From Gammaproteobacteria bacterium (lineage in GTDB: Bacteria > Pseudomonadota > Gammaproteobacteria > Pseudomonadales > Azotimanducaceae): 64,000 nucleotides of DNA. The DNA lies in assembly GCA_009846005.1 (NCBI GenBank), contig VXYL01000046.1, positions 1-64,000 of the forward strand. Direction: 5' to 3'. The notes under the pieces are model-generated. The model did no database searches. It was not told the DNA's origin and was given only the letters and a program-made list of their open reading frames with translations. The translations under genes were made by a program, and so were the position numbers. Positions 1 to 64,000 of the stretch are shown here, piece after piece. Numbering within the stretch: position 1 is the first letter of the stretch; the number at the start of each line of letters is the position of its first letter.

Positions 1-381
1 CCATGCTCGGCGGTTCCGCCGCCCCCGCCGCCGCCGGAACCGCCGAGCATGGAGTTGGTCGTTTATTTCGACTACGACGTGGCGGATCTCAAATCGACCG
101 ATATGTCGACGCTTGGTCGGCACGCGAAGTTCCTCGTCGAAAACACCGGTTGGCGGGTACGAATCGAGGGCCACGCCGACGACCGGGGTAGCGAACGCTA
201 CAACTTGGCGCTTGGTGAACGGCGAGCGAATGCGGTGCGGCAGATGTTCCTCGACCAAGGTATCGCCGATTCCCGCATCGACGTCGTCAGCTTCGGTGAA
301 GAGCGCCCGGCGGCCGAGGGCACGACCGACAAGGCGAGAGCCCAAAACCCACCCGCGCTAGTCATCCACCTGTCGCGATAG
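1..381 (+). CDS. OmpA/Pal-like peptidoglycan-binding protein, C-terminal part (5' end outside window)
   Basis: The frame is open from the left edge and ends at TAG 379-381, so only the C-terminal part is present. It starts in a proline-rich linker (seven consecutive Pro) and continues into an OmpA C-like domain with the Pal-type motifs VVYFDYD, GHADDRGS and YNLALGERRANAV. Such domains hold an outer-membrane protein to peptidoglycan in the periplasm. The usual NRR segment near the C-terminus, whose Arg helps bind diaminopimelate in Pal/OmpA, reads AQNPPALVI here, so peptidoglycan binding may be altered. tolB and cpoB are not visible on this side, so true Pal and another OmpA-family protein cannot be told apart. 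tusD follows after 13 bases on the same strand. Confidence 0.8.
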   Translation, partial: PCSAVPPPPPPPEPPSMELVVYFDYDVADLKSTDMSTLGRHAKFLVENTGWRVRIEGHADDRGSERYNLALGERRANAVRQMFLDQGIADSRIDVVSFGEERPAAEGTTDKARAQNPPALVIHLSR

Positions 382-394
382 GTTCGGTCGCGGC

Positions 395-742
395 TTGCGA
401 TTCGACCTGCTCGTTCAGGGCGCTCCCCTCGCAACGGGAGCGCCGGAACGGGCCCTGAAATTCGCCCGTGCGGCCATCGGGGCCGGTCACCGTGTCGGAC
501 GGATGTTCTTCTACGACGACGGCGTCAGTGTCGCCAATCGGTTCGCCGCCGATGAGTCCGGGGTCCGGACGCAACTGGCACAACTCGCGGCACAAGCCCA
601 CTTCGAACTCGCCGTGTGCGTCACGGCGGCCGGCCGCCGCGGAATACGCGCGGGGGAGTCACTCGCGGACGGCTTCGTGATTGTCGGCTTGGGACAACTG
701 ATCGAGGCCATCGAAGAAAGCGACCGCCTGGTTTCGTTCTGA
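395..742 (+). CDS. tusD: Sulfurtransferase TusD (DsrE family)
   Basis: This 115-residue DsrE-fold protein opens TusDCB, the cytoplasmic hexamer that takes persulfide sulfur from TusA and passes it through TusE to MnmA for 2-thiouridine in tRNA wobble positions. The Cys in AVCVTAAGRRGI (about residue 75) matches the TusD persulfide cysteine. The start is a TTG at 395; no ATG gives a full-length family protein. tusC follows after 4 bases and tusB after that, which fixes the identity. mnmA lies about 17 kb away; tusE and tusA are not in the window. Confidence 0.9.
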   Translation: MRFDLLVQGAPLATGAPERALKFARAAIGAGHRVGRMFFYDDGVSVANRFAADESGVRTQLAQLAAQAHFELAVCVTAAGRRGIRAGESLADGFVIVGLGQLIEAIEESDRLVSF

Positions 743-746
743 ACCC

Positions 747-1073
747 ATGAAGCGCGTCCTTTATATTGTCCGACGACCGCCAGGAGTCCTCGCCGACGAA
801 TTCTTCGATGTCACGTTCGTCTCGGGCGTGTTCGAACAGCCCGCCTCCGTCCTGTTTGCCGATTGCGGCGCCTATCAACTCGTCGGGCTCGACGCCCGTG
901 AATCACCCATCAAGACCCTCGCCGACTATGACGTCGACGACCTCTACGTATCCGAGGAGAGCATGACGCGTCTAGGGCTCGACGTCGGGGACATCCCCTC
1001 GCACGTTCGTACCGCGAGCCGTCGCGAGGTTCGCGAACTCATTGCGAGCCACGACGTCGTCTTGACGGATTGA
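747..1073 (+). CDS. tusC: Sulfurtransferase complex subunit TusC (DsrF family)
   Basis: This 108-residue protein has the DsrE/DsrF fold (MKRVLYIVRRPP start, then SGVFEQPASVLFADCGAYQL). TusC is a structural partner of TusD in the sulfur-relay hexamer. It sits 4 bases after tusD and 2 bases before tusB, so the three genes are almost certainly co-transcribed and translationally coupled. Confidence 0.88.
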   Translation: MKRVLYIVRRPPGVLADEFFDVTFVSGVFEQPASVLFADCGAYQLVGLDARESPIKTLADYDVDDLYVSEESMTRLGLDVGDIPSHVRTASRREVRELIASHDVVLTD

Positions 1074-1075
1074 GC

Positions 1076-1336
1076 ATGCCCGCGCTGCACGTTGTCTCGA
1101 ATCCGGACGCGGTCGATTCGTGCCTCGCTGCGGCCGCCGATGGCGATACCGTGCTGTTTGTCGGCGACGGCGTCTTCGCACAACATCGTGCCGGGAGATC
1201 CGGAATTCGGTTCGGAGTGCTCGAAGGCGATGCGACCGCCCGGGGCCTAGAGCCCCGGTCTGGACTGACGGTATTGACCTACGAAGGTTTCGTGGCGTGG
1301 GTGGCTAGTTGCGCCAAGACGGTAACCTGGCGGTGA
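1076..1336 (+). CDS. tusB: Sulfurtransferase complex subunit TusB (DsrH family)
   Basis: An 86-residue DsrH-type protein (MPALHVVSNP start; GDTVLFVGDGVFA in the middle) and the third subunit of the Tus relay. The ATG at 1076, 2 bases after the tusC stop, is preferred over an in-frame TTG at 1070 inside tusC. Identification rests on size, the DsrH-like start and position in the tusDCB order. It converges with cysG. Confidence 0.85.
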   Translation: MPALHVVSNPDAVDSCLAAAADGDTVLFVGDGVFAQHRAGRSGIRFGVLEGDATARGLEPRSGLTVLTYEGFVAWVASCAKTVTWR

Positions 1337-1346
1337 TGTAGCGTGG

Positions 1347-2711
1347 CTAGCAACCGGTTTGCGCGAACGAAGCGACACGACCGATGATGGTGGTTACCGG
1401 ACCTTCGAGGACTGCGGCGCGAACCCTTTCGCCGAGGTTTCGGATTGAGCCCGATACGATTCGCTCCCCGGGAAGCGTCGCTCGGGAAATCGCCACGGCC
1501 GGCGTCGTGGCATCTGCCCCCGCACGCATCAACCGTTCGCAGAGCTCATCGAGCGCATCGAGCCCCATGTAGACAACCAAGGTCTGATCGGGCTTGGCAA
1601 GTTCCGGCCAGTCGGGGTTTGTCTCCCGATGAACCTGAGCGGTGACGAATCGCACCGATTGGGCCCATTCGCGATGCGTCAGCGGTATGCCGGCGATGGC
1701 CGCGCAACCCAAACCGGCAGTGACTCCAGGAACGACTTCGAACGGAACGCCACGCTCGACGAGCGATGCGATTTCTTCGCCGCCCCGTCCGAACACGAGA
1801 GGATCTCCCCCCTTCAGGCGAACGACTCGCAGACCTAGACGTGCGTCGGCGGCGAGGCGGTCATTGATCGACGCTTGGCGAGTTGCGCTGCCCTTCTCGC
1901 CAGAGCGTCTTCCCACGTCCACCTTGCGGGCGTCGCGTCTACATCGGTCCAGAACGCCGGCGCCGACGAGTTTGTCGTGGTAGACCACGTCCGCCCGCTG
2001 TAGCCGATGCAATGCCCTGAGCGTCATCAAGTCGGGGTCGCCGGGACCGGCGCCCACGAGCGACACGATCCCGGACCTCACCGGGACGTCGAGCATCTGC
2101 GACAAGCGCTCGTCTGCGCGGTCGAGACGACCCTCGGCGACGAGGTCCAGCAATTCCGAGTCCAGGACATCGTCCCAGAATTTCTGCCGCGCGTGCGCAT
2201 CCGGCAGCGCTTCCTTGGCGCGATGCCGGCGACTGCCGAGGTACGACGCCAAGGGACCCACACCGTCGGGCAGCAGGGCTTCGATCTGCTCGCGCAGGCG
2301 CCTTGCCAGGGTGGGCGATGTCCCTCCTGTCGAGATTCCCACCGTGACCTGTCCCCGGTTCACGATTGCCGGAAACTGCGCCGTGGAATGGTCCGCGTCG
2401 TCCACGCAGTTGAGCAGGACCCGGTGTTGTTCGCATGCCCCTTGCACGGCTCGGTTTGCGGTCGAGTCGCCGGTGGCAGCGACGACGAGCAGTTGCCCGG
2501 CTACATCGTCGTCCCGAAACGCCCTCTCGTGTACCGGAATCCCAGCCGAAAGGCATACCTCGCGAACCTCCGCCGACACGGACTTCGCGACGACTACGAC
2601 CCGTGCCTCGACCCTTAGCAAGGTCTCGATCTTGCGCCGCGCCACCTCCCCACCGCCGACGACCAGGCAGGGTTGGCTGGCGAGCTTGAGCGCCAGCGGC
2701 AGCGTGTTCAT
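1347..2711 (-). CDS. cysG: Siroheme synthase CysG (trifunctional)
   Basis: At 454 residues it has the standard length of the fused enzyme that makes siroheme from uroporphyrinogen III. The N-terminal precorrin-2 dehydrogenase/ferrochelatase half shows the NAD-binding LVVGGGEVA (about 16-24), the NCVDD motif (about 101-105) and the STGGTSP loop that holds the regulatory Ser of CysG. The C-terminal SAM methyltransferase half begins near residue 215 with [11 protein letters not shown] and has [13 protein letters not shown]. Siroheme serves CysI at 37978-39738. The start overlaps the serS stop by 4 bases, so it ends the ftsK-lolA-rarA-crcB-serS-cysG gene train. Confidence 0.97.
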
Positions 2712-3979
2712 AACTCGAGCCGCGTACTACCGCCCATGTAGTCGCGCAGCGCATCGGGAACGTGGACGGCGCTTGTCCCGTCCTGATTGTTCTCCAAGAG
2801 CGCAATCAGCGTGCGTCCCACCGCCAGGCCCGAGCCGTTCAACGTGTGGACGTAGCCCGGACGACCGGATTGCGGATCCCGGTAGCGAGCGAGCATACGA
2901 CGCGCCTGGAAATCGAGAAAGTTGCTGCACGAGGAAATCTCGCGGTACCTGCCCTCGGCCGGCAACCAGACTTCGAGGTCGATGGTCTTGGCGGCGGCGA
3001 ACCCGAGGTCGCCGGCGCAAAGCGCGACCGCCCGGTAGGGTAGCTCCAGCTTGCGCAGGATGCTCTCGGCGTGGGCGGTCAACTCGTCCAGTGCGTTCCA
3101 GGACTCATCCGGATGCACGATTTGGACCAGTTCCACTTTCTCGAACTGGTGTTGACGGAAGATGCCGTGGGTGTCCTTGCCGTAGTTGCCGGCCTCGCTG
3201 CGGAAACAGGGCGTATGGGCCACGAAACGCAGCGGGAGTTCGTCCGCGTCGAGGATGCTCTCACGGACGAGATTCGTCACCGGCACCTCGGCGGTGGGGA
3301 TCAGGAACTGGTCGCGTTCGCCCCCGATGGCGAACAGATCCTCCTCGAACTTGGGCAGTTGCCCGGTTCCCACCAAGGTGTGCCGGTCCACGACGTAGGG
3401 TACGTAGACTTCCTCGTAGCCGTGCTCCTGGACATGGGTGTCAATCATGAACTGGGTGATTGCGCGATGCAGTCGGGCGAGCGGGCCCCGAAGCACCGAG
3501 AACCGCGAACCTGCAATCTTGGCCGCCGCCCCGAGGTCGAGAGACGTGCCTGCCAGCGAGACGTGGTCTCGGGGCTCGAAGTTGAAGCCGGACGGTTCTT
3601 GCCAGCGCCGTAGCTCGACGTTGTCCGTCTCGTCCCGCCCCGGCGGAACGCTGTCATCGGGGGGGTTGGGCAGAGCTTTGACGAACTTGTCGAGGTCATC
3701 GCGGACCGCGTCGAACTCCTTGGCCGCATCGGCTAGGCGGCCACCCAAGTCGCCGACGGCGGCAACCAAGGGCGCGATGTCATCGCCGGCAGCCTTTGCT
3801 TCCCCGATTCGCTTGGATGCTTGCCTGCGTTGGCTGCGCAACCCCTCCACCTGGTCCTGCAGGTGCTTGCGCCGGGTCTCGAGGGCTCGGTAATGATCCA
3901 CGTCGAGGTCGATGCCCCTGCGTCTCAGGCGTTCGGCGATGGCCCCGATCTCCATCCGCAGCCGGCGAGGATCGATCAT
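2708..3979 (-). CDS. serS: Serine--tRNA ligase
   Basis: This 423-residue class II synthetase charges tRNA-Ser (and tRNA-Sec). It has the N-terminal two-helix coiled-coil arm (about residues 25-105, repeated Lys/Arg/Glu), motif 2 in the [14 protein letters not shown] stretch and motif 3 [16 protein letters not shown]. The ATG at 3979 ([12 protein letters not shown]) fits known SerRS N-termini; the frame is open further upstream but that part is the shadow of crcB. It overlaps crcB by 4 bases and cysG by 4 bases, so both flanks look translationally coupled. Confidence 0.97.
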
Positions 3980-4344
3980 GCCAGGGCTCCTGCGACGCGG
4001 TACCCCACGGCGGCTGCTAGCAGGCAGCACGCCACGCTTGAGACGACGTAGGCGACGGCGGCGACAACCCTGCGTTGCTCCCATAGCAGGACCGTATCGA
4101 CCGAGAATGCGGAGAATGTCGTGAATCCACCGAGCACGCCTGCCACCAAGAGCGGACGTCCCACGGTCTCGAACCAGGTGGCGCCGGCGAAGCAGCCGAT
4201 CGCCAGCCCGATGGCCAGACAGCCTGCGATGTTCACCAGCAGGGTTCCCCAGGGAAACTCGGTGCCCGAAGCCATTGCCTGTACGCAGTAGCGCAACACG
4301 GCACCGCACGCGCCGCCGGCAGCAACCCACAGGATGGTCTTCAT
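3976..4344 (-). CDS. crcB: Fluoride ion channel CrcB (Fluc)
   Basis: A 122-residue inner-membrane protein with four hydrophobic segments. The Fluc signatures [10 protein letters not shown] and [11 protein letters not shown] are present; the latter carries the pore Phe/Thr/Ser residues. It works as a dual-topology dimer exporting fluoride. The ATG at 4344 ([11 protein letters not shown]) is chosen because it gives the normal length and starts directly in the first membrane helix; an upstream in-frame start would add a charged, non-conserved tail. It lies between rarA and serS. No fluoride-riboswitch signature was seen in the 147 bases upstream. Confidence 0.93.
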
Positions 4345-4470
4345 TCGGGCCCTCTTCGTTCGCCCAGGTGGAGGCACGCGAAGTCTAAGGCGTAGTGTGC
4401 CACGCCACAATCGAGCTTATATCTCGACAGCTGGTTTTGTTCGAGAAACTAAAGTTAGAGGCTATATGAC

Positions 4471-4489
4471 GCGGCAACAGGTGTGCCGC
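4471..4489. other. Hairpin between rarA and crcB
   Basis: A six-base perfect inverted repeat (GCGGCA / TGCCGC) with a 7-base loop sits just after the rarA stop, in the otherwise AT-richer 147-base gap. It has no T-run on either strand, so it is not a convincing intrinsic terminator. On the minus strand a TATAAG hexamer (4421-4416) could be a -10 element for crcB-serS-cysG, without a clear -35. Confidence 0.35.
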
Positions 4490-4491
4490 CC

Positions 4492-5862
4492 TCAAGGCTC
4501 CGGTCCGCCTTGGCGCTTCGGCACGTCTGGCGATGACCGCATTGCGCGATCCTGGTCCCTGAGGCTTGCGAGGCGCGCCGCGATGCGCGCCTCGATGCCC
4601 CGGTCGGTGGGCTTGTAGAAGACCTGATCGGGCATCTCGTCAGGAAAATAGCGTTCACCGGCCGCGTAGGCGTCCTCCTCGTCATGCGCGTATCGATAGC
4701 CCTTGCCATGGCCCAGCTTGCGCATCAGTGCCGTTGGGGCGTTCCGGAAACGTGCCGGAACCGGGTGCGAAGGGCTTTTCCGCACATACGCCATCGCCGC
4801 GTCGAAAGCCGCTTCGACGGCATTGCTCTTGGGCACGCTGGCCAGATACAAGACCGCCTGGGCGAGCGCCAACTCGCCTTCCGGCGACCCGAGTCGCCGG
4901 TACGCGTCCCAGGCATCCACGGACAACTGCAGTCCGCGGGGATCCGCGTTGCCGATGTCCTCGCTGGCCATGCGCACGAGGCGGCGCGCCACGTAGAGTG
5001 GATCGCAACCGCCATCGAGCATTCGGGCGAGCCAGTACAACGCGGCATCGGGTGCGCTGCCTCGCACCGCCTTGTGCAACGCCGAGATCTGATCGTAGAA
5101 CGCATCCCCGCCCTTGTCGAAGCGACGATAGCTCTGCCCGCTTGCTTCCAAAACATGCTCGGCTTCCACCGCGTGAGCAGCGAGTTGAACCGCCACCTCC
5201 AAGGTGTTCAGCGCACGCCTCGCATCGCCGTCGGCAACCGACTGCAGTTCGCGTACCGCGTCCGGGTGGAGTTCAACGTCGAGCTCGCGCTCGGCGGCGC
5301 GCTTCACCAGTGTCGCGATGTGGGACGCCGTCAAGGGTCTCAGGACGTATACCCGGGATCGGGACAGCAGCGCCGCGTTGACCTCGAACGAGGGATTCTC
5401 GGTCGTTGCGCCGATCAAGGTAACGGTGCCGCGTTCGACGTGCGGCAGGAAGGCGTCCTGCTGGGCCTTGTTGAAACGATGCACTTCGTCGATGAACAAA
5501 ACGGTTCGGCGATCCGGAAACGACTCCGCCTCGGCGATTGCCTCACGTACGTCCCGAACACCGGCCAGTACCGCCGATAGGCTGCGCCAGACGGTTCCGG
5601 CGGCCTCCGAAAGCAGCCGGGCCAGCGTGGTCTTGCCCGTGCCTGGCGGCCCCCAGAGGATCATCGAGTGCACCACACCGGCCTCGGCCAGTTCGCGCAG
5701 AGGCCGTCCTTCGCCAAGGAGGTGTTCCTGGCCCACGAAATCTGCCAGCGTACGCGGACGCATGCGGTCCGCAAGCGGCCGGCTGGACGGGGATGCCCGG
5801 TCTAGCGTTGGGTCAAGGGGCTGCTTCGGCTGGGAGGTCGCCTGGGATATTCCCGATGACAT
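4492..5862 (-). CDS. rarA: Replication-associated recombination protein A (RarA/MgsA), AAA+ ATPase
   Basis: This 456-residue clamp-loader-like AAA+ protein acts at stalled replication forks. It has Walker A GPPGTGKT (about 71-78), Walker B VLFIDEVHRF (about 121-130), sensor GATTENPSFEVN, and the C-terminal tetramerisation region with SEDIGNADPRGLQ and MRKLGHGKGYRYAHDEEDAY. The start at 5862 overlaps the lolA 3' end by 50 bases; an internal ATG (MRPRTLADFVGQ, near residue 34) is possible but would trim the N-terminus. Order lolA-rarA-serS is widely conserved in gammaproteobacteria. Confidence 0.96.
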   Translation of the reverse strand: MSSGISQATSQPKQPLDPTLDRASPSSRPLADRMRPRTLADFVGQEHLLGEGRPLRELAEAGVVHSMILWGPPGTGKTTLARLLSEAAGTVWRSLSAVLAGVRDVREAIAEAESFPDRRTVLFIDEVHRFNKAQQDAFLPHVERGTVTLIGATTENPSFEVNAALLSRSRVYVLRPLTASHIATLVKRAAERELDVELHPDAVRELQSVADGDARRALNTLEVAVQLAAHAVEAEHVLEASGQSYRRFDKGGDAFYDQISALHKAVRGSAPDAALYWLARMLDGGCDPLYVARRLVRMASEDIGNADPRGLQLSVDAWDAYRRLGSPEGELALAQAVLYLASVPKSNAVEAAFDAAMAYVRKSPSHPVPARFRNAPTALMRKLGHGKGYRYAHDEEDAYAAGERYFPDEMPDQVFYKPTDRGIEARIAARLASLRDQDRAMRSSPDVPKRQGGPEP

Positions 5863-6487
5863 CGACCCCTTCCGGCACCTCGAATTCGAACAGTTCCGAT
5901 TCTAGCACCGGGTTCCCCCGACCGTTGCGAAACACCATGCGGGTTTCTTGGTCCAGGTCGTCCACGATGTCGAGTCCGGTCAGCAAGCCGTGGGCAGAGA
6001 AGGTCAGCGTCATCGTACGGAACAGCGACCTCGACTCCGGGTCGCGGGGCGATAGCACGAAGCGCATGGCGGACGCCGCCGTGGGCGGGTCCATCCGTAC
6101 CCGGAAGTTCTCCTCAACCCTCGCGGAGGCCGTGAGAAACATCGCTGGCGTTCCCTCGACGGTCTCATCGAAAGGCTGCACCGTGACCTGCTCGAGGTCG
6201 GGGTCGTAGATCCACACATGCTCGCCATTGGCGACGATTAGTTGGGGATACGGCGCGTCGACGCGCCAGCGCAGCCGCCCCGGCCGTTCGAGGTGCATGG
6301 TTCCCGTGGCGGTCTGCAGGATCTCGCCGAACTGGCTTGCGACAGCCTGCTCGAAGTCCGCTTGGTAACTCGACATCGCATCCAGCAACGCCGCGAGGCG
6401 CTCGCCGTCGTCGGCGGCCGCGCCCGCCGCTACGATCAGGATCAGCGCTACGATCGAATTCCTTGCGCCGCGTGCTAGTACCGCCAT
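5813..6487 (-). CDS. lolA: Outer-membrane lipoprotein carrier protein LolA
   Basis: This 224-residue periplasmic chaperone receives lipoproteins from LolCDE and hands them to LolB. A signal peptide is visible: positive start (ARGARN), hydrophobic core (SIVALILIVAAG) and a likely cleavage after AAA near residue 24. The mature part has the family features YQADFEQAV, GTMHLERPGRLRW and DPDLEQVTVQPF. The ATG at 6487 places the signal peptide at the very N-terminus. It lies 8 bases after ftsK and overlaps rarA by 50 bases. Confidence 0.94.
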   Translation of the reverse strand: MAVLARGARNSIVALILIVAAGAAADDGERLAALLDAMSSYQADFEQAVASQFGEILQTATGTMHLERPGRLRWRVDAPYPQLIVANGEHVWIYDPDLEQVTVQPFDETVEGTPAMFLTASARVEENFRVRMDPPTAASAMRFVLSPRDPESRSLFRTMTLTFSAHGLLTGLDIVDDLDQETRMVFRNGRGNPVLESELFEFEVPEGVDVIGNIPGDLPAEAAP

Positions 6488-6495
6488 GGTGCAAG

Positions 6496-8811
6496 TCAAT
6501 CGGCTCTGCCTGGCGAAACCAGCACCTCGCGGGTACCGTTGCTGTTCATCGCGGACACCATGCCTGCCTCTTCCATTTGTTCGATCAGCCGCGCAGCGCG
6601 GTTGTAGCCGATGCGCAGTTTCCTCTGCACGGCCGAGATCGACGCCCGCCCGGAATCCTGCACGAAGGCTACGGCCTCTTCGTAGAGCGGCTCGTCGGAG
6701 TCGCCATCGATATCCACCGTTCCGGGTACGTCGAGGTCGACGCCGCCGAGCACATCGGTGACGTAATCCGGTTGGCCGCGTTCCTTCCAATCGTTCGTCA
6801 CCGCAACGACTTCCTCGTCGGAAACGAAAGCGCCATGAACACGCGTGGGCATGCCCGTGCCGGGTGGGAGGAACAGCATGTCGCCGTAGCCCAGCAACTG
6901 TTCGGCACCGCCCTGGTCGAGAACGGTACGGGAGTCCACAGAACTGGACACCTGGAACGCGATGCGCGCCGGGACATTTGCCTTTATGAGACCGGTAACC
7001 ACGTTCACGGAGGGACGTTGGGTCGCGAGCACCAGGTGGATGCCTGCCGCCCTCGCCTTCTGCGCCAGGCGCGCGATCAGCTGCTCGACCTTCTTGCCGA
7101 CGATCATCATCATGTCGGCGAACTCATCGATCACAACGACGATGAACGGCAACGTGGCCAACGGTGGGGCCGGATCGCCGTCCTCCCCGGCGGCATCGGA
7201 TACAAGCGGATCGAGGACGGGCTTGCCAATGCTCCGTCCTTCGTCGATGCGCCGGTTGTAGCCGGCGATGTTGCGTACACCAAGTGCCGCCATCAATTGG
7301 TAGCGACGCTCCATTTCCGCGATGCACCAATTCAGAGCCTGCGCCGCATCCTTCATATCCGTCACGACCGGCGTCAGGAGGTGGGGAATGCCGTCGTAGA
7401 CCGACAGCTCCAGCATCTTCGGGTCGACAAGAATGAGCCGTAGCTGCTCCGGCGTCGCCTTGTAGAGCATCGACAGAAGCATCGCGTTTATGCCCACCGA
7501 CTTGCCCGAGCCGGTCGTACCCGCGACGAGCAGGTGCGGCATTCGACCGATGTCGGCCATCACGGGGGTCCCGGCGATGTCCTTGCCGAGGGCGAGGGTC
7601 AACGGCGTATTGGCATCGCGGTACTCGGTGGAGTTCAGAATCTCCTTCAGGCGAACGACCTCGCGCTGCTCGTTGGGTATTTCGATGCCGACGTACGACT
7701 TGCCCGGGATCACTTCGACGACACGTACGCTGATGACGGCCAAGGAACGCGCGAGATCCTTGACCAGGCTAGTGATCTTGCTCACCTTAACCCCTGCTGC
7801 CGGTTCCAGTTCGAAACGGGTCACGACTGGTCCAGGCAATATGGACTTGACCTTCGCCTCGACGCCGAACTGCTCTAGGTTCTGCTCGAGTTGGTGCGCC
7901 ATCCTGGTCAGGGAGTCCTTCGTGAAACCGCCGCTCAGCGTGGGATCGTAGTCCTCCAGCAGGTCCAGGTCGGGAAGTTCGACGGTGGTTTTCATGTCGA
8001 ACATGCGCGGCTGATAATCTGGCACCGCCCGTTTGGTCGGGGGTTCGATCGTGGTCGCCTCACGTCTTCCGGCTGGCGTCGGCACGGCCGCGATGGCCGG
8101 TTCCGTACGACGTTTGGGTGCCCTCGAACGTCGCCTGCGCGGTGTCCTGGACACCCCTCGGCGCGCGGTCGCTGTGTCGTTGCGTGTCGGAGGGACCAGG
8201 CTCCGTGCCACCCCGCGCGCCAGCACGACGGCCCCGAGCCGGATGACACCGGCGACCGCGCATACACCCCGGCCAACGTGCTCGAGCACGCTCAGCCAGG
8301 AAAAGTTCAGCATGGCCTGGGTGCCGGTAACGAACACCGCCAGCGCGCACAGCGTGAGTCCCCCGACATTGAGTAGCGGCATCCCCAGGCCGGCGATGCT
8401 GTCACCCAAGGCCCCGCCCGCACTGGCAGGCATGGCGTCGCCCGCCTCGATATGCAGCCGGATCAATAGGCAAGCGGCGACTAGCACGGCGACGAAACCG
8501 CCACCCCGAACCGGCGCTTCCGCCCAGGACCATGGCGTGCGGCGATGGCGGCGGAATAGGAATGCCGCCGCCAACAATAGACACCCGGGCAGCAGGTACG
8601 CACCCCAGCCGAATGCGTAGAACACGATGTCCGCAGTCCAAGCGCCGCTCTTTCCGACCAGGTTCTGCACGGCGAGGTCCGAACCAGCGACGGTCCAGGC
8701 CGGATCGGTTGGAGAGTGCGAACCGAGCGCTAGCAGGACATAGACGCACAGCGCCAAGACCACCACAAGGCCAATTTCGCGGAACGGTAAGGCGCTCGCC
8801 GGCGCAGGCAT
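6496..8811 (-). CDS. ftsK: DNA translocase FtsK
   Basis: This septal DNA pump clears the chromosome terminus and activates XerCD. Four membrane helices lie in the first ~190 residues, then a short basic linker (rich in Arg/Pro), the motor with Walker A GTTGSGKS and Walker [15 protein letters not shown] plus [12 protein letters not shown], and a C-terminal gamma winged-helix domain ([35 protein letters not shown]) that reads KOPS. The ATG at 8811 gives 771 residues; an in-frame GTG at 8874 lies within the predicted promoter and is less likely. The linker is much shorter than in E. coli and similar in size to Pseudomonas FtsK. First gene of the train down to cysG. Confidence 0.97.
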
Positions 8812-8847
8812 CGGTCTGGGGAAATCCCTTTCGCCCAAGTCGCTTCG

Positions 8848-8876
8848 ATAATAGCCTCTTGCCGCTATGGGCACAA
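8848..8876 (-). promoter_or_regulatory. Predicted sigma70 promoter of ftsK
   Basis: On the minus strand TTGTGC (8876-8871) is followed, after 17 bases, by TATTAT (8853-8848), five of six matches to the -10 consensus. Transcription would begin near 8841, giving a leader of about 30 bases with an AAGGGA purine stretch ahead of the ATG at 8811. This supports the shorter ftsK start. Confidence 0.55.
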
Positions 8877-8916
8877 CGCGCCGAAAACGCCTCGACGCCT
8901 GACTTCGAGTTGCCCC

Positions 8917-8944
8917 TTGGCTAGCGGACTGCGGTGCGTATCAT
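8917..8944 (+). promoter_or_regulatory. Predicted promoter for the PA4642-like gene and trxB-aat
   Basis: TTGGCT (8917-8922), 16 bases, TATCAT (8939-8944; five of six matches). The start site would fall near 8951, so the ATG at 8979 is a better translation start than the ATG at 8955. It is divergent from the ftsK promoter. Confidence 0.5.
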
Positions 8945-8978
8945 TGGCCCGTTCATGAGGTCGCGAGTCAACCCGGCG

Positions 8979-10960
<1,982 letters not shown>

Positions 10961-11026
10961 CGATTGACGGCCCCAAATGGTTAAATCCCGCCGGTTTGCG
11001 CTTGGACGGATCGACAACCAGGACGA

Positions 11027-11245
11027 ATGGCGAAAGAAGAACAGATCGAAATGGAAGGGGTCGTGGTCGACACCCTTCCCAATACCATGTTCCGGGTGGA
11101 ACTGGACAACGGTCACAAGGTCACCGCACACATCTCGGGCAAGATGCGCAAGAACTACATCCGCATCCTGACCGGTGATCGCGTCAAGGTCGAGCTGACG
11201 CCTTATGATCTGAGCAAGGGTCGAATAACCTTCCGCGAACGCTAG
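11027..11245 (+). CDS. infA: Translation initiation factor IF-1
   Basis: At 72 residues it is the exact family length and almost canonical in sequence ([48 protein letters not shown]). IF-1 is a one-domain OB-fold protein that occupies the ribosomal A site during initiation. It converges with clpA; the two stop codons lie 8 bases apart within a 14-base palindrome (11243-11256). Confidence 0.98.
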
Positions 11246-11253
11246 GGTCGACC

Positions 11254-13527
11254 CTATGCTTTGGCGGTCCGGGGCTCCACGTCGAGTTCGAGTTCCCCCG
11301 CTTCCTCGGAAATGTGCACGACTCCGCCCCCGTCGGACAGATCGCCGAACAGGATGTCCTCCGCCAGCCGGCGCTTGATCTTCTCCTGGATCAACCGCTG
11401 CATCGGTCGGGCGCCCATCTTCTCGTCGTAGCCTTCCCGCGCGAGCCAGTCGCGCGCGGACTCGTCGACATCCAACTCGACCTTCTTGTCGTCGAGCTGG
11501 CCCTGCAATTCCGTGAGGAACTTGTCGACCACCGTTTTGATCACATCCATCGGGAGTGCGTTGAACTGCATGATCGCGTCGAGCCGGTTGCGGAACTCCG
11601 GCGTGAACATCCTCTTCAGGACCTCCAGGGCATCCGACGAATGGTCCTGCTCGCTGAAACCGATGGACGCCCTAGCGGCTTCTTGTGCGCCGGCGTTCGT
11701 GGTCATGATCAGGACGACGTTGCGGAAATCGGCTTTGCGTCCGTTGTTGTCGGTCAAAGTCCCGTGATCCATGATTTGGAGAAGCAGGTTGAAGACCTCC
11801 GGATGGGCCTTCTCGACCTCGTCGAGGAGCACCACGCTATGCGGGTGCTTCACCACGGCCTCGGTCAGCAAACCGCCCTGATCGAATCCCACGTAGCCAG
11901 GCGGCGCCCCGATCAGTCGCGACACGGTGTGACGCTCCATGTACTCCGACATGTCGAAACGCAGCAGTTCCACACCCATGATCTTGGCAAGCTGCCGGCA
12001 AACTTCGGTCTTGCCAACGCCGGTGGGCCCGGCGAACAGGAACGATCCGATCGGCTTGCCTTCCGTCTTGAGTCCCGCCCGGGAGAGCTTTATCGCCGCG
12101 GCCAACGCTTCGATCGGCTCGTCCTGCCCGAACACGACCAGTTTCAGCCTGGCGTCAAGATCGCGTAGGGCCTCCTTGTCGGAAGTCGAGACCTGGTTCG
12201 AGGGGATTCTCGCGATCTTCGCCACAACCTGTTCGATGTCCAAGGCACCGACGGTCTTCTTGCGGCGACTCGGCGTCAGCAACTGCTGTGCCGCGCCCGC
12301 CTCGTCGATGACATCGATGGCCTTGTCGGGCATGAAGCGGTCGGTAATGTAGCGCTCGGAGAGTTCCGCGGCGACGCGGAGCGCTCGATCGGTATAGCGG
12401 AGTCGATAGTGGTTCTCGAAGCGCGACTTCAAGCCCTTGAGAATCAGGTAGGTGTCATTGACGTTCGGTTCGATGATGTCGATCTTCTGGAAGCGGCGGG
12501 ACAGGGCCCTGTCCTTCTCGAAGATCCCTCGGTACTCGTGATAGGTCGTGGAGCCCATGCATCGGATGTCGCCCGAGGCGAGCAGCGGCTTCAACAGGTT
12601 CGAGGCGTCCATAACACCCCCGGATGCGGCTCCCGCGCCGATGATCGTGTGGATCTCGTCGATGAACAGGATCGCGCCCTCCTCCTTCTTGAGTTCCGCG
12701 AGAAGAACCTTGAAACGCTTCTCGAAGTCGCCGCGGTACTTGGTCCCGGCGAGCAGCGCCCCAAGATCAAGCGCGAGCACGCGGCTCTCGGCGACGACCT
12801 CGGGAACCTCGTCATCGACGATTCTCTTGGCAAGTCCCTCGGCAATTGCCGTTTTGCCCACACCGGACTCGCCGACGAGGAGCGGATTGTTCTTGCGCCG
12901 TCTACAGAGAATCTGGATGACCCGCTCAACCTCGGCGTCCCGTCCGACCAACGGATCGATCTTGCCCAGCCGCGCGAGTTCGTTGAGGTCGCTGGCGAAG
13001 TTGCTGAGCGCCGGCTGTGCGGAGCCCTCGCCTTCTTCCTCCTGGGAGTCCGAATCGACGCCGGCACCTTCAGCCGCCTTCTTCGATATCCCGTGGGCAA
13101 CGTAGTTCAGGACGTCCAGTCTGGCGATCGACTGCTCTTTCAGGCAATAGACGGCGTGGCTCTCCTGTTCGCCGAAAATCGCGATAAGCATGTCGGCGCC
13201 GTTGACCGGCTGGTTGCCCCGGGAATTGACTAGGAAAATCGCGCGCTGTACGACCCGGTCGAAACCCGCGGTGCGTCGGGGCGACTCTGCCTTGCGACCA
13301 GCCAACTGCGCGGCAGGCACCAGCGGCGTGTTGGCGTCGATGAAGTTCTCGAGGTTCTTGCGCAGTACATCGAGGTCGGCCCCAACGTTCTTCAGGACAT
13401 CCACCGCCACCTTGTCGTCGAGCAGCGCGAGCAGCAGGTGTTCGGGAGTCAGGAACTCATGGCGCTTGCGATATGCCTCCTGCACGACCTTGTTGATGGC
13501 CAGTTCCAGTTCCTCGGTTAGCGACAC
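11254..13527 (-). CDS. clpA: ATP-dependent Clp protease ATP-binding subunit ClpA
   Basis: This 757-residue AAA+ unfoldase feeds N-degron and other substrates to ClpP. The N-domain with two Clp repeats (LELAINKVVQEAYRKRHEF) binds ClpS. D1 Walker A GESGVGKT lies near residue 220, D2 Walker A GPTGVGKT near residue 500, and the ClpP-binding loop IGF-type tripeptide is in the ARASIGFSEQD stretch. A GAGGA ribosome site 7 bases upstream favours GTG at 13527 over TTG at 13533. clpS is 30 bases upstream on the same strand. Confidence 0.97.
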   Translation of the reverse strand: MSLTEELELAINKVVQEAYRKRHEFLTPEHLLLALLDDKVAVDVLKNVGADLDVLRKNLENFIDANTPLVPAAQLAGRKAESPRRTAGFDRVVQRAIFLVNSRGNQPVNGADMLIAIFGEQESHAVYCLKEQSIARLDVLNYVAHGISKKAAEGAGVDSDSQEEEGEGSAQPALSNFASDLNELARLGKIDPLVGRDAEVERVIQILCRRRKNNPLLVGESGVGKTAIAEGLAKRIVDDEVPEVVAESRVLALDLGALLAGTKYRGDFEKRFKVLLAELKKEEGAILFIDEIHTIIGAGAASGGVMDASNLLKPLLASGDIRCMGSTTYHEYRGIFEKDRALSRRFQKIDIIEPNVNDTYLILKGLKSRFENHYRLRYTDRALRVAAELSERYITDRFMPDKAIDVIDEAGAAQQLLTPSRRKKTVGALDIEQVVAKIARIPSNQVSTSDKEALRDLDARLKLVVFGQDEPIEALAAAIKLSRAGLKTEGKPIGSFLFAGPTGVGKTEVCRQLAKIMGVELLRFDMSEYMERHTVSRLIGAPPGYVGFDQGGLLTEAVVKHPHSVVLLDEVEKAHPEVFNLLLQIMDHGTLTDNNGRKADFRNVVLIMTTNAGAQEAARASIGFSEQDHSSDALEVLKRMFTPEFRNRLDAIMQFNALPMDVIKTVVDKFLTELQGQLDDKKVELDVDESARDWLAREGYDEKMGARPMQRLIQEKIKRRLAEDILFGDLSDGGGVVHISEEAGELELDVEPRTAKA

Positions 13528-13557
13528 AGGCAAGTCCTCGGTATGAGCCGTGGGGGG

Positions 13558-13959
13558 CTAGTCTTCATCGGTCTGTTCGACAGCGGACTTCAATGGATAG
13601 TTGTTCTCTTGGGCGTAGTGGTTGACCTGCTCGGACTTCGTCTCGGCGATGTCACGCGGGTAGATGGCGATGACCGCGCTGCCTGTGGTGTGCACCATCA
13701 GCATCAGCCGCTCGGCCTTGTCGAAGTCCATGTAGAAGAACTTCATTAGAACATGGACCACGAAACCCTGCGGTGTGTAGTCGTCGTTCAGGAGTACCAC
13801 CTTGAACATCGGCGGGGGCTTGACCTCGGGATCCGCCGGGCGTTCCTTGACGACGATCGATCCTTCCGCGTCGTCATCGGATGCGGCTGAACCCGTCGGC
13901 ACCCCAACGGTGCCGACGATTGATGTCGAGGCGTTTTGGTCTGCGTTCGCGTGGCGCAT
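13558..13959 (-). CDS. clpS: ATP-dependent Clp protease adaptor ClpS
   Basis: ClpS recognises N-degrons (Leu, Phe, Trp, Tyr N-termini) and delivers them to ClpA. The core VVLLNDDYTPQGFVVHVL and the C-terminal TKSEQVNHYAQENNYPLK are family hallmarks. It is 133 residues, longer than the E. coli protein because of a flexible acidic/Pro-rich N-terminal tail of about 45 residues, starting at ATG 13959. Co-transcribed with clpA and divergent from cspD. With aat it forms a complete leucine/phenylalanine N-end-rule set in 4 kb. Confidence 0.95.
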   Translation of the reverse strand: MRHANADQNASTSIVGTVGVPTGSAASDDDAEGSIVVKERPADPEVKPPPMFKVVLLNDDYTPQGFVVHVLMKFFYMDFDKAERLMLMVHTTGSAVIAIYPRDIAETKSEQVNHYAQENNYPLKSAVEQTDED

Positions 13960-14018
13960 GCAGGTGGCTCGTATCTCGAACGTCTTGGTGCGACCCGAAT
14001 CGGACCAGCAACAATGGA

Positions 14019-14047
14019 ATCATAGCGCAGTTGGCCTCGACCGTCAG
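14019..14047 (-). promoter_or_regulatory. Predicted sigma70 promoter of clpS-clpA
   Basis: On the minus strand CTGACG (14047-14042) is followed after 17 bases by TATGAT (14024-14019): four and five of six consensus matches at ideal spacing. Transcription would start about 50 bases ahead of the clpS ATG. Confidence 0.55.
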
Positions 14048-14136
14048 AAAGTAGGAATGAACAGTTCGCAGGAACCACGCACACCTGTGTTCGTGATCGC
14101 GTTTCGGGGATTTCAAACTGACACCCCACCGACGCC

Positions 14137-14165
14137 TTGACACAGCCCTAGCGGAAGGTGGAAAT
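14137..14165 (+). promoter_or_regulatory. Possible promoter of cspD
   Basis: A perfect -35 TTGACA (14137-14142) is followed after 17 bases by GGAAAT (14160-14165), only three of six matches to the -10. The start site would be near 14172, leaving a leader of about 80 bases before cspD, as is common for cold-shock-family mRNAs. Confidence 0.4.
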
Positions 14166-14251
14166 TGGACGATTGGACCAAGGGAACGGTCGAAAGCCAA
14201 GACGGTTTTGTCTGGTTTCAAGCACCAGTTTCCGCGGGAGGGTACGCCGGA

Positions 14252-14524
14252 ATGACGACTGGCAAGGTCAAGTGGTTCAACAACGCCAAGGGCTACGGAT
14301 TCGTACTTGCCGAGTGCGCCGACGAGGATCTCTTCGTGCACTACTCGTCCATTCAGATGACCGGCTACCGCACGCTGCGAGCCGGTCAGGAAGTCACCTT
14401 CGACGTTCAGCAGGGACCCAAGGGCCTGCATGCGGTTAACGTGCGGCCCACGGATGCCCCCGACGACCTGCAACCCCCCGTCGAGGGTGAGGACGCGGAG
14501 GACGGTTCCGAGGAGCCCGCTTAG
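14252..14524 (+). CDS. cspD: Cold-shock-domain protein CspD-like
   Basis: A 90-residue cold-shock-domain protein (GKVKWFNNAKGYGFV and EDLFVHYSSIQMTGYRTL, covering RNP1 and RNP2). After the ~67-residue OB domain there is an acidic tail (EGEDAEDGSEEPA). In E. coli CspD is a starvation-induced single-stranded DNA/RNA-binding replication inhibitor encoded next to clpS, which supports this name. ATG 14252 is chosen because the domain begins at once (MTTGKVKWF). The frame is open upstream to 14165, but that extension is not conserved cold-shock sequence. Confidence 0.9.
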   Translation: MTTGKVKWFNNAKGYGFVLAECADEDLFVHYSSIQMTGYRTLRAGQEVTFDVQQGPKGLHAVNVRPTDAPDDLQPPVEGEDAEDGSEEPA

Positions 14525-14541
14525 CGGCAAACCGCGCCGCA

Positions 14542-14563
14542 CGAGAATGCGCCAGCGTTCTCG
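14542..14563. terminator. Hairpin between convergent cspD and icd
   Basis: CGAGAATGC and GCGTTCTCG form a 9-base-pair stem (one G-T pair) around the 4-base loop GCCA, in the 92-base gap where cspD and icd converge. There is no T-run, so it may protect 3' ends of both mRNAs or act as a weak bidirectional terminator. Confidence 0.45.
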
Positions 14564-14616
14564 ATCACCCTAGGGCTCGCCGGGACGGAACAAGCCCGTG
14601 GCGTACCGCGCCTGCG

Positions 14617-15873
14617 CTACATTTGTGCCACGATGGCGTCGCCGAATGCCGAGCAACTGACGAGCGTCGCCCCGCTCATCAGCCGTTCGAAGTCGTAGGT
14701 CACGGTCTTTTCGCCGATGGCCCCTTCCATGCCCCTTACGATCCGGTCGGCGGCGTCTCGCCATCCAAGATGACGTAGCATCATTTCAGCCGAGAGGATC
14801 AATGACCCCGGGTTGACCTTGTCCTGGCCGGTGTATTTGGGTGCGGTGCCGTGGGTAGCTTCGAAGATGGCAACGGCATCGCCGATGTTGGCGCCGGGCG
14901 CGATGCCGATGCCGCCGACCTGGGCGGCCAATGCATCCGACAGGTAGTCGCCGTTCAAGTTCATCGTCGCGATCACATCGTACTCGTCGGGACGGGTCAG
15001 GATCTGCTGCAACATCGCGTCGGCGATCATGTCCTTGATCACGATCGTCTTGCCCGTGTTCGGATTGACGAGTTCGTGCCATGGGCCGCCATCTAAGGGC
15101 GTTGCGCCGAACTCCTCGGCCGCCAACTCGTATCCCCAGTCCTTGAAGGCCCCTTCCGTGAATTTCATGATGTTGCCCTTGTGCACGAAGGTCACCGAGT
15201 CGCGATCCTCCGCGATGGCGTACTCGAGGGCCTTGCGCACCAGCCGCCGCGTACCCTCCACGGACACGGGCTTGATGCCGATCCCGCAGTTGGCGGGAAA
15301 GCGGATCTTGTCGACACCCATGTCGTTCTGGAGGAACGCAATGACGCGATCCGCGTCGGCCGTACCGGCCTCCCATTCGACACCTGCGTAGATGTCTTCC
15401 GTGTTTTCCCTGAAGATCACCATGTCGGTCTTCTCCGGGGCGATCACGGGACTCGGGACGCCCTTCAGCCAGCGAACCGGGCGCTGGCAGACATAGAGGT
15501 CGAGAAGCTGACGCAGTGCGACATTGAGGGAACGGATGCCGCCGCCGACCGGCGTGGTCATCGGGCCCTTGATGCCGATTGTGAAATCACGCAGCGCATT
15601 CAGGGTCTCGTCGGGCAGCCATTCGCCTTCCCCGTAGACCCTAAGCGACTTCTCGCCAGCGTAGATCTCCATCCACGCGATGGCTCGGACGCCGTCGTAG
15701 GCCCTGTCGACAGCCGCGTCGACGACCTTGCGCATGACCGGCGTGATGTCGATGCCAATGCCGTCGCCTTCGATGAACGGAATGATCGGATGATCGGGTA
15801 CGTCGAGGCTTCCGTCCTCCGAGACCGTGATTCTCTCGCCCGTCTCTGGAACCTCGACGTGTGCGTAGCCCAT
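14617..15873 (-). CDS. icd: NADP-dependent isocitrate dehydrogenase
   Basis: This 418-residue homodimeric TCA-cycle enzyme converts isocitrate to 2-oxoglutarate. Visible motifs are [28 protein letters not shown] (substrate site; the Ser near residue 115 is the one phosphorylated by AceK in E. coli), [14 protein letters not shown] and [17 protein letters not shown]. It competes with AceA (20358-21659) for isocitrate at the glyoxylate branch. aceK is not in this window. It is convergent with cspD, which is a conserved neighbourhood. Confidence 0.97.
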
Positions 15874-15905
15874 GCGAAACCCTTTGCGGTCAGGAAAAGC
15901 GCGGC

Positions 15906-15911
15906 ATTGTA
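15906..15911 (-). promoter_or_regulatory. Possible -10 element of icd
   Basis: On the minus strand TACAAT (five of six matches), preceded directly by TG, lies about 32 bases before the icd ATG; an AAAGG ribosome site follows. No good -35 is seen at normal spacing. Confidence 0.35.
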
Positions 15912-15947
15912 CATCAGCGACGCCTCGACCACGCCGCCCCGGCCGAC

Positions 15948-16418
15948 TCAGCGGTCGTCCGTTTCCCAGCCGTTCCTGCGCTCGCGGTCGCGACCCGTGG
16001 CGGCAATCCAGGCATCTTCACCGCCTCGGCGTTCCTTCTTCCAGAACACGGCGTCCGTCTTGAGGTAGTCCATGATGAACTCGCAAGCGGCGAAGGCATC
16101 CCCCCGATGCGCCGCCGCAACCAGGACCAACACGATCTGGTCGCGCGGTCGGAGTTCGCCCACCCGGTGAATCACCACCGTGTCGATCAGTTCCCAACGA
16201 TCCGATGCCTTGACGAGAATCTTTTCGATGCTTGCCTCCGTCATGCCGGGATAGTGTTCGAGGAAAAGCCCGTTCACCCGGTCCGTCCCGGCATGGTCAC
16301 GCACGATTCCTGCGAAGGCGACCACGGCGCCCGCCCGCCCGCCGAGGCGCGCCCGCATTGCGGCCCACTCACCTGCGACGTCGAAGTCGTCTGTTTCGAC
16401 CCGAATCTCGGCATGCAT
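15948..16418 (-). CDS. moaE: Molybdopterin synthase catalytic subunit MoaE
   Basis: This 156-residue subunit, with MoaD, inserts the dithiolene sulfurs into cyclic pyranopterin monophosphate. Recognisable stretches are [43 protein letters not shown] and the active-site segment [14 protein letters not shown] with the catalytic Lys. It begins 4 bases after the moaD stop. The tail ([17 protein letters not shown]) is charged and variable. The product is needed by the molybdenum hydroxylase at 44513-48193. Confidence 0.95.
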
Positions 16419-16422
16419 GGGC

Positions 16423-16692
16423 CTAGCCCCCGGTCACCGGCGGTAGAAAGGCGACCTCGTCGCCGGGGCGGAGTTCCACGTTGCCCCGGATGATGGTTTG
16501 ATTGACGCAAACCCGGACGCCCTGTCCCGACAACGCCCGCAATGCGTCGGCGCAGAGCACCGATGCGAGCCTCGCGCGCACGCCGGAAATGCATGCGTCC
16601 TCGACATCCAACGCCAGCGCATCCAGGCCGACGGCTTCGCGTAGCGAGCCGAAGAACCTGACCGCAACAACCGCCGAGGTCGCTGAACTCAC
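16423..16692 (-). CDS. moaD: Molybdopterin synthase sulfur-carrier subunit MoaD
   Basis: An 89-residue ubiquitin-fold protein ending in Gly-Gly, the residue that is thiocarboxylated (by MoeB) and donates sulfur within the MoaD2-MoaE2 complex. The core [12 protein letters not shown] and the end [13 protein letters not shown] are typical. It starts at GTG 16692, overlapping the moaC stop by 4 bases. Lies between moaC and moaE in a compact operon. Confidence 0.94.
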
Positions 16693-17165
16693 GTCCCCCG
16701 GCGCCAGGTTCCCGACCTCCCGCCGGACTTGGCCTCCAAGCCGATGTTCTCGATGGTCATGCCGCGATCATTGGACTTCAGCATGTCGTAGACCGTCAAC
16801 GCCGCAACGCTGACCGCCGTCAGGGCCTCCATCTCCACGCCCGTTTGGCCGGTCACCCGGCACAGGCTGGTGACGCCCAGCGTCGATGAGTCTTCGGGCG
16901 CGAACTCCACCGCGACCTTGGCAAGGGCCAATGGATGACAAAGCGGTATCAGGTCACTCGTGCGCTTGGCCGCCTGGATGCCCGCAACCCGGGCAACGGC
17001 CAGGACGTCGCCCTTGGCTGCACCGCCCGCCAAGATCGCCCGAAGGCTCTCCGGGGACATGCGGATTCGCGCGAAAGCGCGGGCTTCCCTCGCGGTTGCC
17101 GCCTTGCCGGAGACGTCGACCATGGCTGCTTCGCCACGCGCGTTCAGATGGGTCAGATTGGCCAT
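16689..17165 (-). CDS. moaC: Cyclic pyranopterin monophosphate synthase MoaC
   Basis: At 158 residues it matches the family length. MoaC converts the MoaA product 3',8-cyclo-H2GTP to cPMP. Motifs are [35 protein letters not shown] and [20 protein letters not shown], which contain the catalytic Lys and Asp. First gene of moaCDE; moaA and moaB are not seen here. Divergent from mnmA with a 50-base gap. Confidence 0.96.
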
Positions 17166-17184
17166 GGCATTGAGGATAGCACGG

Positions 17185-17190
17185 TATAAT
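17185..17190 (+). promoter_or_regulatory. Possible -10 element of mnmA-purB
   Basis: A perfect TATAAT is placed 25 bases before the mnmA GTG. No good -35 is seen 16-18 bases upstream (the best, TTGAGG at 17170-17175, is only 9 bases away). The element overlaps the moaC upstream region on the other strand. Confidence 0.45.
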
Positions 17191-17215
17191 TCGCCGTCTT
17201 TTACCGAGACGACCG

Positions 17216-18313
17216 GTGGCAGGTTCGGTGGTAGTGGGCATGTCCGGCGGCGTGGACTCCGCCGTTGCGGCCCATATCCTGAAGGGACAGGGCTACGAGG
17301 TTACCGGACTCTTCATGAAGAACTGGGAAGAGGACGATGCCTCGGAGTACTGCACGGCGCTTGCCGACTTCGGCGACGCCGCGGCGGTTTGCGACAAGCT
17401 CGGGATCGAACTCCTCACGGCGAACTTCGCCGCCGAGTATTGGGACAACGTCTTCGAGGCGTTTCTTGACGACTTCCGGGCTGGGTACACCCCGAATCCG
17501 GATGTCCTCTGCAATCGGGAAATCAAGTTCAAGGTGTTCGCCGACTACGCCCGGGACCTGGGCTTCGAAACCGTGGCCACCGGCCATTATGCTCGGCGAA
17601 GCGCCGTCGGCACCCCTTTTCGCCTGCTCAAGAGCCACGATCCGGACAAGGATCAAACCTACTTCCTGCAGGCGGTGCCGGCAAGCCGTCTCGAACATTG
17701 CCTGTTCCCGATCGGTGGACTGACCAAGCCGGCGGTCCGACAGCGCGCCCGTCGCGCCGGATTCGACGTCCACGACAAGAAGGACAGCACCGGGATCTGC
17801 TTCATCGGGGAACGCCGCTTCGACGATTTCCTGGCGCGCTACGTGCGCGGCGAGCCGGGCCCCATCCGGGACGCCGACGGAACCCTCCTCGGCCGACACC
17901 GGGGACTACCCTTCTACACCCTCGGCCAACGTCAGGGCATTGGCTTGGGTGGCATCAAGGGCCGTCGGGAGCAGCCTTGGTACGTAGCGGCGAAGGATAT
18001 CGGCACCAACACGCTCACCGTGACCCAGGACGAGGGCGACCTCGAAACAACCTGGCTTCATGCAACCAACCTGAATTGGATCTCGCCTTCGATGAATGGT
18101 TCGGACGGATTCGAGGCGGTGCGATGTACGGCGAAAATACGCTACCGGCAGCCGGAGCAGGCATGCCGACTTGAGAACGACGGCAAGCTCGCCCGGGTCG
18201 TGTTCGACACACCGCAGCGTGCCGCAACGCCAGGGCAGTTCGTTGCGTTCTACGATGGCGACGAGTGCCTAGGTGGCGGGCGAATCGTCGAGGCGGGGTG
18301 CCCCGGTGGGTAG
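17216..18313 (+). CDS. mnmA: tRNA 2-thiouridine(34) synthase MnmA
   Basis: This 365-residue ATP-pyrophosphatase thiolates U34 of Lys, Glu and Gln tRNAs using sulfur from the Tus relay (tusDCB at 395-1336). It has the PP-loop [11 protein letters not shown] near the N-terminus, the catalytic Cys in [12 protein letters not shown] (about 98) and the persulfide Cys in [10 protein letters not shown] (about 195). Translation probably begins at GTG 17216. In E. coli and Pseudomonas hflD lies between mnmA and purB; here purB starts inside the last codons of mnmA and hflD is absent. Confidence 0.97.
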
Positions 18314-19703
18314 TGCTCTGCCGTTCTCGCCGCTGACGGCGATTTCTCCGTTGGACGGCCGGTATTCGACGCGAACATCGGTGTTGGCACCGCTCGTGAG
18401 CGAGTTCGCCCTGATCCGGTATCGCGTGCGCGTGGAGATCGAGTGGTTCCTCTGCCTCGCCGCGCTCGACGAAGTCGCCGGCCTCCCGGCGCTGGACTCG
18501 CCCCGGCAGGCCCGGCTGCGCCAGATCTGGGAGGACTTCGACGTCGACGATGCGAAGCATGTGCGCGCGCTCGAGGCTGAGACCAACCACGACGTCAAGG
18601 CGGTCGAGTATTTCGTGAAGAACGCCGTCGTTCGCGTGGACGAGGCGCTCAAGCCCCACCTGGAGTTCGTGCATTTCGCCTGTACGTCGGAGGACATCAA
18701 CAATCTCGCCTACGCGCTGATGATGCACGATGCCCGGGAGTTGGTGCTGTTGCCCGCCATGGACCGACTGATCGATGCCCTGCGCGCCCTCGGCCGCCCG
18801 TTGGCCGACGTCCCGATGCTGTCGCGCACCCATGGCCAAGCCGCATCCCCGACCACGGTCGGCAAGGAACTCGCCAACGTGGTAGCTCGCCTCGAACGCC
18901 AGGCCGCCACGCTGCGCGGCGCGGAGATACTCGGCAAGATGAATGGTGCGGTCGGCAACTACAACGCCCATGTTGCCGCCTACCCGCAGGTCGACTGGCC
19001 CGCCCGCAGCCGAGAGTTCGTGACCGCGCTAGGGCTCTCCTTCAACGAGTCGACCACGCAGATCGAGCCCCACGACTACCTCGCCGAACTGTTCCATGGC
19101 CTCATCCGGTTCAACCAGGTCGTTCTCGACTTCGACCGCGACGCCTGGGGCTACATCGCGCTTGGCTACTTCAAACAACGTCTCGTACCCGGCGAGACCG
19201 GCAGTTCGACCATGCCGCACAAGGTAAACCCGATCGACTTCGAGAACTCCGAGGGGAACATCGGCCTCGCCAATGCGATTCTCGGCCATCTCGCCGAAAA
19301 GCTCGCCGTGTCCCGTTGGCAGCGCGACCTGTCCGACTCGACCGCCCTGCGCAACGTCGGCTCGGCGTTCGGCCATTGCCTTGTTGCCTGGGATGGCACC
19401 TCGAAGGGGATCGGCAAGATCGCCATCGACCGGGACCGCATCGCGGCCGACGTCAATGCAACCTGGGAAGTGCTCTCGGAGGCCGTGCAGACCCTGCTGC
19501 GTGCGGGTGGTAGTTCGCAACCCTACGAGCAGTTGAAACGCCTGACGCGCGGCCGGAAACTTGACGAAGCGGTTTACCGGGCGCTGCTCGACGAACTCGA
19601 TCTATCCCCGGAGGCCCGCGCGAGACTGCTGCGCCTGACGCCCGAGGAATACACGGGGCTTGCCGCCAAGCTGGCGCGGTCGGTTCTCGGAGATGAGGTA
19701 TGA
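18306..19703 (+). CDS. purB: Adenylosuccinate lyase
   Basis: PurB cleaves SAICAR and adenylosuccinate in purine synthesis. The gamma-proteobacterial long form is recognised by LTAISPLDGRYS at the start, the catalytic loop GSSTMPHKVNPIDFEN, the LSRTHGQAASPTT motif and YNAHVAAYPQVDW. The GTG at 18306 (8 bases inside the mnmA end) puts the conserved LTAISPLDGRY at the usual distance from the N-terminus (465 residues); an upstream in-frame GTG at 18273 would add 11 non-conserved residues. The downstream acetyltransferase overlaps it by 4 bases. Confidence 0.96.
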   Translation: MGSALPFSPLTAISPLDGRYSTRTSVLAPLVSEFALIRYRVRVEIEWFLCLAALDEVAGLPALDSPRQARLRQIWEDFDVDDAKHVRALEAETNHDVKAVEYFVKNAVVRVDEALKPHLEFVHFACTSEDINNLAYALMMHDARELVLLPAMDRLIDALRALGRPLADVPMLSRTHGQAASPTTVGKELANVVARLERQAATLRGAEILGKMNGAVGNYNAHVAAYPQVDWPARSREFVTALGLSFNESTTQIEPHDYLAELFHGLIRFNQVVLDFDRDAWGYIALGYFKQRLVPGETGSSTMPHKVNPIDFENSEGNIGLANAILGHLAEKLAVSRWQRDLSDSTALRNVGSAFGHCLVAWDGTSKGIGKIAIDRDRIAADVNATWEVLSEAVQTLLRAGGSSQPYEQLKRLTRGRKLDEAVYRALLDELDLSPEARARLLRLTPEEYTGLAAKLARSVLGDEV

Positions 19704-20125
19704 GCGGCGTCTTCGCCCGCGAAGTGCCCTGGGCTCGTCACGAACAAGCTCTGTCCTCGTTGCGCCGAACCGTGTTCGTCGAAGAACAGGGTGTTGCCGA
19801 AGACGAGGAATGGGATGGCGCGGACCCCGACTGCCGCCACTTCCTCGCCGAAGACGGCGACGGCGTTCCGATCGGCACGGCGCGGCTGATGCCCTCCGGT
19901 CAAATCGGCCGGATGGCGGTGCTGCCGGAGTGGCGCGGCCAAGGGATCGGGGCACGATTGCTCAAGCTCGCGGTGGACGCGGCACGCGCTGCGCAGCAGT
20001 CCGTCTTCCTGCACGCACAGAGTCACGCGGTGGGCTTCTACGAACGCGCCGGGTTCAAGGCGACCGGCAAGCCGTTTATGGAAGCCGGTATCGAACACCT
20101 TGAAATGACGCTTCCTGTTCCGTAG
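19700..20125 (+). CDS. GNAT-family N-acetyltransferase (ElaA-like)
   Basis: A 141-residue single GNAT domain. The acetyl-CoA pyrophosphate loop is RGQGIGARLLKLA, preceded by the MAVLPEWRG strand, and the C-terminal HAQSHAVGFYERAGFKATGKPF is typical of the ElaA/YjcF-like group. The substrate is unknown. Translationally coupled to purB by a 4-base overlap. From memory, a GNAT gene also lies near purB in Pseudomonas, so this neighbour is probably ancestral. A repeat-rich gap follows. Confidence 0.88.
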   Translation: MSGVFAREVPWARHEQALSSLRRTVFVEEQGVAEDEEWDGADPDCRHFLAEDGDGVPIGTARLMPSGQIGRMAVLPEWRGQGIGARLLKLAVDAARAAQQSVFLHAQSHAVGFYERAGFKATGKPFMEAGIEHLEMTLPVP

Positions 20126-20275
20126 CGCCGGGGACCAGGCTGCGGACGTGCAAGGAACGACCAGGTCGTCGGGGACGGGCCTGTCCCGTCCCGTTGCGGA
20201 GGCAGCGGCACGTTCGGCGGCGACCGCGCGCCCCGGAGGGGCACGTTAGGGTTGCCCCTACGCGGGAACGCCGCC
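20126..20275. repeat. Intergenic hairpin cluster (REP-like), copy A
   Basis: The 232-base gap before aceA is dense in inverted repeats. At 20172-20192 GGGACGGG and CCCGTCCC form a perfect 8-base stem around the loop CCTGT. Around 20230-20262 the complementary strand carries a GTAGGGGCAACCCTA-type motif followed by GTGCCCC, giving TAGGG/CCCTA with loop TTGC. Opposed copies of this kind resemble REP/BIME elements. Related single hairpins lie at 32438-32482 and 40255-40275. Confidence 0.55.
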
Positions 20276-20357
20276 CTATTCGCCCCGCTTCAATTAATCG
20301 CTTCCATTCCCGATTCGCGCCGCTAAAATGGCGCGCTTTTGCCCGGAGGAGCCTTAG

Positions 20358-21657
<1,300 letters not shown>

Positions 21658-21659
<2 letters not shown>

Positions 21660-21674
21660 CGCTGCGCAAGCGTC
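21658..21674. terminator. Small hairpin between aceA and prpD
   Basis: GACGCT and AGCGTC form a 6-base stem with loop GCGCA directly at the aceA stop, in the 23-base convergent gap. No T-run; weak evidence for termination. Confidence 0.3.
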
Positions 21675-21682
21675 CGGTTCCG

Positions 21683-23125
21683 TCAGATCACGAGCAAACC
21701 GACGAACTCGTGGACCGGTGTCGAGGCGAGCCGGTCAGCATCCCGGCAGAGTTCAAGGATCTGCCGGGTACGGGGGGCCGGAAAACGCGTCGCGAGGTTG
21801 GCCTCGAACTTTTCGATGAGAACGGGGATGCCCTCGTCCCGGCGCCGCCGGTGCCCGATCGGGTACTCCACCGCGATCTTCTCGGTGTTCGACCCGTCCT
21901 TGAAGAAGACCTGTACGGCGTTGGCGATGCTGCGCTTGTCCGCCTCGTGGTACTCGCGGCTGTACCGGGCGTCCTCCTCCACGACCATGAGAGTCCGCAG
22001 CCGGTCGATGCGCGCGTCCGATGCGGCACTGTCCTCGTAGTCGTCTGCCGTGAGATTCCCGTTGATGAGTCCCACTGCGGTCATGTACTGCAGGCAGTGA
22101 TCCCGATCCGCCGGGTTGTCGAGTGCGCCGGTCTTGCTGATGATGCGGATGGCCGATTCGTGCGTCGTGAGAACGATCCGCTCGACTTCGTCGAGACGGC
22201 CCGCGACCATCGGGTGCAGCTTGATGGCCGCCTCCACCGCCGTCTGGGCGTGGAACTCAGCCGGAAACGAGATCTTGAACAGGACGTTCTCCATGACATA
22301 GCTGCCATAGGGACGCTTGAAGGCGAACCGCTTGCCGCCGAACGCGACATCGTAGAACCCCCAGTTCGGTGCGGACAGCGCGCTCGGATAGCCGATCTCT
22401 CCCTTCAGGACCAAGAGCGCCAAACGCACCGCGCGACTGGTCGCATCACCCGCCGCCCAGGACTTCCGCGGCCCCGTATTGGGGGCGTGGCGATAGGTCC
22501 GCAGTGCCGAGCCGTCGATAAACGCGTGGGACAACGCATCGACGATCTGCGCTTGCGTTCCGCCGAGCATCGCGGTTACAACCGCCGCCGAGGCGACACG
22601 CACCAGTAGAACGTGATCGAGTCCGACGCGGTTGAAGCTGTTCTCCAAGGCCAGACCGCCTTGGATCTCGTGCGCCTTGATCATCGCGGTGAGTACATCG
22701 CGCATCACCAGCGGCCGCTCGCCCCGTACCACGGCTTGACGACTGATCCAGTCCGCGACCGCCAGGATGGCGCCGAGGTTGTCCGAGGGGTGCCCCCATT
22801 CGGCTGCGAGCCACGTATCGTTGAAGTCCAGCCAGCGGATCGCGCAGCCGATGTCCCAAGCTGCTTTCACGGGGTCCAACTCAAACTGCGTGCCCGGCAC
22901 ACGGGCGCCGTTCGGCACCACCGTACCAGCGGCGATCGGGCCTAGGTGTTTGGCGCATTCGGGAAACCGCAAGGCGAGCAAGCCGCACCCGAGGGTGTCC
23001 ATCAGGCAGTAGCGCGCGATGTCATAGGCCGCCTCGCTCGCGATCTCGAAATCGGCGACGTACTCGGCGATAGCCACGAGTTCCGGATCAGGCTCCGGAC
23101 GCACGTTTGTGTCCACGTTTGCCAT
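21683..23125 (-). CDS. prpD: 2-methylcitrate dehydratase PrpD
   Basis: This 480-residue MmgE/PrpD-family protein dehydrates 2-methylcitrate to 2-methyl-cis-aconitate in propionate breakdown. Family stretches include [51 protein letters not shown] and SPYRYGS-like [31 protein letters not shown]. Last gene of thrH-prpB-prpC-prpD; 2 bases separate it from prpC. No acnD/prpF alternative is present, so PrpD should serve this step, with hydration of the product left to an aconitase elsewhere. Confidence 0.95.
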
Positions 23126-23127
23126 GG

Positions 23128-24252
23128 CTATCTTGTGCCGAGTCCGGGGAACGGTCGCGGATCAGGTCCGACATAGTCCGCACTCGGACGGATGATGCGG
23201 TTGTTGTGGCGCTGCTCCATCACGTGGGCGGTCCATCCCGACACGCGGGAGCACACGAATATCGGCGTGAAAAGCTTGGTGGGGATGCCGAGGAACCGGT
23301 ACGCGGCGGCGTGGAAAAAGTCGGCATTGGGGAACAGCGCCTTCTCGTCCCACATCAGCTTCTCGATCGCGCACGAGATCGGATAGACGCGCTCGTCGCC
23401 GACCTCCGGGGCCAGCTCTTCGGCCCAACGTTTGATGATTGCATTGCGCGGGTCGGATCGGCGGTAGATGGCGTGTCCGAAGCCCATCACCACTTCCTTG
23501 CGGGCGAGCATTTCGCGTACTTCCGCAACGGCCGCCTCGGGGGTTTCAAACCCCTCGATCAGGTCCATCGCAGCCTCGTTCGCGCCGCCATGCAACGGGC
23601 CGCGAAGCGACCCAATGGCGCCGGTAACGCACGAGTGCATGTCGGAGAGCGTCGACGCGCACACGCGGGCCGTGAACGTGGAGGCATTGAATTCATGCTC
23701 CGCGTAGAGAATCAAGGAGACATCCAACACCCGTTGAAAGAGCGCGCTCGGCGCTTCCCCTTTGAGGGTCGCGAGGAAGTGGCCTGCGATGCTGTCCTCG
23801 TCCGTGTCGAGGTCGATGCGCACGCCGTCGTGACTGTAGCGGTACCAGTAGTTGACGATCGACGGCATCACGCCGAGCAGCCGGTTGGCCACGTCGCGGG
23901 CACGACCGAACTCGCCCTCGGGCTCGAGATTGCCGAGCACCGAACACCCCGTCCGCATGACATCCATGGGATGTGCGTGGGCGGGAATACGCTCGAGCAC
24001 TTCCTTTAGTGCATCGGGCAACCCGCGCAGGCGTTTCAGCTTGTCCCGGTAGACATCGAGTTCCCGGGCGTTGGGCAGTTCGCCGTGGACGATCAGGTGA
24101 GCGACTTCCTCGAAGGTCGCCTCCGCAGCGAGATCGGCGATGTCGTAGCCGCGGTAGGTGAGGCCGGTCCCGGTGCGGCCCACCGTACAGAGCGCGGTTT
24201 CGCCTGCGCTTTGGCCCCGCAACCCTGCCCCGCCAAGTTCCCTGTCAGGCAT
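23128..24252 (-). CDS. prpC: 2-methylcitrate synthase PrpC
   Basis: This 374-residue small citrate-synthase-family enzyme condenses propionyl-CoA with oxaloacetate. It has [42 protein letters not shown] and the catalytic [13 protein letters not shown]. Context (prpB upstream, prpD downstream) distinguishes it from citrate synthase. ATG 24252 overlaps the prpB stop by 8 bases; an in-frame start at 24279 would place ten extra residues inside prpB. Confidence 0.95.
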
Positions 24253-25165
24253 CGGATTCCCCCTCTCCGGTCCCGGCATCGCCGCCCGAGGGCGGCGTGG
24301 CTGCGAACAGTTCGTCGAGTTTCGCCTCGTATTCGTGGTAGCCGATCAGATCGTATAGATCTTCGCGGGTTTGCATGGCCTCGATGACCCCACGCTGAGT
24401 GCCCTCGTTGCGGATCGCCCGGTAGACGCGAAGCGCCGCTAGGCTCATGGCGCGGAATGCGGACAGCGGGTAGAGCGCCATCGCGACCCCGACGCTGCGC
24501 AGCTCGGCCAGGGTGTACAGCGGCGTGCTGCCAAACTCGGTTAGGTTGGCCAGCACGGGTACCTCGACGGCCTCGGTTATCCGTCGATACATGCCGAGAT
24601 CCGTCATCGCCTCCGCAAAGATCGCGTCGGCACCCGCCTCCGCGAATCGCGCTACGCGGGTGAGCACCGCATCGAGACCTGCCACGGCCAGCGCATCGGT
24701 ACGGGCCATCACGACGAATTCGGGATCGGTCTTGGCGTCCACCGCGGCCTTGATTCGGTCGCACATCTCGGCGGTCGATACGATTGCCTTGTTCGGGCGG
24801 TGCCCGCAGCGTTTCGCGGACACCTGGTCCTCGATGTGGACCGCGGCCGCCCCGGCACCGACCATGGACCGAATCGTTCGCGCGATATTGAACGCACCCC
24901 CCCAACCGGTGTCGACGTCCACCAGGAGCGGCACATCCACCGCCGCGGTTATCCGCCGCACGTCCTCGAGGACGTCGTTCATCGACGTCATGCCTAGGTC
25001 CGGCAATCCGTACGACGCATTGGCGACCCCGCCGCCGCTCAGGTACAGCGCCCGGTAACCCACCCGATCGGCCATGATTGCCGCGTAGGCATTGATTGCG
25101 CCGACAATCTGCAGAGGATTCTCTTCGCGCAACGCCTTGCGGAACCGGGTGCCCGATGAGCTCAT
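24245..25165 (-). CDS. prpB: 2-methylisocitrate lyase PrpB
   Basis: A 306-residue ICL/PEP-mutase superfamily enzyme cutting 2-methylisocitrate to pyruvate and succinate. Visible are [39 protein letters not shown], the metal site VDVDTGWGG and the catalytic [11 protein letters not shown], in which KRCGH is the PrpB form of the isocitrate-lyase KKCGH. The C-terminal tail is Gly/Glu/Asp-rich. It overlaps thrH by 4 bases and prpC by 8 bases, so translation of all four genes is likely coupled. Confidence 0.96.
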
Positions 25166-25779
25166 GCGTTCGCCTCCGCCAGGGGGCCGAGTGCGGCGGC
25201 AAGCTCGTCGTAGCCACTGACGGCATGGAACGAGGGATACTGTGCCACCACGCTGGGCGGGGCGTCGAAGAACAGGCCGACATCGGCTTCCTCGAGCATC
25301 GCAACGTCGTTGTAGGAGTCCCCGGCCGCCATCACCCGATAGTTCATCGCGTGGAACGCCCGCACGGCCTGGCGTTTCGGATCCTCCTGGCGCAATCGAT
25401 ACCCCACGATGCGCTCCTCCTCGACGATGAGCCGGTGGCAAAGCAACAAAGGGTGGCCGAGTTTCTCCATGAGCGGCATTCCAAACTCGTAGAACGTATC
25501 CGAGAGGATGGCGACCTGGTAGCGGGCGCGGGCCCAGGCGAGGAACTCGACCGCGCCGGGAAGCGGGTTCAAACCCGCGATGACCCGCTTGATCGTGCCC
25601 AGAGGCAGCGAGTGTTCGTCGAGGATCGCCAACCGGGCGCGCATGAGATCGTCATAGACGGGGATGTCGCGAGTAGTTTTCCGAAGCGCGGAAATCCCGG
25701 TCATTTTGGCCACCGCCTGCCAGATCTCCGGAACCAGGACGCCTTCGAGATCAAGACACAGAACGTTCAAGCGAGCCAT
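25162..25779 (-). CDS. thrH: Phosphoserine phosphatase / homoserine phosphotransferase ThrH
   Basis: A 205-residue HAD-superfamily enzyme. The nucleophile motif is [13 protein letters not shown] (Asp near residue 10), motif II is LSDTFYEF and the C-terminal motif is [18 protein letters not shown]. The DLEGV form is typical of Pseudomonas ThrH, which dephosphorylates phosphoserine and can transfer the phosphate to homoserine. It is the first gene of the prpBCD operon (4-base overlap) and divergent from cysH; from memory thrH and cysH are also neighbours in Pseudomonas. TAGAAT on the minus strand (25801-25796) is a possible -10, with no clear -35. Confidence 0.92.
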
Positions 25780-25828
25780 CCATCAAAAGCAAGCAATTCT
25801 ACAGGGTTAGCGAACCACCCGTGGTGTC

Positions 25829-25861
25829 CCGTCGCGCACGCGTAACGCCGTGTGGCGACGG
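25829..25861. other. Long imperfect hairpin between thrH and cysH
   Basis: CCGTCGC (25829-25835) and GCGACGG (25855-25861) enclose a second pairing CACG/CGTG, giving an 11-pair stem with small bulges. It lies in the 223-base divergent gap, where regulation by CysB or a propionate regulator would be expected, but no specific operator can be named. Confidence 0.35.
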
Positions 25862-26002
25862 CGCGTGGTCCACCGGCGGGGCTAGCGCAGCGCCTGGAAC
25901 GCGATCGGGGCGCGTCATTAGGATATGGCGAGACGTTATTTCTTGCCGAAAGGCCTAACTGCTAGGCTAGGTTTCGTCGCTTTCCAGCTTCGTTCCGGGA
26001 CC

Positions 26003-26791
26003 ATGGCGGAACCGTCGCCCAACATCGCCGGTTCGGATACCGAGCCCGCTTCGGCCGGCGGCATCGCCGCGGTGGCAGGGAGATCGGTCGAACGTGAGTC
26101 CCTCAGTCTGCTCGAGGACGCGTTTGGCGCCTTCGAACGCATTGCGGTGTCGTTCAGCGGCGCCGAGGATGTCGTCGTGGTCGACTTGGGCGCCCGGATT
26201 CTCGGTTCGGACCTCCCGGTGTTCAGCCTGGACACCGGCCGACTGCATCCTGAAACCCACCGTTTCCTTGAAACCGTGCGCGACCACTATGGTGTCGCGA
26301 TCGAGACGTTGACGCCGGATCCGGCCGCGGTTGCCGACCTCGTGAGGGACAAGGGGCTGTTCAGCTTCTACCGGGACGGTCATGGCGAGTGCTGTGCGAT
26401 CCGCAAGATTGAGCCCCTCGGCAGGAAGCTCAAGGGGCTGGATGCCTGGATCACGGGCCAACGCGCCGACCAGAGTGTCACCCGCGAGGGCTTGCCGACG
26501 TCCCAAGACGATCTGGCGTTTTCCAGTGCGGACCACCCCGTTCGCAAGTTCAACCCCCTGGCGAATTGGACCGGACGCGACGTCTGGGACTACATTCGGC
26601 GCCGCGAGATTCCCTACAACCCGCTCCACGATCAAGGCTACCGGTCGATCGGATGCGAGCCATGCACCCGTCCCGTGGGTCCCCACCAACACGAGCGCGA
26701 GGGCCGCTGGTGGTGGGAGGACGTGGTGCACAAGGAGTGCGGTCTACACCCGCAGAACGTGGCCAGACCGCTGCAGATCCTCGACCGTTAG
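26003..26791 (+). CDS. cysH: Adenylylsulfate (APS) reductase, 4Fe-4S type CysH
   Basis: A 262-residue PAPS/APS-reductase-fold enzyme that reduces activated sulfate to sulfite with thioredoxin. It has [13 protein letters not shown] (PP-loop), [12 protein letters not shown], and four extra cysteines in [12 protein letters not shown] and IGCEPCTRP that ligate a 4Fe-4S cluster in APS reductases and are absent from E. coli PAPS reductase. The catalytic Cys is in the C-terminal KECGLH. The ATG at 26003 is preferred; an ATG at 25925 adds 26 non-conserved residues. It converges with cysB with a 4-base overlap of the stops. Confidence 0.93.
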
Positions 26792-27768
26792 CGTTCCGGA
26801 AGTTCGATACCGTCGAATACGGCTGCCCGCGCTGCCGGGTTCGGTGCGGCGAATGCGCGCTCGATGAGTTCAGGCGTCAGGTGCGGCGCGAACGCGCCGA
26901 CGAAGTCGATCATGAACTGACGCATGAACGTTCCCTTGCGGCAACCGATGAACGTCGTACTCGCCTTGAACAGGTTGCCCGCATCGATCGCCGAGAGGTC
27001 GATGTCCTCCTCGGGATCGTAGGCCATTCCGGCGATGATGCCGACGCCGAAACCAAGACGCACATACGTCTTTATGACATCCGTGTCGACCGCCGATAGC
27101 GCGATGTCGAAGACGTTCTCCGGCTGCTCGGCGTCCGATTCCACGGCCACCGGCAACCGTTCCCAGAACCCGGCGTCGTAGGTCACGATGGGATAGTCCT
27201 TCAAATCCTCGAAATCGAGGGACTCGCGATGCGCAAGGTCATGATTCCTAGGCACCACAACGCATCGGTTCCACCGATAGCAGGGCATCATGATGAGATC
27301 TGGGTAGCGGTCCATCACCTCGGGCGAGATGGCGAAATCGACCTCTCCGGAAGAGGCCCATTCGCCGATCTGTTCAGTCGTCCCCTGGCGCATGTGCAGG
27401 CTGACTTCCGGGTACGCCCGGCGCAAACCGGGCAGTATTTCCGGCAGCGCGTAGCGCGCTTGGGTATGCGTGGTGGCGATGGATAGGGTGCCCCGGGACT
27501 CGTTGCGGTATTCGTCGGCGATGTGGCGGATGCTGGCCACGTCGCGGAGTATCTCGCCGACCTTGTCGAGGATGATTTCCCCGGCTGGCGTGATACGGGT
27601 CAGTCGCTTGCCGTTGCGGGCGAAGATGTCGATTCCGAGTTCCTCTTCGAGCAAACGGATCTGTTTGCTGATCCCCGGCTGAGAGGTGAAAAGCTCCGTT
27701 GCCGTCGCCGAGACGTTGAGATCGTGGTGGGCGACCTCCCAGATGTAGCGAAGCTGTTGGAGTTTCAT
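26788..27768 (-). CDS. cysB: LysR-type transcriptional regulator CysB
   Basis: This 326-residue regulator is the activator of sulfate-assimilation genes, with N-acetylserine as co-inducer and sulfide as antagonist. The N-terminal helix-turn-helix reads [45 protein letters not shown]; the effector domain has the sulfate-pocket-like [15 protein letters not shown] and [17 protein letters not shown] 27768 begins the conserved MKLQQLRYI; an upstream start at 27807 is unlikely. Targets in the window probably include cysH and cysI. Confidence 0.95.
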
Positions 27769-27839
27769 AGTCGAGTCGAGTGGCCTTGGTGTTCTTTGTA
27801 TAGGCAATCGGAATACTAACCCACGTTGTTATGCGAAAG

Positions 27840-28733
27840 TCACGCGTTGCGAACGCCGTGGGGTACATGCCCAATCGCGACGTGGGGGGGTGCCGATTCG
27901 CAGTTGGCGGCCTGGTCGTCGAAGAACACATCGGCGTCGTAGGCGCGGAGGAACGCGGCCTTGTCGCGACCGCCGAGGAACAGGCTCTCGTCGAGGCGGA
28001 TGTCCCAGGCGCGCAGGGTCTTGATCACCCGCTCATGCGCGGGCGCGCCGCGTGCGGTTACCAAGGCGGTACGAATCGGGCAGGCCGTGTCGTCGAACTC
28101 ACGCTGCAGTTGGTGCAACCCCATTAGAAAGGACTTGAACGGTCCCCCCTCCAAAGGGCGGTCGGCGGCCCGCGCCTCGGACTCCACGAACGCATCGATG
28201 CCCTGTTCGTGGAAGATCCGGTCCGCCTGGTCGGAGAACAGGACGGCGTCGCCGTCGAAGGCAATCCGTAGGGCTTCGGAGGTGCTCTCCGCCTTGCGCG
28301 AGCCGAGCAATGTCGCCGCCGCGATACCGTTGCCCAACGCCCCGCGCACATCGTCGGGCTCGGTGGACAGGAACAGGTCGCAGCCGAACGCCGCCGCATA
28401 CCGGTACGGACTCTCGCCGGAGGAGAAGGCGGCACGCACGATGTCCAGTTCGTGGGCGTTGATCGAGTTGAACACACGCAGGCCCGTGTCGGCCGAGTTG
28501 CGTGACAAGAGGATGATATCGACTCGGCGTTTACCAATTAACCTATTGATATTCAGAAGTTTTTTAACGAAATGGAAACCGTCCCCCGGATCCAGCCGTT
28601 CGTTTTCTCGATCGATCTGGTAGCGCCGGTAGGCGTCTAGCCCGTGGTTGCGGAAAACCGCATCAGACGCATCGAGGTCGAATAACGCGCGGGACGAAAT
28701 GGCAACGGTGAGAACGGTGTCCGGGTCAGGCAT
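27840..28733 (-). CDS. 5'-nucleotidase family protein
   Basis: This 297-residue cytosolic protein belongs to the bacterial 5'-nucleotidase family (Pfam 5-nucleotidase, PF06189). Hallmarks are LLSRNSADTGLRVFNSINAHELDI, CDLFLSTEPDDVRGAL, AFDGDAVLFSDQADRIF and the C-terminal LGGRDKAAFLRAYDADVFFDDQ, a HAD-like core. It should remove phosphate from nucleoside monophosphates. Codons for residues about 55-70 (28520-28575) are unusually AT-rich compared with the rest. It overlaps the DUF465 gene by 8 bases. Confidence 0.85.
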   Translation of the reverse strand: MPDPDTVLTVAISSRALFDLDASDAVFRNHGLDAYRRYQIDRENERLDPGDGFHFVKKLLNINRLIGKRRVDIILLSRNSADTGLRVFNSINAHELDIVRAAFSSGESPYRYAAAFGCDLFLSTEPDDVRGALGNGIAAATLLGSRKAESTSEALRIAFDGDAVLFSDQADRIFHEQGIDAFVESEARAADRPLEGGPFKSFLMGLHQLQREFDDTACPIRTALVTARGAPAHERVIKTLRAWDIRLDESLFLGGRDKAAFLRAYDADVFFDDQAANCESAPPHVAIGHVPHGVRNA

Positions 28734-28929
28734 CGAGGTCCGGAATCAGTTGGCTCTCGAGCTTCGCTATCGAGTCCTTCAATCGGAGCTTGCGCTTCTT
28801 CAGGCGCTGTACCTTCATGTCGTCCTTGTGCCCGGTCTCGATGAGATACTCGATCACCTCGTCGAGGTCGCGATGCTCGACCCTGAGCTCCTCTAACCAG
28901 CGCATGACCTCGGCCTGTTCCAATCGCAC
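28726..28929 (-). CDS. DUF465 (YdcH-like) small helical protein
   Basis: A 67-residue, highly charged, all-helical protein: LRVEHRDLDEVIEYLIETGHKDDMKVQRLKKRKLRLKDSIAKLESQLIPD matches the DUF465/YdcH family, a short coiled-coil hairpin of unknown role. The start is uncertain: GTG 28929, TTG 28923 (a GAGGGGA purine stretch lies 6-8 bases upstream) or ATG 28905. It is coupled to the nucleotidase gene and divergent from the VWA gene. Confidence 0.85.
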   Translation of the reverse strand: MRLEQAEVMRWLEELRVEHRDLDEVIEYLIETGHKDDMKVQRLKKRKLRLKDSIAKLESQLIPDLDA

Positions 28930-29015
28930 TCCCCTCGATACTTGAACGCGGTGATGGTGTTGCCCGAAACGCCAAGCATACGCATCATAAGCGCCTCGTC
29001 ACCCGGTGCAAAGCG

Positions 29016-29720
29016 TTGGCCAAGACTCCCGTCCCTCGCGATGCCGTCGCGCGATTCCTGGCCGACGTAAGGGCCAGTGATCCGCCCGCGCAAACCGACG
29101 CGGAACCCAACCGCATTCTGTTCGCGCTCGATGCCACGGCGAGTCGAGAGCCGACCTGGGACATGGCGATGAATCTGCACGCGGAACTGTTCCACGCCGC
29201 CGCTGACCACCGCGCCGATGGTGATTCCGGGGATGTGGCTGTGCAGTTGGTCTACTACCGGGGCTTCGACGAGTTCCACGCATCGCCCTGGTCGAACTCT
29301 CCCCAGGATCTGGTCCGGCGCATGACCGGTGTCCTTTGCCGGGGCGGCCTGACCCAAATCCAGAGGGTCCTCGCGCACACGTTGGCCGAAGCGCGCACGG
29401 TGCGTGTCAAGGCCGCCGTGTTCGTCGGCGACGCCTGCGAAGAGTCCCGGGCCGAGGTTGTCGCCGCGGCCGGGCGGCTTGCCCTTTTCAAAGTGCCCTT
29501 TTTCCTGTTCCAGGAAGGCCACGATCCGCGGGTCGCGCGGCTGTTCCAGGACATTGCCCGCATTACCGGCGGTGCCTACGCGCCGTTCGCCACCGGCAGC
29601 GCTGATCAGCTGCGAGCCCTTTTCGGTGCGGTGGCGCGCTACGCCACCCGGGGCCGAAGCGGTCTACGCGAGATCGAACATCGCCTTGCGCGGGACATGC
29701 TCGCGCAACTCCCCCGCTGA
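29016..29720 (+). CDS. VWA-like protein of the type found with membrane J-proteins
   Basis: A 234-residue protein resembling, from memory, alphaproteobacterial VWA-domain proteins encoded next to a J-domain gene. Stretches conserved in that group are ILFALDATASREPTWD, VQLVYYRGFDEFHASPW, CRGGLTQIQRVLAH, AAVFVGDACEES and FLFQEGHDPRVARLFQDIARITGGAYAPF. The MIDAS-like site is DATAS instead of DxSxS. No signal peptide or membrane segment, so it is probably cytoplasmic. The only full-length start is TTG at 29016. The J-protein gene starts 7 bases after the stop. Confidence 0.75.
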   Translation: MAKTPVPRDAVARFLADVRASDPPAQTDAEPNRILFALDATASREPTWDMAMNLHAELFHAAADHRADGDSGDVAVQLVYYRGFDEFHASPWSNSPQDLVRRMTGVLCRGGLTQIQRVLAHTLAEARTVRVKAAVFVGDACEESRAEVVAAAGRLALFKVPFFLFQEGHDPRVARLFQDIARITGGAYAPFATGSADQLRALFGAVARYATRGRSGLREIEHRLARDMLAQLPR

Positions 29721-29727
29721 TGGGTCG

Positions 29728-30468
29728 ATGATCGCCGTCGTTGTCGCCGTCGTCATCGGCGCCGTCGCATTCATCGTACTGTGGCGTGAACTCGCCTCCG
29801 GGAATCGTCCGCGTCGCCTCTCCACGACCGGCTGGACCGCCGCGGTCGCTCTCGCGCTCACCTTGGCCATCATGGCGGGAAGCGGACGCCTGCATTGGCT
29901 CGCCGCGCTCTTCGCGGGTGCCCTGCCCTTACTGCGCTGGGCACTCGGGCTCGTCCTCGGCCCGGTGATCGGCCACTTCATTCGTTCCAGGATGCAAGGT
30001 GCCAACATGCCTCCACCTGGCGATACCGGCCCGTCAACGTCAACCGTCGCCACCGATGAGTTGCGCATGACGCTCGTGCACGACAGCGGCGAGATGGACG
30101 GCGAAGCCATCACCGGGACATTTGCCGGGAAACGCCTCTCGAGTCTCGACCTCGACGCGCTCCGAACCCTCTATGGCGAACTTGGGAAGGCGGATTCCCT
30201 GCAGTTGCTGGAGGCCTACTTGGACCGTCGGTTTCCCGGGTGGTCGGACGAAGAGCCCAAACGACAGCGACCATCGGCCAACCGGGAAATGGACGCCGAG
30301 CAAGCTCTAGCCGTCTTGGGCCTCTCGCCCGGGGCTTCCAAGGAGGAGATCGTCGATGCGCACCGCCGCCTCATGCAGAAGCTGCATCCGGACCGCGGCG
30401 GCAGCGACTACCTTGCCGCGACATTGAACCTCGCGAAACAGGTGCTGCTGGGCAACAATTCGCCCTGA
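29728..30468 (+). CDS. Membrane-anchored J-domain (DnaJ-like) protein
   Basis: This 246-residue protein has two or three hydrophobic segments in the first ~90 residues (AVVVAVVIGAVAFIVLW, AAVALALTLAIMAG, LAALFAGALPLLRWALGLVLG), a middle region (TGTFAGKRLSSLDLDALRTLYGEL) and a C-terminal J domain (about 190-246) with the DnaK-stimulating HPD in MQKLHPDRGGSDY. It should recruit DnaK to the inner membrane. ATG 29728 starts directly at the first helix. Membrane anchor plus C-terminal J domain recalls DjlA, but the TerB-like domain between them is missing; a TerB-like protein is encoded convergently 15 bases away. Confidence 0.85.
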   Translation: MIAVVVAVVIGAVAFIVLWRELASGNRPRRLSTTGWTAAVALALTLAIMAGSGRLHWLAALFAGALPLLRWALGLVLGPVIGHFIRSRMQGANMPPPGDTGPSTSTVATDELRMTLVHDSGEMDGEAITGTFAGKRLSSLDLDALRTLYGELGKADSLQLLEAYLDRRFPGWSDEEPKRQRPSANREMDAEQALAVLGLSPGASKEEIVDAHRRLMQKLHPDRGGSDYLAATLNLAKQVLLGNNSP

Positions 30469-30483
30469 ACGGCGGTCGGGCCT

Positions 30484-30879
30484 CTAAGGCGCCATGAGAT
30501 CGCGCGCTTCCTGTTCCAAGCCGACGAGGCGCCGTACCCAGTTGTCCATTAACGCGAAGTCGGCGTCGCTGATCCCGAAAGCTCTTGAGACCTCCTTCAG
30601 AAGGCACTCCTCCTCGATCTCGAACGCGCCATCGACGTACGACAGGCGCAGCAGGTTCAGCACGGCGACTGTCCGGGCCCGGCGCGAGTCGAAGACCTTC
30701 CCGATCCCTTCGAGTTCGAGGTAGTCCGAAACGATGTCGGGCTTCAATGCCATCTCGCGTTTGAACTCGTCGAGCATGTCCTCCTCGTTCGGGTCGAGAA
30801 TCCCGTCGGAGACGACGACGTTGTGGGCAAGCCCGAGTAGGGCTTCACGCTGTTCGTCGGTGAGAGACTTGAGCCACAT
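30484..30879 (-). CDS. TerB-like (tellurite-resistance-family domain) protein
   Basis: A 131-residue all-helical protein with the TerB/DjlA-N pattern of acidic loops: LTDEQREALLGLAHNVVVSDGILDPNEEDMLDEF and LRLSYVDGAFEIEEECLLKEVSRAFGISDADF. Such domains bind metal or act as adaptors next to chaperones or membrane complexes; real tellurite resistance is not implied. It is the second gene after the 39-residue membrane protein (19-base gap) and converges with the J-protein gene. Confidence 0.75.
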   Translation of the reverse strand: MWLKSLTDEQREALLGLAHNVVVSDGILDPNEEDMLDEFKREMALKPDIVSDYLELEGIGKVFDSRRARTVAVLNLLRLSYVDGAFEIEEECLLKEVSRAFGISDADFALMDNWVRRLVGLEQEARDLMAP

Positions 30880-30898
30880 CTGAAGGACCGAACGCGGT

Positions 30899-31018
30899 TT
30901 AGAACAGCAGCAGTTCGATCAGACTGGCGATCATGATGACCACAGAGAGCCAGCCAGCCGCGATAAAGAGCTTGACGACCACGCCCTGCTCGAAGAAGTC
31001 CTCAATGAGGTGCCACAT
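30899..31018 (-). CDS. 39-residue single-pass membrane protein
   Basis: A short open frame, MWHLIEDFFEQGVVVKLF then a hydrophobic segment (AAGWLSVVIMIASLIELLLF). It has an amphipathic N-terminus and one membrane helix reaching the C-terminus. The stop lies 19 bases before the TerB-like gene, which suggests an operon. No family is recognised. Longer in-frame starts exist upstream (to 31123), but the added part is Arg-rich and resembles non-coding sequence. Confidence 0.55.
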   Translation of the reverse strand: MWHLIEDFFEQGVVVKLFIAAGWLSVVIMIASLIELLLF

Positions 31019-31139
31019 GCGTTTAGGATTCCGCCACCCAGACGACCGACGAGAATACCACACGGCCGTTTCGCGCCGCCCTTTCCCGTGACCTGCGGCG
31101 CGGTCTTCGGGCAACACCGACACGGCAACACCGACGATC

Positions 31140-31169
31140 TTGACATCAAGACCGGACCCCGCGCAGAAT
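31140..31169 (+). promoter_or_regulatory. Predicted sigma70 promoter of the aromatic leader and DAHP synthase
   Basis: A perfect -35 TTGACA (31140-31145) is followed after 18 bases by CAGAAT (31164-31169; four of six matches). Transcription would begin near 31176, only about 4 bases ahead of the leader-peptide ATG at 31180. Confidence 0.6.
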
Positions 31170-31179
31170 CCGCCGCCGA

Positions 31180-31269
31180 ATGAACGCTTCGCTTACCGAT
31201 ACGGGCCCGACGGGTTCGACCGTGACCACCGTCGCCGGCGGCGCGTGGTATTGGTTTTTCCATCGGTAG
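31180..31269 (+). CDS. Aromatic-rich leader peptide of the DAHP synthase attenuator
   Basis: An ATG opens a 29-codon frame that ends with the run Trp-Tyr-Trp-Phe-Phe-His-Arg before TAG 31267-31269. Five successive aromatic codons (TGG TAT TGG TTT TTC, 31246-31260) lie just upstream of a strong terminator and then the gene for the first aromatic-pathway enzyme. This is the layout of ribosome-mediated attenuation leaders such as trpL and pheL. No clear Shine-Dalgarno is seen; the predicted transcript begins only a few bases before the ATG. Stalling at these codons when Trp, Tyr or Phe is short would favour an antiterminator. Confidence 0.8.
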   Translation: MNASLTDTGPTGSTVTTVAGGAWYWFFHR

Positions 31270-31308
31270 GCGTGCTCCACACCGAGGGCGCCATCGTCGC
31301 CCTTCGCG

Positions 31309-31347
31309 AAAACCCCGATCGGCGACATGGCCATCGGGGTTTTGTTT
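31309..31347 (+). terminator. Intrinsic terminator/attenuator upstream of DAHP synthase
   Basis: AAAACCCCGAT (31309-31319) pairs perfectly with ATCGGGGTTTT (31333-31343); inside, GGC/GCC extends the stem, and the right arm runs into TTTTGTTT. It begins 39 bases after the leader stop and ends just before the ribosome site of the DAHP synthase gene. An alternative pairing of GGTTTT (31253-31258, in the aromatic codons) with AAAACC (31309-31314) would break the terminator and is a candidate antiterminator; ATCGG (31262-31266) with CCGAT (31315-31319) is another. Confidence 0.85.
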
Positions 31348-31360
31348 GAAGGGGACGAAA

Positions 31361-32437
31361 GTGACAATCGAGGCGGAAAATCTCAGGATCGCGGCGCAGC
31401 GTACGCTGCCCACACCCAAGGAGGTGAAGAGCAGGCATCCGGCGAACGACGCATTGCTCCGGGGCGTGGTGGAAGCCAGGCGGCGAATCAAGGACATCCT
31501 GGAGCGACGGGACCACCGCATGCTCGTCGTCGTGGGACCCTGCTCCATCCACGACCCCCGGGCGGCCCTCGACTACGCGGAGCGGCTGTCGAGACTGGCC
31601 GTGGAGACGCGCGACACGCTCTACATAGTCATGCGCGCCTACTTCGAAAAGCCCCGTACGACCACCGGCTGGAAGGGACTCATCAACGATCCATACCTCG
31701 ACGACACGGGTCACGTCGAGGATGGAATCTGTCTCGCCCGCAAGACGCTTGTCGAAATCGCGGCCCGAGGTATGCCCATTGCGACCGAAGCCCTGGATCC
31801 CATGACGCCCCAGTACCTGCAGGATCTGATCGCCTGGTCCGCCATCGGCGCCCGCACCGCGGAGTCGCAGCCGCACCGGGAGATGGCATCGGGATTGTCA
31901 TCGGTGGTTGGATTGAAGAACGCCACCGACGGTTCGGTGGACGTGGCGGTCAACGCGCTCAAAGCCGTCGGGAAGGCGCATCGGTTCCTGGGGATCGATG
32001 CCCTCGGTCGCGTCGCGTTGATTCAAACCCTCGGCAACCCCAACGCACACATCGTTCTGCGGGGCGGCGAGGGCGGACCCAACTACGATGTGCGCGCCAT
32101 CGAGCGATGCGAGGCGCGGTTGTTGGCGGGGAATCTGCCGCTCAACATCATGGTCGACTGTTCCCACGACAACTCCAACAAGGACCACGAGCGGCAACGC
32201 GTCGTTGTCGACGCCGTCGCGAGCCAGGTTGTCGATGGCAATCGCTCCATCATCGGGATCATGGTCGAGAGCAACATCGAGGCGGGCAACCAGCCGATCG
32301 GACAGGACATGGCCTACGGTGTCTCGATCACGGACGCCTGCGTCGGCTGGGACGACACCGAGGCAATGCTGCGCCACCTGGCGGCGACCCTGCACGAACC
32401 GCTAGTCGAACGCCTCGTGCCTGCAAAGGCGTCGTAG
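31361..32437 (+). CDS. aroF: 3-deoxy-7-phosphoheptulonate (DAHP) synthase, class I, AroF-like
   Basis: This 358-residue TIM-barrel enzyme condenses PEP and erythrose-4-phosphate, the first step to Trp, Tyr and Phe. It has VVVGPCSIHDPRAALDYA, MRAYFEKPRTTTGWKGLINDP, GARTAESQPHREMASGLS and MVDCSHDNSNKDHERQ (metal and substrate ligands). The segment ATEALDPMTPQYLQDLIAWSAIGART is closer to the Tyr-sensitive AroF than to AroG or AroH. GTG 31361 is chosen because GGGGA lies 5-10 bases upstream; TTG 31346 lies within the terminator tail. Expression appears to be controlled by the attenuator just upstream. Confidence 0.95.
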   Translation: MTIEAENLRIAAQRTLPTPKEVKSRHPANDALLRGVVEARRRIKDILERRDHRMLVVVGPCSIHDPRAALDYAERLSRLAVETRDTLYIVMRAYFEKPRTTTGWKGLINDPYLDDTGHVEDGICLARKTLVEIAARGMPIATEALDPMTPQYLQDLIAWSAIGARTAESQPHREMASGLSSVVGLKNATDGSVDVAVNALKAVGKAHRFLGIDALGRVALIQTLGNPNAHIVLRGGEGGPNYDVRAIERCEARLLAGNLPLNIMVDCSHDNSNKDHERQRVVVDAVASQVVDGNRSIIGIMVESNIEAGNQPIGQDMAYGVSITDACVGWDDTEAMLRHLAATLHEPLVERLVPAKAS

Positions 32438-32482
32438 GCGACGGGCTTGTGCCGTCCCGCGCCCCGAGCCGGGGTTGTCCCG
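32438..32482. repeat. Intergenic hairpins (REP-like), copy B
   Basis: Directly after the aroF TAG, GCGACGGG and GCCGTCCC flank the loop CTTGT (32446-32450) with six of eight pairs. A second hairpin CCCCG/CGGGG (32462-32474) and an overlapping CGGG/CCCG with loop GTTGT follow. The gap up to nfuA (32550) holds nothing else evident. The loop and arm pattern matches copies at 20172-20192 and 40255-40275. It may also end transcription of the two convergent genes. Confidence 0.5.
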
Positions 32483-32549
32483 TGCAGGCGGCGGCGCGCC
32501 TAAACGGGCGCGATAGCCTCGTCCTGGGCGCGAATGCCGATGCAACAGC

Positions 32550-33128
32550 CTAGCGGTAGTAGGCGTTGTCCGTCATAGAGTGGTCGGTGACGTCGCGGAT
32601 CTCGGTCAGTTCCGGAATCTGCTCCAACAAGGATCTCTCGACACTCTGCTTCAGCGTGATATCGACGGCGGCACAACCCTGGCAGCCCCCACCGAACTGA
32701 AGAACGGCGGCAGTCTCTTCCACGATCTCGACCAGTGTGACCTGGCCTCCATGGGCGGCCAACCCCGGGTTGATCTCGTTGTATAGGACGTAGTTGATGC
32801 GGTCTTCCAATGGCGAGTTCTCGTCGACGCTCGGCACCCGGGCGTTCGGTGCCTTGATGGTCAACTGGCCGCCCAACCGGTCTTCCTGGAAATCCACGAC
32901 GGCATCCGCAAGATAGGGTTCGCTGCGGGCCTCGAACCACGCGGTGAAACCATCGTAGGCCACCGGCGTATCGTCGTCCTGCTGTTCGCCGTCCCGGCAA
33001 TACGCGATACAGGTTTCCGCGTTCGGCGTCCCGGGCTGAGCGACGAAGATTCGGATGCCGCAACCCGCGTCCTGCTTGGCGAGCAGGTCCCGAAGATAGG
33101 CTTGGGCGGCGTTCGAAATGTCTACCAT
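32550..33128 (-). CDS. nfuA: Fe/S biogenesis protein NfuA
   Basis: At 192 residues it has the standard two-domain layout: a degenerate A-type (IscA-like) N-terminal domain ([37 protein letters not shown]) and a C-terminal Nfu domain with [17 protein letters not shown] and the cluster-binding CxxC in [11 protein letters not shown]. NfuA carries 4Fe-4S clusters to client proteins, which in this window could include the 4Fe-4S enzymes CysI and CysH. ATG 33128 starts MVDISNAA; the longer frame is spurious. Confidence 0.95.
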
Positions 33129-33178
33129 GAGCGATTCCCGACCAAAACACTCGGGAATAGTAACCCCGCAGCGGTTCG

Positions 33179-33919
33179 CTACGCAAACTCCGGCGCACTC
33201 CTGCCGTCCCGCGAGCGCGGGTAGCGGCCGGTTCGGCCGACGAATTCTCTGCTGAGCACCTGCCGGACGACGTCCTGGGCGATGTCCCGAACACGGTTTG
33301 ACGTCGGACCCGGAGCAACGCGCCCCCGCTGCACCCCGCGGATGCACTGGGCGAAGCCTTGGGGCACGCCTCGGCTCGAGGTGCGACATCGACAGGCCAT
33401 GAACGCCCGGAGCGTGTGCGCATCCCACTCGGTGGTCGAGTCGGCCTCTTGCCTAAGCAATCGCGATTGGGTACGCGAGGCAGGACTGATGCCGATCAGA
33501 TGTACGCGAATACCGAGTTGCTGGATCTCGGCAACGGCAATGCGTAGCTCGTCGTCGCCAGCTAGCAGCACGCAATCCGTCATCGCGTGGTTCCGCGCCA
33601 AGTTCACCATGTCGCTAGCGATCAGTGCATCAACGCCCTTCTGCCGACCACTGGCGTCGATACGTCCGAGTCGCAACTTGACATCGGCCTGCTCGGCTGC
33701 GGCGACCTGGGCTCGTGTTGGCCGGTTCGCGGTGCCGTCATACCAATAGACTCGCAACAGCGGTATTCCCGCCCTTTCCCGGGCGAATCCCGCCAGGTGG
33801 CGAACCGCCACTGCATGGTCCAGGAAGACTCGAGATCGGGCTGCCTTGCGACCGGACAAGGCCCGCGATCCCTCTGCGAACAAGTAGCCCGCGTCGACAA
33901 AGACTGCAACCCGATCCAT
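33179..33919 (-). CDS. NYN-domain (LabA/DUF88-like) protein, putative RNase
   Basis: A 246-residue protein with a PIN-like NYN fold in the first ~165 residues: [15 protein letters not shown] (first acidic residue near 9), [27 protein letters not shown] and [15 protein letters not shown]. The acidic positions for a metal-dependent nuclease are kept. The C-terminal ~80 residues are Arg/Ser-rich and not recognised. The RNA target is unknown. It stands alone, 50 bases beyond nfuA and divergent from metH. Confidence 0.8.
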
Positions 33920-33941
33920 CGTCAGACACCAACTACCTCGC

Positions 33942-33959
33942 CCGACCCCTGCGGGTCGG
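33942..33959. repeat. Hairpin in the metH upstream region
   Basis: CCGACCC (33942-33948) and GGGTCGG (33953-33959) form a perfect 7-base stem with loop CTGC. It lies in the 203-base gap between the NYN gene and metH, and its loop resembles the CYTGY family. No cobalamin- or SAM-riboswitch signature was recognised in this gap. Confidence 0.35.
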
Positions 33960-34122
33960 ACCCGATCTTTCGCGGGCCTCGCATCTTAACACCCAGCCCT
34001 CGCCAGAGGCGGGATCGCAGGCACACGGCCGACGGGACCATGAAGGTATTTCACGGCCAATCTCGACCACGTTCACGCCTTAGAACCCGCGCGCACCGTA
34101 GCATTGCGCCCTTGGAGCGGAT

Positions 34123-37100
34123 ATGGCGGCCAACCGAAACATAGCTTCCCCGCAAGGCACTCGCGCCGTCGGCGTTTCGCGCCAGCGAAAATCCCAGCGC
34201 GACCGCCAGGTCGCGCTTGCCCGAGCCTTGAACGAGCGCGTTCTGGTCCTCGACGGTGCCACGGGCACCATGCAGCAGGCGTACGACCTCACCGAAGCCG
34301 ACTACCGGGGCGACCGTTTCGAAGCCCACAGCCTGCCTCTCAAAGGCAACGGGGACCTTCTCTCGTTGACCCGCCCCGACATCGTCGCGGCAACCCATCG
34401 GGCTTACCTTGAAGCAGGTGCGGACATCGTCGAGACAAACACGTTCAGCGCGACGCGAATCGCACAAGCGGACTACGGACTCGAGGACAGCGTCTACGAG
34501 ATGAATGTCGCAGCCGCCGAGATCGCCTGCCGAACCGTCGACGAATTCAGCCACGGGCAACCGCGATGGGTGGCGGGAGTCATCGGGCCGACCAACCGGT
34601 CCGCCAGCATCTCGCCGGACGTAAACGACCCGGGGGCACGCAATGTGCGTTTCCAGGAACTCGTCGAGGCTTACGCGGAAGCCGCCCGGGGGCTCGTCGA
34701 GGGCGGTGCTGATCTCATCATGATCGAGACCGTGTTCGACACGCTGAACGCCAAGGCGGCGCTGTACGCCCTCGAGGATGTCTTCGAAGGGATCGGAGCG
34801 CGTTTGCCGGTGATGGTCTCGGGCACGATCACGGACGCTAGCGGCCGGACGCTGTCGGGGCAGACGCCGGAAGCGTTCTGGCACTCGATACGCCACGCCG
34901 ACCCGTTGATCGTCGGTTTGAACTGCGCGCTCGGATCCGAAGCCCTGCGTCCCCACGTCGAGGCGCTTGCCAAGGTCGCGACGACGTTCGTGAGCGTGCA
35001 TCCGAATGCCGGTCTCCCGAATGAGTTCGGCGAGTACGACGAGACTCCCGGGGCGATGGCAGAGGCCGTCGGCGACTTCATGCAGCGGGGCCTGGTTAAC
35101 CTGGTAGGCGGATGCTGCGGCACGACACCGGCGCACATACGGGCGCTTAGCCAACGCGCCCGCCAGGCCAAGCCGCGACCTAGGCCCGAGGGCCGACCGC
35201 GGCTCGCCCTCGCGGGTCTCGAACCGCTGGTCATCGACGGAGATTCGCTGTTCGTGAACATCGGCGAGCGGACCAACATGACCGGCTCAGCACGGTTCCG
35301 GCGCCTCATCAAGGCCGGGAACTACGCCGATGCCCTGGACATCGCGCGGCAGCAGGTGGAGAACGGCGCCCAGATCATCGACGTCAATATGGACGAAGGC
35401 ATGACCGACGGTCCCGCCGCCATGCAGCGCTTTCTCGACCTCGCGACGGGCGAACCCGACATCGCAAGGGTACCGGTGATGATCGATTCCAGCGACTGGA
35501 GCGTGATCGAGACGGGGCTGCGCTGTATACAGGGCAAGTCGGTCGTCAACTCCATCAGCTTGAAGGAAGGCGAAGGTCCGTTCCTGGCCCAGGCCCGGGC
35601 ATGTCGCCGCTACGGTGCCGCCGCCATCGTGATGGCGTTCGACGAGTCGGGGCAGGCCGATACGCTGACCAGACGCCAGCAGATCATGGCGCGCGCCTAC
35701 CGGTTGCTGGTCGACGAAGCCGGCTTTCCTCCCGAAGACATCATCTTCGATCCCAACATCTTTGCCATCGCCACCGGCATCGAGGAGCACCGCAACTACG
35801 GTCGGGACTTCATCGACGCCGTTCGCTGGCAGACGGAGAACCTCCCCCTCGCCCACACCTCGGGTGGCGTCAGCAACGTGTCGTTCTCGTTCCGGGGCAA
35901 CGATCGCGTCCGTGAAGCGATCCACGCGGTCTTCCTCTATCACGCCATCGAGTCGGGGTTGACCATGGGAATCGTCAATCCCGGGCAACTTGCCATCTAC
36001 GAGGACATACCGTCGGATCTCAAGGAGGCCGTGGAAGACGCCGTGCTCAACCGGCGTACCGACGCCACCGAGCGTCTGCTGGAAGTGGCCCAACGCTACA
36101 GCGGTGCCGGAACGTCGGCGCAGCAGGAGGACACCGCTTGGCGGGATGCGCCGGTCCGGAAGCGCTTGAGCCATGCCCTGGTCAACGGCATCGACCGCTA
36201 CATCGTCGAGGACACCGAGGAGGCCCGGCGCGATGCCGACCGCCCCATTGCAGTCATCGAAGGACCGTTGATGGACGGCATGAATACCGTGGGCGACCTA
36301 TTCGGGGCCGGCAAGATGTTCCTGCCTCAAGTGGTCAAGAGCGCGCGCGTCATGAAGCGTGCGGTTGCCCACCTCGTTCCGTTCATCGAGGCGGAGAAGG
36401 CGGCCCGGAAGGGTCCCTCCGGCGCGACCGGAATGGACACCCGGGGCAAGATCGTGATGGCCACGGTCAAGGGGGATGTCCACGACATAGGCAAGAACAT
36501 CGTCGGCGCGGTCCTGCAGTGCAACAACTTCGAGGTTCACGATCTCGGCGTCATGGTTCCAGCGGAGACGATACTCGACACGGCCGAGCGGATCGGCGCC
36601 GACCTCGTGGGTCTGTCAGGCCTGATTACGCCCTCGCTCGGCGAAATGGTCCACGTCGCAGGCGAGATGCAGCGACGGGGCATGACGGTGCCGCTGCTGA
36701 TCGGCGGCGCCACGACGTCGAAGGCGCACACGGCGGTCAAGATCGATCCGGCCTACGAACACGCGGTGGTGTACGTGACCGATGCATCGCGCAGCGTTGG
36801 CGTTTGCCAGTCGCTAGTGTCCGATGGTCTACGCGCATCGTTCCTTCAGGCAATCGCCGACGACTACCGGGTCGTTCGGGACCGAACCGCCGAACGCCGT
36901 CAGCGCTCGTTGCGACCCTATGCCGAGGCCCGGGATCGCCGCCCCGCGATCGACTGGTCGACGTACACCCCCCCGGCGCCGTCCTTCCTGGGATTGCGCG
37001 ACTGCGGCAGCTACCCGCTCGACAAGCTGATCGACTACATCGACTGGACGCCGTTTTTCCGCACCTGGGAGTTGGCTGGCCGGTTTCCCGCCATCCTGGA

Positions 37101-37869
37101 CGACGCGGTGGTGGGCGAATCTGCCCGGGACCTATACCGGGATGCACGGACGATGCTCGGCGAGATCGTCGACGGCGGGCTTCTCACTGCGCGCGGGGTG
37201 GTGGGCTTCTGGCCTGCGAACCGAGCCGGCACCGACGATGTCGAACTTTGGACCGACGAGAGCCGCGGTGTTTCCCGAGCGCGGCTGCATCACCTGCGCC
37301 AGCAGAACCCCAACGCGACGGCGAACCTCTGCCTCGCCGACTTCGTCGCTGAGCATCCCCAGCCGGACTACCTCGGGGGATTCGTGGTCAGCGTCGGCGC
37401 GGAGATTGACGCCGTGCTGCGCCGGTTCCCCAACGACGACTACCGATCAATCATGATCAAGGCCTTGGCTGACCGGTTGGTCGAGGCCTTCGCAGAGGCG
37501 CTGCACGAAGAGGTACGCAAAACCCATTGGGGCTACGCTCCCGAAGAGTCCCTTGCCAACGACGAACTCATCGGTGAGAGATACCGCGGCATACGGCCCG
37601 CGCCGGGCTATCCCGCCTGTCCGGACCACACCGAGAAGGCAACCTTGTTCGCGCTTCTCGACGCCACCGCTCGAACCGGGGCGAAGCTCACCGAGAACTT
37701 CGCCATGTGGCCGGCGGCGAGCGTTGCGGGGTGGTATTTCTCCCATCCGGATGCGCGCTACTTCGGTGTCGGCAGGGTTGCCGACGACCAATTGGCCGAC
37801 TACGCGCAGCGCAAGGGGGTTGATGCCCAGGAAGCCGCGCGTTGGCTGTCGTTCTCCCGTCCGGACTGA
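34123..37869 (+). CDS. metH: Cobalamin-dependent methionine synthase MetH
   Basis: This 1248-residue enzyme has all four MetH modules. The homocysteine domain (about 20-340) has [16 protein letters not shown] and the zinc ligands in [10 protein letters not shown]. The methyl-tetrahydrofolate domain (about 365-625) has [15 protein letters not shown] and [10 protein letters not shown]. The cap and B12 domain (about 655-905) has the Co-ligating His in [12 protein letters not shown] (about 786) plus SGLITPS and [14 protein letters not shown]. The C-terminal reactivation domain (about 915-1235) has the SAM site [16 protein letters not shown] precedes ATG 34123 by 6 bases. The only methionine synthase in this window. 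Confidence 0.98.
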
Positions 37870-37977
37870 CGGAGAGCTTCGGCCTCGGTTCTAACGATAG
37901 TCGGTTTCGTTGTTTCTCCTGCCGGGTGATTTCTGGCAACGTGTCGCGGCTAAAGCCCGTTTCCGCTTGCTGCGAAC

Positions 37978-39738
37978 ATGTACCAATACAACGCGTTCGA
38001 CCAACGCTTCGTGGAGGAGCGCGTCGAGCAGTACCGGGACCAGACCAACCGCTTCCTTGCCGGGGAACTGAACGAAAACCAGTTCCAGCAACTGCGCCTG
38101 CGCAACGGGCTCTACGTCCAGCGCTTGGCACCGATGTTGCGCATCGCCGTACCGTACGGAACATTTACGGCGACGCAACTTCGCACCCTCGCGGCCATCG
38201 CCCGGGACTACGACAAGGGCTACGGTCACCTGTCGACCCGACAGAACATGCAGGTCAACTGGCCCCAACTCGAGGCGGTGCCGGACATTCTCGCGCGTCT
38301 TGCCGCCGTGCAGATGCACTGCATCCAAACCAGCGGCAGTTGCATCCGCAACGTCACGGCCGATCAGTTCGCGGGCGTTGCCGCCGACGAGGTGGTCGAC
38401 GCCCGGCCCTACTGCGAGATCATCCGCCAGTGGTCGACCTATCACCCCGAGTTCGACTGGCTACCCCGCAAGTTCAAGATCGCCGTCAACGGGGCGACAA
38501 CGGATCGGGCCGCGACCCATGTTCACGATATCGGCATCCGGGTCCGCCTTGACGACGACGGCGCGCGACGCTTCGACTTCCTTGTCGGTGGGGGTCTCGG
38601 TCGAACCCCCGTGGTTGGCAAGGTGATCCGCGAAGGACTGCCTGAGCAGCACCTGCTCAGCTATCTCGAGGCCATCTTGCGTGTCTACAACCGCTACGGT
38701 CGTCGGGACAACAAATACAAGGCGCGGATCAAGATACTGGTGCGCGCCATGACGCCGGGGAAGTTCCGCGAGCAGGTCGATGCCGAATGGGAGCACCTGC
38801 GCGGCGGGCCGGCCCAGCTGCCGGTAAGCGAAGTCGAGCGCATACGCGCCCATTTCGAACACCCGCCGTACGAGCAGTTGCCGGACGAAGCGGCCTTCCT
38901 GGCGGTGGAACGCCTCCAGAATCGGTCGTTCAATGCCTGGATGCGGCACAACGTGGCCCCGCACAGGCGATCCGGCTACGCCATCGTGACACTGTCCACC
39001 AAGGCGACCGGGGTACCGCCCGGGGATGTGACCGACGAACAGATGGATGCCGTGGCTTCCTGGTCGGAACGTTTCGGCTTCGGCGAAATCCGCATCTCCC
39101 ACGAGCAGAACCTGGTGTTGCCCGATGTCCGGCAACGCGATCTGAAGACCCTTTTCGACCTGGCTTGCGAAGCGATGCTTGGGCAAGCCAACGCCGGATT
39201 GCTAACCGACATGATCTGCTGTCCGGGGGGCGATTTCTGTGCCTTGGCCAATGCGAAGTCGATCCCAATCGCCGAGGCCATCCAGCGCCGCTTCGACAAC
39301 TACGACTACCTCCATGATCTAGGTCCCATCGACCTCAACATCTCCGGGTGCATGAACGCCTGCGGTCACCACCATGTCGGTCACATCGGCATTCTCGGCG
39401 TGGACAAGCGGGGCGAGGAGTTCTACCAGGTATCGATCGGCGGCAACCAGGCCGACGACGCATCGCTTGGCCGGATACTCGGACCCTCCTTCAGTCGCGC
39501 CGATGTACCGGACGTGATCGGGCGGATTCTCGACGTGTACGTCGAGAAGCGGTCCGACGGAGAGATCTTCCTTGACACGGTGCGGCGCATCGGCGTCGAG
39601 CCTTTCAAACAGCGTGTCTACTCGACGCAGGCCACGGTCCACGCCGGAAGTTCCCGTCCCAAGACCGTTGCAGCACGCCTTCATACCGGAGGCGGTCCAC
39701 CGGCGCCTCGGATCGAAAAGACCGTACGTGCTGGTTAA
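37978..39738 (+). CDS. cysI: Sulfite reductase hemoprotein CysI (nitrite/sulfite reductase family)
   Basis: A 586-residue siroheme/4Fe-4S enzyme that reduces sulfite to sulfide in assimilation. It has two ferredoxin-like half-domains; GHLSTRQNMQVNWP and SGSCIRNVTADQ lie in the first half, and the cluster/siroheme cysteines are in CCPGGDFCALANAKS and SGCMNACGHHHVG. Followed by DUF934 with an 11-base overlap, as in the Pseudomonas cysI locus. No CysJ flavoprotein is next to it, so electrons may come from ferredoxin or another reductase. Siroheme comes from CysG (1347-2711). Confidence 0.94.
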   Translation: MYQYNAFDQRFVEERVEQYRDQTNRFLAGELNENQFQQLRLRNGLYVQRLAPMLRIAVPYGTFTATQLRTLAAIARDYDKGYGHLSTRQNMQVNWPQLEAVPDILARLAAVQMHCIQTSGSCIRNVTADQFAGVAADEVVDARPYCEIIRQWSTYHPEFDWLPRKFKIAVNGATTDRAATHVHDIGIRVRLDDDGARRFDFLVGGGLGRTPVVGKVIREGLPEQHLLSYLEAILRVYNRYGRRDNKYKARIKILVRAMTPGKFREQVDAEWEHLRGGPAQLPVSEVERIRAHFEHPPYEQLPDEAAFLAVERLQNRSFNAWMRHNVAPHRRSGYAIVTLSTKATGVPPGDVTDEQMDAVASWSERFGFGEIRISHEQNLVLPDVRQRDLKTLFDLACEAMLGQANAGLLTDMICCPGGDFCALANAKSIPIAEAIQRRFDNYDYLHDLGPIDLNISGCMNACGHHHVGHIGILGVDKRGEEFYQVSIGGNQADDASLGRILGPSFSRADVPDVIGRILDVYVEKRSDGEIFLDTVRRIGVEPFKQRVYSTQATVHAGSSRPKTVAARLHTGGGPPAPRIEKTVRAG

Positions 39739-40255
39739 GGCGCCCCCAAAACGGCCCGAACGGGCCGGTGCCGCCGCGGCCACGCCGACGATGGTCGCCG
39801 ACAGGTGGGCGCTCGTGGAACAGGGCCCGGCTCGTCCCGGGCAGATTGCCCCCTTGGAGGCGTGGCTCGAATCCCCCGCCGGTGCAGGGGTTTGGGTCGA
39901 AGGCGATGCACCGGTCGAAGATGTCGCACCCCGGCTCATCGAAGCCCCCGTGGTGGCGGTCCGCTTCGCTGCGTTTGCAGACGGCCGCGGTTTGACGTTC
40001 GGAAAGCTGTTGAGGACGCGCTACGACTTCGGCGGCGAGCTCCGTGCCTTCGGCGAGATCGTTCCGGATCTGACCGAATACATGTACCGTTGCGGATTCG
40101 ATGCGTTTGTTCTGGCTAATCGCCGGCAGGCCCAAGCGGCGATCGCATGCATTCAGCGCATGAGCGACCATTACCAGGGTTCGTTTCGGCAGCCGCTCCC
40201 GGCGTATCGACGCTTCGCGGAGCAGCCACAAGGTGCGGTCGCGCGACATTCGTAG
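39728..40255 (+). CDS. DUF934 protein, partner of CysI
   Basis: A 175-residue protein with the DUF934 core VVAVRFAAFADGRGLTFGKLLRTRYDFGGELRAFGEI and LTEYMYRCGFDAFVL. It is regularly encoded after this type of cysI, and is thought to be an accessory of sulfite reductase or its electron supply, though its activity is not established. The most likely start is GTG 39728 inside the cysI end. A hairpin repeat begins at its stop codon. Confidence 0.85.
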   Translation: MLVKAPPKRPERAGAAAATPTMVADRWALVEQGPARPGQIAPLEAWLESPAGAGVWVEGDAPVEDVAPRLIEAPVVAVRFAAFADGRGLTFGKLLRTRYDFGGELRAFGEIVPDLTEYMYRCGFDAFVLANRRQAQAAIACIQRMSDHYQGSFRQPLPAYRRFAEQPQGAVARHS

Positions 40256-40275
40256 GACGATCCTTGCGATCGTCC
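40255..40275. repeat. Intergenic hairpin (REP-like), copy C
   Basis: GGACGATC (40255-40262) and GATCGTCC (40268-40275) form a perfect 8-base stem around the loop CTTGC, immediately at the DUF934 TAG. Same design as the hairpin at 20172-20192 (loop CCTGT): the loop is kept while the stem bases change together. The remaining gap to 40362 also shows ACCGGACAGGCCCG-type GC pairing. Confidence 0.55.
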
Positions 40276-40362
40276 GACCCGGGCGGATACCTTGATCGCG
40301 GACCGGACAGGCCCGTTCCCTACGGCGGTCACCCTGTCTTCCGATGAGGCACCATAGTCACC

Positions 40363-41526
40363 ATGCACGTCGGCATCATCGAATCCTTCTTCATTATCTT
40401 CACCGGGGCGGCGGCGCTGGCTGCCGTCGCCCTCTATACACGTCAGCCGCTCATCGTGGCGTACATCGCCATCGGCTGCCTCGTGGGCCCGCACGGCATC
40501 GCGCTGGTCTCCGATGATCGGCTGCTCGCCGAGATCGGCGAGATCGGCATCATCTTCCTGCTGTTCCTTGTCGGTCTCGACCTTCCGCCCGCAAAACTCA
40601 AGGATATGATCGGCGAATCGGTATTGACCGCCTTGGCCAGCACGGTCGTGTTCTTCTCGCTCGGTTTCGGCGTGATGCTCGCGTTCGAATTCACGCTTGT
40701 CGAAGCCGTGATCGCCGGCACGGCGTGCGTTTTCTCGAGCACGATTCTCGGCATCAAGCTGCTGCCGACCACCGTGCTCCATCACCGTCACATCGGCGAG
40801 ATCGTCATCAGCCTGCTATTGATCCAGGATCTCGTTGCCATCATCGCCCTCTTGGTCCTTGCCGGTTTCAACGCCGAAGGCAGCGTCCTGTCGACCACCC
40901 TCACGGTGGTGGTCGCGCTGCCGGTCGTCGCCCTGGTCGCCTACCTCGGCGTGCGGTTCTTCGTCGTGCCCCTGTTGGCGCGCTTCGACGTCTTTCAGGA
41001 GTTTACGTTCCTGTTGGCCGTCGGATGGTGCCTGGGAATCGCGAGCCTCTCGCAGGCGCTGCACCTGTCCTGGGAAATCGGCGCCTTCGTAGCGGGCGTG
41101 TCGCTCGCCAATTCGCCCATCGCGCAGTACATCACCGAGAACCTGCGCCCCTTAAGGGACTTTTTCCTCGTCCTGTTCTTCTTCGCGGTGGGTGCTGCCA
41201 TCAATCCGTCGATGCTGCTCGACGTCTGGCTACCCACCCTGGTGCTCGCGGTGGTACTCGTTGCATGCAAACCACCGGTGTTTCGAGCGCTGTTGCGCTG
41301 GCAGAAGGAGTCTGACGGCGTGTCCCGAGAAGTCGGCTACCGGCTCGGCCAGGCAAGCGAGTTCTCCCTGCTGTTGGTGTTCGTGGCCGGGACGGCGCTG
41401 CTGTCGGCGGAGGCCGCCCATGTGGTCCAGGGTGCGACGGTGGTCACCCTGCTCCTGTCGAGCTACCTCGTGGTGTTCCGCTACCCGAGCCCGATCGCGG
41501 TGTCGGAGACCCTGCGGCGCGATTGA
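40363..41526 (+). CDS. CPA2-family (KefB-type) cation:proton antiporter, membrane domain only
   Basis: A 387-residue integral membrane protein with about 11-12 hydrophobic segments. Family features are QPLIVAYIAIGCLVGPHG, IGIIFLLFLVGLDL, FSSTILGIKLLP, IVISLLLIQDLVAIIALL with the ion-site QD, and WEIGAFVAGVSLANSP. There is no C-terminal TrkA-N/RCK domain, so it lacks the nucleotide gating of KefB/KefC and looks like a stand-alone K+ or Na+/H+ exchanger. It stands alone between two unrelated groups. Confidence 0.88.
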   Translation: MHVGIIESFFIIFTGAAALAAVALYTRQPLIVAYIAIGCLVGPHGIALVSDDRLLAEIGEIGIIFLLFLVGLDLPPAKLKDMIGESVLTALASTVVFFSLGFGVMLAFEFTLVEAVIAGTACVFSSTILGIKLLPTTVLHHRHIGEIVISLLLIQDLVAIIALLVLAGFNAEGSVLSTTLTVVVALPVVALVAYLGVRFFVVPLLARFDVFQEFTFLLAVGWCLGIASLSQALHLSWEIGAFVAGVSLANSPIAQYITENLRPLRDFFLVLFFFAVGAAINPSMLLDVWLPTLVLAVVLVACKPPVFRALLRWQKESDGVSREVGYRLGQASEFSLLLVFVAGTALLSAEAAHVVQGATVVTLLLSSYLVVFRYPSPIAVSETLRRD

Positions 41527-41535
41527 GCGCGGCGG

Positions 41536-42162
41536 CTACGGGCTCTTCGCAAGTCCTGTGTAGCGCCAGTGCCATGGTTCGTAGGACACGCCTTGGGGGT
41601 TGTCCCTCGGGAAGGAGATCTCGAAGTCGAACCGGTGCGCGTTGTTCTTGAGCCAGGCGAACTCGGGCGTGTCCTCGAACGTCGTCTCGACATCGGTCTC
41701 GGGGCGCTCAAGCGCGCCGATATCGATGGCGAGTCCGGCGTGGTGTTCGGAGTAGCCCGGCGGCGCGACCCAGCGGGCCGCCGACTCGGTGCTGCCGTAC
41801 TTTCGCGTCGCTCGCGCGAACAGGCCGTCTTGGTAACCCTTGGTACGGAAGCCGGAAATCGGCACGAGCTCCACCCCTGCTTCCCGCGCCGCCTTCTGCA
41901 TCGCCCGAAACGCTTGAGCCGCCTCGGCCCGTAGCTGCACGACGCGACCCGTGTCCCGATAGCGCCCCGCATCCGCCAAGGGCGCGTCGGTCTCCGCGTA
42001 GGCAAGATGGCCGAACAGGCTATCGACGGGTTCGCGTTTCGGCGGCTCGGCTGCGGGCTCTTCGCGTTGCGTTACCAAGGGGTTCTCCGCCGGCACGGCA
42101 TCGCAAGAGCCCAGAACCAAGATGACCGTCGACGCGAGAGCCGCACGGGCCGGGAACCGCAT
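41536..42162 (-). CDS. M15-family D-alanyl-D-alanine carboxypeptidase lipoprotein (VanY-like)
   Basis: A 208-residue predicted lipoprotein: the signal peptide ends in a lipobox-like LGSC (Cys near residue 20), followed by a Pro/Glu-rich linker. The peptidase domain has SGFRTKGYQDGLF, the zinc motif SEHHAGLAIDIG and the C-terminal EPWHWRY, all typical of VanY/DacB zinc carboxypeptidases that trim peptidoglycan stem peptides. It shares one base with the acuI stop, so it ends the sohB-acuI-vanY group. Confidence 0.88.
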   Translation of the reverse strand: MRFPARAALASTVILVLGSCDAVPAENPLVTQREEPAAEPPKREPVDSLFGHLAYAETDAPLADAGRYRDTGRVVQLRAEAAQAFRAMQKAAREAGVELVPISGFRTKGYQDGLFARATRKYGSTESAARWVAPPGYSEHHAGLAIDIGALERPETDVETTFEDTPEFAWLKNNAHRFDFEISFPRDNPQGVSYEPWHWRYTGLAKSP

Positions 42163-43160
42163 CAGCCGTTCAGGTCCACAAGCCCGCGTCCGACCATGTC
42201 ACCGGCCAGGATTCGGTCGATTGCACCGGAGAGCGTATCCAATGTCAGCGGCTCCACGAGTGCCTCGAGCCCGTCGAGCTTCCAGGATCCCGCGAGCTTC
42301 GCCCAGATCCTCCCCTTGTCGGCGATCGGCAGTTCCACGGAGTCCACCCCGAGCAGGTTGACGTGGCGGAGGATGAACGGGAATACCGTCGCGGGAATCT
42401 CTGGCGAGGCGACCAGGCCGCAGGCGGCGAGGCTTGCCCCGTAACGCAGCGACTTCACGGCGTTGACGAGGATCTCGCCGCCAACGGTGTCGACCACGCC
42501 TCCCCAGGTCTCCCGGCCTAAGGGACGCTCGGCACCCTTGCGCAGGTCCTCTCGGGACGTGATCGCACTGGCGCCGAGGCGGAGCAGGTAGTCGTGTCGA
42601 TCGGCCTTCCCCGTACCGGCGTGGACCTCATAGCCGAGCTTGGCAAGCAGCTTGACGGCCACCGATCCCACGCCGCCGGTCGCGCCGGTAACGAGTACCG
42701 GTCCCCCGCCGGGCGTCATGCCTGCCCCCTCGAGCTTGTCGATGCAAAGCGCGGCAGTGAATCCCGCCGTACCGAGAATCATGCTCGATCGCACGTCCAA
42801 GCCGTCGGGCATCGCCACCGCCCATCCCGCAGGAACACGAATGCGTTGGCCGTAGCCGCCGGACGTGTTCATCCCGAGATCAAAGCCGATCACGATGACC
42901 TCGGTGCCCGGCCGGAAGTCCGCGCTGGCGGATTCTAGGACTGTTCCCGCCGCGTCGATGCCGGGCGTATGGGGAAAATTGCGCGTGACCCCGGGATTGC
43001 CCGTGGCCGATAGGGCGTCCTTGTAGTTCAGCGAGGAGTACGCAACGTCGATCAGCAACTCGCCATCCGGCAACTCGGCGACGTCGCGTTCGACAACGCT
43101 TCTCGGATACCGGCGATCCGCAGTCTTGTCGACCCGGAATGCGCGAAAACCCTCGGTCAT
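42162..43160 (-). CDS. acuI: NADPH-dependent quinone oxidoreductase / acrylyl-CoA reductase (YhdH/AcuI)
   Basis: A 332-residue MDR-superfamily reductase without zinc ligands. YhdH/AcuI signatures are SSLNYKDALSATGNPGVTRNFPHTPGIDAAG, VIVIGFDLGMNTSGGYGQRIRVP, ILGTAGFTAALCIDKLE and the nucleotide site VTGATGGVGSVAVKLLAKLG. AcuI reduces acrylyl-CoA to propionyl-CoA, which could feed PrpC in this genome, but YhdH homologues are broad and the substrate is unproven. The start at 43160 overlaps sohB by 4 bases. Confidence 0.88.
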   Translation of the reverse strand: MTEGFRAFRVDKTADRRYPRSVVERDVAELPDGELLIDVAYSSLNYKDALSATGNPGVTRNFPHTPGIDAAGTVLESASADFRPGTEVIVIGFDLGMNTSGGYGQRIRVPAGWAVAMPDGLDVRSSMILGTAGFTAALCIDKLEGAGMTPGGGPVLVTGATGGVGSVAVKLLAKLGYEVHAGTGKADRHDYLLRLGASAITSREDLRKGAERPLGRETWGGVVDTVGGEILVNAVKSLRYGASLAACGLVASPEIPATVFPFILRHVNLLGVDSVELPIADKGRIWAKLAGSWKLDGLEALVEPLTLDTLSGAIDRILAGDMVGRGLVDLNG

Positions 43161-44185
43161 CTCAATCCTCCCATTGTTCGATCCACGACTCGGTCGAAGA
43201 GCTTCCCGAGGGCGAGCGTCGTCTGACCGAACAATCGCTCGATCGGCTTTTTCGGGGCGATCCAGGACACTTCGAAGATGTCCGCCTCGTCGCACGCCGA
43301 TGCCAGGTATTCGTCGCTGGTTACGAGTTCATCGACCAGCGACCGGTCCAAGGCGCGCTGACCGTACCACGCCTCGCCGGTGGAAACGGTCTCCAGGTCC
43401 AACCCGGGGCGGTAGTTGCCGATGAATTCCTGGAACAGGGCATGGGCGTCGTGCAGCTCGTCGCGGAGTTTCTCCCTGCCCTCCTCCGTGTTCTCGCCGA
43501 GCACGTCGAGCGTACGCTTGTAGCGGCCCGCGGTCAGGACCTCGACATCCACGTCGTATTTCTTGAGCAGGCGATGCACGTTGGGAATCTGGGCGACGAC
43601 GCCTATGGAGCCCACCACCGCAAACGGCGCGGCCAGGATGCGATCGGCAACCGCCGCCATCATGTAACCGCCGCTCGCCGCGATCTTGTCTACGGCAACG
43701 GTTAGCCGAACGCCCTTGCCGCGAATCCGCGCTAGCTGCGAGGCGCCAAGTCCATAGCCGTGCACCATGCCGCCGGCACTGTCGACTCGCACCAGGACCT
43801 CGTCCTCCTCCCGCGCCGTGCCCAGAACGGCCGATATCTCCCGGCGCAGCGAGTCCACGCCGGTGGCGGCCAGATCGCCCTCGAAACTCAATACGAAAAC
43901 CCGGCGCCGGGTCTCGTCGTGTTTCTGCTTCTTGCGTTCCTTCGCTTCGCGTTTGCGCTGCTTCTTCGCGGCGTTCTGGGGCAGCCCGGCCTCCTCGATC
44001 GCCCGGCGCATGTCGTGCAGGAGTTCGTTCACGCGAATCACCTGGATGTGGCCCATGGGGGGACCGCGCATCGCGCGGTGGGCCGTTGCAGCCGCCACGG
44101 CGGAGACGACGATGAGCACGGCAACCACGATGGTTGCCGTCTTCGCGAGAAACCCGAGATAGTCGAACAGGAGTTCCAAGGCCAA
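43157..44185 (-). CDS. sohB: Inner-membrane serine protease SohB (S49 family)
   Basis: At 342 residues it fits SohB. An N-terminal membrane segment (TATIVVAVLIVVSAVAAATA) is followed by a Lys/Arg-rich coiled stretch (NAAKKQRKREAKERKKQKHDE), then the S49 protease fold with VRVDSAGGMVHGYG, the catalytic Ser in KIAASGGYMMA and the catalytic Lys in TAGRYKRTLDVLGENTEEG. Periplasm-facing peptidase related to SppA. It appears to start at TTG 44185. First gene of a three-gene group with acuI and the carboxypeptidase. Confidence 0.93.
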   Translation of the reverse strand: MALELLFDYLGFLAKTATIVVAVLIVVSAVAAATAHRAMRGPPMGHIQVIRVNELLHDMRRAIEEAGLPQNAAKKQRKREAKERKKQKHDETRRRVFVLSFEGDLAATGVDSLRREISAVLGTAREEDEVLVRVDSAGGMVHGYGLGASQLARIRGKGVRLTVAVDKIAASGGYMMAAVADRILAAPFAVVGSIGVVAQIPNVHRLLKKYDVDVEVLTAGRYKRTLDVLGENTEEGREKLRDELHDAHALFQEFIGNYRPGLDLETVSTGEAWYGQRALDRSLVDELVTSDEYLASACDEADIFEVSWIAPKKPIERLFGQTTLALGKLFDRVVDRTMGGLR

Positions 44186-44211
44186 CGGATCCGAGGGGCG
44201 GAAGGGCGGGG

Positions 44212-44241
44212 ATTCTATCGATTACGCAGCCGGGGTCACAA
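44212..44241 (-). promoter_or_regulatory. Predicted sigma70 promoter of sohB
   Basis: On the minus strand TTGTGA (44241-44236) is followed after 18 bases by TAGAAT (44217-44212), four and five of six matches. Transcription would start about 20 bases ahead of the TTG start of sohB. Confidence 0.5.
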
Positions 44242-44360
44242 ATGAGTTTTCAGCCACTTCGCACCCGGCCCCGGGTCGACCTCGCTCACGCCGGCATTCC
44301 CGGCAGGTGCGCCATGTCGCCGCCCCGCATGTCAAGCGTTCGCTAGGGCAGATTCCGATC

Positions 44361-44495
44361 ATGGCCGAGACGCGTGCCGAACCGGCGGAGTCCCGTGCCG
44401 AGGATGCCGAGGCGCGGGCGAATGCCGCCGAAGCCCGGGGCGCGGAGCTCGAGCAACTCCTGGGGCAGTCGCCCTGCCCTTACCTCGATGTCTGA
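44361..44495 (+). pseudogene. Possible remnant: Ala/Glu/Arg coiled-coil tail
   Basis: The 327-base gap 44186-44512 holds the sohB promoter and a short open frame whose product, from ATG 44361, is a heptad-like Ala/Glu/Arg stretch (RAEDAEARANAAEARGAELEQLL). Such tails are usual at the C-terminus of Uma2-family (DUF820) nuclease-like proteins, but no globular domain is left upstream, and no ribosome site is seen. It may be a decayed gene end or chance coding in GC-rich DNA. Nothing else is evident in the gap. Confidence 0.3.
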
Positions 44496-44512
44496 CCGGT
44501 GGCCCCCGCAGG

Positions 44513-46747
44513 TCAGTCGCCGCCGCCCTGCTCGTCGATCGCCTCCAGGACCCTTGGCGGCGACAGCGGCAGGTCCGGAATCCGAAAGCCCAACTGGTCG
44601 CGCACCGCATTCGACACAGCCGCCAACGGCGCCACGATCGGGGTCTCCCCGACACCGCGTACGCCGTACGGGTGGAACGGGTTCGGCACCTCGATGATCT
44701 CGGTGTCGATCATCGGCATATCCGATGCGACCGGCACCCGGTAGTCCAGGAAACCGGCGTTCTCCATGACGCCGTTGTCGTCGTAGATGTACTCCTCGTT
44801 GAGGGCCCAGCCGATGCCCTGCACCGCGCCCCCCTGCATCTGGCCCTCGACGTAGGACGGGTGGATGGCCCGGCCCGCGTCCTGGACCGCCGTGAAGCTC
44901 AGCACGTCGACCTTGCCCGTCTCGGTGTCGACGATGGTGTCGGTGAAGTTGCAGGAGAACGACGCCCCAGCACCCTGGGCGTTCAGGCTGGCCCGGCCAA
45001 GCAGCGGGCCTCCCGTTCGGCCTGCGCCGCGGGCGATGTCCGCCAGCGAAAGCGGCTTCACGTCGGCGTTGACCCCAGGTTTCGGCACGGCTTCGCCATC
45101 GACCCAGTCCACCTGTTCCTCGTCAAGATCCCAGGTCAGCGCCGCGCGCTGCTTGCACTGGGCGATGATGTCCTCGCACGCTTGGACCACCGCCATGCCC
45201 GTGGCGAAGGTCGTGCGGCTGCCGCCGGTTACGTTGCAGAACCCGGTGCTTTCGGTGTCGCCGACGTGGGCCTTGACCTGCTCGTAGGGGACGCCGAGGG
45301 TCTCCGCCGCCATCAGCGCCATGGAGGCCCGGGAACCGCCGATGTCGGGACTGCCTTCCATCACGGTCACCGCACCGTCTTCGGCGATACGGACTTCGGC
45401 GCTCGATTGCATGCCGATGTTGAACCAGAACCCGACCGCGACCCCCCGACCGGCGCCCTCCGGAACGGGTGCCGTGTAGTTCGGGTGTACCTTGGCGGCC
45501 TCCAGGCATTCGCGCAGCCCGATCGCCGGGAAGCGTGGGCCATAGGGCGCCACCGTGCCCTCGGCCGCCGAGTTCTTGAGGCGAAGGTCGATGGGGTCCA
45601 TGTCGAGCTGGCGCGCCAGTTCGTCGATGGCAGACTCCATGGCGTGCATGGACTGCGGCGCGCCGGGTGCCCGGTAGGCGCAGACCTTGGGTTTGTTGAC
45701 CAGCACGTCGTTGCCTTCGATGACGAGGTTCGGCACCTCGTAGGGCGCGAGCACCGACATGCACCCCGGACCGATCGGTGCGCCCGGGAAGGCGCCCGCC
45801 TCGTAGGCGAGCCAGGCGCTCGCCGCCGTGAACGTGCCGTCCTTCTTGGCGCCGATCTTGGCCCTGCACCAGGTCCCCGACGTGGGCCCCGTGGCGCGGA
45901 ACACGTCCTCGCGGCTCATCGTCATCTTCACCGGGCGTCCGGTCATCTGCGACATCCTGACCGCCAGTGGCTCCAGATAGATCGTCGTCTTGCCACCGAA
46001 CCCGCCGCCGATCTCGGAAGGGATGACCTTGATGTTGCCGACTTTCTCGCCCAACACCTGGGCGGTCAGCGAGCGGACGTCGAAATGTCCCTGGGTGCAG
46101 CACCAGACGGTCGCCTTGCCGTCCTCGTTCGCCGTCGCCGTGCAGGCGTGGGGTTCGATGTAGCCCTGGTGGGCCATGGGAACCCGGTGTTCGGTTTCCA
46201 CGACGATGTCGGCCTCGGCGAAACCCGCTTCGAGGTCGCCCCGTTCGAATCGCTGGGTGGCCGCGATGTTGCTCGCGGGCTTCGACGTGTCGCCGTTGGT
46301 GTGTTGCGACTCGTTCACGAGAGTGGCGCCGTCGGCCATGGCCTCGTCGAGGGACATCACCGGATCAAGCACCTCGTAGTCGACCTCGATCAAGTCCAAC
46401 GCCGCCTCGGCTTGAAGCAGGGTCTTGGCGGCCACCGCGGCCACCGCGTGGCCGTGATAGAGGACCTTGTCCCGGGCGATGACGTTCTTCGCTAGGTCGC
46501 CCGCACCCGCCCCGCCGGGAAAATCCGCACCCGACACCGCGGCGAGTACGCCTTCGGCCGCGCGCGCCCGGGTCAGGTCGACGCGCTTGATGCGCGCATG
46601 GGCGTGGGGGCTCCTCAATACCATGCCGTGCAGCATGTTCGGCAAGTGCAGATCCGCACCGAACGCCGCCCGTCCCGTTACCTTGTCGATGCCGTCGGGG
46701 CGCACCGGCCGCGTGCCGATCGCCTTCAGGTCTAGGGCTTCTGCCAC
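44513..46747 (-). CDS. Molybdenum hydroxylase large subunit (xanthine dehydrogenase/CoxL family)
   Basis: This 744-residue molybdopterin-binding subunit has the N-terminal Ald_Xan_dh a/b hammerhead (RPVRPDGIDKVTGRAAFGADLHLPNMLHG) and Mo-cofactor motifs GGGFGGKTTIYLEP, PDIGGSRASMALMAAE and the catalytic Glu in GVRGVGETPI (about 697). The active-site loop is AYRAPGAPQ (about 353-361), which is neither form I CO dehydrogenase (AYxCSFR) nor form II (AYRGAGR), so CO oxidation is not supported. The substrate is unknown; an aldehyde, purine, aromatic or N-heterocycle is possible. Last gene of the FAD-FeS-Mo operon. Confidence 0.9.
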   Translation of the reverse strand: MAEALDLKAIGTRPVRPDGIDKVTGRAAFGADLHLPNMLHGMVLRSPHAHARIKRVDLTRARAAEGVLAAVSGADFPGGAGAGDLAKNVIARDKVLYHGHAVAAVAAKTLLQAEAALDLIEVDYEVLDPVMSLDEAMADGATLVNESQHTNGDTSKPASNIAATQRFERGDLEAGFAEADIVVETEHRVPMAHQGYIEPHACTATANEDGKATVWCCTQGHFDVRSLTAQVLGEKVGNIKVIPSEIGGGFGGKTTIYLEPLAVRMSQMTGRPVKMTMSREDVFRATGPTSGTWCRAKIGAKKDGTFTAASAWLAYEAGAFPGAPIGPGCMSVLAPYEVPNLVIEGNDVLVNKPKVCAYRAPGAPQSMHAMESAIDELARQLDMDPIDLRLKNSAAEGTVAPYGPRFPAIGLRECLEAAKVHPNYTAPVPEGAGRGVAVGFWFNIGMQSSAEVRIAEDGAVTVMEGSPDIGGSRASMALMAAETLGVPYEQVKAHVGDTESTGFCNVTGGSRTTFATGMAVVQACEDIIAQCKQRAALTWDLDEEQVDWVDGEAVPKPGVNADVKPLSLADIARGAGRTGGPLLGRASLNAQGAGASFSCNFTDTIVDTETGKVDVLSFTAVQDAGRAIHPSYVEGQMQGGAVQGIGWALNEEYIYDDNGVMENAGFLDYRVPVASDMPMIDTEIIEVPNPFHPYGVRGVGETPIVAPLAAVSNAVRDQLGFRIPDLPLSPPRVLEAIDEQGGGD

Positions 46748-46789
46748 TTGATGTCTCCTTATCAGTCTCTTGGTTCCGTTCGGACCCGT

Positions 46790-47269
46790 TTACGCTTCGT
46801 AGGCCAGGCTCTGGGCCGCGTCCTGTACGGCGCGCACGATCTTGTCGTAGCCCGTGCATCGGCACAGGTTGCCGGCGAGCCAGTAGCGGATCGTGGTCTC
46901 GTCGGGGTCCGGGTTCTTTTCAAGCAGCGCTTTCGTCGCAACGATGAAGCCTGGCGTGCAGATACCGCATTGCAGCGCCGCGTGTTCCAGGTATTTCTGC
47001 TGGATGACATGCAGTCCGTCCGCGCCGGCAATGCCCTCGATCGTGGTCACCTGGACGCCTTCTGCTTCGACGCCCAGCATCAGGCACGAGCAGACCAGGC
47101 GTCCGTCGATCATCACCGAACACGCTCCGCAGTCGCCGGTGGCGCAGCCCTCCTTGGTTCCCGTCAAGCCGAGTTCATCGCGCAGGACTTCGAGAAGGGA
47201 TTGGTGGGGTTCGCAAAGGAACTCGATTCCATCCCCGTTTATCGTGGTTGATACGTGCTGTTTGCTCAT
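46790..47269 (-). CDS. Molybdenum hydroxylase 2Fe-2S subunit (CoxS family)
   Basis: A 159-residue subunit with two 2Fe-2S sites: a plant-ferredoxin-like cluster in TKEGCATGDCGACSVMIDGRLVCSC and a four-helix cluster in QCGICTPGF plus GNLCRCTGYDKIV. It relays electrons from the molybdenum centre to FAD. ATG 47269 has AAGGA 8 bases upstream. 45 bases separate it from the FAD subunit gene and 42 from the large subunit gene. Confidence 0.95.
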   Translation of the reverse strand: MSKQHVSTTINGDGIEFLCEPHQSLLEVLRDELGLTGTKEGCATGDCGACSVMIDGRLVCSCLMLGVEAEGVQVTTIEGIAGADGLHVIQQKYLEHAALQCGICTPGFIVATKALLEKNPDPDETTIRYWLAGNLCRCTGYDKIVRAVQDAAQSLAYEA

Positions 47270-47314
47270 CTGTATTCCTTGTCTAAAGCTATGAGCGTTC
47301 GTCCACAAGCCCTT

Positions 47315-48193
47315 CTAAAGGGCCAGGGCACGGTCGCGGGCGATAGCCCCCGCGCGTTTGGTAAGTACGCCGACGACCTTCCTGCGGTACTCAACGGTGC
47401 CGCGCTTGTCCGTGATGGGCTTGGCGAGCGCACTCGATGCATCGGCCGCCGCCGACAGGGCTTCATCGTCCACGGTCGTCCCAACCAATGCGGCCGCCGC
47501 GTCCGGCACGACCAGGGCGGTGATCGCCACCGCGCCGATCGCAACCTTTGCTGCGGTGCATACACCGCTGTCGTCGAGCGTCAGCGCAACGCCGGCACCG
47601 CAAACCGCGATGTCCATCTCGGTGCGGGGAATGAACCGCAGGTAGGCATCCGACGAACGTCCCTTGGGCCTCGGTATCTTGAGTCCGATCAGAAACTCCG
47701 TGGGTTCGAGCACATTGGTGCCAACCCCCGTCACGAAGTCCTCGGTGGGCACTTCCCGGTTGCCGCCGGGCGAGGCAATTACGCAAACCGCCCCGCAGGC
47801 GATCAGGGCAGGAATCGTGTCTCCTGCCGGGGAGGAGTTGCAGAGATTGCCGCCGATGGTCGCGCGTCCTTGAATCTGTGTGGACCCGATAAGGTCGGCG
47901 GATTCGATCAGTCCCGGCAGAATGCTTTTCAACTCGTCGTTCTCGTTCAGCACCGCAGAAGCGATCCCGGCGCCGATGAACACTTCGTCGTCCCCAATGT
48001 GCAACTCGTTGGCTTCGGCGACATGCTTCACGTCTACGAACGTCCGCGGCCCCTTGTCGATCGACCGCATCTGCACCATGACGTCGGTGCCGCCGGCAAG
48101 CATTTGCGCGCGGTTGCCGGCTGCCGCCTCCGCTGCCAGCGTCGACAGTGCCTCCTCGACGCTAGCCGGTGCCTGGTAGGCGTATGCCCCCAT
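47315..48193 (-). CDS. Molybdenum hydroxylase FAD-binding subunit (CoxM family)
   Basis: A 292-residue FAD-binding domain of the molybdopterin-dehydrogenase family, with LAGGTDVMVQMRS, GSTQIQGRATIGGNLCNSSPAGDTIPALIACGA and the C-terminal CO_deh_flav_C domain (EYRRKVVGVLTKRA). No 4Fe-4S insertion as in 4-hydroxybenzoyl-CoA reductase is seen. ATG 48193 begins at the domain (MGAYAYQAPASVEEAL). First gene of the operon and divergent from pepQ. Confidence 0.93.
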   Translation of the reverse strand: MGAYAYQAPASVEEALSTLAAEAAAGNRAQMLAGGTDVMVQMRSIDKGPRTFVDVKHVAEANELHIGDDEVFIGAGIASAVLNENDELKSILPGLIESADLIGSTQIQGRATIGGNLCNSSPAGDTIPALIACGAVCVIASPGGNREVPTEDFVTGVGTNVLEPTEFLIGLKIPRPKGRSSDAYLRFIPRTEMDIAVCGAGVALTLDDSGVCTAAKVAIGAVAITALVVPDAAAALVGTTVDDEALSAAADASSALAKPITDKRGTVEYRRKVVGVLTKRAGAIARDRALAL

Positions 48194-48339
48194 GATTTCT
48201 CCCTTCCCAGTGAGCGAAGCGCGTATGTATATCACGAAAGCCGTGACCGATTCACGACGCAATCGCGGCCGCGACCAAGCAGCCCGGCAACAGGCGCGAA
48301 GCCACGCGAAGGCGCTGCCGAAGCCCGGTTCGCCAAGCG

Positions 48340-48345
48340 CTACAA
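48340..48345 (+). promoter_or_regulatory. Possible -10 element of pepQ
   Basis: TACAAT (five of six matches) lies 32 bases upstream of the pepQ ATG in the 183-base gap divergent from the molybdenum hydroxylase operon. No clear -35 is seen 16-18 bases upstream. Confidence 0.35.
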
Positions 48346-48376
48346 TAGGCGGTATCCCGGCCTGCCCGAACAAGCC

Positions 48377-49720
48377 ATGACCGAATCCGCCTTCGAGCGC
48401 GTCGAGTATCTCGACCACATCGACGCCATCACCGCTCAATGGGAACGTGCGCTCGCTGCGGTCGACACCGACGCGGCCGTGGTGCCCGCCGGGGTCGCGC
48501 AGCTTTACTTTCAGGATGACCAGGCACCGGTATTCCATCCGAATCCCCACTTCGCGCGCTTCTATCCCGACGACAACTGCGAACGGAGCGTGTTGCTGTT
48601 GAGACCCGGCGAACGCCCGAAGCTGTACTTCCATCGCCCGGCGAGCTACTGGTACCAGCCGCCGACGCTTCCCGAATGGGCCGAGGCGGCATTCGATGTG
48701 GAAACCCACGGCGACGACGAGGAACTCATGAAGTCTCTCGTAAAGGGCGTTTCCGGGTACGGCCGGATTGTCCTTGTGGGTCCTGCCGAGTCCTGTGATC
48801 TGAACCTACCCCTTGAAGCCGTCAATCCCAAGGCGCTCGTCAACCGCCTGCAGTTCGCCCGGGGCACGAAGACGGATTTCGAAATCGCGTTGTTGCGCGA
48901 GGCCACCAAGGTGGGCGTGCGCGGGCACCTCGCCGCTCGGGACGCCTTCCGAGCCGGCGGTAGTGAGTTCGACATCCATATGGCCTACCTGGGCGCGAGC
49001 AAGCAGCAGGAAAGCAAGCTGCCGTATCCCAATATCGTCGCCCTGAACGAACACGCGGGCGTCCTGCACTACCAACACTACGACCGAGCCCGACCGAATC
49101 CGACGCGCAGTTTCCTGATCGACGCCGGTGGGCGCTCGGGCGGCTACCATTCGGACATCACCCGGACCTACAGCGCCTTTCCCGGGGACGAGTTCGACGA
49201 TCTCGTGGCGGGGCTCGATGCCAAACAGCGCGACACCGTGGCGCAGGTCGAACCAGGCCTACCGTTCGTCGACCTGCAGGTGCGCATGCATCGGGAATTG
49301 GCCGACCTCCTGGTGAGTTTCGACATTCTCCGCTGCAGCGCCGAGAGCGCCTACGAACGATCAGTCACGGACCTGTTCTTCCCGCACGGGCTCGGGCACC
49401 TGCTCGGCCTGCAGACCCACGACGTCGGCGGCCACTTTGCGACCGAGGACGGCGAACTCGCCGAACCGCCGCCGCGTTTTCCGAAACTGCGCTTCACCCG
49501 TGCGGTCGAACCCGGCTACGTGTTCACGGTGGAACCCGGCATCTACTTCATCCCAAGTCTTCTCAAGGAGCTGGCGGAGTCCGATGCCGGTCGGGATGTA
49601 AACTGGCCCAAGGTGGAGTCCCTCGTTCCCTGCGGCGGCATCCGGATCGAGGACAACGTACTCGTGACCGAGGATGGCGTCGAGAACCTCACGCGGCCGG
49701 TGTTCGACGCGTTCGACTGA
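48377..49720 (+). CDS. pepQ: Xaa-Pro dipeptidase PepQ
   Basis: At 447 residues it matches E. coli PepQ (M24B, pita-bread fold). It cleaves Xaa-Pro dipeptides. Metal ligands are visible in FLIDAGGRSGGYHSDITRTY, HGLGHLLGLQTHDVGGH, FTVEPGIYFIPSL and CGGIRIEDNVLVT. The N-terminal FHPNPHFARFYP and YFHRPASYWYQPP are PepQ features. ATG 48377 is preferred; the frame is open far upstream, but that is the antisense of the hydroxylase genes. pilZ follows after 125 bases. Confidence 0.95.
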   Translation: MTESAFERVEYLDHIDAITAQWERALAAVDTDAAVVPAGVAQLYFQDDQAPVFHPNPHFARFYPDDNCERSVLLLRPGERPKLYFHRPASYWYQPPTLPEWAEAAFDVETHGDDEELMKSLVKGVSGYGRIVLVGPAESCDLNLPLEAVNPKALVNRLQFARGTKTDFEIALLREATKVGVRGHLAARDAFRAGGSEFDIHMAYLGASKQQESKLPYPNIVALNEHAGVLHYQHYDRARPNPTRSFLIDAGGRSGGYHSDITRTYSAFPGDEFDDLVAGLDAKQRDTVAQVEPGLPFVDLQVRMHRELADLLVSFDILRCSAESAYERSVTDLFFPHGLGHLLGLQTHDVGGHFATEDGELAEPPPRFPKLRFTRAVEPGYVFTVEPGIYFIPSLLKELAESDAGRDVNWPKVESLVPCGGIRIEDNVLVTEDGVENLTRPVFDAFD

Positions 49721-49845
49721 ACCCGAGCCCATTTCCCACGCCGGGTGTCGGCCAACGCTGCCACGTCTCTGGGCGCATTTCCGTATCGCGCCGGACACCC
49801 CGCGTGATTTGCTTGCCCTTGGTCATCGAGAGACGAGAAGCATCA

Positions 49846-50193
49846 ATGGCAACCGAAAACGCGGACTCCGCCTTGCTATCGGTGGCAATCGAGGACGGTG
49901 CCGCGCTGCATGCCGCGCATATGCCGTTCGTCGTACACGGGGGATTGTTCATACCGACCCCTCGACGCTATCGGCTCGGCGAGGAGGTGTTCGTCCTGCT
50001 CCGCCTGATGCAGGATCCGCATCGGCTGCCCTTGGCGGGCCGGGTCGTCTGGATCACGCCGGCCGGCGCGTCGGGTGGCAAGCCGCCGGGCGTCGGTGTG
50101 CAATTCGGCGACCACGACGATGTGGTTCGCCGGCGCATTGCGGCCTGCCTTGCCGACTATCCTGACGTCACTGACGACACGTACACGCTCTGA
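49846..50193 (+). CDS. pilZ: PilZ-domain protein, type IV pilus assembly PilZ
   Basis: A 115-residue single PilZ domain close to Pseudomonas PilZ: LSVAIEDGAALHAAHMPFVVHGGLFIPTPRRYRLGEEVFVLL, LAGRVVWITPAGA and GVGVQFGDHD. Founding PilZ proteins of this type are needed for type IV pilus formation and lack the Arg motif for strong cyclic-di-GMP binding; that RxxxR motif is not evident here either. In Pseudomonas pilZ follows holB on the same strand; here it is on the opposite strand, converging with holB. Confidence 0.9.
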   Translation: MATENADSALLSVAIEDGAALHAAHMPFVVHGGLFIPTPRRYRLGEEVFVLLRLMQDPHRLPLAGRVVWITPAGASGGKPPGVGVQFGDHDDVVRRRIAACLADYPDVTDDTYTL

Positions 50194-50204
50194 GTGCCTG
50201 GGCC

Positions 50205-50221
50205 CGCCGCCGAAGGCGGCG
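50205..50221. terminator. Hairpin between convergent pilZ and holB
   Basis: CGCCGCC (50205-50211) and GGCGGCG (50215-50221) form a perfect 7-base stem with the triloop GAA in the 33-base convergent gap. No T-run on either side. Confidence 0.4.
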
Positions 50222-50226
50222 ACATG

Positions 50227-51120
50227 CTAAAGCCTCGCCTTCGGGATCTGCGGGATCGACGTATGTCGCCACAGCTCGGCCCACAGCAGAAACAACCGCT
50301 GTAGCTGCATGCCCCGGTTCAACCCGGTGTTCACAAGCGCCGCCCGGCGCACGTTGAGGATCTCGGTGGCGAACTCGAGAATGCCGTGTACGGAATCTGT
50401 TGCGCGTCTCGCCAGCCAGTGGGCGATGCGCAGCCAACGCTCGAGGAGATCCACGAGATCGACCTCGCGAAGACCGTCGCCGGCGGCCCGGGCGGCCGCA
50501 GGGGAGCGGGCCGCCTTCTCCAACGAATCCCACAACGGCACCTGGCCCCGTTCCGCCGCCGATGCGATGGCGAAAGGTGCGCCGCCGTATTCGACTGCCC
50601 AGTAGCCTGCCTTGTCGAGGTCAACGCCGGCTGCGCCGAGCCAGTTTCGCACTTCGTCGCCACCGCCGCGCCGGATGCGGATCTGCTGGCACCGACTGCG
50701 GACGGTCGGGAGCAGGCGTTCGGGGGCGCTGGTGGACATCGCGATGAAGCTCTCCTGGGGCGGTTCCTCCAGGGATTTCAGGAGCGCGTTGGCGGCATTG
50801 ACGTTCATTCGATCGGCGTCCTCTATGACGGCGATCTTGCGGGGCGCAGCCTGTGGCGTCTGGACGAGGAATTCCTCGATGGCGCGGATGCTGTCGACGC
50901 GGATGACGCCATCCTCCGGCTGCAGCCAACGCAGGTCGGGATGCGCGACGGCCCGGGCGTCGCGACCCGGCTCCAGTGCCATCAGATCCAAGGCCAGGGC
51001 GTTGGCGATGCGTTCCTCGCCCCATCCCCGCGGACCGTGGATGAGAAGCGCATGGGGAAGCCGGGCCCCGATTCGGCGAACCCTGGCCAGGGCATCCGAT
51101 AGCCACGGCGGCTCGTTCAT
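50227..51120 (-). CDS. holB: DNA polymerase III delta' subunit HolB
   Basis: A 297-residue clamp-loader subunit. Family stretches are LPHALLIHGPRGWGEERIANALA (degenerate P-loop), RVDSIRAIEEFL, KIAVIEDADRMNVNAANALLKSLEEPP and the SRC motif in LPTVRSRCQQIRI. The four cysteines of the zinc module found in E. coli and Pseudomonas delta' are missing: the expected region reads LALDLMALEPGRDARAVAHPDLRWL. The C-terminal domain is normal in length. It overlaps tmk by 4 bases. Confidence 0.93.
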   Translation of the reverse strand: MNEPPWLSDALARVRRIGARLPHALLIHGPRGWGEERIANALALDLMALEPGRDARAVAHPDLRWLQPEDGVIRVDSIRAIEEFLVQTPQAAPRKIAVIEDADRMNVNAANALLKSLEEPPQESFIAMSTSAPERLLPTVRSRCQQIRIRRGGGDEVRNWLGAAGVDLDKAGYWAVEYGGAPFAIASAAERGQVPLWDSLEKAARSPAAARAAGDGLREVDLVDLLERWLRIAHWLARRATDSVHGILEFATEILNVRRAALVNTGLNRGMQLQRLFLLWAELWRHTSIPQIPKARL

Positions 51121-51749
51121 GGGTCGTCGCGCGCCACCAGGAATCGTTTGACGGCACCGACGATGTCGCGTTGGACCGCCGCAAGCTCCCGGCCCGCATC
51201 GATGCGCACGATTTGCAGCTCGTCACGGGCCCGCGTCGCGTACGCTTGCCGGACTCGCTCGAAGAACGCCTGACGCTCGCGTTCAAAACGATCGAGACTG
51301 CGCTTGGCAATGCGCGGCATCGCCGCTTCCGGCGGGGCGTCGAGATACAAGGTCAGATCCGGCCATAGTCCGGGATGCGCGTACTCCGCCAGTTGGGCCA
51401 CCACCTGGGCATCCACGCCGCGCCCGCCGGCCTGGTAGGCAAAGGTGGAGTCCGTGAACCGTTCGCAGAGCACCCAGCGTCCGGCAATCAACGCCGGTTC
51501 GATCACCGTGGCGACGTGCTGGGCGCGGGCGGCAAAGACCAGCAACGTCTCGGCCATAGGATCCACGACTTCGTCCCGTGGACCTAGGAGAACCGCTCGG
51601 ATCTCCTCGGCCAGTGGCGTTCCTCCGGGTTCACGCGTAGTCAGCACGTCGCAACCATGCTCCTCGAGCACCTGCCGGACGAGGTCGACATTCGTGGTCT
51701 TGCCGACGCCCTCGCCGCCCTCGATGGTGATGAAACGTCCCCGAGTCAA
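51117..51749 (-). CDS. tmk: Thymidylate kinase
   Basis: A 210-residue dTMP kinase: P-loop IEGGEGVGKTTN, TREPGGTPLAEEIRAVLL, CERFTDSTFAYQ, and LDAPPEAAMPRIAKR plus LDRFERE in the lid. TTG 51749 gives the normal N-terminus (TRGRFITIEGG); the ATG near the mltG stop is in another frame. It lies 4 bases after mltG and overlaps holB by 4 bases. Confidence 0.94.
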   Translation of the reverse strand: MTRGRFITIEGGEGVGKTTNVDLVRQVLEEHGCDVLTTREPGGTPLAEEIRAVLLGPRDEVVDPMAETLLVFAARAQHVATVIEPALIAGRWVLCERFTDSTFAYQAGGRGVDAQVVAQLAEYAHPGLWPDLTLYLDAPPEAAMPRIAKRSLDRFERERQAFFERVRQAYATRARDELQIVRIDAGRELAAVQRDIVGAVKRFLVARDDP

Positions 51750-51753
51750 GGCG

Positions 51754-52752
51754 TCATCGCCGCTGGTAGCGGGCCACCGCCCTGTTATGTTCGTCGAGGG
51801 TCTTTGAAAACTCGCTGGTGCCGTCGCCACGCGCCACGAAGTAGAGATCATCGCCGCCGCCTGGATGCATCGCCGCCTCGATCGATGCGCGTCCCGGCAG
51901 CGCGATCGGCGACGGTGGGAGCCCGGCGCGCCGATAGGTGTTGTAGGGCCCGTCCGTCTTGAGCATCCGCCGCGTGAGGTTGCCATCGTAGGCGTCGCCC
52001 AAACCGTAGATTACGGTCGGGTCGGACTGCAGTCGCATCCCCATGGCAAGGCGCCGCACGAAGACACCGGCGATCCGGGTCCGATCCGGTGGGAACGCGG
52101 TTTCCTTTTCGATGATCGAGGCGAGGATCAGCGCATCGTAGGGGTCATCGAAAGACACCTTCGGCGAGCGTTGAGACCATGCCTCGGCAAGCACCGCGTT
52201 CATTTTGGCGTTGGCGCGTAGAAGCAGGCCGGACGCCTTGTCGTCGCGTTTGAACAAGTACGTATCAGGAAAGAACCAACCCTCCGGATTGCCGGCCGGT
52301 AGCCCCAAGCGAGCCATCAGCTCATGGGCACCGACCCCGGTGAGATCAAAGCTCAACCGGCCATCGGAACCTAAGCGCGCCAGCACCGCCTCGCAAGTGC
52401 TTCCCTCGACGATGAGGAATCGGTGCGCCACGACCACCCCCCGTGTCAGCCGGTCAAGCAGCGTATCCGGGGTGAGCGCCGATGTGATCCGGTACTCGCC
52501 GCTTTGCACGGACCCTTGCAGGCCCCGCTGGCGCGCGCGCAGCGAGAACAGCCATTCGTCGACTACCCCCGCTTCCGCCAGGCGGTCGGCGACCGAAGTG
52601 AAGGACATCGCCGGTGCGACGATGACCACGGTCTCCTCGGCCACCGGCAAGGATCGCCCGGCCCACCGATCCAGGTAGACACCCATGCCGACGAGGAACG
52701 CGACCCCCAACACGATCGCGGCTGCGGGGATGAGCAGTATTCGCTTGTTCAA
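51754..52752 (-). CDS. mltG: Endolytic murein transglycosylase MltG
   Basis: A 332-residue YceG-like protein: one N-terminal membrane helix (ILLIPAAAIVLGVAFLVGMGVYL), a LysM-like subdomain, and the catalytic domain with GNPEGWFFPDTY, LASIIEKET (catalytic Glu) and SDPTVIYGLGD...YNTYRRAGLPPSPIALPG. It cuts nascent glycan strands in the inner membrane. In many relatives pabC stands between fabF and mltG; here mltG follows fabF by 45 bases without it. Confidence 0.95.
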   Translation of the reverse strand: MNKRILLIPAAAIVLGVAFLVGMGVYLDRWAGRSLPVAEETVVIVAPAMSFTSVADRLAEAGVVDEWLFSLRARQRGLQGSVQSGEYRITSALTPDTLLDRLTRGVVVAHRFLIVEGSTCEAVLARLGSDGRLSFDLTGVGAHELMARLGLPAGNPEGWFFPDTYLFKRDDKASGLLLRANAKMNAVLAEAWSQRSPKVSFDDPYDALILASIIEKETAFPPDRTRIAGVFVRRLAMGMRLQSDPTVIYGLGDAYDGNLTRRMLKTDGPYNTYRRAGLPPSPIALPGRASIEAAMHPGGGDDLYFVARGDGTSEFSKTLDEHNRAVARYQRR

Positions 52753-52797
52753 ACAGCGACCTCTATAGGCCCGGCCAAGCGGTTTGGTCTGGCTCCG

Positions 52798-54030
52798 TCA
52801 AACCGCCTTAAACAACAGGGTTCCGTTCGTGCCACCGAATCCGAACGAGTTCGACAACGCCGTCCTGATCGGCATCGCGCGGGGGGTGTGCGGCACGTAG
52901 TCCAGATCGCACTCCGGATCGGGGCTGTCGAGGTTGATCGTCGGTGGTGCCACGTCGTTGACGATGGCGAGTACCGAGAATATGGCCTCCACCGCACCGG
53001 CCGCCCCGAGCAGATGGCCGATCATGGACTTGGTCGAACTCACCGCAACACGTGTCGAGGCGCCGAACACGGCCTTGATCGACAACGTCTCCGCGATGTC
53101 GCCCTGGGGCGTCGAGGTCCCGTGGGCATTGATGTAGTCAACGACATCCGGGCCGAGCGATGCGTCGGCCAACGCGTTGCGCATCGATGTAACGGCACCA
53201 TGGCCATCGTCCGGAGGGCTGGTGATATGGTGCGCGTCGGCACTCATGCCGAACCCGGCGAGTTCGCAGTAGATGTTGGCGCCCCTTGCCCGGGCTCGTT
53301 CGTACTCCTCGAGAACCAATACCCCGGCGCCGTCGCCGAGTACGAAACCGTCCCGGTCCCGGTCCCAGGGACGGCTGGCGGACTCCGGGTCGTCGTTGCG
53401 GGTGGACAGCGCCTTCATGGAGGCGAACCCCGCTACCGTGACGGGCGAAGTTGCCTGTTCCGCCCCGCCCACGACCATCACATCGGCGTCGCCGTATTGG
53501 ATGGCCCGCATGCCGAGGCCGATGTTGTGCGTGCCGGTCGTACAAGCGGTCACGACCGCCAGGTTGGGTCCGCGAAAGTTGTACAACATCGACAGCTTGC
53601 CGGAGATCATGTTGATGATGCTCGACGGGACAAAGAACGGCGACACGCGGCCCGGACCGCGGTTGAGGCAGGTGGAGTGGGTGTCTTCAATTGTATTGAT
53701 GCCGCCGATACCGGAGCCGATGGCGACGCCGGTTCTTTCGCCGTCGGCACCATCTTCCAGGCCAGCATCCCGCACCGCCTGGATCCCGGCAATCAGCCCG
53801 TATTGGATGAAGCGGTCGAGGCGACGTGCCTCCCGGCGATCCAGATAATCCTCGACAACGAGGTCCTTGACCGCCGCGCTGATCGTGACGCTTTGACCCG
53901 TGGTGTCGAAATCGGTGATCGGCGCTGTGCCGCTAACGCCGTCCAGAGCGTTGCGCCAGCCGTCCTGCACGGCGTTGCCGATAGGTGACAACATGCCGAG
54001 GCCTGTTACCACGACTCGCCGTTTGCTCAT
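52798..54030 (-). CDS. fabF: 3-oxoacyl-[acyl-carrier-protein] synthase II FabF
   Basis: This 410-residue condensing enzyme elongates acyl-ACP. The catalytic Cys is in VVTACTTGTHNIG, and the two His are in NAHGTSTPQGD and the SMIGHLLGAAGAVEA segment; GVAIGSGIGGINTIE and NSFGFGGTNGTLLFK are also typical. It follows acpP after 66 bases that include a strong hairpin. Confidence 0.97.
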   Translation of the reverse strand: MSKRRVVVTGLGMLSPIGNAVQDGWRNALDGVSGTAPITDFDTTGQSVTISAAVKDLVVEDYLDRREARRLDRFIQYGLIAGIQAVRDAGLEDGADGERTGVAIGSGIGGINTIEDTHSTCLNRGPGRVSPFFVPSSIINMISGKLSMLYNFRGPNLAVVTACTTGTHNIGLGMRAIQYGDADVMVVGGAEQATSPVTVAGFASMKALSTRNDDPESASRPWDRDRDGFVLGDGAGVLVLEEYERARARGANIYCELAGFGMSADAHHITSPPDDGHGAVTSMRNALADASLGPDVVDYINAHGTSTPQGDIAETLSIKAVFGASTRVAVSSTKSMIGHLLGAAGAVEAIFSVLAIVNDVAPPTINLDSPDPECDLDYVPHTPRAMPIRTALSNSFGFGGTNGTLLFKAV

Positions 54031-54063
54031 AACCGAGGGCCTTGGGTCGCTGTAGGGACCTGA

Positions 54064-54086
54064 ACGCGTCGCCCGCGGCGACGCGT
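54064..54086 (-). other. Strong hairpin between acpP and fabF
   Basis: ACGCGTCGC (54064-54072) and GCGACGCGT (54078-54086) form a perfect 9-base stem, extendable to 10, in the acpP-fabF spacer. No T-run follows on the minus strand. Position suggests a role in keeping acpP mRNA abundant relative to fabF by 3'-end protection or partial termination. Confidence 0.5.
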
Positions 54087-54096
54087 CGTACGTCGA

Positions 54097-54330
54097 CTAT
54101 TGATGGGCGAGGATGTAGTCGATCGCTTCTTTGACGGTGGTGATGTTCTCGGCCTCCTCGTCCGGAATCTCCGTCTCGAACTCCTCCTCCAACGCCATCA
54201 CCAGTTCCACTGTGTCCAACGAGTCCGCCCCCAAGTCGTCAACGAATGACGCCTCGTCCTTGACCTCCTCTTCCTTGACGCCCAACTGCTCGCAGATGAG
54301 TCGCTTGACTCGCTCGTCGACACTGCTCAT
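54097..54330 (-). CDS. acpP: Acyl carrier protein
   Basis: A 77-residue acidic four-helix protein. The 4'-phosphopantetheine attachment Ser37 is in the invariant [18 protein letters not shown]. It carries acyl chains in fatty-acid synthesis. AAGGAG lies 9-14 bases upstream of the ATG, following an A-rich/T-rich patch. It has its own predicted promoter. Confidence 0.98.
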
Positions 54331-54436
54331 TTTCGAGACTCCTTAAAAAAGTCGCTGCTTAAGGTGTGCATGCGTCGGCGGAACCGACACTCGCGCTTCG
54401 TTGACCCCAGCGAACCGCTGCCGTCAGCGGGCCGTA

Positions 54437-54463
54437 AGTTTAGCCGCTTTTCACCGCACTCAA
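54437..54463 (-). promoter_or_regulatory. Possible promoter of acpP
   Basis: In the 213-base fabG-acpP gap, TTGAGT (54463-54458) and TAAACT (54442-54437) lie on the minus strand 15 bases apart, a slightly short spacing. An internal promoter is expected because ACP is needed in large amounts. Confidence 0.4.
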
Positions 54464-54543
54464 CCACTACGCTCCACGGCCTGCGCTCGACGCACGATCC
54501 GGTCGGAACCCTTGCGTCGCCGGTCACCACACCCGAGTGTCGT

Positions 54544-55278
54544 TCATCCCGAGTAAAGGCCGCCGTTCACGTGCACGGTCTCGCCGGTGATGTACGCGGC
54601 GGCTTCGCTGACCAGAAACGCGACTACTCCCGCAACGTCCTCCACGGTACCGATCCGCCCAAGCGCGGTTCGGTCGATCATTGCCTGGCTTTGCGACTCC
54701 GTGAGTTCCCGAGTCATGTCGGTATCGATGAAGCCGGGGGCGACGGCGTTGACCGTGATGCCTCGACTTCCAATCTCGTGGGCAAGCGACCGGGTGAAAC
54801 CCTCGATGCCCGCCTTCGTTGCAGCGTAGTTCGCTTGGCCGGCGTTGCCCATTCGACCGACGACCGAACTCAAGTTCACGATCCGGCCCCACCGCGCGCG
54901 CATCATCCCGCGCAGCAGAGGTCTGGTCAGCCGGTAGATTCCGGTCAGGTTCGCGTCGAGCACGTCCGACCATTGCTGCGGCGACATGCGAAGCAGCAGG
55001 TTGTCGCGTGTCACCCCCGCGTTGTTCACAAGCACCAACGGCGCGCCGTAGCGCAATTGGATCTCCGCCACCGCCTCGGCAACGACGGATTCGTCTTCTA
55101 GGCGCAGCACCACTCCAGTCCCGCCACCACCCAACGAGTCCGCCACCGCCGCCGCCCCCTCGGGACGCGTTGCGGTGCCAACCACGAACATGCCGTCCGC
55201 GGCGAGTTTGTGCGCAACGGCCTTGCCGATTCCACGGCTTGCCCCCGTTACCAGGGCGATTGTGCGTTCGTCGCTCAC
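54544..55278 (-). CDS. fabG: 3-oxoacyl-[acyl-carrier-protein] reductase FabG
   Basis: A 244-residue short-chain dehydrogenase: cofactor site VTGASRGIGKAVA, VNNAGVTRDNLLLRM, the catalytic Ser/Tyr/Lys in VNLSSVVGRMGNAGQANYAATKAG, and ITVNAVAPGFIDTDMT. It reduces beta-ketoacyl-ACP with NADPH. GTG 55278 overlaps the fabD stop by 4 bases. Confidence 0.96.
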   Translation of the reverse strand: MSDERTIALVTGASRGIGKAVAHKLAADGMFVVGTATRPEGAAAVADSLGGGGTGVVLRLEDESVVAEAVAEIQLRYGAPLVLVNNAGVTRDNLLLRMSPQQWSDVLDANLTGIYRLTRPLLRGMMRARWGRIVNLSSVVGRMGNAGQANYAATKAGIEGFTRSLAHEIGSRGITVNAVAPGFIDTDMTRELTESQSQAMIDRTALGRIGTVEDVAGVVAFLVSEAAAYITGETVHVNGGLYSG

Positions 55279-56213
55279 GGTGACCGTGCTGCCGAGGCGT
55301 CGAGAGCCGACTCCAGACCGTCGAGGGTTCCGATACCGTGAACCGTCAACGAGCGGTCGATGCGACGAGCGAGTCCGGCGAGCACGCTGCCCGGGCCGCA
55401 TTCCACGAAACTCTCCGATCCCGAGTTGGCCATGGTGCTGACCGACGCCGACCAGCGCACCGGCGAGGTGAGCTGCCGCACCAGGTTGTCCCGGATGGTC
55501 CCGGCGTTGGTCGCGGGGGCGGCGCTGTAGTTCTGCACGACGGGTATGCGGGGATCGCGGAGATCGGCGTTGGAGAGCAGTTCAGCTAGCGGTTCGCTGG
55601 CCGGCGCCATCAGCGCGCAGTGCGACGGGACGCTGACGTCGAGGGGCACTGCCCGGCGCGCTCCCCGATCCTTGCATGCGGCAATAGCGGCAGCTACGGC
55701 GTCGGCGCTGCCGGCGATGACGACTTGGCCCGGAGCGTTGTAGTTTGCGGGCGTGACCGTGCCGTCTATGCCGTCGCAGCAAGCCTCGACCACCGCGTCG
55801 TCGAGACCCAAGATCGCGGCCATCGCCCCCTGTCCCGGCGGGACGGCGTCTTGCATGAACTTGCCACGCTCGTGCACGAGGGCGACCGCACTCGAGAAGT
55901 CGAGCGACCCGGCGGCCACCAGTGCAGAATACTCGCCAAGGCTGTGTCCGGCGACGACCTCCGGTTCCGACCCGCCGCGCCGGCGCCAGACATCGAACAG
56001 CGCGATACCCACGGTCAGCAGGGCCGGCTGCGTCACTTCCGTCTTGTTGAGCTGCTCGGCCGGGCCGTTTCTGACGACATTGCCAAGATCGAACCCCACC
56101 GCGTCCGATGCTTCCTCGAAACGTCGGGATACGACCGCTTCGACGGCCTCGATGTCGGCGGCCATGCCCACTGCTTGGGCACCTTGCCCCGGGAACAAGA
56201 ACCCCAATCCCAT
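55275..56213 (-). CDS. fabD: Malonyl-CoA:ACP transacylase FabD
   Basis: A 312-residue acyltransferase: GFLFPGQGAQAVGM at the start, the nucleophile in VAGHSLGEYSALVA, QDAVPPGQGAMAAILG, and the catalytic His in VSVPSHCALM. GAGAACGG precedes ATG 56213. plsX ends 28 bases upstream; fabG overlaps by 4 bases. Confidence 0.96.
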   Translation of the reverse strand: MGLGFLFPGQGAQAVGMAADIEAVEAVVSRRFEEASDAVGFDLGNVVRNGPAEQLNKTEVTQPALLTVGIALFDVWRRRGGSEPEVVAGHSLGEYSALVAAGSLDFSSAVALVHERGKFMQDAVPPGQGAMAAILGLDDAVVEACCDGIDGTVTPANYNAPGQVVIAGSADAVAAAIAACKDRGARRAVPLDVSVPSHCALMAPASEPLAELLSNADLRDPRIPVVQNYSAAPATNAGTIRDNLVRQLTSPVRWSASVSTMANSGSESFVECGPGSVLAGLARRIDRSLTVHGIGTLDGLESALDASAARSP

Positions 56214-56241
56214 CCGTTCTCCTCGTTGTCCGTGGCGGCGC

Positions 56242-57276
56242 CTAGATGCCCGCCGCGAGGCGTTCGACCAAACCGGTCGTGAGTGCGTCCACGGCTTGGC
56301 GTACCGCATTCTCGAAACCTTGTCGATTCGCCCCGCCGTGGCTCTTGACGACCACGCCCGCGATGCCCAAAAGGCTTGCACCGTTGTACAACTGCGGATT
56401 GTACGCGTCCCGAACCCGGCCCAAGCGACCCCGGAGCATGGCCCGGCCGAGCGCGACGGCGGGCGAGTTTCCCGAGAGTTCCCGGCCGAGTACGTAGCGT
56501 GCCATCTGCGCTGCGCCTTCCGCCGCCTTGAGCGCGATGTTCCCGGCAAACCCGTCGGCGACGACAACGTCCGTCGCGGCGTCGAATAGCCGGTGGGGTT
56601 CGACGAATCCCGCGTACCGAAGCCTGTCGTCGGACTCGAATAGCCGTGCCGCCTCGCGCACGGTCGCCGGTCCTTTGCGCACTTCCGAGCCGATGTTCAG
56701 GAGCCCGACGCAGGGTGCCGGGACATCATCCCGGTTGGCCCCGCGGCCGTGCTCGGCCGACACGCCAGTGGCTGCCGTTCCCAGCAACGCGAACTGGTGC
56801 AGTTGCTCCGGTGAGGATCCGATATTCGCACCGAGGTCGAGCATCCGGAACCGGCGGCCATCCGCGCCGCCGAGGGTCTTCATGATGGCGGGCCGGCGGA
56901 TGCCGGGCAGCGTACCGAGCAGGTGTCTCGATAGGGCGACCAGCGCACCCGTACTGCCCGCACTCACCAAGGCGTCCGCATCCCCGGCCGCCAGGGTCCG
57001 TACGGCGCTGCGCATCGACGACTCGATGTCCCCGCGCAATGAACCTCGCAGCGGGTCGTCCACAACAACACAACGCGGCGCGTCGACCACCTCGTGCGGC
57101 GTCCCGGCGAGCGACGGGGCAACGGCGGCGGCATCTCCGAAGAAGATCAGCTTTACCGCACACTTCCCCGCTGACCGTGCGCCGGGCGCGCGCGGTGTGG
57201 CAATGGCATCCAAGGCTCCGCGCACAAGAGTCGACGGCGCGGCATCGCCCCCCAGGATGTCGATGGCCAGGCGGAT
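56242..57276 (-). CDS. plsX: Phosphate acyltransferase PlsX (start codon non-standard)
   Basis: PlsX makes acyl-phosphate from acyl-ACP for phospholipid synthesis. Family motifs are DALVSAGSTGALVALS, RPAIMKTLGG, LDLGANIGSSPEQLHQFA, GLLNIGSEVRKGP and DVVVADGFAGNIALKAAEG. The conserved N-terminal strand (normally IALDAMGGD) is present as LAIDILGGD at 57270-57244, but the first ATG/GTG/TTG in frame is GTG 57225, which would delete it. In-frame TAA is at 57315-57313, and only ATC 57276 or CTG 57270/57312 lies between. GGGAG (57291-57287), 10 bases before ATC 57276, makes that codon the best guess (344 residues). Confidence 0.85.
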   Translation of the reverse strand: MRLAIDILGGDAAPSTLVRGALDAIATPRAPGARSAGKCAVKLIFFGDAAAVAPSLAGTPHEVVDAPRCVVVDDPLRGSLRGDIESSMRSAVRTLAAGDADALVSAGSTGALVALSRHLLGTLPGIRRPAIMKTLGGADGRRFRMLDLGANIGSSPEQLHQFALLGTAATGVSAEHGRGANRDDVPAPCVGLLNIGSEVRKGPATVREAARLFESDDRLRYAGFVEPHRLFDAATDVVVADGFAGNIALKAAEGAAQMARYVLGRELSGNSPAVALGRAMLRGRLGRVRDAYNPQLYNGASLLGIAGVVVKSHGGANRQGFENAVRQAVDALTTGLVERLAAGI

Positions 57277-57329
57277 GGGCCGTGAACTCCCGCGAGTCCA
57301 GTGGCGATTCAGTTACAACCGAGGCGAGG

Positions 57330-57506
57330 TCAGCGGCGGGATTCGACGGCCCTGCGACCCCGGTAGTATCCCTCCTCGGTGACATGATGCCGGCGATGTG
57401 TCTCACCCGTGGTCGGGTCGACGGACAACGCGGGCTTCTGGAGTCCGTGGTGGGATCGTCGCTTGTCGCGCTTCGATCGCGTCACCTTGTTCTGCTGCAC
57501 AGCCAT
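57330..57506 (-). CDS. rpmF: Ribosomal protein L32
   Basis: A 58-residue basic protein with the L32 start [22 protein letters not shown], followed by [19 protein letters not shown]. No zinc cysteines, as in E. coli L32. GGAG precedes ATG 57506 by 8 bases. yceD ends 14 bases upstream; the yceD-rpmF-plsX-fab order is conserved in gammaproteobacteria. Confidence 0.97.
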
Positions 57507-57520
57507 CTTCGTATCTCCGT

Positions 57521-58096
57521 TCAAACGGGCTGGTGGCCCTCCACAAGCGCCCCCAGGCCCACAAGGGGCTTCGTGGCGGTCTCCGCACCGTGCCCCGCCA
57601 ACTCAACCTCGCTGGCGCGGTCGCACGCTGCGGGATCGGCGCAACACCGCTCCGGAATACTGAGCAGGATGTCGTCCTCGACTAGCACGGTAAGCGGCAC
57701 GTGGTTGTCCTCGCAGACAACCGCGTCGAAGGTCGGCGTCATGCTTTGGGCCTCCGCATCCGTTGCGACGACTCGGAAATCCAGGTCGCTCACGACTGCG
57801 ATGTCCACGTTTTCCGCACACCGGGTGCAGAACACCGGCGCTACGACCCTGCAACTGCCCCTGACCCGCGGTCTGCCCTCGACGTCCAGCGAGAACTCGA
57901 GGGCAGCCGAGACGCTCGGCGTTCCCGTCTCGATGCCCTGGCGCCAAGGCGTCGCTTGGTGCCCGGGGTTCGGTAACGCCGCGCCGAACAATACAGGGCC
58001 AAGCCGCTCGAAGGCAGCGACATCGATCGTGCCGCGCCAACGACGACCTTTTCGTGCAAGCTCGGCGACGTCCAATCGCGGTACCAAAAACCACAT
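57521..58096 (-). CDS. yceD: DUF177 protein YceD (23S rRNA accumulation protein family)
   Basis: A 191-residue member of the YceD/DUF177 family, linked to 23S rRNA accumulation. Recognised by [19 protein letters not shown], the CxxC of [15 protein letters not shown], and the acidic C-terminal [16 protein letters not shown] second Cys group (CCADPAAC) follows. The end is usually a NPFAVLAQLK-like motif and is [12 protein letters not shown] here. ATG 58096 lies about 20 bases after the predicted transcript start. Confidence 0.88.
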
Positions 58097-58121
58097 CCAC
58101 GGCCAACGCAAGGCGGCGCGG

Positions 58122-58150
58122 ATGATATGGTCGCCACCCTTGGCTGTCAA
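58122..58150 (-). promoter_or_regulatory. Strong sigma70 promoter of the yceD-rpmF-plsX-fab operon
   Basis: On the minus strand a perfect -35 TTGACA (58150-58145) is separated by exactly 17 bases from TATCAT (58127-58122; five of six matches). It is the best promoter match seen in the window. Transcription should begin near 58115. Confidence 0.8.
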
Positions 58151-58164
58151 AAAGAGACTCCGCC

Positions 58165-58803
58165 ATGACGGACGTTCGGGATGCCGGCGCCCTCGGCATG
58201 CACGCCGCGACGGCACCGCTCGTACTGGCATCGTCGTCGCGCTACCGCCGAGCCCTGCTCGAACGCCTTGGGATGCCGTTTCGAGCCGAGGCTCCGGACA
58301 TCGACGAGGCCCCGTTGCCGGGGGAAGTACCGCGGGATCTCGTGCTGCGATTGTCCGTGGCCAAGGCGCGCGCGGTCGCTGAGCGATGGCCGCATGCGAT
58401 CATCATTGGATCCGACCAAACCGCCACCTTCGCGGGTCGCGTTATAGGCAAACCCGGCACGGTCGACGCGGCCGTCCGGCAGCTTCGCACGTTCTCGGGT
58501 CGTCGCGTCGACTTCTTGACGGGTGTCGCGGTTCTGAATGCCGCAGCCGACCGGGCCCGTACCGCCATCGACACGACAACGGCCCAGTTTCGGCGTGTGA
58601 GCGACGCTGAGATCCGTTGCTACGTCGAGCGGGATAGGCCGCTCGACTGCGCAGGCGGCATTCGGTTCGAGGGACTCGGACCGCTCCTCCTGGAACGCGT
58701 CGACACCGAGGATCCGAGTGCCGCGATCGGGTTGCCGTTGATCGTGCTGGGAGAACTGTTGCGCGCGGAGGGCGTCAATCCACTCGCACAGCCCGTGGAT
58801 TGA
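58165..58803 (+). CDS. Maf-family nucleotide pyrophosphatase (YceF-type)
   Basis: A 212-residue Maf/YceF-like house-cleaning pyrophosphatase. Motifs are LVLASSSRYRRALLERLGMPF, IIGSDQTATFAGRVIGKPG (the catalytic Asp), and AGGIRFEGLGPLLLERVDTEDPSAAIGLPL. The DQ and GIRFEG forms fit the YceF (m7GTP) subgroup. An internal ATG (MHAATAPLVLASSS) is an alternative start. The 3' end overlaps the convergent rluC by 29 bases. Confidence 0.92.
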   Translation: MTDVRDAGALGMHAATAPLVLASSSRYRRALLERLGMPFRAEAPDIDEAPLPGEVPRDLVLRLSVAKARAVAERWPHAIIIGSDQTATFAGRVIGKPGTVDAAVRQLRTFSGRRVDFLTGVAVLNAAADRARTAIDTTTAQFRRVSDAEIRCYVERDRPLDCAGGIRFEGLGPLLLERVDTEDPSAAIGLPLIVLGELLRAEGVNPLAQPVD

Positions 58804-59707
58804 GGCGCCGGCGCGCACGAAGCCGGTCGAATTCCGCAGGCACCGGTGCGTTTACCTTTACCCGGCGGTCGCGCAGAAGGAAAGTCAGTTCGCTGGCGTG
58901 GAGGAACAGCCGCGCGTGGGCTTCGACCCCATGGCGCGCGTACTTGGCATCGCCGAGAATCGGGTGCCCGCTGGCGGCCGCGTGAACCCGGATCTGATGC
59001 GTACGGCCGGTCCTGGGAAATGCAGCGAGCCAGGTCGCATCGGCAAGCCGGTCGACCACCCTGAACGCTGTGGTCGAGGGATGGCCGTCGTCCTGCACCC
59101 GCACCCGGCGTTCACCGTTTGCGAGCGCGTACCGCGCCAATGGCTTGTGCACGACACCGAGATGCGTCGGCCAGTGTCCGTCCACCACGAGGTCGTAGCG
59201 TTTGGCGACGGCACCCTTGCGGAGTTGGGCGTGCAACGCCAGCAGGGCGCGCCGGTTCTTGGCCACCGCTAGGCAGCCCGAGGTGTCCCGGTCGAGGCGA
59301 TGTACCAAGGCAAAGGGGACTGACGGGTCGTTCCGGCGCAGCACCTCGATCACGCCGAGGGAAATCCCGCTACCGCCGTGGACGGCGACGCCGCTTGGTT
59401 TGTCGATCACCAGAAGGTCGTCGTCCTCGTAGACGGTCGCGTTCCGCAGCGTCTCGGCAAACCCGCCCGCATCAGGATCGCCAGATCCCGATGGCGGTTC
59501 CCCCCGAAAGGGAGGGATGCGCACGCGGTCGCCTTGTTGGACGCGATATCCCGGACGACAGCGGGCCCCGTTGACCCGGACTTCGCCACGTCGAACCATG
59601 CGGTAGATCCGACTCCTCGGGAGTCCCTTCATCCGGGCGATGAGAAAGTTGTCGAGACGCTGCCCGTGCTCGGCATCCACAGCAACGATGTTCACCTCGG
59701 CAGCCAT
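58775..59707 (-). CDS. rluC: 23S rRNA pseudouridine synthase RluC
   Basis: A 310-residue RluA-family enzyme that modifies U955, U2504 and U2580 (E. coli numbering) of 23S rRNA. It has an N-terminal S4 domain (LDNFLIARMKGLPRSRIYRMVRRGEVRVNG), VIDKPSGVAVHGGSG, the catalytic Asp in VHRLDRDTSGCL and FPRTGRTHQIRVHAAASGHPILGD. Divergent from rne, as in E. coli, where the pair shares a long regulatory gap. Confidence 0.95.
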   Translation of the reverse strand: MAAEVNIVAVDAEHGQRLDNFLIARMKGLPRSRIYRMVRRGEVRVNGARCRPGYRVQQGDRVRIPPFRGEPPSGSGDPDAGGFAETLRNATVYEDDDLLVIDKPSGVAVHGGSGISLGVIEVLRRNDPSVPFALVHRLDRDTSGCLAVAKNRRALLALHAQLRKGAVAKRYDLVVDGHWPTHLGVVHKPLARYALANGERRVRVQDDGHPSTTAFRVVDRLADATWLAAFPRTGRTHQIRVHAAASGHPILGDAKYARHGVEAHARLFLHASELTFLLRDRRVKVNAPVPAEFDRLRARRRLNPRAVRVD

Positions 59708-60389
59708 TCAATATCCTGCCGATTGAAGCACTTACCGCCCCTATGTTATCGTGTGACACGCGCGACGCCAAAGGTCGGCGGTGTTCTCCGCACGGGCGGC
59801 AAAACTCTGCTGGGGCGCGCGCAAATGTACTTGGTAACGAGTTATTCAACGATTAACGCCACGAAGCGCGTAACCATCGTAAAGATGCCGTCAGGTCGGG
59901 AGAGTCAACCGACGCTGGCGAGCGCCAACCCGCCAATCGAATCAACTGGATTGCCCGACGAGTCGCCGACCGACGACCGCGGGGCAGGGCGGGACATGAG
60001 CCGAGAGGCTCGGCTAGGCTCGGTTGAGAATTGTCATCGCTCGACACGCAACGGTCGTGGACGAATCGCAGTCGTTCGTTCCGTGGCTAGCGTGGCGGCG
60101 ACCGTTGACGGTTTGCGCGGAACGAGACGGTTCCGACGCAGGCAGCGGCGCCGAGCTCCTGACCGCGCGAGCGGTCGCGACCGGTTCGTAGCGCCGATGC
60201 GGCACGAGCCCCCGCCCGGGGCTCATGGTTTTGCACCGTTTGCAGTCAACTTCGCCACGGGTCGCCCGCCAAGACGAGGGTGACCGCGCCGGGCGCGAGC
60301 CCGGCCGAGCAGGACAATCCAATGCCGCTTGAGGAAGCGGCGCGATGGTGCGTAGCGCGTCTAGGGCGTCGCAACACGGAAGCACCAAC
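59708..60389 (+). promoter_or_regulatory. Long rluC-rne intergenic region with a structured rne leader
   Basis: This is the longest non-coding stretch in the window (682 bases). The first ~150 bases are less GC-rich and hold candidate promoter hexamers (TTGAAG 59723-59728 with TTATCG 59746-59751; TTGGTA 59831-59836), none strong. Three clean hairpins lie close to rne: GAGCCCC/GGGGCTC (60206-60224, loop CGCCC), GCCGGGC/GCCCGGC (60288-60305, GCGA tetraloop) and GCCGCTT/AAGCGGC (60324-60341, loop GAGG). In E. coli RNase E controls its own mRNA through a long structured 5' leader; a similar role is inferred here. Confidence 0.6.
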
Positions 60390-63089
60390 ATGAGACGCAT
60401 GCTTGTCAACGCGACCCAGCCTGAAGAGGTTCGGGTCGCACTTGTCGACGGTCAGAAGCTCTATGACCTCGACATCGAAAACCGCACCTACGAGCAAAAG
60501 AAAGGGAATATCTACAAGGCCCGGATCACCCGGGTGGAACCAAGCCTCGAGGCCGCGTTTGTCGACTTCGGCTCCGATCGTCACGGCTTTCTTCCCGTCA
60601 AGGAAGTCGCCCGCTCCTATTTCAAGACGGCGGTCGAAGGCCGCGTCAACATCCAGGACGTTCTCGACGAGGGACAGGAGCTCATCGTCCAGGTGGAAAA
60701 GGAGGAACGCGGCAACAAGGGTGCCGCCTTGACGACCTTCTTGAGCCTCGCGGCACGCTACCTGGTGCTGATGCCCAACAATCCACGCGCCGGGGGAATC
60801 TCTCGGCGCATCGACGGCGAGAACCGGGACACGCTTCGGGAAGCGCTGTCCGCGCTCGACATACCCAACGGAATGGGCGTCATCGTACGCACAGCGGGCG
60901 TCGACCGGGATGCGGAGGATCTCAAGTGGGATCTCGACTATCTGCTGCAGTTGAACGAGGCCATCGAAAAGGCGGCCGACGGACTGAAAGCCCCGAAGCT
61001 CCTATACCAGGAGAACAACGTCATCGTTCGAGCCATCCGGGACTGCCTGCGCCGCGACATCGGCGAAGTGCTCATCGACGGCAAGGATGCCTTCGAGCAG
61101 GCCCACGAGTTCATCGATCCGGTGATGCCGAGCTACAAGGACCGCATCAAGTACTACGACGACGCGATCCCCTTGTTCAGCCGCTACCAGATCGAATCGC
61201 AGATCGAGACCGCGTTCCAGCACGAGGTGAAGTTGGTCTCCGGCGGCAGCGTGGTGATCGATCCGACCGAAGCGCTAGTATCCATCGACATCAATTCCGC
61301 GCGATCGACGAAGGGTGCCGATATCGAAGAGACGGCATTCAATACGAACCTCGAAGCAGCGGAGGAAATCGCCCGGCAACTCCGCCTACGAGACGTCGGT
61401 GGCCTCATCGTCATCGACTTCATCGACATGGTCTCAACCAAGAACCAGCGTGCGGTTGAAGCGAAGATGCGCGAGGCGCTGCAGACGGACCGGGCCCGCG
61501 TACAGATCGGACGCATATCAAGGTTCGGCCTGATGGAGATGTCGCGCCAGCGCCTGCGCCCCTCCCTCGATGAACTGACCACGGAGATCTGCCCGCGATG
61601 CACCGGCCAGGGCCGGATCCGCGACATCAAGTCGCTCGCGCTGTCGATTCTCCGGGTCGTCGAGGAGGAGTCCCTCAAGGAACGCAGTTCGATCGTCCGC
61701 ACCAGGGTTCCGTTGAGCGTTGCGGCGTACCTGCTGAACGAGAAGCGCCGTGAAGTGGCCGACATCGAACGCCGCACCAAGACCCATGTCGTCATCGTCC
61801 CCGCGGTCGACCTGGAAACACCCCAGTACGACATCCAGCGGATTCGCGACGACACCGCCGATACCGAGGGCAGCCTGCCTAGCTACGAGTTCACCGAACC
61901 TTCGCTGGTGTTGGATGTTCCGGAGGTTCGCGACACCCGTGCGCCCCAGGGCGAACAAGCCGCCGTCAAGGTAGTACCCGTCGCCCCCCCCCAACGCGAG
62001 CCCGCCAAGCGGGCGTCGTCGTCCCGTCCCAAGAGCGACAAGGCCGCAAAGCCCAAGGGTGGCTTGGTCCGCTTCCTGAGCTCGGTGAAAACCAATCTCT
62101 TTGGCGGGGCCGACGCCGCCGCTCCGGTAGCGTCGCCGAGCCCCAGGGAACGACGCGGCCGCGACGCCAGGTCCCAGGAACGCGTCAACAAACCTGCACC
62201 GGGCGGCAACCGGCCGCGGCATGCGGAGCCCAAGTCTCGGCGCGACGGGCGCGAGAGCCGCGACGATAGCCGTCGACGTCGACGCCGGCCGCGCAAGGAT
62301 GCGCCCCGGGAAGCGTCGTCCGGTCGGCCCCAAGACGACGGACCCGCGCCGAAGCGGCAAAGGAACGGTCAGTCGGCCAAGGGGGCCGGTGGCGGGAAGT
62401 CCAATCAGCGGTCCGACCGGAAGCGAGCCGAACAGGCGGATGCCGAGGCTCCAAAGGGCGGGAACCGCGAACAACGGGCAACGAGCTCGAACGCCGAAGC
62501 CAACCCGACTAAGCGCAAGCCGCGTCGCGACCGAGCCTCGGTTGCCAATGCCAAACGATCCCCTGCGAGGAGCGCATCCAAGTCTAGCGACACCAATGGG
62601 CCGGATGCAGGCGTACGCCCGGATGTCTCCGCGACACCGCCTGGAAAAGCCGAGGACTCTCCCGAGCGCGCCACGGCACCAGCCGCTGTATCGACGCCAG
62701 CGGAGCAAGCGCCGTCCCAAACCGTTGCCTTGGCAGGACGGGCAAGCAACGATCCTCGTGAGCGCGGACGCCGAGTGGCGTCGCCAACGCCGGGGGACGA
62801 CGACGTCAATCCAGGCGGCGGGGCTGAAGGCGCCAATCCTGGCCCCGCCACCGCAACGCAGCCGGAGACATCCGAAGCAACGTCCGCACCGACAGCCGCG
62901 ACGGTCACCGAAACTGAGCCGGTTCGGGTAGCCGAATCGGTCGCGGAAAGCGCTACCGAAGTGGAACCGCACGCCGACCCGGAACCGGCTGCGACGTCGC
63001 CGCCGGGGCTCGCATCGCTCGGTCGAGCAAGCAACGACCCGCGCTTGGCGCGCCGACGTTCCGAGGAACCACCGGCCGAAGAAAGCTAG
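60390..63089 (+). CDS. rne: Ribonuclease E
   Basis: An 899-residue essential endoribonuclease and degradosome scaffold. The catalytic half starts like E. coli RNase E ([22 protein letters not shown]), with the S1 domain ([21 protein letters not shown]), metal-binding Asp in [12 protein letters not shown] (about 300) and VIDFIDM (about 343), and the zinc-link CPRC (about 402-405). From about residue 530 the chain is disordered, rich in Arg, Pro and Ala, with an amphipathic-looking [17 protein letters not shown] that may be the membrane-targeting helix. GRASNDPR occurs twice near the C-terminus. ATG 60390 is preferred over 60345. Confidence 0.97.
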
Positions 63090-63142
63090 TAGCGGATTCG
63101 CACATCTGGCCTTCGGAAAGGGTCCGGTTACCTCCCCGGACC

Positions 63143-64000
63143 CTAGTCGGCGCCCAGCACAGCCGGTTCGATTTCAAGTGCCACGCCGTATCGGCGTTGC
63201 ACGTCATCCCGGATACGCGCGGCGACGTCGAGCACCTCGCGCCCGGTAGCGCCGCCAAGGTTGACAAGCACCAGGGGCTGGTCAGGCCACACCTGCACCC
63301 GGCCCCGACGTACCCCTTTCCAGCCGGCGGCGTCGATCAGCCGAGCCGCCGGGATCTTGCGCCCGCCGCGTCCTGAGGGCGCCGGGTAGTCATCGATGTC
63401 GATCAACGCCCGGATGTGATCGAGCTGCGCGGCGCCGACCACGGGATTCTTGAAGAAGCTGCCCACGTTCCCGATTCGACCCGGATCCGGCAGTTTTCGC
63501 CGTCGTATTCTCGCCACGGCATCGGCGACCGCGCGCCGACCCAGTGTGGCGCGCCTGGCGCCCAGTTCCCTCGCGACGTCGGGATAGTCCGTTACCAGGC
63601 CGGTGCCGCCGAGGCGCAACGCCACCCGTACGATGACCTGACGATGGGTCGCGTCCCGCTTGAACACGCTATCCCGGTATCCGAAGGCGCAGTCCACGGC
63701 GGACAGGTTCCTGTAGCACTGCCGCTGGCGATCGAAAACCGTGACCGACTCCACGAACTTCGCCAACTCCCGACCGTAGGCACCGATGTTCTGCACCGGC
63801 GCGGCGCCCACCGAGCCGGGAATCAGGGTGAGGTTCTCCAATCCGCCGACTTCCCGCTCCAGCGCCCCGTCGACGACGGTCTGCCAGGTCTCCCCGGCGG
63901 CGGCCGCTACCCGCCAATCGTCGTCACCGAGTCGCTCAAACGCGATTCCCCGTAGGCCTACCACGATCGCCACGCCGGGGAGCCGCGAGCGCAACACTAG
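63143..64000 (-). CDS. murB: UDP-N-acetylenolpyruvoylglucosamine reductase MurB (N-terminus outside window)
   Basis: The frame is open to the right edge, so about the first 55-60 residues are missing. MurB reduces UDP-GlcNAc-enolpyruvate to UDP-MurNAc with NADPH and FAD. Visible are GGLENLTLIPGSVGAAPVQNIGAYG (FAD/substrate site), CAFGYRDSVFKRD (the YRDS stretch of type I enzymes), GNVGSFFKNPVV with the catalytic Ser, and LIDAAGWKGVRRGRVQVWPDQPLVLVN. It is convergent with rne, with 53 bases between. Confidence 0.95.
   Translation of the reverse strand, partial: LVLRSRLPGVAIVVGLRGIAFERLGDDDWRVAAAAGETWQTVVDGALEREVGGLENLTLIPGSVGAAPVQNIGAYGRELAKFVESVTVFDRQRQCYRNLSAVDCAFGYRDSVFKRDATHRQVIVRVALRLGGTGLVTDYPDVARELGARRATLGRRAVADAVARIRRRKLPDPGRIGNVGSFFKNPVVGAAQLDHIRALIDIDDYPAPSGRGGRKIPAARLIDAAGWKGVRRGRVQVWPDQPLVLVNLGGATGREVLDVAARIRDDVQRRYGVALEIEPAVLGAD

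Follow-up and report, generated by a model that had tools for sequence, protein, structure and literature searches.

The window, by which we mean the whole 64 kb (64,000 nucleotides) of DNA analysed here, belongs to a genome of 5 Mb in 106 contigs, from a family that we label f1. The features described below lie on its forward strand unless stated otherwise. A gene for a class-I DAHP synthase of the AroF/G/H class, identified by its profile match (TIGR00034, 465 bits for a cut-off of 173.2), occupies positions 31361 to 32437. The start listed for this open reading frame, TTG 31346, overlaps the end of a terminator tail; the true start is likely GTG 31361, which stands behind a Shine-Dalgarno-like AAGGGG (31349 to 31354) and is shared by L004 and L005, the two closest relatives. 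A second DAHP synthase of the same genome, 48% identical and encoded on contig C80, has no aromatic leader.

Upstream of the gene, a leader ORF of 29 codons plus TAG, MNASLTDTGPTGSTVTTVAGGAWYWFFHR, was read directly at 31180 to 31269, with the ATG at 31180 and the stop at 31267 to 31269. It ends in Trp-Tyr-Trp-Phe-Phe-His-Arg (codons 31246 to 31266), and an ATG and an aromatic end are found in L004 and L005 as well. The putative sensor codons, Trp-Tyr-Trp-Phe-Phe, span 31246 to 31260, the first of them starting 21 nt and the last 9 nt before the leader stop. After a gap of 39 nt (31270 to 31308) comes an intrinsic terminator (31309 to 31347), made of a perfect stem of 11 bp, in which AAAACCCCGAT (31309 to 31319) pairs with ATCGGGGTTTT (31333 to 31343), 13 enclosed nt, and a T-rich tail, TTTTGTTT (31340 to 31347). 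The frame, the gap, the stem, the tail and the AroF-like gene had all been placed at the right coordinates by a first-pass annotation of this DNA. The terminator was recovered by our own scan and by reading of the sequence; an automated scan limited to loops of 3 to 8 nt returned no site, probably because the stem encloses 13 nt. When the 180-nt leader was folded, none of 200 shuffled sequences was as stable (z = −4.62). A search of the 64 kb with 4227 Rfam models at the curators' thresholds gave no match.

A promoter-like site, TTGACA-18-CAGAAT, is present at 31140 to 31169, its −10 hexamer lying 10 nt ahead of the leader ATG. A promoter scan over 2.2 kb found one site, for 0.3 expected from shuffling, and a TTGACA and a −10-like hexamer also precede the leader in L004 and L005. 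The spacing was then compared over the 54 loci in which a leader was located (53 from family f1, plus L184). Of 110 in-frame leader ATGs, 28 are preceded by a −10-like hexamer at 7 nt and 13 at 10 nt, for a background of 0 to 5 per position (mean below 2) away from this cluster; in 39 of the 54 loci, such a hexamer lies 5 to 9 nt upstream of an in-frame ATG. With this spacing, transcription should often begin at the leader ATG or within a few bases of it. The leaders are probably leaderless, or nearly so, the gap being 10 nt in the window. A leaderless leader peptide is known from Sinorhizobium meliloti, where the trpL transcript is described as starting at the leader ATG (PMC7298713). This resembles the probable start in the window; the trpL of that alphaproteobacterium, as the same source presents it, reads Trp only and acts on trpE(G).

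Conservation of the arrangement was scored with a detector that requires two things: a short ORF carrying 4 or more aromatics within its last 14 residues, and a T-tailed hairpin 18 to 80 nt further on. The DAHP synthases of family f1 were sampled among the matches listed, as 78 better-matching ones (one too short; L069 was left out for its shortness) and 20 from the group at 46–52%. The detector accepted 51 of 69 family loci, the aromatic run being scored by the same means, and none of 345 dinucleotide-shuffled family upstreams, so that the combination of leader and terminator is more than chance. It accepted none of 49 DAHP synthase loci from other families of the class, nor any of the 74 named genomes outside the family, a control obtained from 80 loci by removing L123, L125, L132 and L138, which match family genomes G080, G038, G084 and G026, as well as L122 and L184, which both carry the leader and would bring the count to 2 of 76 if scored as non-family. 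At the same threshold, none of 20 second-type DAHP synthases of the family passed. With the threshold lowered to 3 aromatics and 8 further loci added, 60 of the 77 loci examined and 27 of 34 genera passed, genus g19 being counted among the 34 although its only locus is too short to judge. The detector is conservative: L070, L072, L082 and L084 were scored as misses, yet by eye they have an aromatic leader and a terminator.

Within the last 14 residues, 45 of the 54 leaders contain Trp, Tyr and Phe together, 5 contain Tyr and Phe, 3 Trp and Tyr, and one Trp and Phe; the proposal that the codons cover all three aromatic amino acids thus holds for most of these leaders. The last aromatic residue is separated from the stop by 2 or 3 residues in 45 of the 54, and the first and last aromatic codons start a median of 33 and 12 nt before the stop.

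Between the leader stop and the terminator loop, four strands were recognised that can pair in alternation. Strand A (31269 to 31277) begins in the stop codon and pairs with strand B (31284 to 31292) through 31269–31273/31288–31292 and 31275–31277/31284–31286. Over 31284–31290, B can pair instead with strand C (31296 to 31304, using 31298–31304). C can in turn pair, through 31296–31301 extended by 31290–31294, with strand D (31321 to 31331), of which GGCGAC at 31321–31326 forms the core and 31327–31331 the extension. Pairing of B with C excludes both A:B and C:D. D belongs to the terminator loop and often helps to form a short stem at its apex (41 of 54 terminator loops contain GGC-N3..9-GYY), so that C:D opposes the terminator. 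The energies calculated for the window are −13.2 kcal/mol for A:B, −9.8 for B:C, −13.5 for the terminator, and −7.6 (core) or −15.8 (extended) for C:D, which places the two states close to each other when A is free.

Covariation was measured without L083, L086 and L021, whose terminator or loop call is doubtful, and the alignment also omits L008 and L065, near-identical to L007 and L064. In a permutation test, A:B gave z = −6.1 (0 of 20000), its pairing not being in one fixed alignment register. B:C, at alignment columns 46–52/57–63, gave a permutation z of −5.2, and C:D a permutation z of −4.5, with 0 of 500 shuffles reaching the observed covariation. In the alignment of 49 sequences, 98.5% of the cells of the terminator helix are paired. 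The covariation thus supports two alternating sets of pairings, A:B with C:D, and B:C with the terminator. A motif resembling W-x-G-[YF][YF]-x-F recurs in many family leader peptides, with Gly frequent inside the aromatic run. Pairing of these regulatory, aromatic codons with strand A found no support that would account for the frequent Gly.

Aromatic, pathway-product codons in a short ORF, a terminator between this ORF and the gene, and a covarying antiterminator (C:D) exclusive with the competing state are together what is expected of an attenuator. The first-pass annotation had seen the architecture of ribosome-mediated attenuation here, and this is largely supported by the leader and terminator of the 60 family loci and by the covarying strands; the alignment of upstream regions from relatives that it had proposed as a check was carried out, and both the aromatic run and the covarying stems proved conserved. 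From comparison of the anatomy, of the conservation, of the covariation of A:B, B:C, C:D and the terminator, and of the gene-matched codons at DAHP synthase and thrS (see below), we consider it highly probable that a ribosome-mediated transcription attenuator, reading charged tRNA-Trp, tRNA-Tyr and tRNA-Phe, controls this gene, which is one of the two genes for a DAHP synthase of this type. Transcription would start at the leader ATG or within a few bases of it. When aromatic amino acids are ample, the ribosome would reach the stop codon and cover strand A; B:C would then form, D would be left in the terminator loop, and the transcript would end near 31347. A shortage of any one of the three charged tRNAs would stall the ribosome on codons starting 9 to 21 nt before the stop; A would then stay uncovered and would pair with B before the polymerase has reached C. 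C being freed, C:D would form ahead of the right arm of the terminator, and the polymerase would continue into the gene. We infer that the leader is translated, that the ribosome takes these positions, that the response has this direction and that all three amino acids count. A simple equilibrium calculation on transcripts ending after D speaks for the switch over the loci as a whole: C:D was higher with a stalled ribosome than with a ribosome at the stop in 25 of 51 loci, lower in 8, and changed by at most 0.1 in 18. The window itself gave 0.84 with the ribosome at the stop and 0.77 with the ribosome stalled, which is no support for a switch there; the order of synthesis would have to decide between the states.

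The enterobacterial his operon leader also works by alternating strands, of which one set of hairpins ends in a terminator and the other prevents it. As in the his leader, a chain of alternating strands would decide termination in the window, and the his-type pairings of neighbouring strands, A:B, B:C and C:D, were all found. Compared with his, the antiterminating strand D sits in the loop and upper part of the terminator hairpin, a strand inside the regulatory codons found no support, and the sensor is aromatic (Thr at thrS). Several amino acids of a branched pathway are read by one leader peptide in E. coli thrL (Thr, Ile) and ilvL (Ile, Val, Leu), a likeness to the window that stops at the amino acids and genes concerned, here three aromatics at a common first step. 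The first step of the aromatic pathway serves three end products. With the codons for all three aromatics placed in one run, a single RNA could pool the three signals in bacteria in which TrpR, and TyrR above threshold, were not found.

A covariance model built from the stop-to-terminator part of the DAHP synthase loci only gave, in the source genome, 57 bits for the window and one further strong site, at 41.2 bits. This second site, with the leader MNPIGQTTATTTTTTTCGGAA, lies ahead of a frame for which thrS is the best match in NCBIfam (355.8 bits over the 400 residues submitted, the full-length cut-off being 383.65). We interpret it as a second copy of the attenuator, before thrS (G000:C87:18119-18205; 1471 to 1660 on the minus strand of L231), with the Thr-run leader TTATTTTTTT. 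When 40 further matches to the model were fetched, 16 preceded a thrS-like frame, 13 of these 16 within one batch of 20. Of the 30 best-matching thrS loci of the family, 12 have a Thr-run leader followed by a terminator, vs none of 29 class thrS loci, an imperfect control since the class genes are of a more distant type (38–43% identical) and the family test used loci of the Thr-leader type. Each of the other 19 residues, tested as a run, was found in at most 2 of the 30 family loci. At E ≤ 0.01 the model matches 82 of 113 class genomes, the source genome being excluded, with a best score of 39.6 bits. Family f1 has two types of threonyl-tRNA synthetase, 64–93% and about 37–43% identical to that of the source genome; the Thr leaders belong to the 64–93% type, and the range of about 37–43% was also seen in the class-level draw.

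Other explanations were weighed against the attenuator. The one that survives best, though we judge it improbable, is that control is mainly translational, the same ladder deciding whether the terminator hairpin hides the Shine-Dalgarno region (31347–31358). In the full fold (31294–31358 of the window), the terminator helix runs on into the Shine-Dalgarno sequence ahead of the DAHP synthase gene; the minimum-energy fold pairs 31294–31306 with 31347–31358, and this hairpin may thus mask the ribosome site as well. In 9 of 54 loci, no more than 5 nt separate the position aligned with TTG 31346 from the terminator. In the other 45, however, it lies 14 to 116 nt past the terminator, and translational control would therefore be only an addition in some species.

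Somewhat less credit still is given to an arrest peptide, with the same RNA ladder as output, whose nascent chain would sense the free aromatic amino acids in the way that TnaC senses tryptophan. The relatives often have a Gly inside the aromatic run, and one site might read all three aromatics. Against this, the order and spacing of the aromatics, as judged by eye, vary (WYWFF, WFSGYWFGF, FFSWGYWFVT, YFWVRYFGR), a similar platform at thrS has Thr runs, which suits tRNA sensing, and arrest on an excess of amino acid would be expected to reverse the sign of the response.

The antiterminator put forward in the first-pass annotation was a different one, in which GGTTTT in the aromatic codons pairs with AAAACC of the terminator's left arm; it would make a classical four-strand attenuator of the trp type. 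This complementarity is present in the window, but it recurs in 3 of 54 loci only, amounts to −0.2 kcal/mol, and is stronger than codon-shuffled controls in only 24 of the 54, that is, no stronger than they are. Moreover, it lies under the codons where the ribosome would stall, and a ribosome there would block it; the antiterminator that does covary is C:D, and A:B sets it. We regard the GGTTTT pairing as very unlikely. Lastly, that an ordinary terminator happens to follow a chance ORF is hardly credible: the RNA model does match many genomes at low scores, so a terminator alone is not distinctive, but the leader is conserved across genera and found in 51 of 69 real upstreams against 0 of 345 shuffled ones, Thr leaders occur at thrS, and C:D covaries.

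We next consider the attenuator together with the repressors of E. coli. In a profile search of 61 family genomes, with E. coli as a positive control, no TrpR was found. NF008085, which we take to be the TyrR model, gave no match above its cut-off in the same 61 genomes, and among the controls only E. coli passed. Sub-threshold matches occur in all 61; those listed have their start in the middle of the model, as would be expected for generic sigma-54 activators. The lack of TrpR, and of TyrR above threshold, in these genomes fits an RNA mechanism having taken over. With some reserve, we favour a wider reading, in which one platform (a probably leaderless sensor ORF, the ladder and a CCCCG terminator) would serve, with exchangeable codons, at least two unlinked genes in this family, DAHP synthase and thrS. 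At the former it would replace TrpR and TyrR by an OR gate whose inputs are the three charged tRNAs. The thrS copies suggest that the RNA part is reusable with different sensor codons. If the wider reading is true, a Thr-leader attenuator on thrS would be a control unlike the operator that acts on this gene in E. coli and unlike the T-box.

That an aromatic leader can attenuate a DAHP synthase gene is not new in itself. The first-pass annotation had called the arrangement a different solution from that of E. coli, and this stands relative to the repression found there, but attenuation of DAHP synthases has been published before. In Corynebacterium glutamicum, an aromatic leader peptide, aroR, controls aroF, a DAHP synthase gene, by transcription attenuation (PMC11802643, PMC4046766), and is described as carrying Phe-Tyr-Phe and responding to Phe, not to Tyr (PMC11802643, on the work of Neshat et al. 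2014). By these descriptions, aroR resembles the window in its aromatic codons ahead of a DAHP synthase and in its mode of action; it is actinobacterial with Phe-Tyr-Phe, whereas the window is gammaproteobacterial, with Trp, Tyr and Phe and a conserved A-B-C-D ladder. The uORFC-13-1 motif of Acholeplasma aroF likewise places a uORF and a terminator before a DAHP synthase, with attenuation proposed (PMC8632094). It differs, as reported there, in its sensor, a U run with one or more Phe codons, and in its hosts, its 24 representatives coming from Acholeplasma and environmental sequences; the same paper mentions an attenuation hypothesis for E. coli aroF. RNA elements in the 5′-UTRs of Shewanella aroF and aroH were predicted by machine learning (PMC2659441), in a paper of which one table cites an older E. 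coli study for an aroF 'attenuator sensing tyr-tRNA'. They share with the window a predicted RNA regulation of gammaproteobacterial DAHP synthases, the consulted part of that paper describing no aromatic leader or ladder for either gene. Our literature search, with the two likeliest comparative papers outside its scope, found no three-aromatic leader, no such ladder and no Thr leader at thrS. The known DAHP synthase leaders carry Phe and Tyr codons, and the run of the window holds all three aromatics; the three-aromatic leader with this ladder would be a new variant. The covarying ladder lends itself directly to test mutations, and the role of codon order and spacing in multi-amino-acid sensing can be studied on the natural variants (60 loci, 27 genera).

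A few loci depart from the general picture. No locus of genera g11, g14, g18, g22, g23 and g33 passed the detector, which suggests loss or a different arrangement. A genome of g18 has, near a contig end, a strong match to the model with the aromatic leader KPYAGYYFFMS (L278, G017:C40:19790-19879); the controlled gene is cut off, and the DAHP synthase locus examined in the same genome, L079, is without the element and sits in apparent coding sequence. In L075 and L091, of genus g14, a ladder-like stretch and a terminator precede a DAHP synthase, and the frame ahead of them shows no clear aromatic run, the sensor having possibly decayed or been re-targeted. Finally, in genome G084 two copies of the DAHP synthase gene, L064 and L065, on contigs C15 and C22, share their aromatic leader and their terminator; this pair would be either a recent duplication or an assembly duplicate.
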